From NCBI GenBank assembly GCA_026391715.1, contig JAPLDO010000022.1:1-64000 (forward strand): a DNA stretch of 64,000 bases. Reading direction: 5' to 3'. The position numbers and the translations under genes are program-made. The stretch is from Bacteroidota bacterium (GTDB lineage Bacteria; Bacteroidota; Bacteroidia; Bacteroidales; FEN-979). Shown piece after piece: positions 1 through 64,000 of the stretch. How positions within the stretch are numbered: position 1 is the stretch's first letter; every line of letters begins with the position of its first letter. A model generated the notes under the pieces. It saw only the letters and a program-made list of their open reading frames with translations. It made no database searches and was not told the origin of the DNA.

Positions 1-684
1 GGGAAGGAACCTGTTGATAAAACTAAAATTTTCTTCCGACCAATAATCGCTCATCCCAGCCTTAATATTTTCTGTCTTTGTATTTCTGATGTTTCTGAAA
101 ACGCCAAGAATCGGCGCATTGTCCATCTTTGTAAAAGGATATTTTATCGAACACTCCAGCAGAAATTCGAGATCCATGGCAAAATGGTTTGCTACATTGA
201 AGCCACTGACGCTTTCCTGAACTTCCCTGCGATAAAAATACCCAACGGGATTAACGCAAAAAGACTGGCGCTTCCAGTGCCGCAGCATCGCTTCGCGACT
301 CACCATTGCGTCATTGATCCATTGGGTCCCGTCATATCTCGTTACCAATATTTTTCCAACAACGAAATTGGCTCCCTTCTCAAAATAGGGAAGCACAGAA
401 CTGAATGCTCCGGGCAGAAAGTAGTCATCAGCGTTCAGATAAACGATAATATCGCCGGTTGACATTTTAAAACCCTTGTTCATGGCGTCAGACTGCCCGT
501 TGTCAGGCTCCGATATCCATTTCAGATGTTGATATTTTTTTAATATTTCTTGTGTCCCGTCAGTTGATCCGCCATCAACAACAATATGTTCAAAGTTTGC
601 GCAATTCTGTAAAAGCACACTCTCGATTGCCTCGCAAATATAAGTGGAACAATTAAAAACAGGAGTAATGACCGATATTTTCAT
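1..684 (-). CDS. Family 2 glycosyltransferase (C-terminus beyond window edge)
   Basis: Not in ORF track because it is open at the edge. Reading the minus strand from ATG at 684 gives MKISVITPVFNCSTYICEAIESVLLQNCANFEHIVVDGGSTDGTQEILKKYQHLKWISEPDNGQSDAMNKGF...YLNADDYF, a GT2 GT-A fold signature. Confidence 0.9.
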   Translation of the reverse strand, partial: MKISVITPVFNCSTYICEAIESVLLQNCANFEHIVVDGGSTDGTQEILKKYQHLKWISEPDNGQSDAMNKGFKMSTGDIIVYLNADDYFLPGAFSSVLPYFEKGANFVVGKILVTRYDGTQWINDAMVSREAMLRHWKRQSFCVNPVGYFYRREVQESVSGFNVANHFAMDLEFLLECSIKYPFTKMDNAPILGVFRNIRNTKTENIKAGMSDYWSEENFSFINRFLP

Positions 685-688
685 TGTT

Positions 689-907
689 TCATTTAAATCG
701 CTCTCCGGGAAGCAGTGAAATGCAATTTTGCATCAGGCTTTCTTCAAACTGCCGCATGATTGAAATGGTTTGGTCGGTTGAGCCTCGGTCCTTAATGATA
801 TAGTCGATGAAGAATCCGCCAGACTGGGAAAGTACAGACTTTATTGTATTTGCAATAAAGTCACCCTGGTTCAACGACACAGTAACAATTGAAACCATCT
901 TTGTCAT
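689..907 (-). pseudogene. Truncated family 2 glycosyltransferase N-terminus
   Basis: 72 aa: VSIVTVSLNQGDFIANTIKSVLSQSGGFFIDYIIKDRGSTDQTISIMRQFEESL then stops. A GT2 N-terminus without the rest of the domain; the usual DGGSTD reads KDRGSTD. Confidence 0.7.
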
Positions 908-928
908 TAACCGCTGGTTTGGGAAACA

Positions 929-1711
929 TTAAGGATGTGCAATAAAGAAATAATTTCTCCCTTTATAAAACTGATCTCTGAATTCCATTTGATTGAGCGG
1001 TCTTTTTCTGAGCAACCAGTCTGAAATTAAGGAGATATGAAGGCCACATTCACCACATAATAAACCATATACATCATCCGGACCTTTACCATAAAAATCA
1101 GCCCCTCCCAGTCCATGTTCGAAAATAATCACTGGTTTATCTTGTGCGATTTTTTTTCTGCCACCCTGCATAACTAAAAATTCTGCTCCCTCAACATCTA
1201 TTTTTATCAGAGAAATTGGTGCGCTGGCATCAGCCAATATGTTATCCAGTAGTTCGGTTGGAACATTGATTTGTTCATCTACTTCATCAGGGCGGTCATA
1301 TTTCCTTTTTTGTAATCCACTATATCCCGGATTGGATTTGACAAAATTAAATGAAGCAATCCCAGCACTGTTACTTAAAGCAATGTTGTATAAGTGGACA
1401 TTGGGAAAGTTAAAATTCTCTTCAAGCCGTTGGTAAAGTCCTGGAATTGGTTCAAAAGCATAGAATGTTCCCTTAGGTGCATGCTTCATCATGACCGATA
1501 GTATTGATCCGACATGACAACCCACATCAACACACAATGATTTGGTTGTCAATGTTTTTGCAATTATCAGTTCTGTCAGACTATCATAATAACTGTTCTT
1601 GTCAATCCGACCTGAAACTAAAAGATAGTCGTACCAGCGTACCTTTCCAAAAATAATTTTTCGCAAATGCGAAGTGAGGTTTTCTATTGTTTTCATAAGG
1701 ACTGTTAACAA
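929..1711 (-). CDS. FkbM family methyltransferase
   Basis: 260 aa; VDVGCHVGSILSVMMKHAPKGTFYAFEPIPGLYQRLEENF ... SLIKIDVEGAEFLVMQGG, the FkbM SAM-binding pattern. Confidence 0.88.
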   Translation of the reverse strand: MLTVLMKTIENLTSHLRKIIFGKVRWYDYLLVSGRIDKNSYYDSLTELIIAKTLTTKSLCVDVGCHVGSILSVMMKHAPKGTFYAFEPIPGLYQRLEENFNFPNVHLYNIALSNSAGIASFNFVKSNPGYSGLQKRKYDRPDEVDEQINVPTELLDNILADASAPISLIKIDVEGAEFLVMQGGRKKIAQDKPVIIFEHGLGGADFYGKGPDDVYGLLCGECGLHISLISDWLLRKRPLNQMEFRDQFYKGRNYFFIAHP

Positions 1712-1713
1712 AA

Positions 1714-2613
1714 TTATTTAGTAAACAAGTGTTTTAAAAGCCATTTTTGTTTTTCAGGAAAATTCAGAATCAGTTGTCCATTGTACAAAATTCTTCGCAG
1801 ATAATTTGGAGATTTATCCATGCTTATCTGATGTTGAATCAGTTCGTATTGTTTCCATTTCTGAATTTTTCTCTGCTCCTGATAACCAATCTTTCGGTCT
1901 TTTATGTATTGTTCTTTGGTGCCAACAGGCAACTGGTCAATATATTTCGTGATGAAGGAAAAGTTTTTATTGGTCCAATAGCCCCTTCGTTTCTGGGTTC
2001 TCTGGGTGATCGTAGTTTCAAAATCCCTGTAAACCCCCAAAAGGAAGTCTGTTTTTGTGAATTTGAATTTGTGGGAAGCCGCGATAAGGAATTCAAGATC
2101 CTGCATGTAATTTTTCTCATTAAACCCATTCACTGCTTCGTAAACTTCCCGACGGTAAAAATATCCTACGGGATTATACGGGTATGCATTCAACTCCCAA
2201 TGACGCAGAATGTCAATATGTTCTACCCGTGGATCATTCAGAAAAGAGGAACCCACCTCCTTTTCAATCATTATTTTCCCTACTACCATTTTTGCTCCTT
2301 GCAAAAAACAAGGTATAACCGAGTGAAAGGCTCCGGGTGAAAAATAGTCATCCGCGTTGAGATACACCAGCACATCGCCCTGCGACATCTTGAAGCCTTT
2401 GTTCATTGCATGCGTTTGTCCGCGGTCGGGTTCGGAAACCCATTTGACATGCGGATACTTTTTCAGAATCTCAACGGTTCCATCTGAAGACCCGCCATCA
2501 ACCACAACATGTTCGAAATTGTCGTAATGCTGCTCAAGTACATTCTGAATAGCTGATTCAATATAATCTACCGAGTTCAGGGATGGTGTTATAACGGATA
2601 TTTTTAAGCTCAT
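1714..2613 (-). CDS. Family 2 glycosyltransferase
   Basis: 299 aa; KISVITPSLNSVDYIESAIQNVLEQHYDNFEHVVVDGGSSDGTVEILKKYPHVKWVSEPDRGQTHAMNKGF; close paralogue of the gene at 1-684. Confidence 0.92.
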   Translation of the reverse strand: MSLKISVITPSLNSVDYIESAIQNVLEQHYDNFEHVVVDGGSSDGTVEILKKYPHVKWVSEPDRGQTHAMNKGFKMSQGDVLVYLNADDYFSPGAFHSVIPCFLQGAKMVVGKIMIEKEVGSSFLNDPRVEHIDILRHWELNAYPYNPVGYFYRREVYEAVNGFNEKNYMQDLEFLIAASHKFKFTKTDFLLGVYRDFETTITQRTQKRRGYWTNKNFSFITKYIDQLPVGTKEQYIKDRKIGYQEQRKIQKWKQYELIQHQISMDKSPNYLRRILYNGQLILNFPEKQKWLLKHLFTK

Positions 2614-2620
2614 ATTAGTA

Positions 2621-3940
2621 CTATAGTCTTTGGTAAATTTCCGATTCTATAACACTTTTCCGGAAAAATTCACCTGTTAGTTTAAGTCTTAATGGATTGT
2701 GAACAAGAGAAAGATGAGCTTTTCGGATTAATCCAAAATCATCTGCCTTTGTAGCAGCTTCTTCAAGTGTGTCATAGTACAAGGGATAATCATTGCCAAG
2801 ATATTCAATAACAGGTTCGATCCGGTTGACCAGGATGGGAGTATTTCGAGCCATGCACTCAATTATGGCATTATTAGCGCTTGAATCATAAACATCAAGG
2901 AAAACAATGTTCTCGGAAAGCAGCGTATCATATTCGTCATTGGGGAGAAATGAAATCGTAGTTGCTGACTTCATGACTTCATCTGTCAAAACTTCTTTGT
3001 TTATCATGTTTTCCCGTTCCAACCGCATAATTTCATTTAGATCGGCATCTTCCTTTCTTAAAAAAATTTTGGTATAGCGGGTTGTGGGCAACAAAAATAT
3101 GGAATGTAACTTTCTGAGCCACCAACCTATCTGGACAATTTTTTTATTTTCATTTTTCTCGAATTGCTTCCAATTCCATTGGCGGTCAGGAAATTCGGTC
3201 GGATGGATCAGGTTGCAAACCGGAAAATCGAATAGATTCTCCAGATACCTTTTATGATAATAGGACATGGTGTATAACCCCTTGCAATACTGGAGGCTCT
3301 CTTTCCATGCCGATGAATTGAAGATGGCCTCATTTGATTGTTCATACTGAAACCATTTGGGTACCTTGGGCGGTACATGGATTACTCCAACCCAGGGTTG
3401 CGTATGAGGCTTAACCCCATCTGGATGCCAAAAAAACGTCCTTTCAATAAAAGAATCAAATAAAACACCGTTCTCGTTGTGGAGATCCTTCAGATTTGAT
3501 ATTGCATAGGACCATCCGCTTCGGTGAGCGCCATAACCAACGCTCATCTGATCGGCAAGATTCAGCTTGCCGGGCTTAGGCTGGTTCAAGCCCGGCAAAG
3601 GGATAGGAATCTTGCTGAATTCTTGAGGCTGATAGTGTTGAGAAAAAAACGACTTCAAACGATTCAGAAAACGGTTGGTCAACTTTGCAAGATTCGGGAT
3701 GAAGAAAAAAATTCCACCGATCACTCGGGTGATAAAGTGTCCGATCTTCCATGAAAGGGATGAACGGATTTCTCTGATTTGATTTGATTTCCTTTCGATT
3801 TCAATTTGCAACTGGCCCATCCGGTCGAGTTGCCCGGTTAAATCGGAAATGATCTGTCGCTGTTTGTGCAATTCGTCTTCGAAGTTACGGTTGGACCCAA
3901 ATTCGCCGGATACCTCGCCATCAGGATTTTTTTCTATCAT
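2621..3940 (-). CDS. Putative glycosyltransferase with N-terminal coiled coil
   Basis: 439 aa; N-terminal coiled-coil-like segment, then a GT-B-like region with NNAIIECMARNTPILVNRIEPVIEYLG near the C-terminus; located among glycosyltransferases. Confidence 0.65.
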   Translation of the reverse strand: MIEKNPDGEVSGEFGSNRNFEDELHKQRQIISDLTGQLDRMGQLQIEIERKSNQIREIRSSLSWKIGHFITRVIGGIFFFIPNLAKLTNRFLNRLKSFFSQHYQPQEFSKIPIPLPGLNQPKPGKLNLADQMSVGYGAHRSGWSYAISNLKDLHNENGVLFDSFIERTFFWHPDGVKPHTQPWVGVIHVPPKVPKWFQYEQSNEAIFNSSAWKESLQYCKGLYTMSYYHKRYLENLFDFPVCNLIHPTEFPDRQWNWKQFEKNENKKIVQIGWWLRKLHSIFLLPTTRYTKIFLRKEDADLNEIMRLERENMINKEVLTDEVMKSATTISFLPNDEYDTLLSENIVFLDVYDSSANNAIIECMARNTPILVNRIEPVIEYLGNDYPLYYDTLEEAATKADDFGLIRKAHLSLVHNPLRLKLTGEFFRKSVIESEIYQRL

Positions 3941-4272
3941 CTCAAATCAATTAGAATTCTGGTTTCAATTTTCCCACACAATGTTATCGTTTGGCAGGGT
4001 GCAATACTTTGACATGGCTTTCTCAAACTCCATTAACTGGCAACAACCATTTACTTTTCAAAGATAAAAAATTAAGTGACCCTTGCCGAAGAATTTTTTT
4101 CAGATCAAAAGCATCCCCAGCACAGAAGCGCAATTGCCGATAAAAATGCGAGGATAAATGTTCAATGCCACGTGAATTTATGAACGGAAATGCCGCATAA
4201 ACAACCATTTGATAAAATTTGTGCAAGACGGTCTGGTTCCAGGTATTATCATCATAACTCCTCCCGGAATTT

Positions 4273-5451
4273 TTAAAGTGGCAATGGCTTGTTAGTTTTT
4301 GATCTTTCTTCAGGAAACAGGAGTTTAAACTTTTTGAGAAATCCATATCCTAACCGGTAATAATTGGCCTCACTGGCCATAATAACAACAAAATCGGAAT
4401 TGTAGATTTCGTTCAGGGTATCAATTTTCGCAATTTCAACCCCGGGGGCAATCCTTGCCGTATATGCTATATTGAAATAATACCAAAACCGGGCTTGCTT
4501 AAAAACTTTTTCATGTATTGCCAAAAGGAAAGATTGCCAGTAATAACTGTCTGAAATAAAAATGACCTTGGGCATGTATGCGGTCGTGTCGGGTTGAAAA
4601 TGCATTTCAGGATGAGGCATTTCGTAAGCGGGAATTGCAAATAAAAGATTAAGATAATCCTGGGCGTCAACATCGTATGCAAGCAAGTCGGGGTTTGTGT
4701 TATTCATCCCGGCGATACTGAAATTCATCATTTTCTTCCCTTTCTTCCTTTCCATATAATGAACAAGTGAATCCATGGCGAATACAACACCTGTATTGCT
4801 CCAATGAAGCCCGCATTTCGGATATAACGGATATGAAGCGGTATCTTTCATCATACGGAACAAGTTGTTAAAGTCAATAAAATTAACTTCCTCTTCCGTG
4901 AACCTTTGTACCAGATATTTATAATTTGAAAGTTTCTTTTGTTCGATATGGAAACGATCCGGGATATATTCAGGGAAGACATTGGCTTTTCCTGGAGCGA
5001 AAACGACAAGCAGGTTGATGTTCCTTTTAAGCAATTTCCGCTGTATAAATTTAATCCGTTGAATTTCTTTTTCCCAATACTTTTTCCCCATAAAATTGTT
5101 TCCAAGATATTCTCGAATGTCATAAGGATCGTATAAAAAATTGTCCTTTCCAATTGTCACATCAATATCACGGGTAACACACATGCTGAATAAACTATAA
5201 TTTACCTGGCTTATCAGCCGAATCAGCAGGTTATGAAACCCAATGTTATCTTCAGTATAAGACATCCATTTATCCTGAAATTTACCATCTGAAAAAGATT
5301 TAAGGGTTAGTGCGGGCTTTGGCGGGTGAATGAAAGCCCCATTTAGCGGCGATGGCTGATAATACCCTAAAAACTGCACTAAACGGATCCCGGCAGGTAG
5401 CAACAGGATTAAACAAATTGTCACGAATATTGTTTTCTTCAATTCTACCAT
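4273..5451 (-). CDS. AlgX/AlgJ-like SGNH-type O-acetyltransferase-related protein
   Basis: 392 aa with N-terminal TM; FLYDPYDIREYLG, LLVVFAPGKANVFPEYIPDRF, GLHWSNTGVVFAMDSL, VIFISDSYYW resemble alginate O-acetylation proteins AlgJ/AlgX. Confidence 0.7.
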   Translation of the reverse strand: MVELKKTIFVTICLILLLPAGIRLVQFLGYYQPSPLNGAFIHPPKPALTLKSFSDGKFQDKWMSYTEDNIGFHNLLIRLISQVNYSLFSMCVTRDIDVTIGKDNFLYDPYDIREYLGNNFMGKKYWEKEIQRIKFIQRKLLKRNINLLVVFAPGKANVFPEYIPDRFHIEQKKLSNYKYLVQRFTEEEVNFIDFNNLFRMMKDTASYPLYPKCGLHWSNTGVVFAMDSLVHYMERKKGKKMMNFSIAGMNNTNPDLLAYDVDAQDYLNLLFAIPAYEMPHPEMHFQPDTTAYMPKVIFISDSYYWQSFLLAIHEKVFKQARFWYYFNIAYTARIAPGVEIAKIDTLNEIYNSDFVVIMASEANYYRLGYGFLKKFKLLFPEERSKTNKPLPL

Positions 5452-5553
5452 AAATATATCAGGAAAAAGCCCGGAACATTAAATGAAAAATTACGATCTC
5501 CGTATCACTTGGTTTCTGGTCAAGATGAGATAACAATGAAACAGCAGACAGGC

Positions 5554-6852
5554 TTAATCCTTTTTCATGACGATCTCATGGGGCAAATCAGCGCCGCCGT
5601 AACTCATTAGCCGTAAATTATTGGAAACCTTGAAAGATTGGATCCCATCTTTCCAGTCATAATAGATCCGCTGGGTTTTATCGCTTACCGTTGCCGACAA
5701 AAGATAATTTCCGGCTGAAAGATAATTGGTAATCCGGTAATTCATGGTAACGGTTCCCGGTTCAATTTTTCCCGTTTTAACTTTTTCAGAAAAGGTGTTG
5801 GTTGTAAACATTGCACGTTTTTTCTGATCATAAATGATAATTCCAAAAATCAAATTACTCAGATCTTTGAGCAACCGGTACTGAACTCTGATCTGAAAAA
5901 TCTGCCCATGAATGATCTCCCCGGTAATTTTTCCTTCGTCGTTTAGAACCTGAACGCTTACTATTTCAACAATCTTCTCAACATCTTCTACAGCGTCTTC
6001 CCGATCGGTAACCTGAGAAGAGTCGCCCTGAATTTTATCCGATTGTGCCTCTCCTATATTACTTTGATTCGTTGGCGTCTCGCTGGCAGATACTGAATCG
6101 TCTTTGGCTTCCTTAATAACATCCGTGTACATATATCGCGAAAGCGCCTCATTGGCATTGCCAATATATCCCGCTCTTCCCGACTCAAGATAGAGAACCC
6201 TGTCAGAATATTTCTGAACTGAAGCCGGATCATGTGAAACAAAAATAATGGTCTTTCCCTGTTTGATAAATTCTTCAAAAACATTAAAGCACTTTACCTG
6301 AAAATTGACGTCGCCAACTGCCAGAACCTCATCCATTAATAGAATTTCTTTTTCAGCGTGAATCGCAACGGAAAATGCCAGCCTGACCTGCATTCCACTC
6401 GAGTAATTTTTAACTTTCAGGTGCATGAAGCGGTGCAATTCAGAGAAGTTGACAATTTTATGATAGTTTCGATCAATATCGAACTTTGACAACCCCAGAA
6501 TGGTTGCGTTCAGATAAATATTGTCCTTGCCAGATAATTCAGGATTAAATCCGACGCCCAATTCCAAAAAGGGTGATATTTCGTCATTTACAATAATTGA
6601 CCCGCTGTCGGCAGAATATATTCCGGCAAGAATTTTCAGAAGGGTTGATTTGCCCGAGCCATTGCGTCCTATGATGCTGAAAAATTCGCCTCTTCTAACT
6701 TCGAATGATAAATTTTTCAGCGCATGAAAGTTTTCATACACCATTTTTTTTCTGAAACCCGTTACATGTTCCTTGATTGTATTTCTTTGTTCCTGGGGAA
6801 TTCTGAAACTTTTTGATATATGGTCAACTTTTATAACAATATCCTGATTCAT
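5554..6852 (-). CDS. wzt: Polysaccharide ABC transporter ATP-binding protein with C-terminal Wzt-type domain
   Basis: 432 aa; Walker A GRNGSGKST, signature YSSGMQVRLAFSVA, Walker B EILLMDEVLAVGD; long polar linker then a beta-rich C-terminal domain. Confidence 0.9.
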   Translation of the reverse strand: MNQDIVIKVDHISKSFRIPQEQRNTIKEHVTGFRKKMVYENFHALKNLSFEVRRGEFFSIIGRNGSGKSTLLKILAGIYSADSGSIIVNDEISPFLELGVGFNPELSGKDNIYLNATILGLSKFDIDRNYHKIVNFSELHRFMHLKVKNYSSGMQVRLAFSVAIHAEKEILLMDEVLAVGDVNFQVKCFNVFEEFIKQGKTIIFVSHDPASVQKYSDRVLYLESGRAGYIGNANEALSRYMYTDVIKEAKDDSVSASETPTNQSNIGEAQSDKIQGDSSQVTDREDAVEDVEKIVEIVSVQVLNDEGKITGEIIHGQIFQIRVQYRLLKDLSNLIFGIIIYDQKKRAMFTTNTFSEKVKTGKIEPGTVTMNYRITNYLSAGNYLLSATVSDKTQRIYYDWKDGIQSFKVSNNLRLMSYGGADLPHEIVMKKD

Positions 6853-6866
6853 GGTCGGTAATTCGT

Positions 6867-7664
6867 CTACATGTTTTCAATAAGATTTTTAGAGGCTGAT
6901 TTCAGGTACCAAAGGCTTCCCAAAAAACAAGGGATAAAAATGGCAATAAAAATCAGTAAATGATCAAACCTCGCGATGCCATTATCAATCAAAACCACTT
7001 TGGAGTGTTCGATAAGCAGCGTCATAGGATTTATATACAGCAATGTTTGAACATTCGGCGGAACTGCAGTGATCGGATAAATAATTGGACTCGCATAGAA
7101 CAAAACCTGTAGAAGCACTTCCCAAATCTGGTTCAGATCTCGAAACCTCACAATTAGCGGGGCAGCGAAAAAAGAATAGGTAAGCGATATCCCATAAATC
7201 AACAGTATATATACAAGAAACAGAAAGAGATGCAACACATTAGGGAAAATATGATAAGCAATAAGGAACAGAAATAGAATAACAAGGTTAAAGCAAAAAG
7301 CGAGAGCGCTATGCACGGTGGCTGAAATAATAATAATCCATTTCGGAATATAGATTTTTTTCAGAATATCCATTTTTGAAAGAAGGCTGTTCATGCCTAC
7401 GGTTGTTGATTCAGCAAAGAAAAACCAGAGAATAAGTCCGACCAGCAACCGGATGGTATAAGTTGGATTGTGTTTGAAAAACAGATTGGAGAAAACAAAG
7501 TTAAGAATCAGGAAGAGACAAAAAGGTTTAAGAAACACCCATATAGCGCCAAGCCATGACCCTTGGTAACGCATTTTCAGGTCAGTTTTGGCAAGCATCC
7601 AGATTGTTTCTCTGTAATGAAGTTGCTTTTTCAGATTCATGTGTAGTAGTGCATTTATCTGCAA
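6867..7664 (-). CDS. wzm: Polysaccharide ABC transporter permease (ABC-2 type)
   Basis: 265 aa, multiple TM segments; LAKTDLKMRYQGSWLGAIWVFLKPF, FRDLNQIWEVLLQVLFYASPIIYPI typical of Wzm/TagG permeases; directly upstream of the Wzt-like gene. Confidence 0.9.
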   Translation of the reverse strand: MQINALLHMNLKKQLHYRETIWMLAKTDLKMRYQGSWLGAIWVFLKPFCLFLILNFVFSNLFFKHNPTYTIRLLVGLILWFFFAESTTVGMNSLLSKMDILKKIYIPKWIIIISATVHSALAFCFNLVILFLFLIAYHIFPNVLHLFLFLVYILLIYGISLTYSFFAAPLIVRFRDLNQIWEVLLQVLFYASPIIYPITAVPPNVQTLLYINPMTLLIEHSKVVLIDNGIARFDHLLIFIAIFIPCFLGSLWYLKSASKNLIENM

Positions 7665-7846
7665 AACTATAAAAAATCATTCATAATCAGGCAGGATAAC
7701 TGCATCTGATAGAAATATCCTTGGCGTTTTTATAAGATACAGAAGTAAATTTGTCAGTCAACAATTTTAGTAAAAGGCACTTAGAGGAATTAAAATATAT
7801 AATTCCGATTCTTGAAAACTTGCAAAGCTGTTTGTTGAAATCAAAC

Positions 7847-8003
7847 TTGAGCCAACACCTAAAAGGAAACAATTTGAACTAAAGTCCAGTAACTATCTGT
7901 TTATCAATTGACACGACCTTAATGTTGTGGCAATTCAAGTTGCTGACATTCCGGACTTTAGCTAAATTTTGATTTTTGTAACCACTTTTCGGAATGGACT
8001 CAA
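7847..8003 (-). repeat. 157-bp MITE-like element, copy A (inverted relative to copies B and C)
   Basis: Begins TTGAGCCAACACCTAAAAGGAAACAATTTG, ends CCACTTTTCGGAATGGACTCAA: imperfect terminal inverted repeats; interior aligns to reverse complement of 18144-18300 and 55481-55637; internal palindrome degraded. Confidence 0.8.
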
Positions 8004-8004
8004 A

Positions 8005-8025
8005 TTTGGAACCTGGATCTTGGAA
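8005..8025 (+). repeat. Heptameric tandem repeat (TTTGGAA CCTGGAT CTTGGAA)
   Basis: Three consecutive degenerate 7-mers immediately adjoining the end of MITE copy A. Confidence 0.5.
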
Positions 8026-8065
8026 TTTTTTAAACTGTGCGGTTTTATTCCGTTTCGAGTTTAGC

Positions 8066-8266
8066 TTAAATTTTCTCCTCGGGAATAATAATCCAGGCGA
8101 TAAGATAAGCCAGAAAGCCGATTCCTGCGGCGAAAAAGCCCACAGCCCATACGACGCGAATCAATACCGGGTCAACGTTGAAATAATTGCCAATGCCGGC
8201 ACAAACACCGCCAAGTACACGGTCTTTTGGGGATCTGGTCAATCTTTTAATATTTGAAGTTGTCAT
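8066..8266 (-). CDS. PspC domain protein
   Basis: 66 aa; RLTRSPKDRVLGGVCAGIGNYFNVDPVLIRVVWAVGFFAAGIGFLAYLIAWIIIPEE, a full PspC domain. Confidence 0.93.
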   Translation of the reverse strand: MTTSNIKRLTRSPKDRVLGGVCAGIGNYFNVDPVLIRVVWAVGFFAAGIGFLAYLIAWIIIPEEKI

Positions 8267-8360
8267 GGCTTTAACGTTTTAGCAATTAGATGCAACAGCG
8301 AGTTCAAAGTTACAAAAATTGGTTACATTCGTAATTTGTAAATCGTAAATTTTATCAAAT

Positions 8361-8693
8361 ATGGATTGGATCGAAAAACTTGAGGGTAATGTAATCGTTT
8401 GCGATGCTCAAGGCATAATCATTTATATGAATGAGCGGGCGATTGCAAATTATGCAAACGATGGCGGGGCTGGTCTCATTGGCAAAAACATGATGGATTG
8501 CCACGGCGAACATTCGCGGAAAAAAATCAGTGAAATTATGAAGACACATCAAAAGAATGTTTACACCATCGAAAAGCGTGGAAAGAAAAAAATTATCTAT
8601 CAATCACCCTGGATGAATGGAAATGAGTTTAAAGGTATCATTGAATTGTCGTTGGAGATTCCCGTTGAGATGGCGCATTACGTAAGAACGTAG
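8361..8693 (+). CDS. Small single-domain PAS protein
   Basis: 110 aa; EGNVIVCDAQGIIIYMNERAIANYANDGGAGLIGKNMMDCH... PAS fold pattern. Confidence 0.75.
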   Translation: MDWIEKLEGNVIVCDAQGIIIYMNERAIANYANDGGAGLIGKNMMDCHGEHSRKKISEIMKTHQKNVYTIEKRGKKKIIYQSPWMNGNEFKGIIELSLEIPVEMAHYVRT

Positions 8694-8712
8694 GGCGAGG
8701 GACGAGGAACGT
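8691..8712 (+). repeat. Short GGACGAG-type heptad repeat
   Basis: TAGGGCGAGGGACGAGGAACG overlapping the stop codon of the PAS gene; same 7-mer as 18437-18475 and 57065-57105. Confidence 0.5.
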
Positions 8713-8738
8713 TAGACTAGTCTGATTATACTCAAAAA

Positions 8739-8783
8739 GGGATAAACCGGCTAATTCTTTTTTTTAAAGTTCGGTTTTATCCC
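8739..8783 (+). terminator. Possible hairpin terminator between the PAS gene and ileS
   Basis: Near-perfect inverted repeat GGGATAAACCG ... CGGTTTTATCCC with T-rich loop; T-run on the complementary strand too. Confidence 0.4.
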
Positions 8784-8830
8784 GTTTTAAGTTTATACCA
8801 TTCCTGGCTTCCGGTTTTCAGATTTTTTCG

Positions 8831-8838
8831 TAATTTTG
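8831..8838 (+). promoter_or_regulatory. Bacteroidota -7 box (TAATTTTG) upstream of ileS
   Basis: TAnnTTTG match 53 bp upstream of the ileS start. Confidence 0.5.
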
Positions 8839-8890
8839 CAAACCTTTTCTAAAAGCTGCCCGGATGTTCCGGGATAAAGGAACATAAATA

Positions 8891-11800
8891 ATGAATAAAC
8901 GATACCCTGAATATAAAAATCTTGACCTGTCCCGAATCGGAGATGAGGTACAGGCATACTGGCAGGAGCGCGATACGTTTGAAAAAAGTCTAAAACAAAC
9001 GGAAGGAAAAACACCGTTTGTTTTTTATGAAGGACCGCCTTCAGCCAATGGAATTCCGGGCATACATCATATAATGGCGCGCGCCATCAAGGATATTTTC
9101 TGCCGCTATAAAACAATGAAAGGTTTCTTTGTCAGTCGTAAAGCTGGCTGGGATACACACGGACTTCCTATAGAAATTGGGGTCGAAAAAAAACTCGGAA
9201 TCACAAAGGAAGACATTGGAAAGTCAATCTCCATTGAAGATTATAATAAGGAATGCCGCACAGAGGTGATGAAATACAAAGATCTCTGGGACGATCTGAC
9301 AATTAAAATGGGCTACTGGCTAAATCTTGACGAGCCATATATCACCTACGAAAATAAATACATTGAAAGCGTCTGGTACCTCCTTCAAAAACTTTATCAG
9401 AAAGGTCTGCTTTATAAAGGTTATTCCATCCAGCCTTACTCGCCTGCCGCAGGAACCGGTCTCAGCGCCCATGAACTGAATCAGCCGGGAACCTACAAAA
9501 TGGTAAAGGACAATACAGTTGTTGCCCAGTTTAAGGTAATCAGAAACGACAAATCAGAATTCCTTTTCAATGATCTTTTCGGCGAACTTTATATTCTGGC
9601 ATGGACTACCACTCCATGGACGCTTCCTTCCAACACAGGACTTGCCATGGGGAAGAATATTACTTATGTTCTGGTTAAGACCTTCAACCCTTATACATTT
9701 ACCGAACAAACCGTTGTACTGGCAAAAGAATTGCTTTATCAATATTTTCCTGAGAAAAACGCCGGGCTTGATCTTGACAGCTATCACGAAGGCGATAAAC
9801 ACATTCCTTACCAGGTTGTTGCCGAATACAAGGGTGAACAATTTGAAGGGCTGCGCTTCGAACAATTGCTTCCGTTTGCACTGCCTGAAGATGGCGATCC
9901 GTTTCGAGTGGTTCTCGGCGATTTTGTTACAACCGAAGATGGTACTGGCATTGTTCACATCGCGCCGAGTTTTGGCGCCGACGACTTCCGCGTGGGGAGA
10001 CAGTACGGACTGGGAACGCTTACCCTTGTTGATAAACAGGGAAGGTTCACCGAACAGATGGGCGAATTTTCCGGCAGGTATGTAAAACCGGAATATGACT
10101 CCAATTGTCTGGAAGGAAAATGTCCACCGGTTGATATTGATATCATTGTCAAACTGAAACACGAAAACAAAGCCTTCAAATCGGAAAAATACGAACACTC
10201 CTATCCTCATTGCTGGCGAACCGATAAACCAATTCTTTACTATCCTCTCGATTCCTGGTTCATCCGCACAACCGCCTTCAAGGAACAGATGATCGGACTG
10301 AATAAAACCATCAACTGGAAACCCGAAGCTACCGGTACCGGTCGCTTTGGAAACTGGCTTGAAAACCTTGTTGACTGGAACCTTTCGCGTTCCCGTTTCT
10401 GGGGAACCCCATTACCGATCTGGCGCACCGAAGATGGAAACCAGGAAATCTGCATTGGGTCGGTAGCGCAATTAAGAGAAGAATGTGAAAAAGCTGTTAA
10501 TTGCGGTCTGATGAAAACCGATCCGCTGGCAAATTACAAGCCAGGCGATGTTTCTGATGATAACTATCACACCTTCGATCTGCATCGTCCCTTTGTTGAC
10601 GATATTGTGCTGGTTAGTCCTGATGGCAAACCAATGTACCGCGAATCCGACCTGATTGACGTGTGGTTCGATTCGGGCGCAATGCCTTATGCTCAATATC
10701 ATTATCCATTCGAACAGTCGCGTCAACTCGAAAGCTATTTCCCCGCTGATTTTATCGCCGAAGGCGTGGATCAAACACGCGGATGGTTTTTTACCCTTCA
10801 CGCAATTGCTGTGATGCTGTTTGACGGAGTTTCGTTTAAAACCTGTGTTTCCAACGGACTCGTCCTCGATAAAAGCGGCAATAAGATGTCAAAACGGCTC
10901 GGCAATGCCGTTGATCCGTTTGAAACTTTGCTGAAATACGGTCCCGACGCTACACGTTGGTATCTGATTACAAACTCGCAGCCTTGGGATAACCTTAAAT
11001 TTGATCTTGAAGGGATTGATGAGATCAGAAGAAAATTTTTCGGGACGTTATATAATACGTACTCGTTTTTCGCACTTTATGCCAATATAGATGGATTTGC
11101 CTGGAATGAACCTGAAATTCCCGTTATTGAGCGTCCGGAGATTGACCGTTGGATTCTCTCTGAACTTAATTCGTTGATCAGGTTTGTTGATGATTGTTTT
11201 GATGATTATGAACCCACTCGCGCAGGACGCGCCATAGCCGATTTTGTAGATGAACATTTAAGTAATTGGTATGTAAGATTATGCCGACGTCGTTTCTGGC
11301 GCGGAGAATATTCACACGATAAAATTTCCGCTTACCAAACGCTTTACCGTTGTCTCGAAGTTGTTGCGCAGCTTTCATCTCCCATTGCGCCATTCTTTAC
11401 CGAAAGGCTTTTTCTTGATCTTAACAGCGTTACCGGCAGGCTCGGCGCCGACTCAGTGCATCTAACCGGTTTCCCGCAGGCTGATACGGGTCTTATTGAT
11501 AAAAGCCTCGAAGAACGCATGGAACTTGCCCAGAAAGTATCTTCAATGGCGCTTTCTATTCGCAAAAAGATGAATATCAGAGTTCGTCAGCCTCTGAATA
11601 AAATAATGATGCCGCTTCTGACAGATCGGCTAAAAGCCCAGATAGAAGCTGTAAAGCATCTCATAATTTCAGAAGTAAATGTTAAAGAGATTGACTACAT
11701 CGAAGATACTACAGCCATTCTAAATAAAACCGTAAAACCCGATTTCAAAAAAATGGGATCGAAATTCGGTAAACTTATGAAGCCGATTGCCGAAAAAATG

Positions 11801-12256
11801 AAAGAATGGAATCAGGATGTAATCACTGAATTCGAAAAATCTGGAGAGATAATAGTGGAAGTGGAAGGGCAACAGGTTCGTCTTACTATTGGTGAAGTGG
11901 AAATCAGAACGGAAGATTTGCCTGGATTTCAAACAGCATCAATTGGATCGCTGGTGGTTGCTCTTGATACCACAATTACCCCCGAGCTTTGGCAGGAAGG
12001 GATCGCCCGCGAAGTGATAAACAGAATTCAAAACCTGAGAAAAGATAATGGTTTTGATGTAACAGACAAGATAATTGTAAAATTTCAATCTCAGCCTGAT
12101 GTTGATAAGGCTGTGAAAGATAATATTTTCTATATTTGCTCCGAAACTTTAGCGACGTCGTTCGAGATCGTTTCTGAGATCGCCGAAATGGATAAACAAC
12201 TGGTTGAATTAACCGAATCCATTTCGACTTTTATTTTTATTCACAGGGTTGTTTAA
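8891..12256 (+). CDS. ileS: Isoleucyl-tRNA synthetase
   Basis: 1121 aa; class I aaRS with FYEGPPSANGIPGIHHIMARAIKD, WDTHGLPIE and KMSKRLGN. Confidence 0.98.
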   Translation: MNKRYPEYKNLDLSRIGDEVQAYWQERDTFEKSLKQTEGKTPFVFYEGPPSANGIPGIHHIMARAIKDIFCRYKTMKGFFVSRKAGWDTHGLPIEIGVEKKLGITKEDIGKSISIEDYNKECRTEVMKYKDLWDDLTIKMGYWLNLDEPYITYENKYIESVWYLLQKLYQKGLLYKGYSIQPYSPAAGTGLSAHELNQPGTYKMVKDNTVVAQFKVIRNDKSEFLFNDLFGELYILAWTTTPWTLPSNTGLAMGKNITYVLVKTFNPYTFTEQTVVLAKELLYQYFPEKNAGLDLDSYHEGDKHIPYQVVAEYKGEQFEGLRFEQLLPFALPEDGDPFRVVLGDFVTTEDGTGIVHIAPSFGADDFRVGRQYGLGTLTLVDKQGRFTEQMGEFSGRYVKPEYDSNCLEGKCPPVDIDIIVKLKHENKAFKSEKYEHSYPHCWRTDKPILYYPLDSWFIRTTAFKEQMIGLNKTINWKPEATGTGRFGNWLENLVDWNLSRSRFWGTPLPIWRTEDGNQEICIGSVAQLREECEKAVNCGLMKTDPLANYKPGDVSDDNYHTFDLHRPFVDDIVLVSPDGKPMYRESDLIDVWFDSGAMPYAQYHYPFEQSRQLESYFPADFIAEGVDQTRGWFFTLHAIAVMLFDGVSFKTCVSNGLVLDKSGNKMSKRLGNAVDPFETLLKYGPDATRWYLITNSQPWDNLKFDLEGIDEIRRKFFGTLYNTYSFFALYANIDGFAWNEPEIPVIERPEIDRWILSELNSLIRFVDDCFDDYEPTRAGRAIADFVDEHLSNWYVRLCRRRFWRGEYSHDKISAYQTLYRCLEVVAQLSSPIAPFFTERLFLDLNSVTGRLGADSVHLTGFPQADTGLIDKSLEERMELAQKVSSMALSIRKKMNIRVRQPLNKIMMPLLTDRLKAQIEAVKHLIISEVNVKEIDYIEDTTAILNKTVKPDFKKMGSKFGKLMKPIAEKMKEWNQDVITEFEKSGEIIVEVEGQQVRLTIGEVEIRTEDLPGFQTASIGSLVVALDTTITPELWQEGIAREVINRIQNLRKDNGFDVTDKIIVKFQSQPDVDKAVKDNIFYICSETLATSFEIVSEIAEMDKQLVELTESISTFIFIHRVV

Positions 12257-12262
12257 TACGTT

Positions 12263-12709
12263 TTGGGCATGAAAAAAGCAACGGATACAATACCGATGGA
12301 AAAAAACCGGTATTCGGATGAAGAACTTGAGGAGTTCAAAGTGATTATTTTAAAGAAGCTGGAAAAGGCGCATAATGACCTGAAAATGCTTACCGAATCA
12401 TATACGACCGGTAATGAGCATGATACTAACGACACTTCGCCTACCTTCAAGGTTCTGGAAGAAGGTTACCAGGTTTTTTCGAAGGAAGAAAACAGCAAAT
12501 TTGCTGCAAGGCAGGACAAGTTTATCAAATCGCTGGAAAACGCCCTGATCAGAATTGAAAATAAAACTTATGGTATTTGTCGGGTAACCAACAAATTAAT
12601 CCCAAAGGATCGTTTACGTAGCGTACCGCATGCTACACTCAGCATCGAAGCCAAACGTGTGCAGGTGGCAACTCCCACCGTTCGTCCGGTTGACCCGGAT
12701 CTGGAATAA
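12263..12709 (+). CDS. TraR/DksA family protein
   Basis: 148 aa; acidic helical N-terminus and YGICRVTNKLIPKDRLRSVPHATLSIEAK; lies between ileS and lspA. Confidence 0.88.
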   Translation: MGMKKATDTIPMEKNRYSDEELEEFKVIILKKLEKAHNDLKMLTESYTTGNEHDTNDTSPTFKVLEEGYQVFSKEENSKFAARQDKFIKSLENALIRIENKTYGICRVTNKLIPKDRLRSVPHATLSIEAKRVQVATPTVRPVDPDLE

Positions 12710-12732
12710 TTCAAGTTTAACAGATTCACCGT

Positions 12733-13335
12733 TTGAAAAAAGCTGCACTTATTATTATTGGTGTGCTATTGATTGACCAGGTTTTTAAGATCTGGATCAA
12801 AACCACTTTTTATATGGGTGAGGGTCATGCCATTCTGGGAAATTGGTTCTATATTCATTTCACCGAGAATGAAGGAATGGCTTTCGGCATGAAACTCGGA
12901 GGGAGTTATGGCAAATTACTGCTAAGTTTGTTTCGTCTTATTGCCATCGGTTTGATTGGCTGGTGGTTATATAAAGCGATCAGAAAAGGCGCCGGGAACC
13001 TGCTGGTGATTTGCATTTCGCTCATCATGGCAGGCGCTATCGGAAACATTATTGACAGCGCGTTTTACGGATTGATCTTCAATGAGAGTTCGTATATGCA
13101 AATCGCTTCCCTCTTTCCCACCGGTGGAGGCTATGGAACTTTTCTGCATGGCAGGGTGGTGGATATGCTCTATTTTCCGATTATCGAATCGCATTATCCT
13201 TTGTGGTTTCCTTTTTTCGGCGGCGAAGAGTTTGTGTTTTTCCGTCCCGTATTCAACATTGCCGATTCAGCCATCACTACCGGTGTGCTAATCCTGATTG
13301 TGTTTCAGCGAAAAATTTTTATCTCAGCGCAGTAA
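12733..13335 (+). CDS. lspA: Lipoprotein signal peptidase (TTG start)
   Basis: 200 aa; LLIDQVFKIWIKT, FTENEGMAFG, AGAIGNIIDS, GRVVDMLYFP, FNIADSAI: catalytic motifs of signal peptidase II. Confidence 0.96.
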   Translation: MKKAALIIIGVLLIDQVFKIWIKTTFYMGEGHAILGNWFYIHFTENEGMAFGMKLGGSYGKLLLSLFRLIAIGLIGWWLYKAIRKGAGNLLVICISLIMAGAIGNIIDSAFYGLIFNESSYMQIASLFPTGGGYGTFLHGRVVDMLYFPIIESHYPLWFPFFGGEEFVFFRPVFNIADSAITTGVLILIVFQRKIFISAQ

Positions 13336-13449
13336 GTTTCTTTACCTTATTCCCCCTTACCTCATTCCCCAAAAAGGGAAACGAGAGCAAAAGACCTTGC
13401 TGCCGAAGAAATTTTTAAAAATTCATCTATGGGTTTTTGTGTCTGTTAA

Positions 13450-14757
13450 CTATGTTTCCTTATTTTCCAGCAACCATTTCCAAGCTGGCTGAACGATGAT
13501 TCTGAGGCTTTCCGCAGCTATTTCGTATTCTTCATCCTCAGTAAGTATTATTCCTTCTTTCAATCCGTAAGTGTCAAGGGCTTCCTTTAATCCTTCCAGT
13601 TCCCGCTTTTTTGTCTCTGCATCCTGCAAGGTGCGACATACCTGTATAACTTGCTTTATGTTTAAGCCTTCCTTGATAACAAAACCACATTCCCTTTTTC
13701 CCTGGTGGAAATATACCTCATGTCCCTTTCGCAGCAATTCAATAAAAACAACATTCTCAAGGTACCTGCCATAGTCTTCCGAAATTCTGAATGAAGTATT
13801 GGTAAGTATTCCATTGTCAATGCAATAAACTTTGCGAAGATTAGTAAATTGCTTATTTAATGAGTGGTCGTATTGATATACTTCAAACAACAGAAAAGTA
13901 TCTTTCAGGTATTCGAAATATTTATCGGCCAGATCGTACGAAAGTGTTAAAGCGGTTCTTACCTTGTTTAGATTAAAGGGCTTGCCGATGTTGGATAATA
14001 AATAATGGGCTACTTTTTTTACACTGTCGTAGTTTTTCAGGTTGTAGCGGGCTACAATATCTTTCAGGATAATGGTTTCGTAATACATGATGATTTCCTG
14101 CCGCCTCAAATCCTCTTCAAAAGAACAGGCTTTCGGGAAACCGCCCACTTTAAGGTACTCATTGAAGGCTATTTTATAAACCAATTTCTGTGTGATTAGT
14201 GAAATCCTGTCCGCTGCCGGCTGACCCTTAAAAAGGAGGTACTCCCCAAAACTAAGTGGAAAAACATTGATGGCAAGAAACCGCCCACTCAGCGCCGTAC
14301 CAAATTCGCGGCTTAGAAGTTTTGAAGATGAGCCTGTTACATAAAATTGCGCTCTTTTAAGTTCATAGCCCATAAGCGCCCATTTTTCCCATTGCGTAAC
14401 ATGCTGCACTTCATCCAGGAAAATATGGGGCTTTGTGCTGTTGTTAACAAACTCTTTGTAAACCTCAAAAATCTGTTCCAGTAGTTCGCTGTTCAGTTCA
14501 CCGTCGAAACGGGGGTCTTCAAAATTTACGAAAAGAATTTCTTTTTTATCCGTTCCTGCACTGATCAGTCGCCGGATATGGTTGATCATCAGCGTGGATT
14601 TCCCCGACCTGCGGATTCCTTTAAGCACGATAATCTCACCGGTTGACAGGTATGTATTTATTTTTTCCTGGTATTCGTCCCTTGGAAAAAATTCCGGAAC
14701 CGGCTTATCCCAGTAATTCCAGTCGTTAAGTATGCCGAATAATTTGTTCTTGTCCAT
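13450..14757 (-). CDS. AAA ATPase with DUF4143-type C-terminal domain
   Basis: 435 aa; IIVLKGIRRSGKSTLMINHIRRLI, PHIFLDEVQHVTQWEKW, YVTGSSSKLLSREFGTALSGRFLAINVFPLSFGEYL. Confidence 0.92.
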   Translation of the reverse strand: MDKNKLFGILNDWNYWDKPVPEFFPRDEYQEKINTYLSTGEIIVLKGIRRSGKSTLMINHIRRLISAGTDKKEILFVNFEDPRFDGELNSELLEQIFEVYKEFVNNSTKPHIFLDEVQHVTQWEKWALMGYELKRAQFYVTGSSSKLLSREFGTALSGRFLAINVFPLSFGEYLLFKGQPAADRISLITQKLVYKIAFNEYLKVGGFPKACSFEEDLRRQEIIMYYETIILKDIVARYNLKNYDSVKKVAHYLLSNIGKPFNLNKVRTALTLSYDLADKYFEYLKDTFLLFEVYQYDHSLNKQFTNLRKVYCIDNGILTNTSFRISEDYGRYLENVVFIELLRKGHEVYFHQGKRECGFVIKEGLNIKQVIQVCRTLQDAETKKRELEGLKEALDTYGLKEGIILTEDEEYEIAAESLRIIVQPAWKWLLENKET

Positions 14758-14777
14758 GGGGCTTGTTTATATAACCT

Positions 14778-14785
14778 CAAAGATA
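14778..14785 (-). promoter_or_regulatory. -7 box TATCTTTG for the DUF4143 ATPase gene
   Basis: Plus strand CAAAGATA; TAnnTTTG on the minus strand upstream of ATG at 14757. Confidence 0.5.
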
Positions 14786-14791
14786 AAATTG

Positions 14792-14840
14792 TTTCTGTTA
14801 ACAGAAATAAAAACATATAAATAATTTCTGACAGCAGAAA
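14792..14840. promoter_or_regulatory. Two palindromes TTTCTG-N4-CAGAAA, candidate operator
   Basis: TTTCTGTTAACAGAAA at 14792-14807 (16-bp perfect palindrome) and TTTCTGACAGCAGAAA at 14825-14840, 33 bp centre to centre, just upstream of the -7 box. Confidence 0.6.
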
Positions 14841-14947
14841 ACAACCTGGAATCCTACAAGTTTTGTTCTTCTAATTCTGATTAGCGTTTAAAAGTCCCTC
14901 CCTTTTTGTGGTTGGATTTCGGGTGGGGTCTTTTTATTTGTGGGAGG

Positions 14948-15811
14948 TTATCTAACCCTTATAGTTCTTCCAACCTTGAGTTTGGAGGTATTCTTGATTT
15001 TATTCATGGCACAGATCTCCTTTATAGAGGTTCCGTATTTCCGCGAGAGTTTTCCAATGGTATCCCCTGATTTGATTTTTACAAGAACCGCATTTGCAAC
15101 ATGGTCGTTTGGATAAAATACCATTTTCGTTACAGGAAATGAACAGGCGATCAGTTTCTGGTTGTCATAATCAATTAATCTTAACGGGTCAAGAGGGATA
15201 TCCTTATACCGCACTTCGAAGTGAAGATGTGGTCCGCGACTCCGCCCGGTCGAACCGCCCAATGCAACAATATCTCCCGCTTTAACAATCTGGTTAACTT
15301 TAACTTTAATCTTCGACAAATGTCCGTAATAAGTTTCCAGTCCGTTGAAATGACGAATAATTATCAGATTTCCAAAACCGCCGCGGTTATATTTAGCATA
15401 CCTGATAACGCCATCGAAAGCCGCTTTGATAGAGTCTCCCTTGTTAAGTCTAATATCCAGCCCTTTGTGCGAATAGGTAAATCCCCGGAAAAGTTTTCCA
15501 TAAATTGGCAGGGCAAATTCGCGATTGACCGAAGTCAGGGTTATCAGTGTATCCTGAATTGAATCGGGCTTTATCCGATAGGCAAATATCTGATTGTTGA
15601 TCCATTGATTTGAGAAAAGACCTGTGGAGTCCTCCTCCATGCTCATCAGAACTGGTTCATTCTGGAGATATTCCCAGGTGAAGTTTTTATAGAGGATTAC
15701 GGGCCCGTCAGGCGTTTCTATAGTATCAATGATTGCATTGGTATTCCGCTGGGCAAAGGAAAACAGCGGAAGCAATAAAAACAGCGCTGCCCAAAACTTT
15801 ATTAACTTCAT
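14948..15811 (-). CDS. M23 family metallopeptidase with C-terminal LysM
   Basis: FRGFTYSHKGLDIRLNKGDSIKAAFDGVIRYA...GLETYYGHLSKI...GRSRGPHLHFEVR; C-terminal LysM IKSGDTIGKLSRKYGTSIKEICAMN. Start moved to 15811 (MKLIKFWAALFLLLPLFSFAQ signal peptide); track start at 16027 overlaps atpD. Confidence 0.92.
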   Translation of the reverse strand: MKLIKFWAALFLLLPLFSFAQRNTNAIIDTIETPDGPVILYKNFTWEYLQNEPVLMSMEEDSTGLFSNQWINNQIFAYRIKPDSIQDTLITLTSVNREFALPIYGKLFRGFTYSHKGLDIRLNKGDSIKAAFDGVIRYAKYNRGGFGNLIIIRHFNGLETYYGHLSKIKVKVNQIVKAGDIVALGGSTGRSRGPHLHFEVRYKDIPLDPLRLIDYDNQKLIACSFPVTKMVFYPNDHVANAVLVKIKSGDTIGKLSRKYGTSIKEICAMNKIKNTSKLKVGRTIRVR

Positions 15812-15910
15812 TAATTTGGTGTTAGGTTGATCCCATTTTTCTGCAAAAATACGAAAAATTGCCGCCAACAAAGTATTCTCAATTTTGAGAGCTAATTCAA
15901 ACAGAAATTT

Positions 15911-15918
15911 TATCTTTG
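15911..15918 (+). promoter_or_regulatory. -7 box TATCTTTG upstream of atpD
   Basis: TAnnTTTG match 31 bp upstream of the atpD start. Confidence 0.5.
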
Positions 15919-15932
15919 CATAAATAATATAA

Positions 15933-17450
<1,518 letters not shown>

Positions 17451-17461
17451 AACCCGTAATC

Positions 17462-17704
17462 GTGAAAGTTGAAATCATAACCCCCGATTCAGCCATTTTT
17501 AGCGGCGACCAGGTCCAGTTAATCCAGTTACCCGGTATTGACGGTTCCTTTGAAGTATTGAATAACCACGCTCCATTGATTTCCGTTCTTGCCAAAGGGA
17601 AAATAAAAGTAATTAACAAGGGTGAAAAAGAGGAGCAGTTTTTTGAAATCAAAGGCGGCGTGATAGAAGTACTTAATAATAAGGTACTGGTACTTGCCGA
17701 ATAA
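17462..17704 (+). CDS. atpC: F1 ATP synthase epsilon subunit (GTG start)
   Basis: 80 aa; MKVEIITPDSAIFSGDQVQLIQLPGIDGSFEVLNNHAPLISVLAKGKI; directly after atpD. Confidence 0.95.
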   Translation: MKVEIITPDSAIFSGDQVQLIQLPGIDGSFEVLNNHAPLISVLAKGKIKVINKGEKEEQFFEIKGGVIEVLNNKVLVLAE

Positions 17705-18141
17705 TGGCTGGTCTGCTAACCGGTGAAACAGCTTTGAAAAATAACAGCGCCCCGGAAATCTCTGGAAAATCTTTCAAACAGTTTGTTGCCGCGCTATTCC
17801 TGATTCTGATTCTTGTATCAGGTAGTTGTTCCAAAAATGAACCCGTTCCGGTTGCCCGGTTTACATTTACGGCAAGTCAGGATTATATGATACCCTGCAC
17901 AGTTAACTTTATAAATCAGTCGGCTCAGGCTTCTTCTTATGCCTGGTGGTTTGGAACCGATTCGAGTATTACAACGATTAACGAACCCGGCTCAATAGCT
18001 CAAAATCCTTCCTATATCTACAACCGCCCCGGTACCTTTATTGTTACCCTGCGGGCTTTCACCGAAACACAGAAAGAGTGGGCAACTATGGTTCAAACCA
18101 TAACAATCAGAGATACGCTTAACCAGGGTTTTTACAAATAG
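17704..18141 (+). CDS. PKD-domain lipoprotein
   Basis: 145 aa; lipobox-like LVSGSCSK, then ARFTFTASQ...FINQSAQASSYAWWFG...NPSYIYNRPGTFIVTLRA. Confidence 0.78.
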   Translation: MAGLLTGETALKNNSAPEISGKSFKQFVAALFLILILVSGSCSKNEPVPVARFTFTASQDYMIPCTVNFINQSAQASSYAWWFGTDSSITTINEPGSIAQNPSYIYNRPGTFIVTLRAFTETQKEWATMVQTITIRDTLNQGFYK

Positions 18142-18143
18142 GC

Positions 18144-18300
18144 GTACTTGTTAGCAGCGGTTGGTTTGAAAAATCAAAATTTGGCTACGAGTCCGGTATA
18201 TCAGCAACTTGAATTGCCACGACCTTAAGGTCGTGGCAATTGATAAACAAATAGTTACTGGACTTTAGTCCAAATTGTTTCCTTTTCGGAGTAGGCTCAA
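18144..18300 (+). repeat. 157-bp MITE-like element, copy B (left terminus degraded)
   Basis: Interior nearly identical to 55481-55637; contains the 30-bp perfect palindrome AATTGCCACGACCTTAAGGTCGTGGCAATT (18212-18241); ends CTTTTCGGAGTAGGCTCAA. Confidence 0.8.
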
Positions 18301-18436
18301 CCATTCAAGACAGCTATTTAAAAACAGCCATATTTTATTTCAGGATAATTCCCTTGTTTATTTGAATGAACTGTTTGCAAAAAACATTTAACCCCAAATT
18401 ACACTGCGATATGCGCCAACTTCCTCCCCCCACGTG

Positions 18437-18475
18437 CTTCGTCCCTCGTCCTTCGTCCCTCGTCCCTCGTCCCTA
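18437..18475 (-). repeat. Heptameric tandem repeat (GGACGAR)5
   Basis: Plus strand CTTCGTCCCTCGTCCTTCGTCCCTCGTCCCTCGTCCCTA; same 7-mer array as 57065-57105. Confidence 0.85.
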
Positions 18476-18481
18476 CTGCCC

Positions 18482-19930
18482 ATGAAAATCCTCCTCACCG
18501 GCGCCACAGGCTATATTGCCAAACGACTATTATCGGTACTGCTTGAAAACGATCATCAGGTGGCGTGTTGCGTAAGAGATATCAACAGATTTGATACGGG
18601 AAGATTTCATAGCGCAAATCTTACCGTAGTAGAAGCTGACTTCCTGATTGCCGGGGAGCTAATCAGAATACCTGAAGAAATTGATGTTGCTTTCTATTTG
18701 ATTCACTCCATGTCGTCGTCGCACGACAGTTTTGACGAGCTTGAGGCAATTGCCGCTACAAATTTCAAAAACCGTCTCGAACAAACCCAGGTGAAGCAGG
18801 TTATCTATCTGAGTGGGATTGTCAACGAAACTAACTTGTCAAAACATCTGTCGTCGCGGAAAAACGTGGAAGATATTCTCGCCTCCTCACATTATTCACT
18901 AACCACTCTCAGAGCAGGTATTATTGTAGGATCAGGCAGCGCATCCTTTGAAATTATCCGCGATCTTGTTGAGAAATTGCCTTTCATGATCGCCCCCCGA
19001 TGGCTAAATACAAGATGTCAGCCGATTGCAATTCGGAATGTAATCCAATATCTTTCGGGTGTGATGTTGAAAACAGAAACCTTTAACCAAAGTTTCGATA
19101 TCGGTGGTCCGGATGTATATACCTACAAGGAGATGTTACTTAGATTCGCACAAATCCGCGGGTTGAGGCGATGGATCTTTATCCTGCCCGTAATGACTCC
19201 GAGGCTATCCTACTACTGGCTCTATTTCGTCACCACAGTTTCATATTCTCTGGCAAAACATCTCGTTAACAGCATGAAAGTAGAGGTTGTTTGCAAGGAT
19301 AATCTACTTGAAACGATGCTTGGAATTAGTCCAATCAGCTACGACAAAGCCATTGAACTGGCGTTTGACAAAATCGAACAGCATCGTGTTATGTCGAGTT
19401 GGATGGACGCGCTCTCCAGTAACACTTTAGCTCAGGGATTATCTAAATTTATCGAAGTGCCAGAATTTGGATGTTATAAAGACATCAGAAAGCGAAAAGT
19501 TACCGACTCCGCCATAGCTCTCGATAAAATATGGTCTATCGGCGGCGAAAATGGCTGGTATTATGCCGATCTGCTATGGAATGTCCGCGGATTTCTTGAC
19601 AGACTTGTTGGCGGCGTTGGTATTCGCAGAGGAAGGAAAAGCCCCGGTGAAGTTGTTGCCGGCGATGCACTCGATTTCTGGCGGGTAATACTTGCCGATA
19701 AAAGCGAAAAACGATTGCTGCTTTACGCCGAAATGAAACTTCCCGGCGAGGCATGGCTCGAATTTAAAATTGACAAGGATAACGTACTCACTCAAACCGC
19801 CACATTTCGTCCAATGGGAATCTGGGGACGGGTTTACTGGTACGCAGCCCTTCCGTTTCATGCTTTAATTTTCACAGGCATGATTAGAAATATTAGCTAT
19901 ATAAATGGGTCTAAGCAAAGAGGTAATTAA
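18482..19930 (+). CDS. NAD(P)-binding SDR/NmrA-like protein with C-terminal DUF2867-type domain
   Basis: MKILLTGATGYIAKRLLSVLLENDHQVACCVRD Rossmann motif; C-terminal IWSIGGENGWYYADLLWNVRGFLDRLVGGVGIRRGR. Track start at 18434 lies inside the heptad array, so ATG at 18482 preferred. Confidence 0.85.
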   Translation: MKILLTGATGYIAKRLLSVLLENDHQVACCVRDINRFDTGRFHSANLTVVEADFLIAGELIRIPEEIDVAFYLIHSMSSSHDSFDELEAIAATNFKNRLEQTQVKQVIYLSGIVNETNLSKHLSSRKNVEDILASSHYSLTTLRAGIIVGSGSASFEIIRDLVEKLPFMIAPRWLNTRCQPIAIRNVIQYLSGVMLKTETFNQSFDIGGPDVYTYKEMLLRFAQIRGLRRWIFILPVMTPRLSYYWLYFVTTVSYSLAKHLVNSMKVEVVCKDNLLETMLGISPISYDKAIELAFDKIEQHRVMSSWMDALSSNTLAQGLSKFIEVPEFGCYKDIRKRKVTDSAIALDKIWSIGGENGWYYADLLWNVRGFLDRLVGGVGIRRGRKSPGEVVAGDALDFWRVILADKSEKRLLLYAEMKLPGEAWLEFKIDKDNVLTQTATFRPMGIWGRVYWYAALPFHALIFTGMIRNISYINGSKQRGN

Positions 19931-19991
19931 TAAAGTTAATTCACTATTTTTGTACCTGAATAGCAAATTCGTCACTTTAACATAAAACACT

Positions 19992-22769
19992 ATGAATAAA
20001 ATCCTTAAATTCCTTTTTTCATCATCCCTGACACTTATTTTGCTGCTCATCCTGGGGGTCGCGCTGGGAATGGCAACTTTCATTGAAGAAAAATATGACA
20101 CGGCTACCGCCATGGATTTTGTTTACAAAGCCAAATGGTTTGAGTTCATTTTTCTCCTGCTGGTCATTAATCTTTTCGGGCATATCGTCAGGTTTAAGAT
20201 GCTGCAAAGGAAAAAATGGGCTGGACTTCTTTTTCATCTTGCATTTGTTCTGATTATAATCGGCGCCGGTATTACCCGGTACTTTGGATTTGAAGGAACC
20301 ATGCACATCCGTGAAGGAGAATCGTCCAATGTAATCTATTCCGATACGCCATATCTACAGATAACCGCTTCCGATCAGAATAACTATTTAATCTATGACA
20401 AACCATTTTTTATCAAAAGGTTCGGAAATACTGCCTTTCATGCTGAATACAATTCGCCGTCGAAAGGAAAGGTAACTTTCAACTTTGCTACATTCATCCC
20501 TGATAAGGATGCGCTTTTTGTGAATGTTTCGGTAAACGGTAAGCGCCATTTTGCCAAAGTTTCAGGAGGGTCGGAATATTTGCTGCAATTGCAGAAATTT
20601 GAGTTTGAAGGGTTGTCATTCCAGATTGGATATGGACAAAAACCTTTCAAATTGCCATTCTCCATTACGCTTAGGGATTTTATTCTCGACAGATACGCCG
20701 GTTCGATGAGTCCATCGTCTTATGCCAGTGAAGTCACCCTGACCGACAACCGGAGCAACTTCAGGGAAAATCGCCGGATATTTATGAACAACGTACTCGA
20801 TTACAAAATGTACAGGTTCTTTCAATCGTCTTATGACCGCGATGAACAAGGAACAATCCTCTCAGTTAACCATGATTTTTATGGAACCAATATCACCTAC
20901 CTCGGATATTTCCTCCTGACGCTCGGCTTCATATTTTCGTTATTTAATAAAACATCGCGCTTTCGTATCCTCGGTAAACAGATTACGGAAATCAGAAACC
21001 TGAGAAAAGCCGCAACCCTGGTATCCTTTCTTTTCTTTGGAATATCAGCCATTTCATATTCACAGAATGAAGTTTTCAAACCCGTTTCAGCAGAACATGC
21101 CGGAAAATTCGGACGGTTACAGGTTCAGACCATTGACGGGCGTTTCGAGCCGGTTCACACTATGGCTTATGATATCATGCATAAAATTTCAAGGCAGGAC
21201 AAGTTGGAAATTACCGGGAAAGGGGAGATGAATGCAATTCAGATAATCATTGATATGATGCTGGCGCCGGAATTCTGGAAGGAGCAGAAAATCATTTATA
21301 TCCGCGAGAAGTCTGTCAGGGATATCATTGGAATCAATGGGAAATACGCGTCTTTTATAGATTTCTTCGACGCCGGAAAACAATACAAATTGCAGAAATA
21401 TGCCGAGGAGGCATTCAGGAAAAAGCAATCAACCCAAAACAATTTCGACAAAGAGATCATCAGGGTTGATGAAAGATTGAACGTTTTTGCGATGGCTCTC
21501 AAAGGAACTATGCTCAAGCTCTTCCCCGAACAGGGAGCCGCCAATCACGAGTGGGTGAGCTGGAACGAACAAGGAGCGCGAATCCCTTTAACCGGAATCG
21601 TTACCGCCATCAATGAAGAGCTTCAGCTTGATCCGCTGAATTACACAAACCTTATGATCGCGTATATGGAAAGGGTTTCCAATGGCATTTCTACGGGTGA
21701 TTATTCCGGCGCCGACAAGGTTTTACAGTATATTGGGGATATTCAGCGAAACTCAGCAGGCGCTGACCTTCTGGCTTCGGACACAAAAGTCAATATGGAA
21801 ATTCTCTATAATAAACTCCAGATTTTCATCACACTCCGGAACATTTATGGTTTACTCAGCATCGTGCTGTTACTGCTCGCATTCATTGACAACCTGCGGC
21901 ATACGAAAAACAGAATCATTACTTTGCTGCTGAATATTTCAATTGCTGCGCTTGCCATTGCCTTCCTGTATCACACTTTCGGAATGGCTTTAAGATGGTA
22001 CTTATCAGGTCATGCGCCCTGGAGCAATGGCTATGAGTCATTGATTCTTATTGCCTGGGGCGGTTTGCTGGCAGGGTTCAGTTTTGCACGGTACTCGAAG
22101 ATTACCCTTGCAGCCACTACATTGCTTGCATTTTTTGTACTCATGACAGCGAGCCACAGCAGCTACGACCCGCAACTTACCAACCTGCAACCGGTTTTGA
22201 AATCCTACTGGCTTATAATTCACGTTGCCACCCTCACAATCAGTTATGGGTTTCTTGGTCTCGGCTTTATTCTCGGATTGATGAACCTCGTAATTGGTTT
22301 GTTCAAAACTGTAAAAAACCGTGAGCGCCTCAATCTTATAATCAGCGAACTCACAAAGATCAATGAAATGAACATTATCGTCGGACTTGTGCTGGCAACC
22401 ATCGGAACCTTCCTTGGCGGTGTTTGGGCAAACGAATCGTGGGGAAGGTACTGGGGATGGGACGCCAAGGAGACCTGGGCGCTGGTGATCGTGATCGCCT
22501 ACACCATCGTGCTTCACTTACGGTTTGTCCCAAAAATGCAAAGTAATTACACCTTCAATGTTGCCTCCATTTTTGGTTTTGGCAGCGTTATCATGACCTT
22601 TGTCGGCGTAAACTACTACCTCTCCAAAGGAATGCACAGTTACGGAGCCGGCGATACCCCGGTATTTCCATTGTGGGCATGGGGAATCATTCTGGCGATG
22701 TTATCTCTGATTTTTATTTCAGGGATTTATCAACATTCAATTGACACAAAAGCCCCGAAAAAGAGGTAG
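19992..22769 (+). CDS. Fused ResB-CcsA cytochrome c biogenesis protein
   Basis: 925 aa; N-terminal ResB-like TM/periplasmic region, C-terminal CcsA tryptophan-rich motif GGVWANESWGRYWGWDAKETWALV. Confidence 0.93.
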   Translation: MNKILKFLFSSSLTLILLLILGVALGMATFIEEKYDTATAMDFVYKAKWFEFIFLLLVINLFGHIVRFKMLQRKKWAGLLFHLAFVLIIIGAGITRYFGFEGTMHIREGESSNVIYSDTPYLQITASDQNNYLIYDKPFFIKRFGNTAFHAEYNSPSKGKVTFNFATFIPDKDALFVNVSVNGKRHFAKVSGGSEYLLQLQKFEFEGLSFQIGYGQKPFKLPFSITLRDFILDRYAGSMSPSSYASEVTLTDNRSNFRENRRIFMNNVLDYKMYRFFQSSYDRDEQGTILSVNHDFYGTNITYLGYFLLTLGFIFSLFNKTSRFRILGKQITEIRNLRKAATLVSFLFFGISAISYSQNEVFKPVSAEHAGKFGRLQVQTIDGRFEPVHTMAYDIMHKISRQDKLEITGKGEMNAIQIIIDMMLAPEFWKEQKIIYIREKSVRDIIGINGKYASFIDFFDAGKQYKLQKYAEEAFRKKQSTQNNFDKEIIRVDERLNVFAMALKGTMLKLFPEQGAANHEWVSWNEQGARIPLTGIVTAINEELQLDPLNYTNLMIAYMERVSNGISTGDYSGADKVLQYIGDIQRNSAGADLLASDTKVNMEILYNKLQIFITLRNIYGLLSIVLLLLAFIDNLRHTKNRIITLLLNISIAALAIAFLYHTFGMALRWYLSGHAPWSNGYESLILIAWGGLLAGFSFARYSKITLAATTLLAFFVLMTASHSSYDPQLTNLQPVLKSYWLIIHVATLTISYGFLGLGFILGLMNLVIGLFKTVKNRERLNLIISELTKINEMNIIVGLVLATIGTFLGGVWANESWGRYWGWDAKETWALVIVIAYTIVLHLRFVPKMQSNYTFNVASIFGFGSVIMTFVGVNYYLSKGMHSYGAGDTPVFPLWAWGIILAMLSLIFISGIYQHSIDTKAPKKR

Positions 22770-22887
22770 ATTTGAATGGTCAGAAAGAGGAATTGCATTT
22801 TAATCAGGAATCGTAATATTAATGGCAATCAGTTAGCGGATGAGTTTATTACGGATACGGGCTGCCCGAAAAATAAGAATTTGAACT

Positions 22888-23589
22888 ATGAAACAATCGC
22901 TTATAATATTTGTATTTTTATTATTACTTTTTTTATGCAATCTACCATCCTTTGGACAATCTAATTTACAACCAAATCCCACCATCCATAAGGTTGTCCT
23001 TCGGGAGGTTTTACAAACAACGAAATACACATATTTGAAAGTATCAGAGGATACAACACTGCACTGGCTGGCAGTACCCACAGTTGAATTTACTATTGGC
23101 GATACTTTGTATTACCAGGGCGGTTTGCTGATGCCCGATTTTAAAAGCAAGGAACTCAACAAAACCTTCGACAATGTTCTGTTTCTCGAAATAGTTAGCA
23201 AAACGCCGGAGGGTTCTAAGAAACCTTCAACGGTAACTCCCGATCACGGAGCCAAACCAAAACAATCGCGACTCGCTATCAGCGTTGAGCCTGCGCCTGA
23301 TGGGATTACCATCTCCGAATTGTTACGCAATAAAGAACAATATTCAGGTAAGGAGGTGCGCATCAGGGCGCAGGTGAGTAAGTTTAATGCCGGAATCATG
23401 GGGAAAAACTGGGTTCATCTACAGGATGGAACATCATTTGGCGAAAAATTTGATCTGACAGCCACAACAACCAATTCCACAGTTGCAACAGGCGATATTA
23501 TAACCATTGAAGGCAGGGTTACTCTGAACAAGGATTTTGGTTCCGGATATTTCTTTGAGGTGATATTAGAAGAGGCTATCGTCAGGTAA
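22888..23589 (+). CDS. Exported OB-fold protein
   Basis: 233 aa; signal peptide; C-terminal EVRIRAQVSKFNAGIMGKNWVHLQDGT...ATGDIITIEGRVTLNKDFGSGYFFEVILEEA, OB-like. Confidence 0.6.
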   Translation: MKQSLIIFVFLLLLFLCNLPSFGQSNLQPNPTIHKVVLREVLQTTKYTYLKVSEDTTLHWLAVPTVEFTIGDTLYYQGGLLMPDFKSKELNKTFDNVLFLEIVSKTPEGSKKPSTVTPDHGAKPKQSRLAISVEPAPDGITISELLRNKEQYSGKEVRIRAQVSKFNAGIMGKNWVHLQDGTSFGEKFDLTATTTNSTVATGDIITIEGRVTLNKDFGSGYFFEVILEEAIVR

Positions 23590-23591
23590 TT

Positions 23592-24719
23592 CTAAAAGGT
23601 TACGCCGGGAGCATCGGATTCAATACCTTTTGGCGTCATTAAGCGATGTAAAGACCTTCCTGAGCCTTTGAATAACCGAACGTTGCCAAATTCAAGCATA
23701 AGGCTGATTTCATGAGCGCCAACACTGCCTGACGGGATACCTGCAATTTGTTTATCGTAACAATATGTGAATTTGATACTCATATTTGCGGCAAAAGCAT
23801 AGCGGTATCCACCCATTAAAGCTATCGAAGCGGTTGTATGTGTCCCAAACAAACCCTTATACCATAAACCGAGATAGAGTCCATATCTGGTTGCGTTTAA
23901 TCCTGCAATAATTGCATCAAGCCCATGCTGATATTGAAAAATAATTGCCGGATTTATCTTCATTATTTGATCGTTCGCAGCAACGGTTCCGGAACGACAA
24001 TTTACAGCCCAAATCATATCGGCATGACCGATCCATTTTCTCGGCAGGGGAGCCTTTTCCGCCGGTAAAAAAGATTGATCAGGTTCAAAAAGATGATCAA
24101 CTGCCATACCAACAGTTCCTGAAACACACCCTTGTGAGCTAATAAACTGCACCAACCCGCCTATTGCAAAATCGGGCAGGTTTAAAACATTATTATCAGG
24201 CTGAATAAAACCGGAATCGTAAATGTTCCCGTACCGTTCAATTACCAGTTCCGACATCTTAAATTCATCCCAGGCTATATGCTTTTGAAGCCATGCCCCT
24301 TTTACGCCCAATTGCCCAACTATGGAATTTGCAAGCGGCACTCTTACTGCAAAAGAAACGCCGATGTTGTAGTTTTGAATAAAACCAAGCCCTTCATTGT
24401 CGGTGTTGAAAATTATACCGAATCCGCCTGATCCTGGAAGGTTTCTGTCGGCAATATCAGCGCTGAGATAATATGACCGTAGTGTTGTTGCAAGCGCCGG
24501 ACCCTGATTGCGCGTAGAAAACCGAATATGCAAACCATTAGAAAAACCTGTAAAGGCAGGATTATAATATAAAGGCGTATTGGAGAATTGGGTGTAAATT
24601 GGATCCTGCCCGAAAAGCGTTTGCGCCAAGGCGGGAAGACAGATAAAAAAATAAAAAATATATTGTTTCTTAATTGACAAGGAACCGTTTTGATTAATTA
24701 CGTTTTTAGATTCTGACAA
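23592..24719 (-). CDS. PorP/SprF family membrane protein
   Basis: 375 aa; GQDPIYTQFSNTPLYYNPAFTGFSNGLHIRFSTRNQGP, a PorP/SprF N-terminus. Confidence 0.88.
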   Translation of the reverse strand: MSESKNVINQNGSLSIKKQYIFYFFICLPALAQTLFGQDPIYTQFSNTPLYYNPAFTGFSNGLHIRFSTRNQGPALATTLRSYYLSADIADRNLPGSGGFGIIFNTDNEGLGFIQNYNIGVSFAVRVPLANSIVGQLGVKGAWLQKHIAWDEFKMSELVIERYGNIYDSGFIQPDNNVLNLPDFAIGGLVQFISSQGCVSGTVGMAVDHLFEPDQSFLPAEKAPLPRKWIGHADMIWAVNCRSGTVAANDQIMKINPAIIFQYQHGLDAIIAGLNATRYGLYLGLWYKGLFGTHTTASIALMGGYRYAFAANMSIKFTYCYDKQIAGIPSGSVGAHEISLMLEFGNVRLFKGSGRSLHRLMTPKGIESDAPGVTF

Positions 24720-24751
24720 TATTCATTAATTGTGATGAATATGCCTGAATT

Positions 24752-25213
24752 CTAAAGAAACCGCATAATTTCCGCAGCATGCTCCTTTTCCTCATCAATA
24801 ACCTGTTGAACAAGACGTTTTGAATCGCTCCTGGTGCATTTAAGCAGTTCGGTGTAAAAAGCAACGCTGTCATTTTCAAATTGAAATGCAATTTTCAACC
24901 CTTCCCTGGGGGTTTTAATGGTCATAGCGAGGTTTTTTCCTGTGTCCGGTTTGCCGAAAATATGCGATTCAGCCAAATGGTTGATGTAATCAGAGGCATC
25001 CTCAGCCTCGAAATCGAAACTCTCGGCGTCGAACTTTTCTGCCAGTTTCTGAAAAATCGAGATGTGAAGCAACTCCTTTTCTGCCAAATCGAAAAACAGA
25101 CCCTTGATATCGCTGCTTTCTTCGATCATTTCTGCGGCGGCAGTGTAAAATTCGTTGCCGTTTTCTTCAATCCTGACGGCAATTTCCACAATCTCTTGTC
25201 CTGAATAATACAT
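24752..25213 (-). CDS. Ferritin-like/rubrerythrin-type protein
   Basis: 153 aa; EIAVRIEENGNEFYTAAAEM...FFDLAEKELLHISIF...FENDSVAFYTELL...VIDEEKEHAAEIM, paired E..EH motifs. Confidence 0.85.
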   Translation of the reverse strand: MYYSGQEIVEIAVRIEENGNEFYTAAAEMIEESSDIKGLFFDLAEKELLHISIFQKLAEKFDAESFDFEAEDASDYINHLAESHIFGKPDTGKNLAMTIKTPREGLKIAFQFENDSVAFYTELLKCTRSDSKRLVQQVIDEEKEHAAEIMRFL

Positions 25214-25511
25214 GGTGTTTGGTTTTAATGAGCAAACTTACGGAATATTTCTATGTAGGGGAAAAATCAAAGTGATAGTTTTGCGGTAAATATGAAAATA
25301 ACTTAACCGCTTCGGGGTTTAAAATGGGTCTTCTTGCAATAAATCAGATCAGCAATAAAACTTTTTCGATAACAAGCGGGATTGACCTGAAAATCTGTAA
25401 TTTTGAACCTTCTTCGAAAAGTCAGCAAAAATTATTCGTCAATGCGACTTTGCGAGAACCAAATAATTGACAGAGTATTATCTTCAGTTTACAAAAACAA
25501 AATGATATCCG

Positions 25512-26702
25512 ATGAATAATAGTTCCACATCAAACATTAAAATTCTTGTCGTTGACGATGAAATTGACCTGGAACCCTTGGTTCGTCAAAAATTTCGCCG
25601 TCAAATCCGCGAAGGCGTTTACAACTTCGTTTTTGCTTTTAACGGTTTGGAAGCATTAACCAAACTTATCGAATTTCCTGAAATTGGAATCATCCTCTCA
25701 GATATTAACATGCCGGAAATGGACGGTCTGACTTTGCTTTCAAAGTTAAAGGAGTTGAAAAATCCGGGGTTGAAAACAGTTATAGTTTCAGCTTATGGCG
25801 ACATGGACAATATAAGAACTGCCATGAACCGAGGGGCTTTTGATTTTGTTACTAAACCGGTCAATTTTGAAGATCTTGAAATTACCATTAATAAAACCCT
25901 TGATGAAATCCTTCTAATCCGCCGTTCCATTGAAGAACATGACCAGTTAATTTTAATTCAACAGGATTTAAACACAGCCCGTGAAATTCAGCAGGCTATA
26001 TTGCCAAAGGTTTTTCCGCCCTTTCCGCTGCGTACCGAATTTAACATTCATGCCTCAATGGTTGCCGCGAAGGAGGTGGGAGGCGATTTCTTCGATTTTT
26101 TCCTTATTGACCATAACCGCATCGGTTTCGTAATCGGCGACGTTTCGGGCAAAGGCGTACCTGCCGCCATTTTTATGGCAGTGAGCCGCACGCTCATAAG
26201 AGCTACAGGATTGAAAGGAATCCCAACCGACGAATGCATGCATTACGTTAACAACCTGCTTTGCAACGAAAGTGTTTCATGTATGTTTGTCACCGTTTTT
26301 TATGGCATTCTGAATACTCTCACCGGCGAGGTGGAATATGTAAATGCAGGTCATAACCCACCGTACCTTCTTTCAAACGGCGGCATCAGAAAACTCGAAA
26401 TGACAGGCGGCGTAATCCTTGGGTGCATGGAGGAGTTTAAGTATAAATCGGCAAAAATACAACTTGCGCCGGGGGATCGCCTTTTTCTTTATACCGACGG
26501 GGTAACGGAAGCTTTCAATACGCAGGACGAGGCTTACGGCGATGATCGGCTTGAGGCTTTTCTGAAACAGCGCATCAACAGCCCGATTGATGAAATCGTT
26601 AAAGAATCGCTCATCGAAGTTAATTCCTTTTCAACCGGAATGGCTCAGTCGGATGATATTACTTTACTTGCCATATCCTACCATGGCAGCGACCGTACAT
26701 GA
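25512..26702 (+). CDS. Response regulator receiver - PP2C/SpoIIE serine phosphatase
   Basis: 396 aa; REC domain ILVVDDEIDLEP...ILSDINMPEMDG...FVTKP; then AREIQQAILPK, AAKEVGGDFFDFF, IGDVSGKGVPAAIFMA, LYTDGVTEAFN. Confidence 0.94.
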   Translation: MNNSSTSNIKILVVDDEIDLEPLVRQKFRRQIREGVYNFVFAFNGLEALTKLIEFPEIGIILSDINMPEMDGLTLLSKLKELKNPGLKTVIVSAYGDMDNIRTAMNRGAFDFVTKPVNFEDLEITINKTLDEILLIRRSIEEHDQLILIQQDLNTAREIQQAILPKVFPPFPLRTEFNIHASMVAAKEVGGDFFDFFLIDHNRIGFVIGDVSGKGVPAAIFMAVSRTLIRATGLKGIPTDECMHYVNNLLCNESVSCMFVTVFYGILNTLTGEVEYVNAGHNPPYLLSNGGIRKLEMTGGVILGCMEEFKYKSAKIQLAPGDRLFLYTDGVTEAFNTQDEAYGDDRLEAFLKQRINSPIDEIVKESLIEVNSFSTGMAQSDDITLLAISYHGSDRT

Positions 26703-26719
26703 TGATTTACTGATTTTTC

Positions 26720-27931
26720 ATGGAAATAAAAAGTCTGAAATGGCGTGTTTTTGATCTATTCGAAATCCATGGAAGGGTTGATGGGCTAACCTCCCCGGAG
26801 CTTAAACGAACTTTCGACAACGAAGCTACAGCCGGGCGGCGGAAGTTGATAATTGACCTTTCTCACGTTACATACATAAGCAGCGCCGGACTGCGCGTAA
26901 TTCTTCAGACACACAAATCTCTTAAACAAATCGGCGGGGAATTAATACTCGTTTCTGCTCCACACGCAGTAATGGAAGTATTCAGGGTTAGCGGGATGAC
27001 CGGCTTTTTCACTATTCTTCCCGATTTGAAATCGCTCCACGCGCTCGAAAATGATATCGCAGATGTTGCCGAAACCAAAGAAATTACCATCGAAGGCATC
27101 GTGTTCGAAGAGCTAAAAAAATCCAACGTTCCGGGTCTTCTTTTTTCCATCGGAGATAATGATAAGATGAAAACTGCTTCTTATTCCAAATCCGATGTTG
27201 TTACAATAAAACCCGCTGAAATAAAATACGGCGCCGGGTTGGCTGCTTTGGGCGACGATTTTGGGGAATATCAGACGCTGTTTGGCGAATCAATAGTAAT
27301 CGGACGTCATTTTTTTTCCTACCCAGCGGTGTTGAAACCGGTTATTGATTATTCTTACTTCCAGCCGGAATCGGTTCACTCATTGAATTTTCTTAATGGA
27401 TTCGGGTTCTCCGGCGAATTTTCCCGGATTTTACGTTTCGCTCCAGATCAAGCCCCCAAAAGCGTTGAAAATCTTTTAAAAGCCGCCGGAAATATTGCTG
27501 AATCCAATCTTTTCGGAGTGGTTATCCTTGGCGTCAGCGGAGGAATTGAAGGTATGCATCTTAAAAAAGCGCCTGTTGTTGCAAACCGCCTTACACGAGG
27601 AACTATTTTCGACGCCGGCAATTTTTCGCATTGGATGAACTTTTCGCTGGAGCCTGAAGATATTAATAAAACTATTGTGGCTTGCGGTATTTTCCTGAAA
27701 AACACTGAAACTGCGACGGAAAACGAAAAGAAATTTTTCCCTGTATCGGGCAACGCCCACCTTCACGCAATCGCGCTTGAAAATGGCTTATGGAGCAACC
27801 ATATCCTCGAATTTGAAAAGGAACTTCTGCGGGTCGCAAAAGAATTTAACGCCGAAAAGGTATTGCACCTGCTTCCCGCTTCGCGACTTAAAAACGGTTT
27901 CATTGGAATAATAAACCTGGAGGTAGCCTGA
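26720..27931 (+). CDS. STAS-domain protein with long uncharacterised C-terminal region
   Basis: 403 aa; STAS core GRVDGLTSPELKRTFD...LIIDLSHVTYISSAGLRVILQTHKSLKQIGGEL; roughly 270 aa C-terminal extension not recognised. Confidence 0.88.
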   Translation: MEIKSLKWRVFDLFEIHGRVDGLTSPELKRTFDNEATAGRRKLIIDLSHVTYISSAGLRVILQTHKSLKQIGGELILVSAPHAVMEVFRVSGMTGFFTILPDLKSLHALENDIADVAETKEITIEGIVFEELKKSNVPGLLFSIGDNDKMKTASYSKSDVVTIKPAEIKYGAGLAALGDDFGEYQTLFGESIVIGRHFFSYPAVLKPVIDYSYFQPESVHSLNFLNGFGFSGEFSRILRFAPDQAPKSVENLLKAAGNIAESNLFGVVILGVSGGIEGMHLKKAPVVANRLTRGTIFDAGNFSHWMNFSLEPEDINKTIVACGIFLKNTETATENEKKFFPVSGNAHLHAIALENGLWSNHILEFEKELLRVAKEFNAEKVLHLLPASRLKNGFIGIINLEVA

Positions 27932-30780
27932 TGGAACTGTGGATTGGCGCCGTAAACCTTGGGATTTTGTATGCCTTCATGGCAATCGGAACCTTTATAA
28001 CCTATAAACTCTATTCGTTTCCCGATATAACCATTGATGGAACCTTTGCCACCGGCGCGGCTGTTGCATCAATCCTGATTGTGGATGGGTGGAATCCGCT
28101 TCTCGTTCTTCCGGTTGCTTTTCTCGTTGGTTCTCTCGCAGGATTTATTACAGGATTTATCCATACCCGGTTCAAAATTGAAGGATTGCTTGCCGGTATT
28201 CTGGTAATGACCGGACTGTACTCGGTAAACCTGCATATCATGGGAAAGTCGAACATCCCGCTGCTTACCAGCAAAACCTTCGTTTCTATTCTTTCCTCAG
28301 TAAATCCGGGTTTGCCGCCTGAACTGTGGACATGCTTTTTTCTCGTTGCCGCGATGCTTTTCTTCTGGATTCTCGTTTCGCTGTTTCTGAAAACCGACTT
28401 CGGATTAACCATGCGCGCTACCGGCAATAATCCGGTTATGGTGGCGGCGCAGGGAGTTTCGGTGAACAGGATTAAAATTTTCGGCGTCGCCATTGCCAAT
28501 GGTTTTGTTGGAATTTCAGGAGCTTTGATTGCCCAGTACCAGGGATTTGCCGATATCGGAATGGGAATCGGATCAATTATCTTCAGTCTCGCCGCTGTTA
28601 TAATCGGAGAAGCTATTCTGCGTAGCCGTTCCGTGTTTGTCCAGGTTCTTGGGGTGATTATCGGTTCGGTCATTTTCCGGCTCGCCGTGGCATTCGCGCT
28701 CAATGTTGGCATGAATCCTAACGACCTGAAGCTGATTACCGCTGTTTTCGTTCTGTTTACTCTCGTTGCTACCGGGGCTTTTGGAAAAAACTCATCCGGC
28801 TTCATGAAGAAAGTTTACAACTGGCTCCGTATAAAAAACCGGAGGATTTTCCTTTTCCTTGGATTGACTATTCTCATCGCAGGTTATTTCATTGGTAAAC
28901 AAATGATTTTCCCTTCAGAACGAAATCACATGGTGAAGATTGGCGTAGTGTTGGCAAACCAGAGCGACATCCTTACCAAAACCCGCGACGGACTTTACAG
29001 CGAGCTTACCCGACTTGGGTACGTCAATGGAAAAAATTGCGTTATCCTTGAACAGAACGCCGAGGGCGATATCCCTACAAACCTCACCATCATTGACCAT
29101 TTTATACATCAAAAGGTTGATATTTTCATTCCAATTTCCACTGCCTCCACGCAGGCTGCGCTGAATAAAATCAAAAACCGTCCGATTGTTTTTGCAACCG
29201 TTGCAAATCCGTTTATGATTGGCGCGGGAACATCGCCTGTGAACCATCCGCCCAACATCACCGGCGTTTACGGAGCATCGCCGATTAAAGAATTATTAGC
29301 GATTTTCCGTCAGATGTACCGCGGAAAGGTTAAAATTGGCGTTATTTATAATCCCGCCTATCCCAATACGGTTTCAAATCTGAAGGATATGAAGACGGCG
29401 CTTGAAAACGACAAGGATATCCGTCTGGAAGAGGCAACGGTTTCTAATTCCAATGATGTTTACCAGGCCGCTCTCGCCATTGCGAACAGAGACGTTGCCG
29501 CCTTTGTTCTGATCAACGACCTCACTGTTTTCAATTCCTTTGAATCGGTCGTAAGGGTTTCGAAAAACAACGAAATTCCGATTTTCACCTGCGACGCCGA
29601 AAGGCTGAAAGATGGCGCGCTTATAGTTTACGGCTATGAATATTACGGAAGCGGAATGCAGGCTGCTCATCTGGTCAACAGGATTATCCGTGGCGAAAGT
29701 CCGCAAAATATCCCGTTTGAAAAGTATAAGATATTAACTTATGGATTAAACTATGATGTAGCGAGAGAACTTAGTACGCCAATTCCGGCTGCGATACGCC
29801 TCGCTGCTGATTCCTGGGTTAGGGATGGTATTTTGACCAGACCGGCATTTACGCTTCCACCCGATCCAGAGTTGTGGCGCGAAAAAAAGGTGGCGCTGTT
29901 TCAGTTTAGCAGCAGCTCGTTACTTGACATGAGCATGCATGGCTTCAATCAGCAAATCAACAGTTTTGCCGCAGAGCGCTCAATCAAATTTAAGATGGAG
30001 GAGTACAATGCTCATGGCGATTTTTCGACAGGGCAAAGCATTGCGACCGCCATTGTTGAAAAAAACTATGATTATGTTGTCACCTTCTCAACTCTCGCGC
30101 TTCAGATAATGGCAAGCGTCAACAAAAAAATCCCGCACGTTTTCTGTGCCGTTACCGATCCGATTAAAGCCGGTGTTGCCACAACATTAAGCGACCATCA
30201 GCAAAATCTTACAGGGCTTGCTACGCCGCAGCCGGTTGAAGCGACAATAAAATTAATGCGTCAGGTATTTCCTTTTGCAAAAAAAATTGGGATGATCTGG
30301 AATACCAGCGAGGTGAATTCTGAAATTTGTACCATAAAAGCCCGCGCAGCCTGTAAACAGTATGGATTTCAGTTGACAGAGCGGACAATTACCACCCTGG
30401 ACGACCTCGACGACGCCAGAAAATCTATCGTCAGTTCCGGGATAGATATCTTTTTTATCTCCGGCGATGTGATGATATCTCAGGTAATACCGCAACTTGC
30501 AAAACCGATGACCCAGGAAAAGATACCGTTTTTTTCAAATACCGCAGAGGATGTAAACTCCGGAACTTTTATCAGCCTCGGCGCCGATTATTCGCAGGTT
30601 GGGGAAAAAGCTGCCGAAGTTTTTATTGGCGTGGTGAAAGGGACAAATCCAAAAGATATTCCCATCGAATTGTATGTGCCATTTTCACTGGGAATTAATC
30701 TGAATCTCGCAAAAGAATTTGGAGTAGCTATTCCCGATACAATGATCAGCGCCGCAAAAATAGTAGTCCGCCAGCCATGA
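27931..30780 (+). CDS. ABC transporter permease fused to two tandem ABC_sub_bind-type substrate-binding domains
   Basis: 949 aa; residues about 1-300 resemble LivH/TrpY-type permease (PDITIDGTFATGAAVAS, MRATGNNPVMVAAQGVSVNRIKIFGVAIANG); a TM anchor; then two repeated domains with GVVLANQSD...LTRLGYVNGKNC...ATVANPF and VALFQFSSSS...AVTDPIKAGV. Confidence 0.9.
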   Translation: MELWIGAVNLGILYAFMAIGTFITYKLYSFPDITIDGTFATGAAVASILIVDGWNPLLVLPVAFLVGSLAGFITGFIHTRFKIEGLLAGILVMTGLYSVNLHIMGKSNIPLLTSKTFVSILSSVNPGLPPELWTCFFLVAAMLFFWILVSLFLKTDFGLTMRATGNNPVMVAAQGVSVNRIKIFGVAIANGFVGISGALIAQYQGFADIGMGIGSIIFSLAAVIIGEAILRSRSVFVQVLGVIIGSVIFRLAVAFALNVGMNPNDLKLITAVFVLFTLVATGAFGKNSSGFMKKVYNWLRIKNRRIFLFLGLTILIAGYFIGKQMIFPSERNHMVKIGVVLANQSDILTKTRDGLYSELTRLGYVNGKNCVILEQNAEGDIPTNLTIIDHFIHQKVDIFIPISTASTQAALNKIKNRPIVFATVANPFMIGAGTSPVNHPPNITGVYGASPIKELLAIFRQMYRGKVKIGVIYNPAYPNTVSNLKDMKTALENDKDIRLEEATVSNSNDVYQAALAIANRDVAAFVLINDLTVFNSFESVVRVSKNNEIPIFTCDAERLKDGALIVYGYEYYGSGMQAAHLVNRIIRGESPQNIPFEKYKILTYGLNYDVARELSTPIPAAIRLAADSWVRDGILTRPAFTLPPDPELWREKKVALFQFSSSSLLDMSMHGFNQQINSFAAERSIKFKMEEYNAHGDFSTGQSIATAIVEKNYDYVVTFSTLALQIMASVNKKIPHVFCAVTDPIKAGVATTLSDHQQNLTGLATPQPVEATIKLMRQVFPFAKKIGMIWNTSEVNSEICTIKARAACKQYGFQLTERTITTLDDLDDARKSIVSSGIDIFFISGDVMISQVIPQLAKPMTQEKIPFFSNTAEDVNSGTFISLGADYSQVGEKAAEVFIGVVKGTNPKDIPIELYVPFSLGINLNLAKEFGVAIPDTMISAAKIVVRQP

Positions 30781-31589
30781 TAAGTATTTCAAATATAAAC
30801 AAGGTTTTCAATGCGGGTGAACCTGACGAGGTGAGCGCTCTTAAAGAGGTGAATCTGATTATTCACGAGCATGAATTTGTGACAGTTATCGGAACCAACG
30901 GATCGGGAAAATCAACTCTTTTGAATGTCATTGCAGGAAGCGCTGCCACCGACAAGGGTATAATCACAATTGATGGAACCGACGTTACGCGCAAAGCTGA
31001 TTTTCAACGCGCGAAGTACATCTCCCGCGTTTTCCAGAATCCATACTCAGGAACGGCGCCGGGAATGACTATTGCCGAAAACCTGTTGATGGCATTTTTC
31101 CGGGGTGGCGCACGGTATCCGGTGATCAGTCTCAAGGGTCAGTTGAAGGATAAGTTCCGCACTCAGCTTGCCTCATTGGATATGCAACTGGAAGACCGGC
31201 TCGACAACCTCATGGGATCGTTATCGGGCGGGCAGCGGCAGGCAGTGACACTTCTTATGGCTGTTTTGCAAACCCCGAAGGTGTTACTGCTCGATGAACA
31301 TATCGCTGCGCTCGACCCCAAAAGCGCCGCGCAGATTATCAGGCTTACTCAGAAATTCGTCTCCGAAAACAATCTGACAACGCTTATGGTGACCCATTCT
31401 ATGAAAAATGCGCTTGAATCAGGGAATCGCATGATCATGATGCACAAGGGCAGAATTATTGAGGATTTTCAGGAACAGGATAAAAAAAATCTGACCGTTG
31501 AGGATTTATTGAGTAAATTTGAAGATATCAGAAAAGCTGAAAAACTGACTCCCGAATTGATTGATTCCTTAAAAAATCAATATATATGA
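30777..31589 (+). CDS. ABC transporter ATP-binding protein
   Basis: 270 aa; VIGTNGSGKSTLLNVIAG, LMGSLSGGQRQAVTLLMA, LLLDEHIAALDP; overlaps the permease gene by ATGA. Confidence 0.95.
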   Translation: MISISNINKVFNAGEPDEVSALKEVNLIIHEHEFVTVIGTNGSGKSTLLNVIAGSAATDKGIITIDGTDVTRKADFQRAKYISRVFQNPYSGTAPGMTIAENLLMAFFRGGARYPVISLKGQLKDKFRTQLASLDMQLEDRLDNLMGSLSGGQRQAVTLLMAVLQTPKVLLLDEHIAALDPKSAAQIIRLTQKFVSENNLTTLMVTHSMKNALESGNRMIMMHKGRIIEDFQEQDKKNLTVEDLLSKFEDIRKAEKLTPELIDSLKNQYI

Positions 31590-32836
31590 AAACATTCATC
31601 AGACTGACTCCTCTCTTTTTGTTAATTTTTCTAATTGCGTCATGCAGCAAATCACGTGAAGTCGCTTACATTCCAACCGCTGAGGAAGGGCTGCGCGTTG
31701 GGGTTCTTCTTTCTCTTTCGGGTACAGGTTTTTCGTCAGGAGAGGCTTCCCGCGCATCTTTGGAGATTGCCAGGCAGGATATTCTCAATTATTTTTCGGC
31801 AACGGGAATTAATCAGAATCTTACCCTTTATATAGTTGATACAAAAACCGACACAGCGGAGGCGTTGAGACAAATTAAAGGCTTTTACGAAAAAGGCATA
31901 AGGCTGGTGATTGGTCCATACAGCAGCGCCGAACTTGCCGCCATTCGCGAGTTTGCCAACAGTCGCAATATGTTGGCAGTAAGTCCGTCGAGCGTAGCGG
32001 TATCGCTTGCTATACCCGGCGATAATATTTTTCGGTTTGTTTCCTGTGATTTAATCCAGGGAAAAGCAATGGCAAAAATGCTCACAGATGATAAGATAAA
32101 AATGGTTGTTCCTATTATCCGCGATGATGTATGGGGCAAAGATCTCTTGACTGCCACCCAAACAGAGTTCGTGAAAAGCGGCGGCGCAGTGCACCCGGCA
32201 ATTAAGTATAATCCGGCAGTTACTGATTTTTCACTGGCTTTGACTCAACTGGACGATGCTGTTTCCTCGGTTCTGAAAATGTATGATCCCAACGATGTCG
32301 CCGTATATTTGGCAAGTTTTGCCGAAGGCGCAATTATACTTGGGAATGCTAAAAAATTTACCGGGTTGAACAACGTTTACTGGTACGGAAGCTCTGCTTT
32401 TGCTGAAAATACCGCTGTAATTTCCGACACAAACGCGGCGTTGTTTGCCTATACTCATGGTTTACCATGTCCTATCTTTGGCCTCGACGACGCTGCAAAG
32501 TCTATCTGGCAACCCCTCCGTGATCGTATTCAGTCTCAAATTGGCAGGCAACCCGACGTCTATGCATTAACGGCTTACGACGCCTTGTGGGTTATTGTAA
32601 AAGCCATGATTGCCGCTGGAAATGGCGCTTCAATTGAGAAGATAAAAAATGCCTTCATAGCCGAATCAAATACCTATTTTGGCGCCACAGGTCGCACTTT
32701 GCTCGATACCAACGGCGATCGCGCCATAGGAAATTATGATTTCTGGGCAGTGAAACGCGACAGCGTCAATTTTAGCTGGAAAACAATTGCCCGCTACAAT
32801 TCTGCCGATGGCAGCCTGATTAGGTTTAAACCTTAA
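31586..32836 (+). CDS. Lipoprotein periplasmic binding protein, branched-chain-amino-acid-type
   Basis: 416 aa; lipobox LIASCSKS; LRVGVLLSLSGTGFSSGEASRASLEIA...VIGPYSSAELAAIREFANSRNMLAVSPSS. Confidence 0.9.
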   Translation: MKTFIRLTPLFLLIFLIASCSKSREVAYIPTAEEGLRVGVLLSLSGTGFSSGEASRASLEIARQDILNYFSATGINQNLTLYIVDTKTDTAEALRQIKGFYEKGIRLVIGPYSSAELAAIREFANSRNMLAVSPSSVAVSLAIPGDNIFRFVSCDLIQGKAMAKMLTDDKIKMVVPIIRDDVWGKDLLTATQTEFVKSGGAVHPAIKYNPAVTDFSLALTQLDDAVSSVLKMYDPNDVAVYLASFAEGAIILGNAKKFTGLNNVYWYGSSAFAENTAVISDTNAALFAYTHGLPCPIFGLDDAAKSIWQPLRDRIQSQIGRQPDVYALTAYDALWVIVKAMIAAGNGASIEKIKNAFIAESNTYFGATGRTLLDTNGDRAIGNYDFWAVKRDSVNFSWKTIARYNSADGSLIRFKP

Positions 32837-32999
32837 TCAAAATCGTCAATCGTAATATTATGTATTTTTGTCTTGCATTGGAACAATAAATTTCATTAGC
32901 ATATTTCAACTGCCACTTTTCTCTATCGTCTATTCTTTATTGTTTCTCACTTTAATATGCGCTAAATTCTTTCAGTACAATCTTTAACCTTATCAAGCG

Positions 33000-33668
33000 A
33001 TGCCTGAAAATTCCGATCTGCAACAAAAGAAATTGGAGGCAGAAATTAAACTTCTCGAAGCGCAATTAAAAGACAAACCGAAGGAGAGCAAGATTGAGAG
33101 CCTGATAAAAAATTGGATCGGGATTGTTCTCACAATCATTTCGGTATGCAGCGCCATTGGCGGGTTAATTGTTCCATCCTGCAATTACATTGCTGAGAAA
33201 AAGAACGAACTTACCTATAATTTAAATACTGAAATGATAGGATTAGTGGATAAGTTGAGCGATACAAATTCCATAAAATGTGAAAATGCCGCGATCTTAC
33301 TGGGATATTATGAAAGAAATGCAACTCCGGTACTGTTAGCTCATCTTGAAAGTCCCAAAGATGAAATGTTATATAAGCGGATAACCTCAGTTTTATGTGC
33401 TATTTATGAAAAAGACCCGAAAGAGACCATAAACCTGATTGATATGGAATTTGAGCGAAATATGTCAATTATGACTCAAAACCCGGATTACTCAAAACAA
33501 GAACAGGATGCAATTCTAAATCTCCTTAAACTCGTCAAAGCTCTTAGATCCTCACCGTCAAATGCGTCAAGAATAATTAATTATATAAAGAATTTTAAAT
33601 ATTTCACTCCGAATATTATAAAAACGTATCCAACAATCTACGAGGAGTTTTTAACTTTAGAGAAGTAA
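33000..33668 (+). CDS. Hypothetical protein: N-terminal coiled coil, one TM, helical C-terminal domain
   Basis: 222 aa; LQQKKLEAEIKLLEAQLKDKPKE, TM IGIVLTIISVCSAIGGLIVPSC. No family recognised. Confidence 0.65.
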   Translation: MPENSDLQQKKLEAEIKLLEAQLKDKPKESKIESLIKNWIGIVLTIISVCSAIGGLIVPSCNYIAEKKNELTYNLNTEMIGLVDKLSDTNSIKCENAAILLGYYERNATPVLLAHLESPKDEMLYKRITSVLCAIYEKDPKETINLIDMEFERNMSIMTQNPDYSKQEQDAILNLLKLVKALRSSPSNASRIINYIKNFKYFTPNIIKTYPTIYEEFLTLEK

Positions 33669-33732
33669 TCAAAACCATTTCCATTTTATGCTTTATGCTT
33701 TTCAGATAAATTCAACAAATTCCAACTGGAAC

Positions 33733-34557
33733 ATGATAAAACGAACGCTTCTTTTTTTCATAATCTATCTCTCAGTAGGGTTTCTTGCTGATAATTTTGC
33801 TCAAAGCAATATTGGGTATGTCGTTTCGGTTATACCACTTTTAGATCCAAATGATAAGATTAGAAACCTAAGCGAAGAACTCCGAGGGTCTTTCCTGGAA
33901 AAAAAAACCGAAAAAAACGTTCCCTTCTTTACTCCAGACCGGATCGTGGACCAAAATTTTAAAAAGGGATTGAATCATTGGCCTAACATAGATTATTTTC
34001 TCTCTTCAACTATTGAGCGCGTTAATGAAAAATATGTAAAACTGCACTTTTATTTTATTAAAAAAGCCCCCTATACGCAATATCCTACCTCGGCATTTAT
34101 TAAATATATTCGGTTATCAGACGGACCATCAAAAGAAGATATTCATGAAATCGTGGATCAGGTTACCTCAGAGATACAATTTATTGTTAAAAATGGCAAA
34201 ACAAAAGGGGTGCTTGAAGTCAGGGATTTTGAAAAAGCACAAAATCAGTCTGAGCAGGAACCGTCAGAGTTTTCAAAATGGCTGACAAATCAATTATGCA
34301 GACATCAAAAATTGAATAAGTCTTTTTCTGTCTATTATTTTAACAAAGATTATATGAATATCAAAGATTGTGATGATATTTTGTATGGAAGGTATCTCAA
34401 TGTCATGAGCAATACTTGTGATGTTGTGATAAAAATCACCTATGATAACACAATCATTGGAGGAATGAAATATACAATCAACAGAGACAATTATGACCAG
34501 GAAAATAACGCTGCAATAATTGAAAAAATAGCTGATAAAATCCTCAACAAAAAATAA
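33733..34557 (+). CDS. Hypothetical exported protein
   Basis: Track start 33688; ATG at 33733 gives signal peptide MIKRTLLFFIIYLSVGFLADNFAQ. No family recognised; possibly a FlgO/TolB-N-like fold. Confidence 0.6.
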   Translation: MIKRTLLFFIIYLSVGFLADNFAQSNIGYVVSVIPLLDPNDKIRNLSEELRGSFLEKKTEKNVPFFTPDRIVDQNFKKGLNHWPNIDYFLSSTIERVNEKYVKLHFYFIKKAPYTQYPTSAFIKYIRLSDGPSKEDIHEIVDQVTSEIQFIVKNGKTKGVLEVRDFEKAQNQSEQEPSEFSKWLTNQLCRHQKLNKSFSVYYFNKDYMNIKDCDDILYGRYLNVMSNTCDVVIKITYDNTIIGGMKYTINRDNYDQENNAAIIEKIADKILNKK

Positions 34558-34560
34558 TGT

Positions 34561-36813
34561 ATGAAACCATCCATGATCCGATTTTTTTTAATTGCCTTTG
34601 CTATTGTTTTTTGTACCTGGCAGGGCGCTGCTTCCGATAAGGCGATCCGGATCGGGATAGAAAAATTTGTTCTGAGAGACTTTCAGAATAAGAGGTTGAC
34701 AGATACGCTTGATTTGCGATCTGTTATAGCCTTGAACCTTCTTAAAAATGACAATATCAGGGTGATATTCTTAAACAACGCCGCTGCCAGGTTAAAAAAA
34801 GATCCCTTAGGGAACAGGGATAGCTGTGATTTTATCCTCTTTGGCAGTTTTTCATTTTATGAGGATGAAATTTATATCAGGGCATCCTTAAACAATGTGG
34901 CATCCGGAATCTATTTTCATTTAGAGCCTGCAAGACTTAAATTGTCTGAAGCATACCGTAAAATGGATATTATTACCAAGCAGGTACTTGAGAAGGTCGG
35001 TTCGGAATTGGATATAATTAATGCGAAAAAATTTGCAATTATTTGCAGAACTGCCAGTAAAATGAAACCGCAGATTTATGATAATATCAGGTACCTGACA
35101 AATTTTGTCACCAGAACACTCCATGTGAAAAAAATTGCTTTAACGCCTGACTCCATCTCGGAAAATTTTTATTTTTCCGACCAACCCGATTCGGTCATTA
35201 TGGATTCCTTAAAGGTAGATGCGCTTTTATCTCTGATGTTTGTTAAATATGACGATAAAGAAAAGATATGCAATGTTGCTTTCCGGTCAGGAATTTCAAA
35301 GAAGATAATCCAATTGCCCACAATTACAATGTATTATAAAAATATCAGTTATAGCTCTGCGCTGAATTACTGGATTGGGGGTTTTATTCTCAATGTGGTG
35401 GATATGGATGGCAGGTTTAATACGGATTTGTTTGATTGTTCAAACAGAACCGTGAGTGATTTAATCGGCGCTGCAAATGCAAATTCACAGGCAGGTAATT
35501 ATTACCTGTCAAATTACAACCTGTTCCTGGCGATGGAACAAAAGCCGGATTCATCAGCGCTGCATAACCTCGCAGGTGATAACTTCCGAAATTCAGGAAA
35601 TCTCCGATTTGCCCTTCAGGAATATTTGAAGGCAAAAGAACTGGACCCGCAGAATTTTAAAGCGATCTATAATCTCGGAATTACATATACCAGGATGAAT
35701 GATTACCCGCGCGCCATCGCCGAACTGGAAAATGTGTTAAAGTATGATTACACCAATACGCATGTGATGCATGATCTTGGAAATGCCTACAATTTGAATG
35801 AAAATTATGAAGATGCGATTCTTAGCTACAAAAATGCCCTGGCACACGAACCGGGCAATGATAGTATTTTATCGTCTTTAGGTTCGGCATATTTGAATAT
35901 GGCAAAGATTGATTCTGTTCATTCAATGGAAAACCTTAATGAGGCTATGAGCGCCTTCAATGCCGCATTGCAGATACAACCCGGTAATTCAGAGTACCGC
36001 AAAAACATATCCAGAGTTTATATTGAGATGGGGTGGTATTATTATGCAACCGGCAGCTTCAAGGATGCGATAATTAGTTTTAAAAATTCAACTTTCGAGA
36101 CTAATTCAGAATACATTTATGATAACATCAGACTATGTTATATTTATAATGGACAGTTGGATAGCGCCTCCAACTATCTGTCGTTGCTAATTGCAAATGA
36201 TTCATTGCTAACATCCTACATTTATTATCAGCATGCGCAGGATATTAGGTATGCCTACCTCAACAGCGCCGACACAAACATAAGATCGTCTGTTATATAT
36301 GGCAATGCGGTTATATACTTTGCGAAAAAACATACGGCAATCATTCCATTGGATGAATACGGCTACTGGTTAATCGGCAATACTTATTCTTTCCTTGAAA
36401 AGGTTGACAGTTCATTGTTGTACCTTGATTCAGCCTACCGATTGAATGACAAAAATATAACGGTACTTCTTGATTTATGCGAGTCGCTTGTGCTGAACAA
36501 TAAGTTTGAATCCGGAATATCCCTGATCAACGAAGTAAGAAAATCAGAAGAGGTCTGGAACAGTTTTCAACCCGATAAACAGGCAATACTTCTGTTTTTG
36601 CTTGCAAGTGCAATTACGGCTTTAGATGGGAAGATGCCCGAATCAACGCTTAATGCTGTTAAAAATATCTTTACCAAAGACAAAAAGACAAAAATAAAAA
36701 ATTGGGATTACGGCGTTTATAAAAACTGGTTGTCAGACGTCCGGGTTATACCTGGTCATGACCAACTTGAGAACCTTCTCAAATTCATGGAGAGTAAAAC
36801 AGATCTGAAATAG
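34561..36813 (+). CDS. Exported TPR-repeat protein with FlgO/TolB-N-like N-terminal region
   Basis: 750 aa; signal peptide; several TPR units (NFKAIYNLGITYTRMNDYPRAIAELENVLKYD, THVMHDLGNAYNLNENYEDAILSYKNALAHEP). Confidence 0.8.
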   Translation: MKPSMIRFFLIAFAIVFCTWQGAASDKAIRIGIEKFVLRDFQNKRLTDTLDLRSVIALNLLKNDNIRVIFLNNAAARLKKDPLGNRDSCDFILFGSFSFYEDEIYIRASLNNVASGIYFHLEPARLKLSEAYRKMDIITKQVLEKVGSELDIINAKKFAIICRTASKMKPQIYDNIRYLTNFVTRTLHVKKIALTPDSISENFYFSDQPDSVIMDSLKVDALLSLMFVKYDDKEKICNVAFRSGISKKIIQLPTITMYYKNISYSSALNYWIGGFILNVVDMDGRFNTDLFDCSNRTVSDLIGAANANSQAGNYYLSNYNLFLAMEQKPDSSALHNLAGDNFRNSGNLRFALQEYLKAKELDPQNFKAIYNLGITYTRMNDYPRAIAELENVLKYDYTNTHVMHDLGNAYNLNENYEDAILSYKNALAHEPGNDSILSSLGSAYLNMAKIDSVHSMENLNEAMSAFNAALQIQPGNSEYRKNISRVYIEMGWYYYATGSFKDAIISFKNSTFETNSEYIYDNIRLCYIYNGQLDSASNYLSLLIANDSLLTSYIYYQHAQDIRYAYLNSADTNIRSSVIYGNAVIYFAKKHTAIIPLDEYGYWLIGNTYSFLEKVDSSLLYLDSAYRLNDKNITVLLDLCESLVLNNKFESGISLINEVRKSEEVWNSFQPDKQAILLFLLASAITALDGKMPESTLNAVKNIFTKDKKTKIKNWDYGVYKNWLSDVRVIPGHDQLENLLKFMESKTDLK

Positions 36814-36847
36814 CGGAAAAAGTAAATGAAATCCTAAATCACGAAAA

Positions 36848-38272
36848 ATGATTGTCAAAAGTCGCTTTAATTTTTTACTCACGTTTCTATTCATTACGCA
36901 TTTGGCGGTTTGGTCGCAAACCAGTAGAAAACTACCGGTTCCAAAAAATATTATCGTGATGATTGGCGATGGGATGGGGTTTAACCACATTCAGGCTGTT
37001 AATTGTTACGAGGGTAAAGCCGCGCAGGTTTATCAGAATTTTCCGGTGAAACTGGCTGTTTCACATTATCCGGCAAAAGCAGGCGAATATGAGGAGGGAA
37101 ATCCGGGATCAAATTTTATTGCAGGTGGATATAATCCGGCGTTAGCCTGGAAAGATACCGCTTACCTGAAAAGGGACTTTACCGAATCGGCTGCCTCTGC
37201 CACAGCGCTCGCAACAGGATATAAAACATACAATAACTCTATCGGAATGTCCGTCACGCACGATACGCTCGAAAACCTTGTTCAGTGGGCAAAAGCCACA
37301 GGACGAGCCGCAGGCGTTGTTACATCTGTTGAATTTTGCCATGCCACGCCAGCAGGATTTACCGCTCACAATATTGTCAGAACTAATTATTCGCAGATTG
37401 CGACAGAGATGTTACTCGACAGCCGTTGCGATGTAATAATGGGGTGTGGCGATCCGGGTTTTGACAATGATGGAAACCCGGTAAAGGGAAGTTGGAAAAA
37501 TACGAAGTATGTGGTTGACAGTAATTTCTGGCAGAATATAATCACCGGCTCCGGAAAACAAACACAGTTTACAATCAATGGAAAACGCAAAACAGTCAGG
37601 GATATTGATGGTGACGGAAAACCTGATCCGTGGACTGTTGTTCGCAGTGTTTCGGATTTCAGGAACCTGCGGCATGGAAAAACGCCAAAACGGGTATTGG
37701 GCTGTCCATTGGTTTATGAGACATTACAGCAAAAAAGGGTGATGATAAATGGTGAAACAAAAGATTCTCCCCCGCAAATTACTCCGCAGATCTCCACTGT
37801 GCCAGCTTTGTCGGAAATGTCGCTGGGCGCTTTGAATGTTCTCGACAACAACAACAAAGGATTTTTCCTGATGATCGAAGGCGGAGCTATTGACTGGGCT
37901 TCTCATGCCAACCAGAAAGGAAGGCTGGTTGAGGAGTTGGAAAGTTTCAACGCGGCGGTGGAAGCGGTGATTGAATGGGTAGAAAAGTATAGCTCCTGGA
38001 ACGAAACGCTACTGATTGTCACCGCCGATCACGAAACAGGGCTGTTATGGGGCGAGGAGCCATTTAAACCTATACAGGAAAAGGGAAAAGGGAATCTGCC
38101 GGTAATGAACTTCAACTCCGAAAATCATTCCAATTCGCTTGTGCCATTCTTTGCCAAGGGTTCAGGAAGTGAGCTTTATAAGATGTTTGCTGATGAGTAT
38201 GATAGCGTTCGAGGACCTTTTATCCAAAATTCGGAATTACCACAGTTGATACATTTTCTTTGGTATAAATAG
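36848..38272 (+). CDS. Alkaline phosphatase
   Basis: 474 aa; signal peptide; IIVMIGDGMGFNHI, TESAASATALATGYKTYNNSIGM, IEGGAIDWASHAN, VTADHETG. Confidence 0.93.
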   Translation: MIVKSRFNFLLTFLFITHLAVWSQTSRKLPVPKNIIVMIGDGMGFNHIQAVNCYEGKAAQVYQNFPVKLAVSHYPAKAGEYEEGNPGSNFIAGGYNPALAWKDTAYLKRDFTESAASATALATGYKTYNNSIGMSVTHDTLENLVQWAKATGRAAGVVTSVEFCHATPAGFTAHNIVRTNYSQIATEMLLDSRCDVIMGCGDPGFDNDGNPVKGSWKNTKYVVDSNFWQNIITGSGKQTQFTINGKRKTVRDIDGDGKPDPWTVVRSVSDFRNLRHGKTPKRVLGCPLVYETLQQKRVMINGETKDSPPQITPQISTVPALSEMSLGALNVLDNNNKGFFLMIEGGAIDWASHANQKGRLVEELESFNAAVEAVIEWVEKYSSWNETLLIVTADHETGLLWGEEPFKPIQEKGKGNLPVMNFNSENHSNSLVPFFAKGSGSELYKMFADEYDSVRGPFIQNSELPQLIHFLWYK

Positions 38273-38277
38273 AAACA

Positions 38278-38297
38278 TCGAACCTGAAACCTGAAAC
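38278..38297 (+). repeat. Heptad repeat TCGAACC TGAAACC TGAAAC (left flank of 211-bp element)
   Basis: Same 14-mer TCGAACCTGAAACC recurs at 38511-38524 on the other side of the element. Confidence 0.55.
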
Positions 38298-38508
38298 TTG
38301 AGCCCACTCCGAAAAGTAGTTTAAGGTGAATTTACCCACCCCCAGCCCCTCCCTACCCGTAGGGAGGGGAGTACCTCTGCTTAGGCAAGACACTGTATAT
38401 CTTGCTGTTGTGCTTAGCAGCGCTTCTCCACTCCCTTTTCAAGGGAGGGGTTGGGGGTGGGTAAATTGACTGCAAACCTTTCTCATAGACTTTTCGGAGT
38501 GGACACAA
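38298..38508. mobile_element. 211-bp MITE-like element, family 2
   Basis: Termini TTGAGCCCACTCCGAAAAG / ACTTTTCGGAGTGGACACAA match the termini of the 157-bp family; inner arms AATTTACCCACCCCCAGCCCCTCCCT (38329-38354) / AGGGAGGGGTTGGGGGTGGGTAAATT (38442-38467). Confidence 0.7.
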
Positions 38509-38510
38509 CC

Positions 38511-38534
38511 TCGAACCTGAAACCTTGAACCTGC
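38511..38534 (+). repeat. Heptad repeat TCGAACC TGAAACC TTGAACC (right flank)
   Basis: Degenerate 7-mer array following the 211-bp element. Confidence 0.5.
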
Positions 38535-38573
38535 CTTCAGATTGTCACAATTTACCCGGCTTTGCAGTATACC

Positions 38574-39026
38574 TCAGTAGTAATTTGGTTTGTAATTCGG
38601 AGGTGAATAAAAGTGTAGAGAGGCAGCCCGTTTATCAGAATTATTAAATAATTCATAACCTATAATGCCGCCCTCCTGGTATGATGTAGTATTCAATGGA
38701 AGCATTCTGCTCCTGGTCATGACCGGAGCGCCACTAAGTAGATATGTGTTTTCTTTGATTTCGCCCTGTAGTATTTTCAGGAGACACCCATTTTTGGGAT
38801 GGTCATGAATTGGACATCCCTGGTTTATTTCCCAGCAAATTACTACCATTTCCAAAACATCATTAATTCTCACTATGTTTCGGGTATAATGATTGGGTGA
38901 GAAAAATTTATAGGGTTTCCAGTCAGAACCGGAATAACTTTCAAGAATCAGAGTCAGTGAATTAAGAGTTTTTCCAGCTTTCAGTTCATTTGTAATCCGG
39001 TCGAAAAGTATGTCGAGGTTTTTCAT
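38574..39026 (-). CDS. Cysteine dioxygenase-like cupin
   Basis: Start chosen at MKNLDILFD (track start 39044); CWEINQGCPIHDHPKNGCLLKILQGEIKENTY, a CDO-type HxH metal motif. Confidence 0.8.
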   Translation of the reverse strand: MKNLDILFDRITNELKAGKTLNSLTLILESYSGSDWKPYKFFSPNHYTRNIVRINDVLEMVVICWEINQGCPIHDHPKNGCLLKILQGEIKENTYLLSGAPVMTRSRMLPLNTTSYQEGGIIGYELFNNSDKRAASLHFYSPPNYKPNYY

Positions 39027-39033
39027 AATTGGA

Positions 39034-41880
39034 TTATTTCCCAATGCTTTTTTTAAATATGATCACTTTCTCGCGTAATTGTTTGATTAATATGGGCATG
39101 TTGATTTTGAGATAGTTGATTAATTTCGGAAGACGCTCGGTATGCCGCTTTGTTTTCGCATATTCATGAATCATTCTGATATTTGATCGTAGATTGTTGG
39201 ATGCAAAAATATCCATGCTTGATTTTATCTTATGCGCTGCTGTTGCCAGTTCGTCGAGATTGTTTTGATCGAATGCCTCAAACAGCGACTGGCAATATCC
39301 TGGAGTAAATTCAATGAATTTTTCGCTCATTGAGATTATATCACTGGTTTTATCGCCCAGCAGTCTGGAGAGTTTATCTAAGTCATACTGAATTTCCGGC
39401 TCACCTTCTGAATCTTGACCCTTTAGCGTATCAGCTTCGGCAGCAGAAATATATTCAGGCAGTATATTCAACCATTTGAGTATTTGTGCGTATAGAAGGT
39501 CCTCCTCAAAAGGTTTGGTTATGTAGTCATCCATTCCGGCGTCATGTGCCTGAGCAATAGCATCCTGGGTAGCAAAGGCTGTAAGCGCTATAACAGGTGT
39601 GGTCAAATGCCTTTCACGACGAAGGATTTTCGTTGCAGAGCAACCATCGAGAACGGGCATCTGCATATCCATCAGTATAATGTCAAATGTTTTTTCACCG
39701 ACTTTTTCGATAGCTTCAAGACCGTTTTCAGCAATAGTGACAATCGAATTCCATCCCTCAATAATTGATTTGACGATAAACTGATTGAACTGATTGTCCT
39801 CAACAACAAGAATTTGCTTTCCACGCAATGTTTCAGGATTGATCAGGATTTTCCTATTCATTTCAAAAATGGCGTTCAGGTCGGTTAGCTGGAGATCAAT
39901 GGTAAAAAAGAACCGGCTTCCTTTTCCTTTTTCACTTTCAAGTTGAAGCTCGCCTCCCATCAGTTCAACAAGTTGCCTGCTTATTGCCAAACCAAGTCCG
40001 GTTCCGCCAAAAACGCGGGTTACACTTTCATCTTCCTGTTTAAATTTTTCAAAGATAGTTTTCTGTTTATCATCGCTAATCCCTATTCCCGTATCTTTCA
40101 CAGCAAAGAGTAGTGAATAGTTCGTTTCGGTTTCGCGAACCAGTTTGCACGACATTTCCACACTTCCTGAAGGAGTAAATTTGATGGCATTGCTCACAAG
40201 GTTAATCAGTATCTGCTGAAGTCGCACAGAATCTCCTAAAACCGGTTTCTTTATTTGCGGGTCGAAACGAGTTGTCATGGCGATCATTTTTTCGTCAGCC
40301 GCATGTTCGAGGAAAGTGTAAACGCGGTCAAAACTTTCCTGCAAATTGAATGGAATAGTTTCAAGATCAATCTTGCCTGCTTCAATTTTGGAAAAATCGA
40401 GAATTTCGTTGATGATACCGAGCAGGTTTTCCCCTGAAACCATCAGATTATCGTTAAGCTTTTTCTGATCCGGCGATAAATTTGTTGACCGTATCAATTT
40501 TGACAAGCCGATTACGGCATTCAGCGGAGTCCTGATTTCATGGCTCATATTGGCAAGAAACATACTCTTGGCAGCGTTAGCCGATTCAGCCTCATTTTTG
40601 GCTTTCATCAGGTCATTTTCTATCTGCTTTCTCGCTGTTATATCGCGGTATTCCCATAGGTTCCCAAGAAATTTTTCTTCCATAAATATTGGAATGTAAT
40701 CGCGTTCAAAGGTACGGCCGTCAATAAGTTCAAGAATCTCGCTGATGACGGGACTTTTATCTCTTAGTATTTCGTCTATTCTTCCAATAAAATATTGAGG
40801 ATTTTTAAACATATTTTTCGTTTCTTCCGCCGAATTTGAGCAGTTCATACCGAGAAGGAATTCGGGTTCAACAGGTATATTGAAAAGATCGCAAAAAGCC
40901 TGATTTATCAGAGCAATATTTCTGTACTGATCCTCTACGAGGATCCCGGAACGAAGGTTTTTGATGAGTGTGGATAGCCGGATCGAAACCGATTCCAGTT
41001 TATCGTGGGCTTTTTTTTGCTCGGTGATATCGCGTTGAAGGGAGATAAAATTAGTGAGTTCTCCCGATTTGTTGAAAATTGGTTGAATCTGAACCCTCAC
41101 CCAGAAAGGAGTTCCATTTTTATTATAATTCAACAGGTCTTTTTCAATAGGAACTTTATCATTAATCGCCTTAAGTATTTCACTAATGTCTGCCGGATCG
41201 GTATCAGCGCCTTGCAGAAGGTCGCCGGGTCTGAGGCCCTTGACTTCCTGAAAAGAGTAACCCGTAAGGCGTTCAAAGCTGGGATTCACCCACTCGGTGA
41301 TACCGTCTTTTCCGGTAATAATAACCGCATTGTCTGTTTCATGAGCAATCAGGGAAGTTTTTCTAAGTTGCGCCTGATTAAGGATGTTTCCGTAAATACC
41401 GCCGGCAATATTGCATACAAATGAAAGGATCACAACATATTCCTCAGTGAACTGGTTTTTATTTTCGCTAACAATACCAAAAGCGCCCACTGCGTTTTCT
41501 CCGTTGAGAACAGGAATAAAAATGCGTGATCTAACAATAAATCCTCTTTTGGAAGAGATAGTTCTTTGTTCCGGGTCATTTTCTGTATCAGGAATATTTA
41601 CAATCTCCTTAGTTCTGAAAACATATCCGGGATGACGTTCCATGGCTGTACGCTCTGCCTCCACCTGCTCGTCGGCTGTGAATCCTTTTGCAACCAGGAG
41701 TTTTAATTTTTCTTCCTGAAAATCATAAAGGTACAAACCTGAAAATTCAATATCCATAAGATCGTCAAGAGCCTCCTCTACGCTGATAGCAAGTTCTTCG
41801 AGAGTATTTATGTGGGTGTAACCGGAAGAAAAGCGATTTAAACGATTCAGAATATCAAGATGATTTTGAATTTTTAACAT
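39034..41880 (-). CDS. Hybrid sensor histidine kinase: GAF-PAS-PAS-HisKA-HATPase-REC-Hpt
   Basis: 948 aa; PAS GKDGITEWVNPSFERLTGYS; H-box MFLANMSHEIRTPLNAVIGLSKL; G-box FGGTGLGLAISRQLVELMGG; REC ILVVEDNQFNQ...ILMDMQMPVLDG; C-terminal Hpt-like TAAHKIKSSM. Confidence 0.96.
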   Translation of the reverse strand: MLKIQNHLDILNRLNRFSSGYTHINTLEELAISVEEALDDLMDIEFSGLYLYDFQEEKLKLLVAKGFTADEQVEAERTAMERHPGYVFRTKEIVNIPDTENDPEQRTISSKRGFIVRSRIFIPVLNGENAVGAFGIVSENKNQFTEEYVVILSFVCNIAGGIYGNILNQAQLRKTSLIAHETDNAVIITGKDGITEWVNPSFERLTGYSFQEVKGLRPGDLLQGADTDPADISEILKAINDKVPIEKDLLNYNKNGTPFWVRVQIQPIFNKSGELTNFISLQRDITEQKKAHDKLESVSIRLSTLIKNLRSGILVEDQYRNIALINQAFCDLFNIPVEPEFLLGMNCSNSAEETKNMFKNPQYFIGRIDEILRDKSPVISEILELIDGRTFERDYIPIFMEEKFLGNLWEYRDITARKQIENDLMKAKNEAESANAAKSMFLANMSHEIRTPLNAVIGLSKLIRSTNLSPDQKKLNDNLMVSGENLLGIINEILDFSKIEAGKIDLETIPFNLQESFDRVYTFLEHAADEKMIAMTTRFDPQIKKPVLGDSVRLQQILINLVSNAIKFTPSGSVEMSCKLVRETETNYSLLFAVKDTGIGISDDKQKTIFEKFKQEDESVTRVFGGTGLGLAISRQLVELMGGELQLESEKGKGSRFFFTIDLQLTDLNAIFEMNRKILINPETLRGKQILVVEDNQFNQFIVKSIIEGWNSIVTIAENGLEAIEKVGEKTFDIILMDMQMPVLDGCSATKILRRERHLTTPVIALTAFATQDAIAQAHDAGMDDYITKPFEEDLLYAQILKWLNILPEYISAAEADTLKGQDSEGEPEIQYDLDKLSRLLGDKTSDIISMSEKFIEFTPGYCQSLFEAFDQNNLDELATAAHKIKSSMDIFASNNLRSNIRMIHEYAKTKRHTERLPKLINYLKINMPILIKQLREKVIIFKKSIGK

Positions 41881-42306
41881 CTACTGTATTTTTAATACAT
41901 CAAGCGCCGCTTCGGCGCATTGCTGGTCTTGTGCATAATGACTACCACTAACTCCAATAGCTCCTACCACCTGGTCGTTGATTATTATTGGCGTCCCGCC
42001 TCCCATAAGCATAAAGTCGGTGAAATCATGAACTCCTTCGCGAAGAATGGGATCATCTTTAATAAAGCCGAACCATGTTTCGCCGGTTGGTAACCCAAAT
42101 CCTGCGGCAGTAATGGCTTTTTTGCGGGAGGCGTCAATGGCGATGAGTGGCGCGTGGTCCATGCGGGCAAAGAATTTGGGAATACCGCTTTCATCAACAA
42201 CTGTTACCGCTATTGAAAGTCGAAGTTCATTTGCTTTTTCAATGGCGGCATTTACCATTTTTTCCGCAGTTGACAAGGTAATGGTTAGTTTGTTAAATGT
42301 ATTCAT
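41881..42306 (-). CDS. GlcG/HbpS family (DUF336) protein
   Basis: 141 aa; AIEKANELRLSIAVTVVDESGIPKFFARMDHAPLIAIDASRKKAITAAGFG...GGGTPIIINDQVVGAIGVSGSHYAQDQQCAEAAL. Confidence 0.93.
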   Translation of the reverse strand: MNTFNKLTITLSTAEKMVNAAIEKANELRLSIAVTVVDESGIPKFFARMDHAPLIAIDASRKKAITAAGFGLPTGETWFGFIKDDPILREGVHDFTDFMLMGGGTPIIINDQVVGAIGVSGSHYAQDQQCAEAALDVLKIQ

Positions 42307-42328
42307 TTCAGGTATTTAATTAAATCAA

Positions 42329-43777
42329 TTACTGGTTTACCGTTGCGCGTTTTATTCCGGAATAATTTATTTTACCTGCAACTCCGAGGTATTTGATCAC
42401 AGCTTCGGCGGTTGTCAGGTTCGAAAGTGTTCCCTGATCGCGATGATCAAACTTGTAGGTGTATGCCATATAATTATTCATTGCCACGAGATATTCCTTT
42501 GAGGAGTCCAATAATTTCCCCGATTTATCCAACATTTTAACCGATATGCATTTGGTTGCGCCATCATCTGTTACCTCATAGCTCATTCCCGAAACCTGAA
42601 GGTCAATTCCTTTTTCATGCCTGTAACCGTAACAGATTAGAGATTTTATTTCGTCGGCAGTCATTGAAAAGAGAATAACCTGGTTGTTAAACGGATCAAG
42701 TTTATAAATGTCTTTGAGTGTAATATTTCCTGCATTCATTGACTGCACGCGGATACCTCCTTTGTTCTGAAACGCAATATCAACCTTGAGCTGGGCTGTA
42801 AGCGCGTCGGTCATCAAACTGCCCAGTTCGTCAACGCCTTCCAGCGGTTTTTCAGCAAAGCCGATAACCTTGTTAAATTCTTTATTGTTATTAACCTCAT
42901 CAATATAATTACGGACTTCAGGTTTTTCATTTTTCAGAATGGTAAACGGAATAACTTCATCGGAGCGCGAGATTAAATGGCCCTTTTGGATCATCAGGGT
43001 AAGTTTGCCGACATATCTAAGGTTAGCTTCCGCCTGAACAATCATAACATTCTTTTCCATCAAAGGTTTTTCAAGCAATGTATGTGAATGACCTCCAATG
43101 ATAACGTCAAACTGAGGCATTGAATCGGCGAGGCGGATATCGTCATCAACTCCAAGGTGCGATAACCCGATCATTATGCCGTAACGATCTTTAAGCCAGG
43201 AATATTCACGCGCTTTAACAAGTCCATTGGTAAAAGTAATTCCTTTCATATTCGAAGGATGCGCACTCGGCAAACCGTTGTCGTCAAGTTGGATCAATCC
43301 AAGGAAAGCAATGGAATCGCCATTTCCGGCGCCAAAAACCTGGAATGGACGGGGTTGTTTCAGCGTTGCGCCAAATGCGTTGAGGTTGCAGCAGATAAAT
43401 GGGAATTTCGCCTGCGCCATGCGTTTATTGAACATCTCCTGACCCATGTCAAATTCATGGTTTCCCATTGCGCTGAGGTTAAATCCACAACGGTTCATCA
43501 TATCCACCATTGGAAAACCTTTATCCGGTATCATATCCACCACAGGATTGCCGGTGAAGTTGTCGCCGGCGGCTACGAGGAAAACAAAGGGATGGAATCG
43601 CCGCAAACTATCTGCAAGATATGCCAGTTTTGCCATGTTGTCAATCTTCGAATGCATGTCGTTAACATGAAGAATGATAACTTCTGTGGGTTTTTTCTGC
43701 GCGGGGTCTTGCGAAAACAGAAGTAATGGCAGTAGAAAGAAGAAAGTAGGAACGAGTGGAAAATAACGTTTGTTCAT
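42329..43777 (-). CDS. Metallophosphatase/5'-nucleotidase (UshA-like)
   Basis: 482 aa; signal peptide; VIILHVNDMHSKIDNMAKLAYLAD, MGNHEFDMG, VIIGGHSHTLL. Confidence 0.93.
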   Translation of the reverse strand: MNKRYFPLVPTFFFLLPLLLFSQDPAQKKPTEVIILHVNDMHSKIDNMAKLAYLADSLRRFHPFVFLVAAGDNFTGNPVVDMIPDKGFPMVDMMNRCGFNLSAMGNHEFDMGQEMFNKRMAQAKFPFICCNLNAFGATLKQPRPFQVFGAGNGDSIAFLGLIQLDDNGLPSAHPSNMKGITFTNGLVKAREYSWLKDRYGIMIGLSHLGVDDDIRLADSMPQFDVIIGGHSHTLLEKPLMEKNVMIVQAEANLRYVGKLTLMIQKGHLISRSDEVIPFTILKNEKPEVRNYIDEVNNNKEFNKVIGFAEKPLEGVDELGSLMTDALTAQLKVDIAFQNKGGIRVQSMNAGNITLKDIYKLDPFNNQVILFSMTADEIKSLICYGYRHEKGIDLQVSGMSYEVTDDGATKCISVKMLDKSGKLLDSSKEYLVAMNNYMAYTYKFDHRDQGTLSNLTTAEAVIKYLGVAGKINYSGIKRATVNQ

Positions 43778-43839
43778 GTTTTGAATCTTTATGCAAATGT
43801 AGTAAACAATCGGATGAACTTTATAATGATGAAATAAGC

Positions 43840-43847
43840 TAATTTTG
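43840..43847 (+). promoter_or_regulatory. -7 box TAATTTTG abutting the arfB start codon
   Basis: TAATTTTG ends 4 bp before ATG at 43852. Confidence 0.45.
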
Positions 43848-43851
43848 CCGA

Positions 43852-44265
43852 ATGGATAAAAACTTGTCAGATAGAGATTTCGGCAGGGAGTTTAAATTCA
43901 GCGCATCTCGCAGCAGCGGACCAGGCGGTCAGAATGTGAATAAGGTGAGCACGAAAATGGAGTTGCGGTTTCACCTTGCGTCATCGGCATTGCTTTCGGA
44001 TGCGGAAAAGGAGTTGATTGCTGAAAAACTTGCCAGCCGGATTAATGCCGCTGGTGAACTGGCGCTCGTTTCGCAATCGGAACGGTCGCAGTTACAGAAT
44101 AAGGAAAAAGTTGTCGAAAAATTTTATCTCTTGCTTAAACGCGCTTTAACACCACGTAAGAATCGTAAACTGACAAAGCCATCCAGGGCTTCGAAAGAGG
44201 AGCGTCTGGAAATCAAGAGACAACTTTCGGAGAAGAAGGAGCGACGGCAGAGCCCGGAAGCCTGA
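43852..44265 (+). CDS. arfB: Alternative ribosome-rescue factor, peptidyl-tRNA hydrolase-like
   Basis: 137 aa; EFKFSASRSSGPGGQNVNKVSTKMELRF GGQ motif and basic C-terminal tail. Confidence 0.93.
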   Translation: MDKNLSDRDFGREFKFSASRSSGPGGQNVNKVSTKMELRFHLASSALLSDAEKELIAEKLASRINAAGELALVSQSERSQLQNKEKVVEKFYLLLKRALTPRKNRKLTKPSRASKEERLEIKRQLSEKKERRQSPEA

Positions 44266-44311
44266 TTCCATTTCATGAATACCTGCTTTAAAAACGGATG
44301 CTAAAAACAAA

Positions 44312-45160
44312 ATGAAGGTTTCAATTACAGCCATGTCCATGAAACTGAATGATCTGCATAAATTATCGAAATCGGTGGAGAGCGCGGCGCCAATGCCGGC
44401 GCTCTTTGTCGGTCATGGCAGCCCGATGAATGCCATAGAAAGTAATGTTTTCACCGAGGGCTGGCGGATGATGGCAACGACCATTCCACAACCGAATGCG
44501 ATTCTTTGTATCTCGGCTCACTGGGAAACCGATGGAACATGGGTAACTTCCATGTCCAAACCGAAAACCATCCATGATTTCGGAGGATTCCCGCAGAAAT
44601 TGTTTGACGTGCGGTATCCGGCGCCAGGAAGTCCCGGACTGGCAAAGGAGGCACAGGAAATGGTTACAAAAACAAGCGTCAGGCTTGATGAACAATGGGG
44701 ACTTGATCACGGCGCCTGGAGCGTGATCAAGCAAATGTATCCCGACGCTTCGGTTCCGGTGATCCAGATGAGCCTGGATTATAATAAAAGCGCGCAGGCG
44801 CAATATGACCTGGCGAGAGAGCTTAGCCCGCTGCGTAAAAAGGGAGTTCTGATCATCGGCAGCGGGAACATGGTGCATAATCTGCGTAAAATAGATTGGG
44901 CAAATCAAAACCAGGGGTTTGACTGGGCAAATGAAGCAAATGAAATATTCAAAAAGTTGATTTCAGGAAATGATCATCATCAACTGATCAATTATAAAAA
45001 ATTGGACTCAGCCGTGGGATTGGCAATTCCAACCGCCGAACATTACCTGCCATTGCTGTATATGCTTGCCATGAAAGGAGAAGATGAGGCAGTATCGTTT
45101 TTCAACGATCAAACCGTGATGGGTTCCCTTTCGATGACCTCGGTAAAAATTGGGGTTTGA
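44312..45160 (+). CDS. ygiD: 4,5-DOPA-type extradiol dioxygenase
   Basis: ALFVGHGSPMNAIESN, ISAHWETDGTWVTSMSKPKTIHDFGGFP, WGLDHGAWSVIKQMYPDASVPVIQMS; start could be an internal ATG (44330 or 44339). Confidence 0.93.
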   Translation: MKVSITAMSMKLNDLHKLSKSVESAAPMPALFVGHGSPMNAIESNVFTEGWRMMATTIPQPNAILCISAHWETDGTWVTSMSKPKTIHDFGGFPQKLFDVRYPAPGSPGLAKEAQEMVTKTSVRLDEQWGLDHGAWSVIKQMYPDASVPVIQMSLDYNKSAQAQYDLARELSPLRKKGVLIIGSGNMVHNLRKIDWANQNQGFDWANEANEIFKKLISGNDHHQLINYKKLDSAVGLAIPTAEHYLPLLYMLAMKGEDEAVSFFNDQTVMGSLSMTSVKIGV

Positions 45161-45203
45161 AGCCCCCCTTGAACCCCTGCTCCAAAAAATGCCTAAAAGC
45201 CCA

Positions 45204-45422
45204 TCAACAAAGGTTGTATCTGGTAATTGAAATGCGAGCGCCTTTCTCTTCCTTCATCACGAATTGATGAACTTTTTCCTTGTCTTTATGAAAGTAAAGG
45301 AGTTGCCCTGATTTCAGTTTCCCATCTTTATCAGAATACACCGGATCAGCCACAAGCGCCCATGAATCCGTGGCTGCTTTTTCTATTTCAGGCAATGTCA
45401 TTGCTTTTATATCTGTAACCAT
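45204..45422 (-). CDS. Small hypothetical protein
   Basis: 72 aa; MVTDIKAMTLPEIEKAATDSWALVADPVYSDKDGKLKSGQLLYFHKDKEKVHQF; plausible composition, family not recognised. Confidence 0.5.
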   Translation of the reverse strand: MVTDIKAMTLPEIEKAATDSWALVADPVYSDKDGKLKSGQLLYFHKDKEKVHQFVMKEEKGARISITRYNLC

Positions 45423-45554
45423 ACGATCGAATTTAAAAGCGGTTCATATACATAAAAATACAAAAATAAACCCAATTTCACTACCTTAATTTATGAGAAA
45501 TACTTTCTCCGATGCAGAGGTTGAAGATGTAAAGCGGGTGTGGCTGAATTAAAT

Positions 45555-47192
45555 TCAAGAAGTGCGTTCAAGTTCGCGAAGATTTTCCAGCTTTTTTTTC
45601 TGAAGGAAGCTCTGGATATCGCCAAGATGTTCCCTCACGCGCTTGTTCCCGAATTCATATACTTTGTTGACCAAACCGCTGAGAAAGTCGCGGTCGTGCG
45701 ACACCAGAATCATCGTACCGTCGTAATCCTGAAGGGCGCTTTTCAGAATGTCTTTGGTTTTCAGGTCGAGGTGGTTGGTAGGCTCGTCAAGGATCAGCAG
45801 GTTTACAGGTTCAAGGAGAAGTTTTATCATTGCAAGGCGGGTACGCTCGCCGCCAGATAAAACTTTGACTTTATTAGATGAGACTTCGCCGCCAAACATA
45901 AACGCCCCCAGAATGTCCCTGATTTTGGAACGGATATCGCCTTTGGCGGCGTCGTCAATGGTTTGAAAAACCGTGATTTCTTCATCGAGCAACGAAGCCT
46001 GGTTCTGGGCAAAATATCCAATCATAATATTGTGACCGATGGTCAAAACGCCCTCATAACCTTTTTCGCCCATAATCGCTCTGACAAGCGTTGATTTTCC
46101 CTCGCCGTTTTTCCCAACGAATGCCACTCGTTCGCCGCGTTCGATACTGAACGAAACATCAGAAAAAACAGTGTGATCGCCGTAATTTTTCGTCAGCCCG
46201 CCAAGAATTACCGGGTAGCTTCCCGACCTCGGCGACGGTGGAAATTTCAAACGGAGCGCCGATGTGTCCTCCTCGTCTATTTCAACCAGTTCAAGTTTTT
46301 CGAGCGCCTTTACTCTCGACTGTACTTGAAGAGTTTTAGAATAAGTACCCCTGAAACGTTCAATGAACTCCTGTGTTTCGGCGATCATCTTTTGCTGCTC
46401 ATCGTACTTCTTTTGTTGTTGTTGTCGTCGTTCGAGGCGCAGTTGCTGGTATGTTGTATAGTTTACCTTGTAGTCATAAATCCGCCCCATCGTCACTTCA
46501 ATAGTGCGGGTGGTGATATTGTCAACGAATGCGCGGTCGTGGGAGATGACTATTACAGCTTTGGCGCTGCTGATGAGGAAATCTTCGAGCCATTGAACCG
46601 ATTCGATATCCATGTGGTTGGTGGGTTCATCGAGCAGGATAAGGTCGGGTTTTTGCAGCAGGATTTTTGCAAGTTCGATCCTCATGCGCCAGCCTCCGCT
46701 GAATTCGCCGGTAGGGCGGGTGAAATCGGAGCGCATAAATCCCAGCCCCAGTAATATCTTCTCTATCTCCGCATCGTAGTTGATATCTTCAATGGAGTAA
46801 AACTTTTCGCTAAGCAGCGACAAATCTTCGATAAGTTTGTAGTACTCTTCCGATTCATAATCTGTCCGGGTTTCGATCTGGCGGTTGATCTCGTCAATCT
46901 GGGTTTTCATCCCGAAAACAGAGGCAAAAGCCTGCGACGCCTCCTCAAAAACGGCGCGACTGTCAAGGATCGTCAGATGCTGTGGGAGGTAGGCAATTAC
47001 CGCGCCTTTGGGAGATGATACCCGTCCGCTTGTGGGCGGTCGTTCACCTGCAAGAATCTTTAGCAAGGTAGATTTCCCGGCGCCGTTCTTGCCCATCAGG
47101 GCAATCCTGTCTTTTTCATTGATTACGAATGATACATTTTTAAACAGGGTGGTTCCCCCAAATTCTACTGTTAATCCTTCGGCTGCAATCAT
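45555..47192 (-). CDS. ABC-F family ATPase (two ABC domains)
   Basis: 545 aa; two Walker A sites (GKNGAGKST, GKNGEGKST), two signatures (GEFSGGWRMR, LSGGERTRLAM), two LDEPTNH motifs. Confidence 0.95.
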   Translation of the reverse strand: MIAAEGLTVEFGGTTLFKNVSFVINEKDRIALMGKNGAGKSTLLKILAGERPPTSGRVSSPKGAVIAYLPQHLTILDSRAVFEEASQAFASVFGMKTQIDEINRQIETRTDYESEEYYKLIEDLSLLSEKFYSIEDINYDAEIEKILLGLGFMRSDFTRPTGEFSGGWRMRIELAKILLQKPDLILLDEPTNHMDIESVQWLEDFLISSAKAVIVISHDRAFVDNITTRTIEVTMGRIYDYKVNYTTYQQLRLERRQQQQKKYDEQQKMIAETQEFIERFRGTYSKTLQVQSRVKALEKLELVEIDEEDTSALRLKFPPSPRSGSYPVILGGLTKNYGDHTVFSDVSFSIERGERVAFVGKNGEGKSTLVRAIMGEKGYEGVLTIGHNIMIGYFAQNQASLLDEEITVFQTIDDAAKGDIRSKIRDILGAFMFGGEVSSNKVKVLSGGERTRLAMIKLLLEPVNLLILDEPTNHLDLKTKDILKSALQDYDGTMILVSHDRDFLSGLVNKVYEFGNKRVREHLGDIQSFLQKKKLENLRELERTS

Positions 47193-47273
47193 CCGGTTAT
47201 TTTGCTAAATTTTTTTTGAGTATTGGGTGTTATACCCAGAGAAAAATATTTTAATGCGTATCCGCCTGCTTAC

Positions 47274-47387
47274 TTACATTGTCAATATTAATATAGTTGG
47301 TCTTGAAACTCTTGCAAAATAAAGTCGCTTTTGCCTTTCATCAAGGTGAGGCAACATTTCATCTATTGCAATTTTAAGTTTTTCCAT
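47274..47387 (-). pseudogene. Possible ISAzo13-like transposase N-terminal remnant
   Basis: Minus strand MEKLKIAIDEMLPHLDERQKRLYFARVSRPTILILTM*; the LP.LDERQ+RL and SRPTI segments recall the ISAzo13 transposase N-terminus with an internal deletion. Confidence 0.35.
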
Positions 47388-47668
47388 ACTTCAAAGGTAT
47401 GAAAGAATCTGATAAAGCAAACGATATCTGTGAAGGTTATTACCTGACAAGCCCTTATGATAAAGCGCACTCGGCTTCGCTTTCCGGCACAGAAAGCTGT
47501 AGCTCGCGCCGCTTAAAAATGAGGATCAACGAATCGTTTCGGCGCTGGTGGATTTCGCAAAAACCCAGCCAAAACTCACCGAAAGTTTAAAAAATGCAGG
47601 GTAGCTTTGATTTGTTGAAACCGGTATGTCGGCAATTTCTGCAAATAAGAATTGCATACCTTTGCCTG

Positions 47669-49018
47669 ATGACTGTAGGCACAAAACGACTTTTACTTAT
47701 CAATCCCGCCAATTCCTACCGCAAGGGATATCTTCTGAGGCGCGAATCGAAACAGGTTCCTCTTGCGCTGGGTATTCTGGCGTCGCTGACGCCGCCGGAA
47801 TGGTCAATAAAAATTCTCGATGAAAATTTCAGGGAGTTCAGATTTCGCGACGCCGACCTCGTAGGTATTACCGCCGTTACAGCCTCGGCTAACCGCGCCT
47901 TTGAAATTGCAACCGTTTACCGTGAAAAAGGCATTCCTGTGGTTCTTGGCGGAATTCATGTCTCTTCAATGCCTGAAGAAGCTCTGAAATTTGCCGATAC
48001 GGTTGTTGTTGGCGAAGCGGAAGGAGTTTGGAAACAGCTCCTTCGCGATTTTGACTCCGGAAACCTACGGAAAATTTACTCCTCCGCTTTATCTGATATG
48101 AACAATATGCCTCCGGCTCGTCATGATCTTTTTCACCCCGGATATATCTTTGCTTCCATTCAAACCTCGCGAGGCTGCCCAATGGATTGCGGCTTTTGTT
48201 CGGTGCCTTTCTTTAACGGACGTCAGTACCGGCTGCGCAATCCCGAAGCAGTTGTTGATGAAATTGCTTCAGTTGCGAACAAACTCATCTATTTCGTCGA
48301 CGACAACATCATCGGATACAATAAAGAGGCTGAGATTCATGCCGCAACTATTTTCGAGGGAATGATCCGAAGAAATCTTAAAAAGGAGTGGTTTGCCCAG
48401 GTTTCGCTCAACATCGTTGAAAAACCCGGTTTGCTGAAACTGGCGGCAAAAAGCGGATGTCGTATGCTCCTTATTGGTATTGAGGCTGAAAACCCCGACG
48501 CTCTTAAAGATACAAATAAGCGGGTAAACCTTCGCCTTGGCGTTGATAACTATCAAAAAGCTTTCAGAATGCTCCATCGGCATGGTATTGTGGTTTTGGG
48601 AGCATTTATTTTTGGCATGGAAACCGATTCGGTTGAATCCCTTGAAAAACGAACAAAATATGTTCTTTCCAGCAGTGTTGATGTTGTCCAGGCAAGCGTT
48701 ATGACCCCGCTTCCGGGAACGAAACTTTTTGACAAAATCAGTCGGGAAGATCGTCTGCTTTGCAGGAATTTCCCAAAAGACTGGCAACATTTTCACTTCT
48801 CCGACGTGGTTTTCAAACCTGCCGGAATGACTGCCGAAGAGCTTGCGCGCGCCACCGACAGCGCATATCGGAAAATCTGCAATATGAACGCAATACGGTT
48901 GAAGTTTATCAGAACTTTGTGGAACACCCGCAGCCTTAGAAGCGCCGTGTGGGCATGGAACTCCAACATGAACTACAGGAGCGTGGGATTGGAGAAAAGG
49001 AGCGAGTACAAATATTAG
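47669..49018 (+). CDS. B12-binding-type radical SAM protein, paralogue 1
   Basis: Start chosen at MTVGTKRLLLINPANSYRKGYLL (track start 47594); GGIHVSSMPEEAL, SRGCPMDCGFCSV (CxxxCxxC). Confidence 0.93.
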   Translation: MTVGTKRLLLINPANSYRKGYLLRRESKQVPLALGILASLTPPEWSIKILDENFREFRFRDADLVGITAVTASANRAFEIATVYREKGIPVVLGGIHVSSMPEEALKFADTVVVGEAEGVWKQLLRDFDSGNLRKIYSSALSDMNNMPPARHDLFHPGYIFASIQTSRGCPMDCGFCSVPFFNGRQYRLRNPEAVVDEIASVANKLIYFVDDNIIGYNKEAEIHAATIFEGMIRRNLKKEWFAQVSLNIVEKPGLLKLAAKSGCRMLLIGIEAENPDALKDTNKRVNLRLGVDNYQKAFRMLHRHGIVVLGAFIFGMETDSVESLEKRTKYVLSSSVDVVQASVMTPLPGTKLFDKISREDRLLCRNFPKDWQHFHFSDVVFKPAGMTAEELARATDSAYRKICNMNAIRLKFIRTLWNTRSLRSAVWAWNSNMNYRSVGLEKRSEYKY

Positions 49019-49038
49019 AAGTTGCGAAATAGCAAAAA

Positions 49039-50403
49039 ATGACATCCGATAAAAAAAAGACTCTGCTTTTGGTAAATCCTGCGAATAAGAGCGGAAGCGG
49101 GTTTATTGTGAATAAAGATACTCGTTACCAGCCATTGAGTCTGGGAATAATTGCCGCATTAACTCCTCCCGATTGGAAGGTAAAGATCATTGACGAAAAT
49201 TTCAGGGATTTCAGGTTTTATGAAGCCGATCTTGTAGGGTTTACCGCTTTCAGCTCAACTGTTTCCCGCGCTTACGAACTTGCAAAACTTTACCGGGAAA
49301 AGGGAATTGCGACAGTAATCGGCGGTATTCACGCTTCGATGTGCCCTGATGAAGCCTCACTTTTTGTTGACTGTGTAGTAATAGGCGAAGCTGAATCGGT
49401 ATGGCAAAAAGTGATTCACGACTTCGAAAATAACAATCTTCAGAGGATATACAAAGGCGCATTAACTTCGCTTATCAAGTCGCCGAAACCACGAAGGGAG
49501 CTTTTCCATCCGGGCTATATCTTTGCGTCAATCCAAACAACGCGAGGCTGCCCGATGAACTGCGACTTCTGCTCGGTCACCGCTTTTAACGGCAGCCACT
49601 ACCGCAACCGCCCGATTGATGAAGTTCTCGACGAAATGGCTGAAATACCTCAGCGAAACATCTTTATCCTCGACGATAACATCGTGGGCGCCACCGCCAA
49701 AGCTCAGGAACGCGCTATCCAATTATTTAGCGCCATGATAAGCCGGGGAATTAAAAAGGAGTGGATCGGTCAGGCTTCGCTGAATGTTGCAGATAATGAG
49801 GAGGTACTTAAGTATGCTGCGAAAAGCGGCTGCCGGATGCTGTTTATCGGCATCGAGTCGGAGCGCGAAGACCAGCTTGCCGGAGCCAACAAACGGCTGA
49901 ATGTAAAAATGGGCGTTAATTCTTACAACGAGGTTTTTAAAAAAATGCACAAATACGGCATTGCCGCTATCGCAGGATTTATCTTTGGCTGGGAAAACGA
50001 CACTATTGAACTCCTCGACCACCGGGTAAAATTCACCCGTGAATGTCATGCCGACTCTATCCAATCCACACTACTCACACCATTGCCAGGCACAAGGCTT
50101 TTCGAGCGGATGAAGAATGAGGGGCGTCTTGCGTTAAACAATTTCCCTGACGACTGGAAACATTACGGATATGAATCGCTTGTTTTCAATCCTGCCTTTA
50201 TGGACAGGCAAAAGATGCAGGACTATATTTTCAAGGGTTTTAACAAGGTTTACGAACCTTCGTTACTGAAGCGAAGAATGGTTAAAACCTGGTGGCGCAC
50301 CGGCAGTTTTATCACTGCTTATTGGTCGTATATGAGCAACTGGAATTACCGGAGCATGGCTTTCGGGAATATTAAAAAACCCAGGAACTGGTTATTGGAC
50401 TAA
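49039..50403 (+). CDS. B12-binding-type radical SAM protein, paralogue 2
   Basis: 454 aa; LLLVNPANKSGSGFIVNKDTRYQPLSLGIIAALTPPDWKVKIIDENF; TRGCPMNCDFCSV. Confidence 0.95.
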   Translation: MTSDKKKTLLLVNPANKSGSGFIVNKDTRYQPLSLGIIAALTPPDWKVKIIDENFRDFRFYEADLVGFTAFSSTVSRAYELAKLYREKGIATVIGGIHASMCPDEASLFVDCVVIGEAESVWQKVIHDFENNNLQRIYKGALTSLIKSPKPRRELFHPGYIFASIQTTRGCPMNCDFCSVTAFNGSHYRNRPIDEVLDEMAEIPQRNIFILDDNIVGATAKAQERAIQLFSAMISRGIKKEWIGQASLNVADNEEVLKYAAKSGCRMLFIGIESEREDQLAGANKRLNVKMGVNSYNEVFKKMHKYGIAAIAGFIFGWENDTIELLDHRVKFTRECHADSIQSTLLTPLPGTRLFERMKNEGRLALNNFPDDWKHYGYESLVFNPAFMDRQKMQDYIFKGFNKVYEPSLLKRRMVKTWWRTGSFITAYWSYMSNWNYRSMAFGNIKKPRNWLLD

Positions 50404-50406
50404 GCC

Positions 50407-51735
50407 ATGAAAAGGAAAACTCTTCTTCTGATCAACCCTGCTAACCAATTACGACAAGGATTCATCGTGAACCGGATTACCCGGAATCAGCCTTTGAGTT
50501 TGGGAATAATTGCAGCGCTTACTCCATCGGACTGGAAAATTAAAATTCTGGATGAAAATTTTCGTCCTTTCCGGTTTTACGAAGCCGATCTCGTTGGAAT
50601 AACGGCATTTACAAGCGCTGCGGCGAGGGCGTATCAACTCGCCGCGTTATACAGAGAACGCGGGATAAAAACTGTTATGGGCGGCATTCACGCATCAATG
50701 GTTCCTGAAGAAAGTCTCCAATTCGTTGATTCAGTTGTTCAGGGTGAAGCCGAACCAATATGGGAACAGGTAATCCGTGATTTCGAGCAGGGAAAACTGC
50801 AACGGCTTTATAAAAGTTCTTTTGCCCGCGAGATCAGGCAACCAAAGCCCCGCCGCGAATTGTTCCATCCGGGATATGTCAGCGCCAGCATTCAGACCAC
50901 TCGCGGATGCCCGATGAACTGTAGCTTTTGCAGCGTTTCGGCTTTCAACGGGCAGCATTACCGTTTCCGTCCGGTGGAAGATATTCTGGACGAATTGGAA
51001 GAGATTCCACAGAAATATGTATTCTTTATTGACGATAATATCATCGGTGAAAGCCGCGAATCAAAGGAAAGAGCAAGGCAGTTGTTTGAAGGCATTATCC
51101 GGCGTGGAATCAAAAAATACTGGCTATCGCAGGCTTCCATCAATTTTGCCGACGATGAAGATTTACTTAAACTTGCTTATCTCAGCGGATGCCGGATGAT
51201 TTTTCTCGGCATTGAAGCCGAAACCGAAGATCAGTTGAAAGAAGCCAACAAAAACCTTAACCTGAGCCGGGGAACTGAATCGTACAACGAGGTCTTCAGA
51301 AAAATCCAACGAAACGGTATTGGCGTAATTGCCGGTCTTATTTTCGGCTGGGATTCCGACGCCCCTGAAACAATAGCAAAACGTGCGCGCTTTGCCGTAA
51401 ACTGTGGCGCAGATTCATTTCAGATATCGGTTCTTACGCCGCTACCCGGCACAAAGCTTTTTGAAAAAATTGCTTCAGAAAACCGGTTGCTTTATACAAA
51501 CTTTCCTGCAGACTGGCAACGGTACGACTACTTTGAACCAACTATCCAACATCCTTCAATGCAAACTGAACAACTTTACCGGTTGATAGAAAAGGCAAAA
51601 AGAAGGATATTCGCTCCCTTGCAAATTCTTAAAACCGGAGTAAAAACGTTAATCAGAACCCGCAGATACCACGCGGCGCTTATGCAGGCGTTTAATTACT
51701 GGCATTACAGAAATATTTTTTTGAAAGGAAAGTAG
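50407..51735 (+). CDS. B12-binding-type radical SAM protein, paralogue 3
   Basis: 442 aa; LLLINPANQLRQGFIVNRITRNQPLSLGIIAALTPSDWKIKILDENF; TRGCPMNCSFCSV; starts 4 bp after paralogue 2. Confidence 0.95.
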   Translation: MKRKTLLLINPANQLRQGFIVNRITRNQPLSLGIIAALTPSDWKIKILDENFRPFRFYEADLVGITAFTSAAARAYQLAALYRERGIKTVMGGIHASMVPEESLQFVDSVVQGEAEPIWEQVIRDFEQGKLQRLYKSSFAREIRQPKPRRELFHPGYVSASIQTTRGCPMNCSFCSVSAFNGQHYRFRPVEDILDELEEIPQKYVFFIDDNIIGESRESKERARQLFEGIIRRGIKKYWLSQASINFADDEDLLKLAYLSGCRMIFLGIEAETEDQLKEANKNLNLSRGTESYNEVFRKIQRNGIGVIAGLIFGWDSDAPETIAKRARFAVNCGADSFQISVLTPLPGTKLFEKIASENRLLYTNFPADWQRYDYFEPTIQHPSMQTEQLYRLIEKAKRRIFAPLQILKTGVKTLIRTRRYHAALMQAFNYWHYRNIFLKGK

Positions 51736-51739
51736 CGAG

Positions 51740-51910
51740 AGGGTGACCAGGATGTCAGAGACGCACTCTTTGACGTAGGTCAGTATCGGTCCGGCTGGGC
51801 ATAGGAGACCATCACGATGGAACTTGAGGTCAGTCCGGGGATCGCTCCACTCCCCCGATGTCTTTGGCTGCAAGGTTGATCTGCCCGGCAGCGATGGTGA
51901 ATGATGGCAG
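51740..51910. other. G+C-rich segment of unknown origin next to a decayed toxin gene
   Basis: AGGGTGACCAGGATGTCAGAGACGCACTCTTTGACG...GGCATAGGAGACCATCACGATGG... visibly unlike the surrounding AT-rich intergenic DNA; no start/stop-bounded gene of its own. Confidence 0.5.
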
Positions 51911-51921
51911 TACTGATGCGG

Positions 51922-52053
51922 AAAACAGTCCTGTATTCTATCCACTTGCCTGATCAATTCAAAAACATACTAAATATTTATTTTTACAACCACATCAAGG
52001 TTTTTATAAAAATCCAGAAAGTAACCCCCATGAAAAATGATCTCTCTTTTCAT
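51922..52053 (-). pseudogene. Decayed HigB/RelE-superfamily (Gp49-like) toxin fragment
   Basis: Minus strand MKREIIFHGGYFLDFYKNLDVVVKINI*YVFELIRQVDRIQ: toxin-like N-terminus with in-frame TAG (51970-51972), the same frame continuing toxin-like, then loss of similarity into the G+C-rich segment. Confidence 0.6.
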
Positions 52054-52129
52054 ACTACTTCTTGTCGGGATGAACCAGCACAAAATCATCCACATATCTT
52101 CCAGGTCATTTAAAAACTGTATTTGCCAT

Positions 52130-52345
52130 CTATTTCTCATTTATCATTTGAGAGATGGTTCTTTTAGGCGCTTTTCCTTCATGAATATTTTTCACATCCA
52201 TTAAGCCTCTTGCTATTTCTTTTACCAAAATATCGTCCATATCGGAAAACGGCTTGATCTTCACTACATCCTCACATTCAAGTAATGTTCTCAATGCCGT
52301 TCCTTTTACGGTGCGTTCGTTGATTCCAATTGTATAGATTGCCAT
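52130..52345 (-). CDS. Small protein, possible orphan antitoxin
   Basis: 71 aa; MAIYTIGINERTVKGTALRTLLECEDVVKIKPFSDMDDILVKEIARGLMDVKNIHEGKAPKRTISQMINEK; small, precedes the toxin-like fragment on the same strand. Confidence 0.55.
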   Translation of the reverse strand: MAIYTIGINERTVKGTALRTLLECEDVVKIKPFSDMDDILVKEIARGLMDVKNIHEGKAPKRTISQMINEK

Positions 52346-52368
52346 GTCTGTAGTATTTGATGGAAAGT

Positions 52369-52396
52369 TAGTCCCTCCCTTTTTGGGGAGGGACTA
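52369..52396. repeat. G/C-tract hairpin TAGTCCCTCCC-TTTTTG-GGGAGGGACTA
   Basis: Perfect 11-bp stem, 6-nt loop; similar CCCTCCC/GGGAGGG hairpin lies inside the 211-bp element. Confidence 0.75.
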
Positions 52397-52514
52397 AGGG
52401 AGGGGTCTGAATTGGCGGGAGAAAGCATAGTTAGTCCCTTTTCTACCATCAGTTTTTAAAAATATTTCTGAATTTCTCCGTACTTTCGCACAAAATTTAA
52501 AAAACCCCTCTCAA

Positions 52515-53366
52515 ATGAAAAAGTATTTGTTGCTTTTATTGATTCCATTATTTATCGCCTGTGGTCGCGAAGCCAAACAAAAAGCCGAAGAACTGCAATC
52601 GAAGACCGACAGTTTGATGAGTCAAACTATGCAAAAAGATGAAGCTATCAATGAATTTATCCGCTCCATCAACGACATCCAGGGAACTCTGGATACTATC
52701 AAGCAGAAAGAGAATATCATCAATCTTACTACCGACCGCGGCGGCGAGTTAAAACTCTCTGCCAAAGATCAGATTAAAAATGATATTCAAACCATCTACG
52801 GAATGATGCAGAAAAACAAGGAAACCATTGCCGCCTTGTCCAAAAAACTGAGAAATTCTGGCATGAAGGTGGAAGAACTCAATAAAATGGTTGACCGTTT
52901 GAACAAAGACCTTGCTTCAAAAGCAGTTGAAATTGAAGACCTTCGCACAAAACTTGCCAAGCTGAACACTTCGTTTGAAATGGCAAATCTGAAAATTGAC
53001 ACACTTTCGCGCACTGTTCAGGATCAGGGTTCAAAAATCTCAAATCAAACTCAAACTATTGCAGAACAGGACGAAGCGCTTAATACCGCATATTATGTGA
53101 TCGGTGCAAACAAAGAACTTAAGAAAAGCGGAATTATTAAAAGCGGTGAAATCCTGTCGGATTTTAATAAGGAGCTATTTACCAAAATTGACATCCGTAA
53201 GACTACCGAGATTTCAATTTTAAGCAAGAAAGCTAAAATTTTATCCAGCCATCCATCCAACGCCTATAAATTCACCGGCGATAAAAAAGTAATTCAGGCG
53301 CTGCAAATCCTCGATTACAAATCATTCTGGTCAAATTCCAAATACCTCGTAATTGTTGTTGATTAA
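52515..53366 (+). CDS. Coiled-coil lipoprotein, function unknown
   Basis: 283 aa; lipobox LIPLFIACG; long heptad-rich helices. Confidence 0.75.
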   Translation: MKKYLLLLLIPLFIACGREAKQKAEELQSKTDSLMSQTMQKDEAINEFIRSINDIQGTLDTIKQKENIINLTTDRGGELKLSAKDQIKNDIQTIYGMMQKNKETIAALSKKLRNSGMKVEELNKMVDRLNKDLASKAVEIEDLRTKLAKLNTSFEMANLKIDTLSRTVQDQGSKISNQTQTIAEQDEALNTAYYVIGANKELKKSGIIKSGEILSDFNKELFTKIDIRKTTEISILSKKAKILSSHPSNAYKFTGDKKVIQALQILDYKSFWSNSKYLVIVVD

Positions 53367-53385
53367 ATGAACTGTAATTAAATTT

Positions 53386-53417
53386 AAAGGGGCTCCCGTC
53401 AGGTGCGCCCCTTTTTT
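53386..53417 (+). terminator. Intrinsic terminator
   Basis: AAAGGGGC ... GCCCCTTTTTT after the stop codon at 53366. Confidence 0.75.
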
Positions 53418-53452
53418 ATTGATATTTGCACCCATACCTAAATTTTTCTGCC

Positions 53453-54469
53453 ATGAATCGTATAATCATTGTATTATTTGTTGTTCTACTTTTTTCTGTT
53501 GATGGTTTTTCACAGAAAAACACAGGGAGCCAATTAAAAATGGCGTTTTATAACACCGAAAATCTTTATGATACTATTGACGATCCTCTCAAATCGGATG
53601 AAGAATTTTTACCTGCATCGAAAATCGTATGGAACACTGAAAGATATAACCTCAAGCTGAATAACATCGCCAAAGCTTTGATTTCCATTGACAGCGTCAA
53701 CATTCCTGCGGTAATTGGCTTTGCCGAGGTTGAAAACATTACCGTTCTCAGGGATTTGATCAATAAAACCGGTCTGAAAAGAGGGAAATATGAAGCAATT
53801 CTCGAAGAAGGAAGCGATCAGCGGGGTATTGACGTCGCGCTGATTTACCGCAAGGAGGTACTTCAATATATTGGGCATTGGGCGTTTCCATCTGCAAAAT
53901 CGTTTAAAACTCGTATGGTACTTTATGTAAAACTTGCCGATAGTAAAAAGGATACTTTTCATATTTTCGTAAACCATTGGAAATCACGTTCTGGAGGAGC
54001 CGCTGAAACCGAAGCTCAGCGTTTGGAAAATGCGCAGGTTCTCAAACATCTTACCGATTCGGTTCTTTCCGGAAATGCCGGGGCAAAAGTTATAATCATG
54101 GGTGATTTCAATGATGAGCCAAACAATAAAAGTCTTTCGGAAACGCTTAAAGCCATGAAACCAGTGAAAAATGTCATCCCGTCAGGGTTATACAATTTAA
54201 TGTATGACCGTTTTCTTGCCGGTGAAGGCACCCTGTTTTACAAAGACTGGGATTTATTCGACCAATTTATTGTGTCGGGAAACCTGCTTATCGCCAAACG
54301 AGGTAAAAAACCAGCAATCGAATCTCCATACTCCTTTATTTTCAATCCCGACTGGCTATTGTTTAAGAATAATGATGGCGTGATGATTCCAAACCGTACC
54401 GCAGGTTCAAAGGAATACTTTGGAGGGTTCAGCGACCATTTGCCGGTTTATATAACGGTGAATTATTAG
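53453..54469 (+). CDS. Exported endonuclease/exonuclease/phosphatase family protein
   Basis: Signal peptide MNRIIIVLFVVLLFSVDGFSQ (track start 53426); KMAFYNTENLYD, FAEVENITVLRDLI, VIIMGDFNDEP, SDHLPVYI. Confidence 0.88.
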   Translation: MNRIIIVLFVVLLFSVDGFSQKNTGSQLKMAFYNTENLYDTIDDPLKSDEEFLPASKIVWNTERYNLKLNNIAKALISIDSVNIPAVIGFAEVENITVLRDLINKTGLKRGKYEAILEEGSDQRGIDVALIYRKEVLQYIGHWAFPSAKSFKTRMVLYVKLADSKKDTFHIFVNHWKSRSGGAAETEAQRLENAQVLKHLTDSVLSGNAGAKVIIMGDFNDEPNNKSLSETLKAMKPVKNVIPSGLYNLMYDRFLAGEGTLFYKDWDLFDQFIVSGNLLIAKRGKKPAIESPYSFIFNPDWLLFKNNDGVMIPNRTAGSKEYFGGFSDHLPVYITVNY

Positions 54470-54545
54470 AAAATAACGACCCTTGAAATCACATGTTAGC
54501 ATTACTCCGATAGGCAAGCGTGAGAGATAGACCTCTTTTAAAAAG

Positions 54546-54580
54546 GTTTGGAATTTGAGACTTGGAACTTGAGATCAGAA
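54546..54580 (+). repeat. Heptameric tandem repeat TTTGGAA TTTGAGA CTTGGAA CTTGAGA TCAGAAT
   Basis: Five consecutive degenerate 7-mers in the gap between two convergent genes. Confidence 0.6.
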
Positions 54581-54590
54581 TTTCACTACC

Positions 54591-55430
54591 TCATTTGCAT
54601 AATATCTCAGCAACCACCGGGAAATGATCTGACGCAAACCGTCCGTCGCGTGATTCGCGTATTACACGATAATTTTCAGCTTTTGCGCCATATCCGGTGA
54701 AAATGAAATCAATCCGCTCAACGGCAGGTTTGGAGGAATCAAAGTTGTTAAAAGTTCCGTCGGGACCCATTGTCATGCTTTTGTCTGCTGTTTTTGAATC
54801 CTGTAATAAACCGGTGAATAGTTTGAAGGGTTCGCTTTCCGTTCCTGTATTGAAATCACCCATGAGAATAACCGGTAAATCTGATTTATTCAAACTTTTA
54901 ATTTTCTGAAGAATCAGAATGGCGCTGTTTTTCCTGGCTTCCACCCCTATATGATCAAAGTGTGTATTGAAAACCCAGAATTTCTTTCCACTTATAATTT
55001 CCTTGAAAAAGCCATAAGTGCAGATCCTTTCCAATGCAGCATCCCAGCCCACGGAAACCTTTTCCGGCGTAAGAGACAGCCAGAAAGTTCCCTGCCTTAT
55101 TAACCTGAATTTCATTGTATTATACCATATAGCGCTGAACTCTCCCTTTGCTTTGCCATCGTCGCGCCCAACGCCAATGTGACGATAATCAGTGAATGAA
55201 CTGTCAATATAACTCACCTGGCGCGCTAAACCTTCCTGTATTCCGAAAATGCCGGGGTTTACAGTTCTAATTTGCTCACAAAGCCATGCCTTTCGAAAAA
55301 GCCATCCATTCTGACCATCCCCGGAATTGTCATTCCTGATGTTGTAGGTTAGAATTGTAAGTTGTTGACTATGCACTTCCATCATCGCAAGTGTGATAAT
55401 CATAATCAGTAATAATCGTTTCAGTATCAT
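54591..55430 (-). CDS. Exported endonuclease/exonuclease/phosphatase family protein
   Basis: 279 aa; LTILTYNIRNDNSGDGQNGWLFRK, GIQEGLARQV, VILMGDFNTG, ASDHFPVVAEI. Confidence 0.92.
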   Translation of the reverse strand: MILKRLLLIMIITLAMMEVHSQQLTILTYNIRNDNSGDGQNGWLFRKAWLCEQIRTVNPGIFGIQEGLARQVSYIDSSFTDYRHIGVGRDDGKAKGEFSAIWYNTMKFRLIRQGTFWLSLTPEKVSVGWDAALERICTYGFFKEIISGKKFWVFNTHFDHIGVEARKNSAILILQKIKSLNKSDLPVILMGDFNTGTESEPFKLFTGLLQDSKTADKSMTMGPDGTFNNFDSSKPAVERIDFIFTGYGAKAENYRVIRESRDGRFASDHFPVVAEILCK

Positions 55431-55480
55431 TTCAAGGTTTTTTCGTCGCCAAATTTAGCTGATTCATTTCAATTGCAATT

Positions 55481-55637
55481 ATTAGTCTACTTCGAAAAGT
55501 GGGTATAAAATTCAAAATTTGGCTACGAGTCCGGTATATCAGCAATTTGAATTGCCACGACCTAAGGTCGTGGCAATTGATAAACAGATAGTTATTGGAT
55601 TTTATTCCAAATTGTTTCCTTTTCGGAGTAGGCTCAA
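55481..55637 (+). repeat. 157-bp MITE-like element, copy C
   Basis: Termini ATTAGTCTACTTCGAAAAG / CTTTTCGGAGTAGGCTCAA (15 of 19 complementary); internal palindrome AATTGCCACGACCT-A-AGGTCGTGGCAATT. Confidence 0.85.
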
Positions 55638-55717
55638 GATAAGCGCTACTTTTGTAAGATGGAGTTATAACATCAGATATTTCGTTTTATTCGATTACTA
55701 TACCAAAATTCCGTCTC

Positions 55718-57067
55718 ATGTTTACATTAATGGTTTTTGTTTTTATTATTGGTTATACTGCAATTGCACTTGAACATCCGCTTAAAATCAATAAATCGGC
55801 AACCGCATTGTTTCTTGCCGTAACCTTGTGGGTGTTGTTTGTTATTGGCGGGGAACAATTATTGGTTAATACCGCCTCATTCCATGAATATTTGTTGAAG
55901 AATCCAGAGGGTAGTTTCCTTGACTGGCTCTCACACCATGCCATGCTCGAACAACTCGGAGAAATATCAGAGATTCTATTCTTCCTGCTCGGCGCCATGA
56001 CAGTAGTTGAACTTGTGGATTCCCATGAGGGTTTCCGCATCATCACCGATAAAATCACTACTACGAATAAAGTTAAATTACTCTGGGTAATTAGCTTCAT
56101 CACCTTTTTTTTATCCTCAATCCTTGATAACCTCACCACAGCAATTATAATGGTAGCATTGCTGAGAAAGCTAATCGGCGATAAAAAAGAGCGCTGGTTA
56201 TACGCCGGCATGGTGATTATTGCAGCTAACAGCGGCGGCGCCTTCAGCCCTATTGGCGATGTTACAACTATTATGCTCTGGATAGGCGGTCATATTACTT
56301 CTGTCAATATTATTTTGAAAACCTTCGTTCCCGGTTTACTTTCAATGTTAATACCGCTTGCGCTGATCTCATTAACCATGAGGGGAATAATTCACCGACC
56401 GCCGCTAAAAACCGGGGAGCAAACGAAAGACCCAACTACTCCGTTTGAGCGGAACCTGGTATTCTGGCTTGGAATCGGTTCGCTGCTGTTTGTTCCTGTG
56501 TTCAAAACCATCACCCAGCTTCCGCCATATATAGGCATTTTACTTGGACTTAGCGTATTGTGGATCGTTACAGAGATTATGCACAAGTCGAAAAATGATG
56601 AGTACCGGTCTAAAAGAACTGTTGCAGGTGTGTTGCACCGGGTTGATACCTCCACGATCCTTTTCTTCCTTGGAATCCTTCTCGCAGTTGCCGCCCTTCA
56701 AACAGCAGGACACCTCGAAGTCCTTGCCAGTTTCCTCGACCAACATGTCGGGAATTTATACATAATCAACATCATTATTGGACTACTTTCATCAGTTGTT
56801 GATAATGTGCCGCTTGTAGCCGGAGCAATGGGAATGTACCGGAACACCTTTGGCGTTGACCATTATTTCTGGGAAATGTTAGCCTATTGCGCCGGAACCG
56901 GCGGTAGTATTCTCATCATTGGATCGGCTGCCGGAGTTGCAGTTATGGGGATGGAAAAAATTGATTTTATCTGGTATCTGAAGAAAATTTCGCTCTGGGC
57001 TCTTATTGGTTACCTAACCGGAGCTCTCGTGTATTGGGGTATGAGTTCCATTTTCTTTCGCGCTTAG
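55718..57067 (+). CDS. nhaD: Sodium:proton antiporter NhaD-type
   Basis: 449 aa; SSILDNLTTAIIMVALLRKLI, IAANSGGAFSPIGDVTTIMLWIGG, SSVVDNVPLVAGAMGMY. Confidence 0.93.
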   Translation: MFTLMVFVFIIGYTAIALEHPLKINKSATALFLAVTLWVLFVIGGEQLLVNTASFHEYLLKNPEGSFLDWLSHHAMLEQLGEISEILFFLLGAMTVVELVDSHEGFRIITDKITTTNKVKLLWVISFITFFLSSILDNLTTAIIMVALLRKLIGDKKERWLYAGMVIIAANSGGAFSPIGDVTTIMLWIGGHITSVNIILKTFVPGLLSMLIPLALISLTMRGIIHRPPLKTGEQTKDPTTPFERNLVFWLGIGSLLFVPVFKTITQLPPYIGILLGLSVLWIVTEIMHKSKNDEYRSKRTVAGVLHRVDTSTILFFLGILLAVAALQTAGHLEVLASFLDQHVGNLYIINIIIGLLSSVVDNVPLVAGAMGMYRNTFGVDHYFWEMLAYCAGTGGSILIIGSAAGVAVMGMEKIDFIWYLKKISLWALIGYLTGALVYWGMSSIFFRA

Positions 57068-57105
57068 GACGAGGGACGAAAGACGAAGGACGAGGGACGA
57101 AGGAG
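57065..57105 (+). repeat. Heptameric tandem repeat (GGACGAR)5
   Basis: TAGGACGAGGGACGAAAGACGAAGGACGAGGGACGAAGG beginning at the nhaD stop codon. Confidence 0.85.
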
Positions 57106-57114
57106 GTTGAGGAG

Positions 57115-57720
57115 TTATTTGGAGCTGTAGGTTGTATTTACAGTTATGTATCCCGGATATGTCAGCGCCGTTCCTGCAATCATGATAGTTGGCTTCAGCT
57201 TAATTTTAAATCGTGTTGGTTCTTTTCCGACTCCGGTAAGGTTGAGGCAGAATTTAATCAGCGCCTCCGCCGATTTCCCTGAGAGAACGGTTTTCAAATC
57301 CAGCGCCACCTGAACCGGAATTATCGCAGATCCATTCGCCGGGATGACAAAAGGTTTATCAAGAAAGCCGGAGGTCATTTGAATTTCGTCCACAAACAGA
57401 ATCCATTCGATCCGGTTCAGACCTGCCTCTTTTGGATTTGGATTGCGCCCCTCAAGATTTAATTGAAGCGACAAGGGAAAGGTAGGACTGGCGAACCCTG
57501 CCATAATCCGTGCCGCATCAGCAATTCCCAGGTCGCTTATGGAATTCACATTTTGGAAACTGATACCCGCCAGGTTGATGTTCTCGACCGACAGTATTCT
57601 GAAATCGCAGTTTGAAAGATTTGATACCTGTTGGGCCTGTTTTGCAACATCGCATGAACTCAAAAATGACATGGCGGCAATAAATAAAGTGAGTGAAAGC
57701 AATCTGGGAGAAAAATTCAT
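57115..57720 (-). CDS. LEA14-like (LEA type 2) lipoprotein
   Basis: 201 aa; lipobox LSSCDV; CDFRILSVENINLAGISFQNVNS...LNLEGRNPNPKEAGLNRIEWILFVD. Confidence 0.72.
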   Translation of the reverse strand: MNFSPRLLSLTLFIAAMSFLSSCDVAKQAQQVSNLSNCDFRILSVENINLAGISFQNVNSISDLGIADAARIMAGFASPTFPLSLQLNLEGRNPNPKEAGLNRIEWILFVDEIQMTSGFLDKPFVIPANGSAIIPVQVALDLKTVLSGKSAEALIKFCLNLTGVGKEPTRFKIKLKPTIMIAGTALTYPGYITVNTTYSSK

Positions 57721-57788
57721 AATTCAATTATTTCCACAAGTTAGATAACAATTAGCATGCAAAAACTGTTCTGACCAAATTTGCTCTT

Positions 57789-58574
57789 TCACAAAAACTT
57801 GACAAAAGGCACAAAAGGAGCGGTATTTTTTTTGTAAGTCTCCCAGTCGGGATTTTCATTTAATTTTTTCTCAAGCAAGGGAATTCCTGAGACGAACCGC
57901 AACAGAAGGGTAATAACGACCGGGCTGATCAGTGTAAACCACCCGCCGGGAATACTTAGCGCATAAAGGGATAATCCCCACCAAAGCAAAGCCTCACCGA
58001 AATAATTTGGATGCCGCGATGCAGACCACAATCCGGTGGAGATGATTTTTCCTTTATTGGAAGGATTTCTTTTAAATTCCGATAGTTGGTAATCTGACAA
58101 TGCTTCAATCATGAAACCAACGCCAAACAGGATAAGCCCCAGTGAATCCCATACCCCCAACGCTCCTCCCCGGCTAAAATTAATAAACCAGACAGGCGTA
58201 GAAATGATCAGCATTAAGAAACCCTGTAAAAGAAATATCTGCAAATAACTGCGCAAATAGAAAAACCTCCATGTATTTCGCCATAATTTATAACGGAAAT
58301 CTTCGCCCCTGCCTCTGTTTCGGATCATGATATGAATTGATAATCGTAACCCCCACAGTAAAACCAGTATATTGACGATAGTTTTCCGTAAGTCAATTTC
58401 ACCAGACTGAACAAGGGTATAAAATGCAATGAAAATAAAACCAAATCCCCAGAAAATATCTACTATGGAGTTATCCTTCCTCGTCAATGCTATGATAAAC
58501 ACGAGTGTCATAAATAATATAACGACAAGTACGATATCAGGCAGATAATTTTGTAATTCAACCATGTTAATCAA
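57789..58574 (-). CDS. DUF1295-type membrane protein (steroid 5-alpha-reductase-like)
   Basis: 261 aa; DNSIVDIFWGFGFI, STGLWSASRHPNYFGEALLWWGLSLYAL, multi-TM. Confidence 0.9.
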   Translation of the reverse strand: MINMVELQNYLPDIVLVVILFMTLVFIIALTRKDNSIVDIFWGFGFIFIAFYTLVQSGEIDLRKTIVNILVLLWGLRLSIHIMIRNRGRGEDFRYKLWRNTWRFFYLRSYLQIFLLQGFLMLIISTPVWFINFSRGGALGVWDSLGLILFGVGFMIEALSDYQLSEFKRNPSNKGKIISTGLWSASRHPNYFGEALLWWGLSLYALSIPGGWFTLISPVVITLLLRFVSGIPLLEKKLNENPDWETYKKNTAPFVPFVKFL

Positions 58575-60396
58575 GCATTAGAGAGATGCATGCAACGCCA
58601 GGACCGGTATTCGCAACCAATGCAGGGGAAGCATGATCAATAAAAATTGGTTTTCGTTTGGTCAGTTTTTCCATCTGTTCTGCATACCACTGCGCGGTTT
58701 CCGGATTATTTGCATGAGTTATGGCATATTCCCATACCTTTTTACCAGCCGTTAACTTAGAAATAGTGCGGATTATCTTTTTCATACTTCCCTTTTCCGA
58801 AAACGATTTCGACGCCAAAGCAGCCTTACCTTCCTGATCTATTACAATGACAGGTTTCAGGTCGAACATTCTCGCAATAAAACTTTTAAGCGGACTTACC
58901 CGACCACTGCGGACAATATATTTCAGGGTTTTAACGCTTACGCGCACTATTGATTTTGACTTCCATTCTTCCATCCTGCCCATGATCTCCTCATGGGACG
59001 CGCCATCAGCCAATGCGCGGGCAGCTCTGAGAACGATAAGACCAAGTCCGCCGGTAATCTTTGTGGAATTGACAATATTAATGGTTTTACCAGTCCTGAC
59101 GGCAACATCCTGCGATCCTTTCAAACTGCTGGAATAAGTTCCGCTTAACTTTTCACTCAAATGAATTCCGATGATTGACTGATAGTGAGATGCAAGATAC
59201 TCGAATTTATTCTGAAATTCTTTTGAAGCAGGTTGAGCGGAAGAGGGATTCTCCTCGGTTTTCTCAAGCATTGCATAAAACTGGGGTGGATTGATGGTAA
59301 GGCGGTCGAGGAAGTAAGTTTCGCCAAAATGGACGGTTAGCGGTACAACATGTATCTGATATTCATCAATAAATTCTTTCGGAAGATCGCAGGAAGAATC
59401 GGTGACAATGGCGATATCGGCTTTCCGGTTGATCAGGATTTCATTCTGCATAACCATATCATCTACTTTCTGATAGGTAATGTGCCCAAATTGCTGGAGT
59501 TGGGAAAACACTTCGGCAGGAAAATCGGTATGAATATGTACCCTGATTTTCTGAGGCGACCCTGCAACTACAAGCGAGTCGCCGCAATGCTGAATATAAT
59601 TTCTTACTTTGTGTTTGTCAAGTTGATCGCCCGCAATTAAGGCTTCGGTACAAAACCTGAAGGTGATTTTATCGTGGGGCATTTCTGCCAGTTCAACAAT
59701 ATCTGAAGCGTCAGCGATAACTTTTTTCAATGCCTTTTCGGCGCCGAGGGTAAAGAAATCTTTTATTCCTTCAAGGAAATAGACAAAACCTTTGGCTCCG
59801 GCATCAACAACATTGGCGCGGGTAAGTAACTCCATCTGCTGGGTAGTTCCTGCCAGCGACTCAAGCGCGCGATTATATGCCTCAACGAGGAGTCTGATAA
59901 AATCGTCAAACCTGTCCTTGAGCAGATAAACGTAATCTGCCCACTCTTTGATAACAGTAAGAATCGTACCTTCAACCGGATTGGCAATGGCGTCATAAGC
60001 ATAAGCAACAGCCCGCTTCATGCTTTCGGCAAAGGAAGGGATATCAATGGTTGCGTTTGATTTTATTTCATTGCTGAAACCGTACAGGAACTGGGCAAAA
60101 ATGATCCCCGAATTTCCTCTTGCCCCTGTAAGCGCTGCATCGGCAAGAGCTACCGCAGTTTGTTTTAAATTATCGGTCGGGATAATTGCATCCATAATTG
60201 AACGCATTGTTGAAGCCAGATTGGTGCCTGTATCAGCATCGGCAACCGGAAAAACATTAATTTTGTTGAGTAGTTTTTGATGTTCAAAAATCCTTTGCGC
60301 GCCGGCAAGAAACGAGTAGTAGAGTTGTTTTCCGTTAAGCTCCGTTATCTTTTCAACTGTTTCTGTCAAGATACTGGGGGTTTTAGTTATATGCAA
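58567..60396 (-). CDS. Fused Dak2/DhaL - DegV protein (FakA-FakB-like)
   Basis: 609 aa; N-terminal INVFPVADADTGTNLASTMRSI...GARGNSGIIFAQFLYG (DhaL); C-terminal DIAIVTDSSCDLPKEFIDEYQIHVVPLTVHFGETYFLD (DegV). Confidence 0.92.
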   Translation of the reverse strand: MHITKTPSILTETVEKITELNGKQLYYSFLAGAQRIFEHQKLLNKINVFPVADADTGTNLASTMRSIMDAIIPTDNLKQTAVALADAALTGARGNSGIIFAQFLYGFSNEIKSNATIDIPSFAESMKRAVAYAYDAIANPVEGTILTVIKEWADYVYLLKDRFDDFIRLLVEAYNRALESLAGTTQQMELLTRANVVDAGAKGFVYFLEGIKDFFTLGAEKALKKVIADASDIVELAEMPHDKITFRFCTEALIAGDQLDKHKVRNYIQHCGDSLVVAGSPQKIRVHIHTDFPAEVFSQLQQFGHITYQKVDDMVMQNEILINRKADIAIVTDSSCDLPKEFIDEYQIHVVPLTVHFGETYFLDRLTINPPQFYAMLEKTEENPSSAQPASKEFQNKFEYLASHYQSIIGIHLSEKLSGTYSSSLKGSQDVAVRTGKTINIVNSTKITGGLGLIVLRAARALADGASHEEIMGRMEEWKSKSIVRVSVKTLKYIVRSGRVSPLKSFIARMFDLKPVIVIDQEGKAALASKSFSEKGSMKKIIRTISKLTAGKKVWEYAITHANNPETAQWYAEQMEKLTKRKPIFIDHASPALVANTGPGVACISLMLD

Positions 60397-60553
60397 AGGT
60401 ATGTTTTTTTCTGAATTTGTAATTTTCTACATTTCTGATGCAGTAAAGCCAAATAACTTATCAACCTGAATAAACTACAAATTTAATACAGATTTGATTT
60501 GAACCTTTGCGCACCATTGGTAAAAACAATTACAGAAATTAGTCAGATTTTAT

Positions 60554-60561
60554 TAATTTTG
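60554..60561 (+). promoter_or_regulatory. -7 box TAATTTTG upstream of the DUF1573 gene
   Basis: TAnnTTTG match 52 bp upstream of the start codon. Confidence 0.5.
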
Positions 60562-60612
60562 CCGAAATTTATAGTTAACAAAAGTCAGTTTTAACCCCAT
60601 TAAATATTTAAA

Positions 60613-61080
60613 ATGAAAAAGGTAATTTTTTCTCTTATCGCATTGTTTTTTGCAGGATTAACGGTAAATGCCCAGGATGCTGCAACCCCACAACCGCCGG
60701 TTGATCCAAATGCTCCCGAAATCGTTTTTGAAAAAACGGTGCATGATTACGGTACAATTGTTCAGGGCGCCGATGGAACCTGTGAATTTAAGTTCACCAA
60801 TACAGGCAAGGAACCACTCATCTTATCCAGGCCTACCTCGTCATGTGGTTGCACTGTTCCTACATGGCCGCAGGAACCCATTCTTCCCGGAAAAAGTGAA
60901 GTTATCAAAGTCACCTACAATACAAATAATGTAGGCGGAATTAACAAAACAGTTACTGTTAATTCAAATGCTAAAACCGCCAGAATTGTTCTTCAGATAA
61001 AAGGCACAGTGACGCCCAAACCAACCACAACAATGCCTGAGAAACCCGCAGAACAAGTTGCCGCTCCGGTAAGTAAATAA
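60613..61080 (+). CDS. DUF1573 domain protein
   Basis: 155 aa; signal peptide; EKTVHDYGTIVQGADGTCEFKFTNTGKEPLILSRPTSSCGCTVPTWPQEPILPGKSEVIKVTYNT. Confidence 0.95.
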   Translation: MKKVIFSLIALFFAGLTVNAQDAATPQPPVDPNAPEIVFEKTVHDYGTIVQGADGTCEFKFTNTGKEPLILSRPTSSCGCTVPTWPQEPILPGKSEVIKVTYNTNNVGGINKTVTVNSNAKTARIVLQIKGTVTPKPTTTMPEKPAEQVAAPVSK

Positions 61081-61146
61081 TACTAAATTTTATATATGCA
61101 TCAAGCCAGCCAAAAGCTGGCTTTGCTGCTTTAAACAGTTCTCATT

Positions 61147-62358
61147 ATGCCAGCTATTTCTCAACGAGGCCAAGCCTGCCCTCCTTCTCCTATCCGCAAA
61201 CTCGTTCCCTTTTCCGATGAGGCAAAGAAAAGAGGCGTTAAAGTTTATCATCTTAATATCGGACAACCCGATATCGAAACACCAGCCAATGTGCTTGAAA
61301 AAATTCGCAATGTTGACCTGAAGGTTATCGAATACAGCCACTCTGCCGGGATTCTTTCCTACCGGAAAAAACTGGCTGAATATTATGACCGTGTTGGAAT
61401 TTCTGTTTCGCCCGAAGAAATGATTGTAACTACCGGAGGTTCTGAAGGTATTCTATTTGCTATGATGGTTTGTCTGAATCCCGGCGACGAAATCATCATT
61501 CCCGAACCTTTTTATGCCAATTACAACGGTTTTGCCGTTGCAGCCGGCATTGTGGTAAAACCTATCGCGTCGTTTATTGACGATGGTTTCAGCTTACCGC
61601 CGATGAGCGCTTTTGAAGAGGCAATCACGCCGCGAACCAAGGCTATCATGATTTGTAACCCAAATAATCCTACCGGATATCTGTATTCCAATGAGGAACT
61701 GGGATTGCTTCGCGATATTGTGAAAAAACATGATCTCTACCTCTTTTCCGATGAGGTTTACCGTGAATTTTGTTACGACGGAAAACGCCATTATTCGGTG
61801 ATGAACCTGGAGGGAATTGATCAGAATGTTGTTCTTCTCGATTCAATTTCAAAACGGTATAGCGCCTGTGGCGTACGTATTGGCGTGATGATCTCAAAAA
61901 ACAAGGAGGTTATGGCAACTGCCATGAAATTTGCGCAAGCGCGTCTCAGCCCGCCAACTTTCGGACAAATTGCCGGCGAGGAAGCCGTTAACACTCCTGC
62001 GAGCTATTTAACGGCAGTCCTTGCCGAATATGTAAAACGGCGCAACATCGTGGTTGAATCCATCAACAAAATGGAGGGGTGCTTTTGCCCGAATCCGGGA
62101 GGCGCTTTTTATGCCGTAGCCCGTTTGCCAATTGATGACTCCGACAAATTCTGTCAATGGCTCCTCGAAAGTTTTAATTATGAAGGTCAAACAGTAATGC
62201 TCGCTCCCGCTACCGGTTTCTATTCCACGCCAGGTCGCGGAAAAAATGAAGTCAGAATCAGTTACGTTCTAAACGTTGACGATCTTAAAAACTCAATGAA
62301 ATGCCTTGAAGAGGGGTTGAAGGAGTATAGGAAAAAAAATAGCGAGATTGTGAAGTAG
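61147..62358 (+). CDS. PLP-dependent aminotransferase, class I/II
   Basis: 403 aa; HLNIGQPDIETP, MICNPNNPTGYLYSNEEL, LFSDEVYREF, LDSISKRYSACGVRIG. Confidence 0.95.
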   Translation: MPAISQRGQACPPSPIRKLVPFSDEAKKRGVKVYHLNIGQPDIETPANVLEKIRNVDLKVIEYSHSAGILSYRKKLAEYYDRVGISVSPEEMIVTTGGSEGILFAMMVCLNPGDEIIIPEPFYANYNGFAVAAGIVVKPIASFIDDGFSLPPMSAFEEAITPRTKAIMICNPNNPTGYLYSNEELGLLRDIVKKHDLYLFSDEVYREFCYDGKRHYSVMNLEGIDQNVVLLDSISKRYSACGVRIGVMISKNKEVMATAMKFAQARLSPPTFGQIAGEEAVNTPASYLTAVLAEYVKRRNIVVESINKMEGCFCPNPGGAFYAVARLPIDDSDKFCQWLLESFNYEGQTVMLAPATGFYSTPGRGKNEVRISYVLNVDDLKNSMKCLEEGLKEYRKKNSEIVK

Positions 62359-62369
62359 CGAAAATTTTG

Positions 62370-63533
62370 CTAATACAGCAGATATTTTTTCCGGATTTTT
62401 TTGAATTTTTCAATTCCGGGTTTCCATGAAGCCCGGATTTTTTTTTCGGATAATCCCCGACTTATTTGAATCTGTAACGATTCATTTCCAGCAAGCCGAT
62501 TGAAATAGCTGTTGAAAAAACCGGGTTTATCGTTCCAATCCGTGCAGGCGTCAATTAACCAGGCGAGGTTTATTTTTCCGGAAGACCCTGGATGTATCTT
62601 GTAAAATTCCCGTAAACCAACACCGGAACATTCCTGATCTTTATATGGAGGGTTGGCGCTCATTCCCGGAATACTTTGCGGGGTAAATGAAAAATCTGCG
62701 TTTTTATAACCGGGATAACCGAAAACCTCAAACGGGTATTGTGTTCCGCGCCCAACGCTGACAATAGTACCTTCAAAAAGACACAATGAAGGATAGAGCA
62801 GAATTGAATTCATATTTGGCAGATTAGGCGATGGTTTAACCGGCAATTCATACTTCGTGAAATGAGTATAGGATTCAACAGGAATTACCTTCAGATCACA
62901 CTTAATTCCGCCCGACAACCACCCTTCGCCATTTACCATTAAAGCATACTCTCCGATGGTCATTCCATACACGATGGGAACCGGATGCATCCCAACAAAG
63001 GAGGTAAACTGCTTTTCGAGTACCGGACCATCAATATAAAAACCATTCGGGTTTGGCCTGTCGAGTACGATAAGCGGGATGTGATTTTCGGCGCACGCTT
63101 CCATCATATAGGTCAATGTTGAAATGTAGGTATAAAACCGTACGCCGACATCCTGTAGATCAAACAGAATCACATTTAGCCCGGCAAGGTCATCCTCTGA
63201 AGGCTTTTTTCTGGTTCCATAAAGCGATATAACCTGAATCCCGGTAATAGAATCATTGGAATGATCAACCTGCTGACCAGCCTCAACATTCAATCGGAAA
63301 CCATGTTCAGGAGAAAAAATCCGGGTCAGTTGAATCCCGTCTTTTACCAGCATATCAACAATGTTTCTACTATCAACAACCGAGGCGTTATTGGCGACAA
63401 TCCCAACGGTTTTATTTTTAAGCAAAAAATAATATTGATCGGTACGAGCGGCGCCAACTTTAACCTGTGCGAAAACATGGAGAGGCAGAAGCCCAATAAC
63501 CGCTATCATCATTGCAAAAGCTCTGTTTTTCAT
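62370..63533 (-). CDS. DUF1343 / NamZ-like exported protein
   Basis: 387 aa; signal peptide; KTVGIVANNASVVD, FSPEHGFRLNVEAGQQVDHSND, LFDLQDVGVRFYTYISTLTYMMEA, VGRGTQYPFEVFGYP. Confidence 0.9.
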   Translation of the reverse strand: MKNRAFAMMIAVIGLLPLHVFAQVKVGAARTDQYYFLLKNKTVGIVANNASVVDSRNIVDMLVKDGIQLTRIFSPEHGFRLNVEAGQQVDHSNDSITGIQVISLYGTRKKPSEDDLAGLNVILFDLQDVGVRFYTYISTLTYMMEACAENHIPLIVLDRPNPNGFYIDGPVLEKQFTSFVGMHPVPIVYGMTIGEYALMVNGEGWLSGGIKCDLKVIPVESYTHFTKYELPVKPSPNLPNMNSILLYPSLCLFEGTIVSVGRGTQYPFEVFGYPGYKNADFSFTPQSIPGMSANPPYKDQECSGVGLREFYKIHPGSSGKINLAWLIDACTDWNDKPGFFNSYFNRLAGNESLQIQISRGLSEKKIRASWKPGIEKFKKIRKKYLLY

Positions 63534-63555
63534 GGCAATTCATTAAAAATTCGTC

Positions 63556-63563
63556 TATTTTTG
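63556..63563 (+). promoter_or_regulatory. -7 box TATTTTTG
   Basis: TAnnTTTG between the divergent genes at 63533 and 63582. Confidence 0.45.
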
Positions 63564-63581
63564 CAAAGTAAAGATTTTCCT

Positions 63582-64000
63582 TTGAATACTGAATTATTTC
63601 TGGCAAAACGGCTTGTTTCCCGAAGCAAGGGAAATTTTTCCTTCACTTTCGTCATTATCGCCATCACTTCCATTGCGCTGGGGCTTTCCATCATGTTTAT
63701 TGCCGTAGCCATTCTGACAGGATTCAAAAATGAAATCCGTGAAAAGGTGACTGGTTTTTGCGGTCACATCCAGATTACCCGTTTTGCTGAAAACAACACT
63801 TTTGAACCCCGCCCCATTGCAAAAAACCAATCTTTTCTAAGGGTATTGAAAAGCAATAAAGAGATCAGCCACGTACAGGTTTTTGCAACCAAAGCCGGTA
63901 TTATAAAAGCGAAAGATCATATCCAGGGGGTGATATTAAAAGGCGTGGGTTCGGATTTTGACTGGCGTTTTTTCAAAAGTAAAATGATCCTGGGAAGGAC
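63582..64000 (+). CDS. LolC/LolE- or FtsX-type ABC transporter permease, N-terminal part (runs off window)
   Basis: Open frame from TTG at 63582: NTELFLAKRLVSRSKGNFSFTFVIIAITSIALGLSIMFIAVAILTGFKNEIREKVTGFCGHIQI. Confidence 0.85.
   Translation, partial: MNTELFLAKRLVSRSKGNFSFTFVIIAITSIALGLSIMFIAVAILTGFKNEIREKVTGFCGHIQITRFAENNTFEPRPIAKNQSFLRVLKSNKEISHVQVFATKAGIIKAKDHIQGVILKGVGSDFDWRFFKSKMILGR

Follow-up and report, generated by a model that had tools for sequence, protein, structure and literature searches.

The operon described here lies on the forward strand of the window, the whole 64,000-nucleotide stretch of DNA that was analyzed. It encodes a receiver-SpoIIE phosphatase, a protein that we call STASx, a permease fused through an additional transmembrane helix to two ABC_sub_bind domains (SBDa and SBDb), an ABC ATPase, and a separate binding lipoprotein (Table 1). 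From STASx onward, adjacent genes share 1 to 4 bases (the STASx stop and fusion start at 27931, fusion and ATPase at 30777-30780, ATPase and lipoprotein at 31586-31589), as in a tightly packed operon. The lipoprotein, which has the lipobox-like N-terminus LIASC, had been read in a preliminary description of the region as a third binding protein of a different family, and its ANF_receptor and Peripla_BP_6 matches bear this out. It is not a constant component, as only part of the related loci have one. Further 3' on the same strand, positions 33000-36813 of the window encode proteins of 222 and 289 amino acids without a Pfam match and a 750-amino-acid TPR protein.

Table 1. Genes and protein features of the operon, with positions in the window
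Feature	Position	Strand	Evidence
Receiver + SpoIIE/PP2C phosphatase, 396 aa	25512..26702	+	Pfam Response_reg E 9.7e-22, SpoIIE E 2.8e-52
STASx, 403 aa: STAS ~residues 1-104, C-domain ~115-403	26720..27931	+	Pfam STAS E 1.1e-18
Fused permease-TM helix-SBDa-SBDb, 949 aa	27931..30780	+	Open frame, Pfam; full-length in L057-L061, L186, L187, L100, L102, L103
BPD_transp_2 (LivH/TrpY-type) permease part	27931..28800	+	Pfam residues 8-276, E 2.9e-29
Extra TM helix, residues 306-324, after Lys/Arg-rich stretch	28846..28902	+	Hydropathy; model helix 304-325
SBDa, first ABC_sub_bind	28936..29814	+	PF04392 E 3.8e-51
SBDb, second ABC_sub_bind	29887..30762	+	PF04392 E 6.1e-48
ABC ATPase, 270 aa, C-terminal tail common to STASx-linked ATPases	30777..31589	+	ABC_tran E 4.2e-29; tail comparison
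Separate LivK-like binding lipoprotein, 416 aa	31586..32836	+	ANF_receptor E 2.8e-25, Peripla_BP_6 E 2e-23; lipobox-like start

The frame of the fusion is open across all 949 codons. Pfam searches identified BPD_transp_2 (PF02653) in residues 8-276 with 102.5 bits (gathering score, 26.8) and ABC_sub_bind (PF04392) in two stretches with 326.9 bits for the whole protein (gathering score, 25.9); in a whole-genome search, the two domain matches scored 174.9 and 164.3 bits. With a tandem form taken to mean at least two binding domains in one chain with a permease, the fusion is such a form. These results agree with the preliminary description, which had read one continuous polypeptide with a LivH/TrpY-like permease, a transmembrane anchor, and two binding domains at the positions found here: "TrpY-like" suits the permease part, and the anchor corresponds to a hydrophobic helix at residues 306-324. 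According to hydropathy analysis, this helix is preceded by the Lys/Arg-rich stretch KKVYNWLRIKNRR, and the positive-inside rule accordingly predicts that the chain passes into the periplasm here. SBDa and SBDb share 27% identity over 258 residues. An AlphaFold model of the fusion, modest in overall confidence (mean pLDDT 78.9, pTM 0.44), contains a helix at residues 304-325 and folds of the binding-protein type; among solved structures, these folds match 6hni, 3lkv, and 3lft best (target TM 0.90-0.92). A frameshift or assembly join inside the frame was also considered and is excluded, as the full-length architecture recurs in other genomes, in other families, and in Desulfobacterota.

Within the family, the full-length two-domain protein is present in five other genomes at 56-73% identity, and six genomes carry a version of ~650-670 amino acids comprising the permease and one binding domain; at L062 the version is 648 amino acids long, and at L069 the gene is split. 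Two-domain forms of 945 amino acids (L186 and L187) were also found in two additional families of the phylum, and one further family has a three-domain form of 1247 amino acids. Three Desulfobacterota loci (L100, L102, and L103) encode the full-length architecture. Relatives in named genomes were located by scanning contigs with a permease alignment, a single-sequence scan having given no match. By this approach, two-domain forms of 938-979 amino acids were found in Deltaproteobacteria, Syntrophaceae, and Desulfobacteraceae, and three-domain forms of 1246-1271 amino acids in Omnitrophota, KSB1, and Candidatus Magnetocorallium. No account of the fused architecture was found in the literature searched, which consisted of open-licence papers only.

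A tree built from 80 permeases separates the 24 fused ones from the rest at a branch with an SH-aLRT of 99. When the binding domains were placed in a tree, the first, middle, and last domains of one-, two-, and three-domain proteins each grouped by position, with the split L069 as the sole exception; single-domain versions retain the first domain. Judged by their sequences, SBDa and SBDb are anciently distinct. On the permease tree, loss of the last domain seems to have occurred repeatedly. The grouping by position would be accounted for by an ancestor with three domains, some of which were lost later, and the reverse direction is also possible. Other arrangements of these domains were observed as well. 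Elsewhere in the order, two or three ABC_sub_bind domains stand in tandem on a protein separate from the permease, and loci L083, L084, and L085 encode unfused proteins of 922-967 amino acids with three such domains, followed by STASx, permease, and ATPase. In a distant and separate lineage (L087-L089), a single ABC_sub_bind domain precedes the permease in fused proteins of 595-633 amino acids, at loci without STASx. The window's genome also contains weaker ABC_sub_bind matches in frames of 1817 and 1017 amino acids (L003 and L004; G000:C162 and C197), which are perhaps sensor proteins.

The STAS domain of STASx matches PF01740 with 67.4 bits (cut-off, 22.6). The model of the protein has a pLDDT of 91.3, and Foldseek places its N-terminus with RsbV/SpoIIAA. 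The C-domain comprises ~290 residues, and Pfam searches of 32 members gave no match to it. Its Foldseek matches are acetolactate decarboxylase (5yho, E 8.0e-8) and PTD012 (1xcr, E 9.6e-8), both with loose superposition (rmsd 5-11). Identification as a true acetolactate decarboxylase (PF03306) is unsupported by profile comparison: hhalign against the acetolactate decarboxylases of Bacteroidia gave a probability of <1% and no family-level similarity. Residues E190, D210, H347, H349, and H383 (HxH...H) are invariant in 61 of 61 STASx proteins, which suggests a conserved metal or catalytic site. In the STAS domain, S55 is conserved in all 59 STASx proteins having that part, and it matches the SpoIIAA phosphosite S58 in an alignment made by hand. 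A combination of STAS with an acetolactate decarboxylase was not found in the open-licence papers searched.

Pairing of STASx with the permease was assessed by searches that used the C-domain alone. STASx was detected in 19 of 295 genomes of the order, in every case just upstream of an independently located permease, and in further genomes of the phylum it lies beside the permease in 3/3. All but one of the 20 strong permease matches in the order (E <1e-60) occur with STASx; the exception, G427, has a permease and binding protein (L071) without STASx on a short contig of 3979 bases. An apparent 723-amino-acid STASx-permease fusion at L135 was discarded as an artefact, as a run of N at the joint hides the gene boundary. 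The preliminary description, correct in architecture and tethering, had missed both the gene at 26720 as a constant partner and the phosphatase/STAS module.

The ATPases of STASx loci share a C-terminal tail with a different sequence and an additional five to six residues (56/56, versus 1/43 of those without STASx); the lone exception, at L159, is cut by the contig end. Because STASx-linked permeases form one side of a branch in a tree, the statistics on the tail and on gene pairing do not count independent events. On this phylogenetic evidence, the STASx pairing, the tail, and linked traits may represent one evolutionary event.

In the window, as in all 13 fusion-bearing loci of the family, STASx is immediately preceded by the gene for the receiver-SpoIIE phosphatase. 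In ten of those relatives, this phosphatase gene is itself preceded by a further gene belonging to one sequence cluster, and Pfam scans of two members of the cluster identified both as histidine kinases. Among the fetched loci, a phosphatase is nearby in 17 of 24 with the fusion, 9 of 35 with unfused STASx, and 0 of 49 without STASx, and an RsbW-type kinase is present in 0, 11, and 0 of the same three sets; Fisher tests on the phosphatase counts, like those on the tail counts above and the pocket counts below, ignore relatedness and are of descriptive use only. In other families, the cluster often includes a HATPase_c_2 kinase of the RsbW type together with a small STAS protein encoded separately. 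The window operon contains no RsbW-type kinase, and we saw neither a sigma factor nor another output gene in it. A phosphatase-kinase-STAS set is present in the window's genome, unlinked to the operon: at L198:489-3375 (G000:C156), a protein with a HAMP-like membrane part, a SpoIIE phosphatase, and a HATPase_c_2 kinase is followed by a small STAS protein. The L198 protein is a candidate kinase source for STASx.

At L098:12569-15467, L080, and L081, an NMT1/THI5-like binding protein is encoded beside a Cache-HAMP-SpoIIE phosphatase (identified by Pfam in L098 and by sequence similarity in L080 and L081), an arrangement that suggests a second periplasmic sensing input. No description of a STAS/SpoIIE/ABC operon was found in the open-licence papers searched.

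We propose that the operon encodes an ABC importer with a LivH/TrpY permease that is gated by a phosphorylated STAS protein. The permease and ATPase would probably each be homodimeric, because the operon has one gene of each, and such a dimer would carry four tethered binding domains per transporter, two of each kind. Placed in the periplasm by the added transmembrane helix, SBDa and SBDb would capture ligands and, as in GlnPQ, would compete with each other for docking to the one channel. STASx would be a cytoplasmic accessory subunit contacting the ATPase, like MlaB on MlaF, and contact between the ATPase tail and STASx, as in MlaF-MlaB, is a reasonable guess. The receiver-SpoIIE phosphatase would dephosphorylate the conserved STASx serine, and this phosphorylation switch would set transport activity. 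In the window, the phosphatase and STASx have no linked effector other than the transporter, which we count in favor of this explanation; as a whole, we regard it as somewhat probable.

Signal flow in the opposite direction, from the transporter to the partner switch, was also considered. The transporter would then be a sensor: ligand capture and transport would alter the state of STASx, and STASx would in turn influence gene expression and the phosphatase/kinase network. The small separate STAS protein and RsbW-type kinase in the clusters of other families would be expected if the output extended past the transporter, and the ABC_sub_bind domains in other long frames of the window's genome may likewise belong to sensor proteins. 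However, the window operon is without a visible sigma factor or other output gene, and its phosphatase has a receiver domain of its own as input; we consider a sensor role unlikely. It seems improbable, too, that STASx is non-regulatory, with the C-domain an enzyme processing the imported compound and the STAS domain merely anchoring it to the transporter. The acetolactate-decarboxylase/PTD012-like fold and the five invariant residues speak for such an enzyme, but the conserved STAS serine and the linked phosphatases and kinases would be left unexplained, and profile-level similarity to true acetolactate decarboxylases is missing.

For the gated importer, the nature of the ligands was approached through the binding pockets. 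Residues holding the amino acid in TrpX and CD0873 have been named (PMC9382623; PMC6816091), and positions T108, A127, T129, D152, and N233 of Streptococcus suis TrpX (PMC9382623) were used for comparison. In the alignment, these correspond to T, T, A, G, and L in SBDa and to T, A, T, T, and V in SBDb, so that the TrpX-type Asp (D152) and Asn (N233) are kept by neither domain. Both residues are kept in 42 of 48 domains of transporters without STASx versus 0 of 45 domains of the fused group. Each fused domain mostly retains its own pocket signature across genomes, and the signatures of SBDa and SBDb differ. From the loss of Asp and Asn and the separate signatures, we infer that an amino acid held as in TrpX is probably not the ligand of either domain and that SBDa and SBDb probably differ in what they bind. 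The preliminary description had proposed two affinities or two ligands; separate clades across phyla and different conserved pocket residues now lend that proposal indirect support, from sequence alone, and make different ligands for SBDa and SBDb plausible. In the proposed importer, SBDa and SBDb would most likely each recognize a different small molecule, and neither molecule would be held in the way that TrpX and CD0873 hold their amino acids.

One of the two domains might instead be non-binding and act as a spacer or docking aid. Single-domain versions exist that keep the first domain, and the apparent repeated loss of the last would be consistent with such a role. We think it quite unlikely, as each domain's pocket signature is kept across genomes, SBDa and SBDb are both strong PF04392 matches, and several phyla retain forms with three domains. 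A conventional TrpXYZ-type importer of aromatic amino acids, with its binding protein duplicated and fused to the permease, would account for the TrpX equivalog NF041285 being the best NCBIfam match of the fusion and for the closest solved structures (3lft, 3lkv, and 6hni) holding Trp, Phe, and Tyr, but it is very unlikely, and aromatic amino acids are rejected as ligands, as the match of 334.3 bits lies under the NCBIfam cut-off of 390, D152 and N233 are kept by neither SBDa nor SBDb, and no domain of the fused group has both residues.

The importer proposed here shares features with several known systems. In GlnPQ of Lactococcus lactis, the permease chain carries two different binding domains one after the other, so that each transporter has four sites (PMC8025302). 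This arrangement is the closest known way of working to that of the window fusion. The binding domains of GlnPQ precede the membrane domain, and its permease is of another family, whereas here they follow a BPD_transp_2 permease via an extra transmembrane helix, a STAS partner gene is present, and relatives have up to three domains per chain. GlnPQ is a known case of a permease with tandem binding domains; for the permease type seen here, we found no description of such domains, nor of a chain joining three to it. TrpXYZ and CD0873 have binding domains of the same family (PF04392) and fold, and Firmicutes loci pair such proteins with the same kind of permease and ATPase; they differ from the present system, in which the domains are fused to the permease, Asp and Asn are lost, STASx is the partner, and the ATPase tail is another one.

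MlaFB consists of a STAS protein, with a conserved Ser/Thr, on an ABC ATPase with a C-terminal extension; this extension of MlaF touches MlaB, its deletion left MlaB binding intact, and whether MlaB is phosphorylated is, according to the authors of the structure, still to be determined (PMC7367683). Our system has a comparable STAS protein and C-terminally extended ABC ATPase, a likeness drawn from gene pairing and the tail. Mla differs in acting on phospholipids and in having an unrelated permease, and STASx adds the acetolactate-decarboxylase-fold domain; in addition, phosphatase genes are linked here, as are kinase genes in relatives. With RsbU/RsbV/RsbW and SpoIIE/SpoIIAA/SpoIIAB, the operon has in common a SpoIIE-type phosphatase and the position of the STAS phosphoserine and, in relatives, a HATPase_c_2 kinase. 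It departs from these partner-switching systems in that the effector in the window is an ABC transporter, no sigma factor was seen in the operon, and STASx has an extra domain.

More tentatively, and possible rather than probable in our view, these loci may represent a widespread, undescribed class of importers with two to three binding domains in the permease, whose activity would be set by a reversibly phosphorylated STAS subunit bearing a metal-binding or catalytic domain of acetolactate-decarboxylase fold. The pairing of a STAS protein with an ABC transporter, with a candidate phosphatase in the operon and a candidate kinase in relatives, makes the question of MlaB-type phosphorylation directly testable, and the fusion and STASx could serve to test whether phosphorylation switches an ABC importer on or off. 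The one-, two-, and three-domain variants, in turn, form a natural series for what tethering does.
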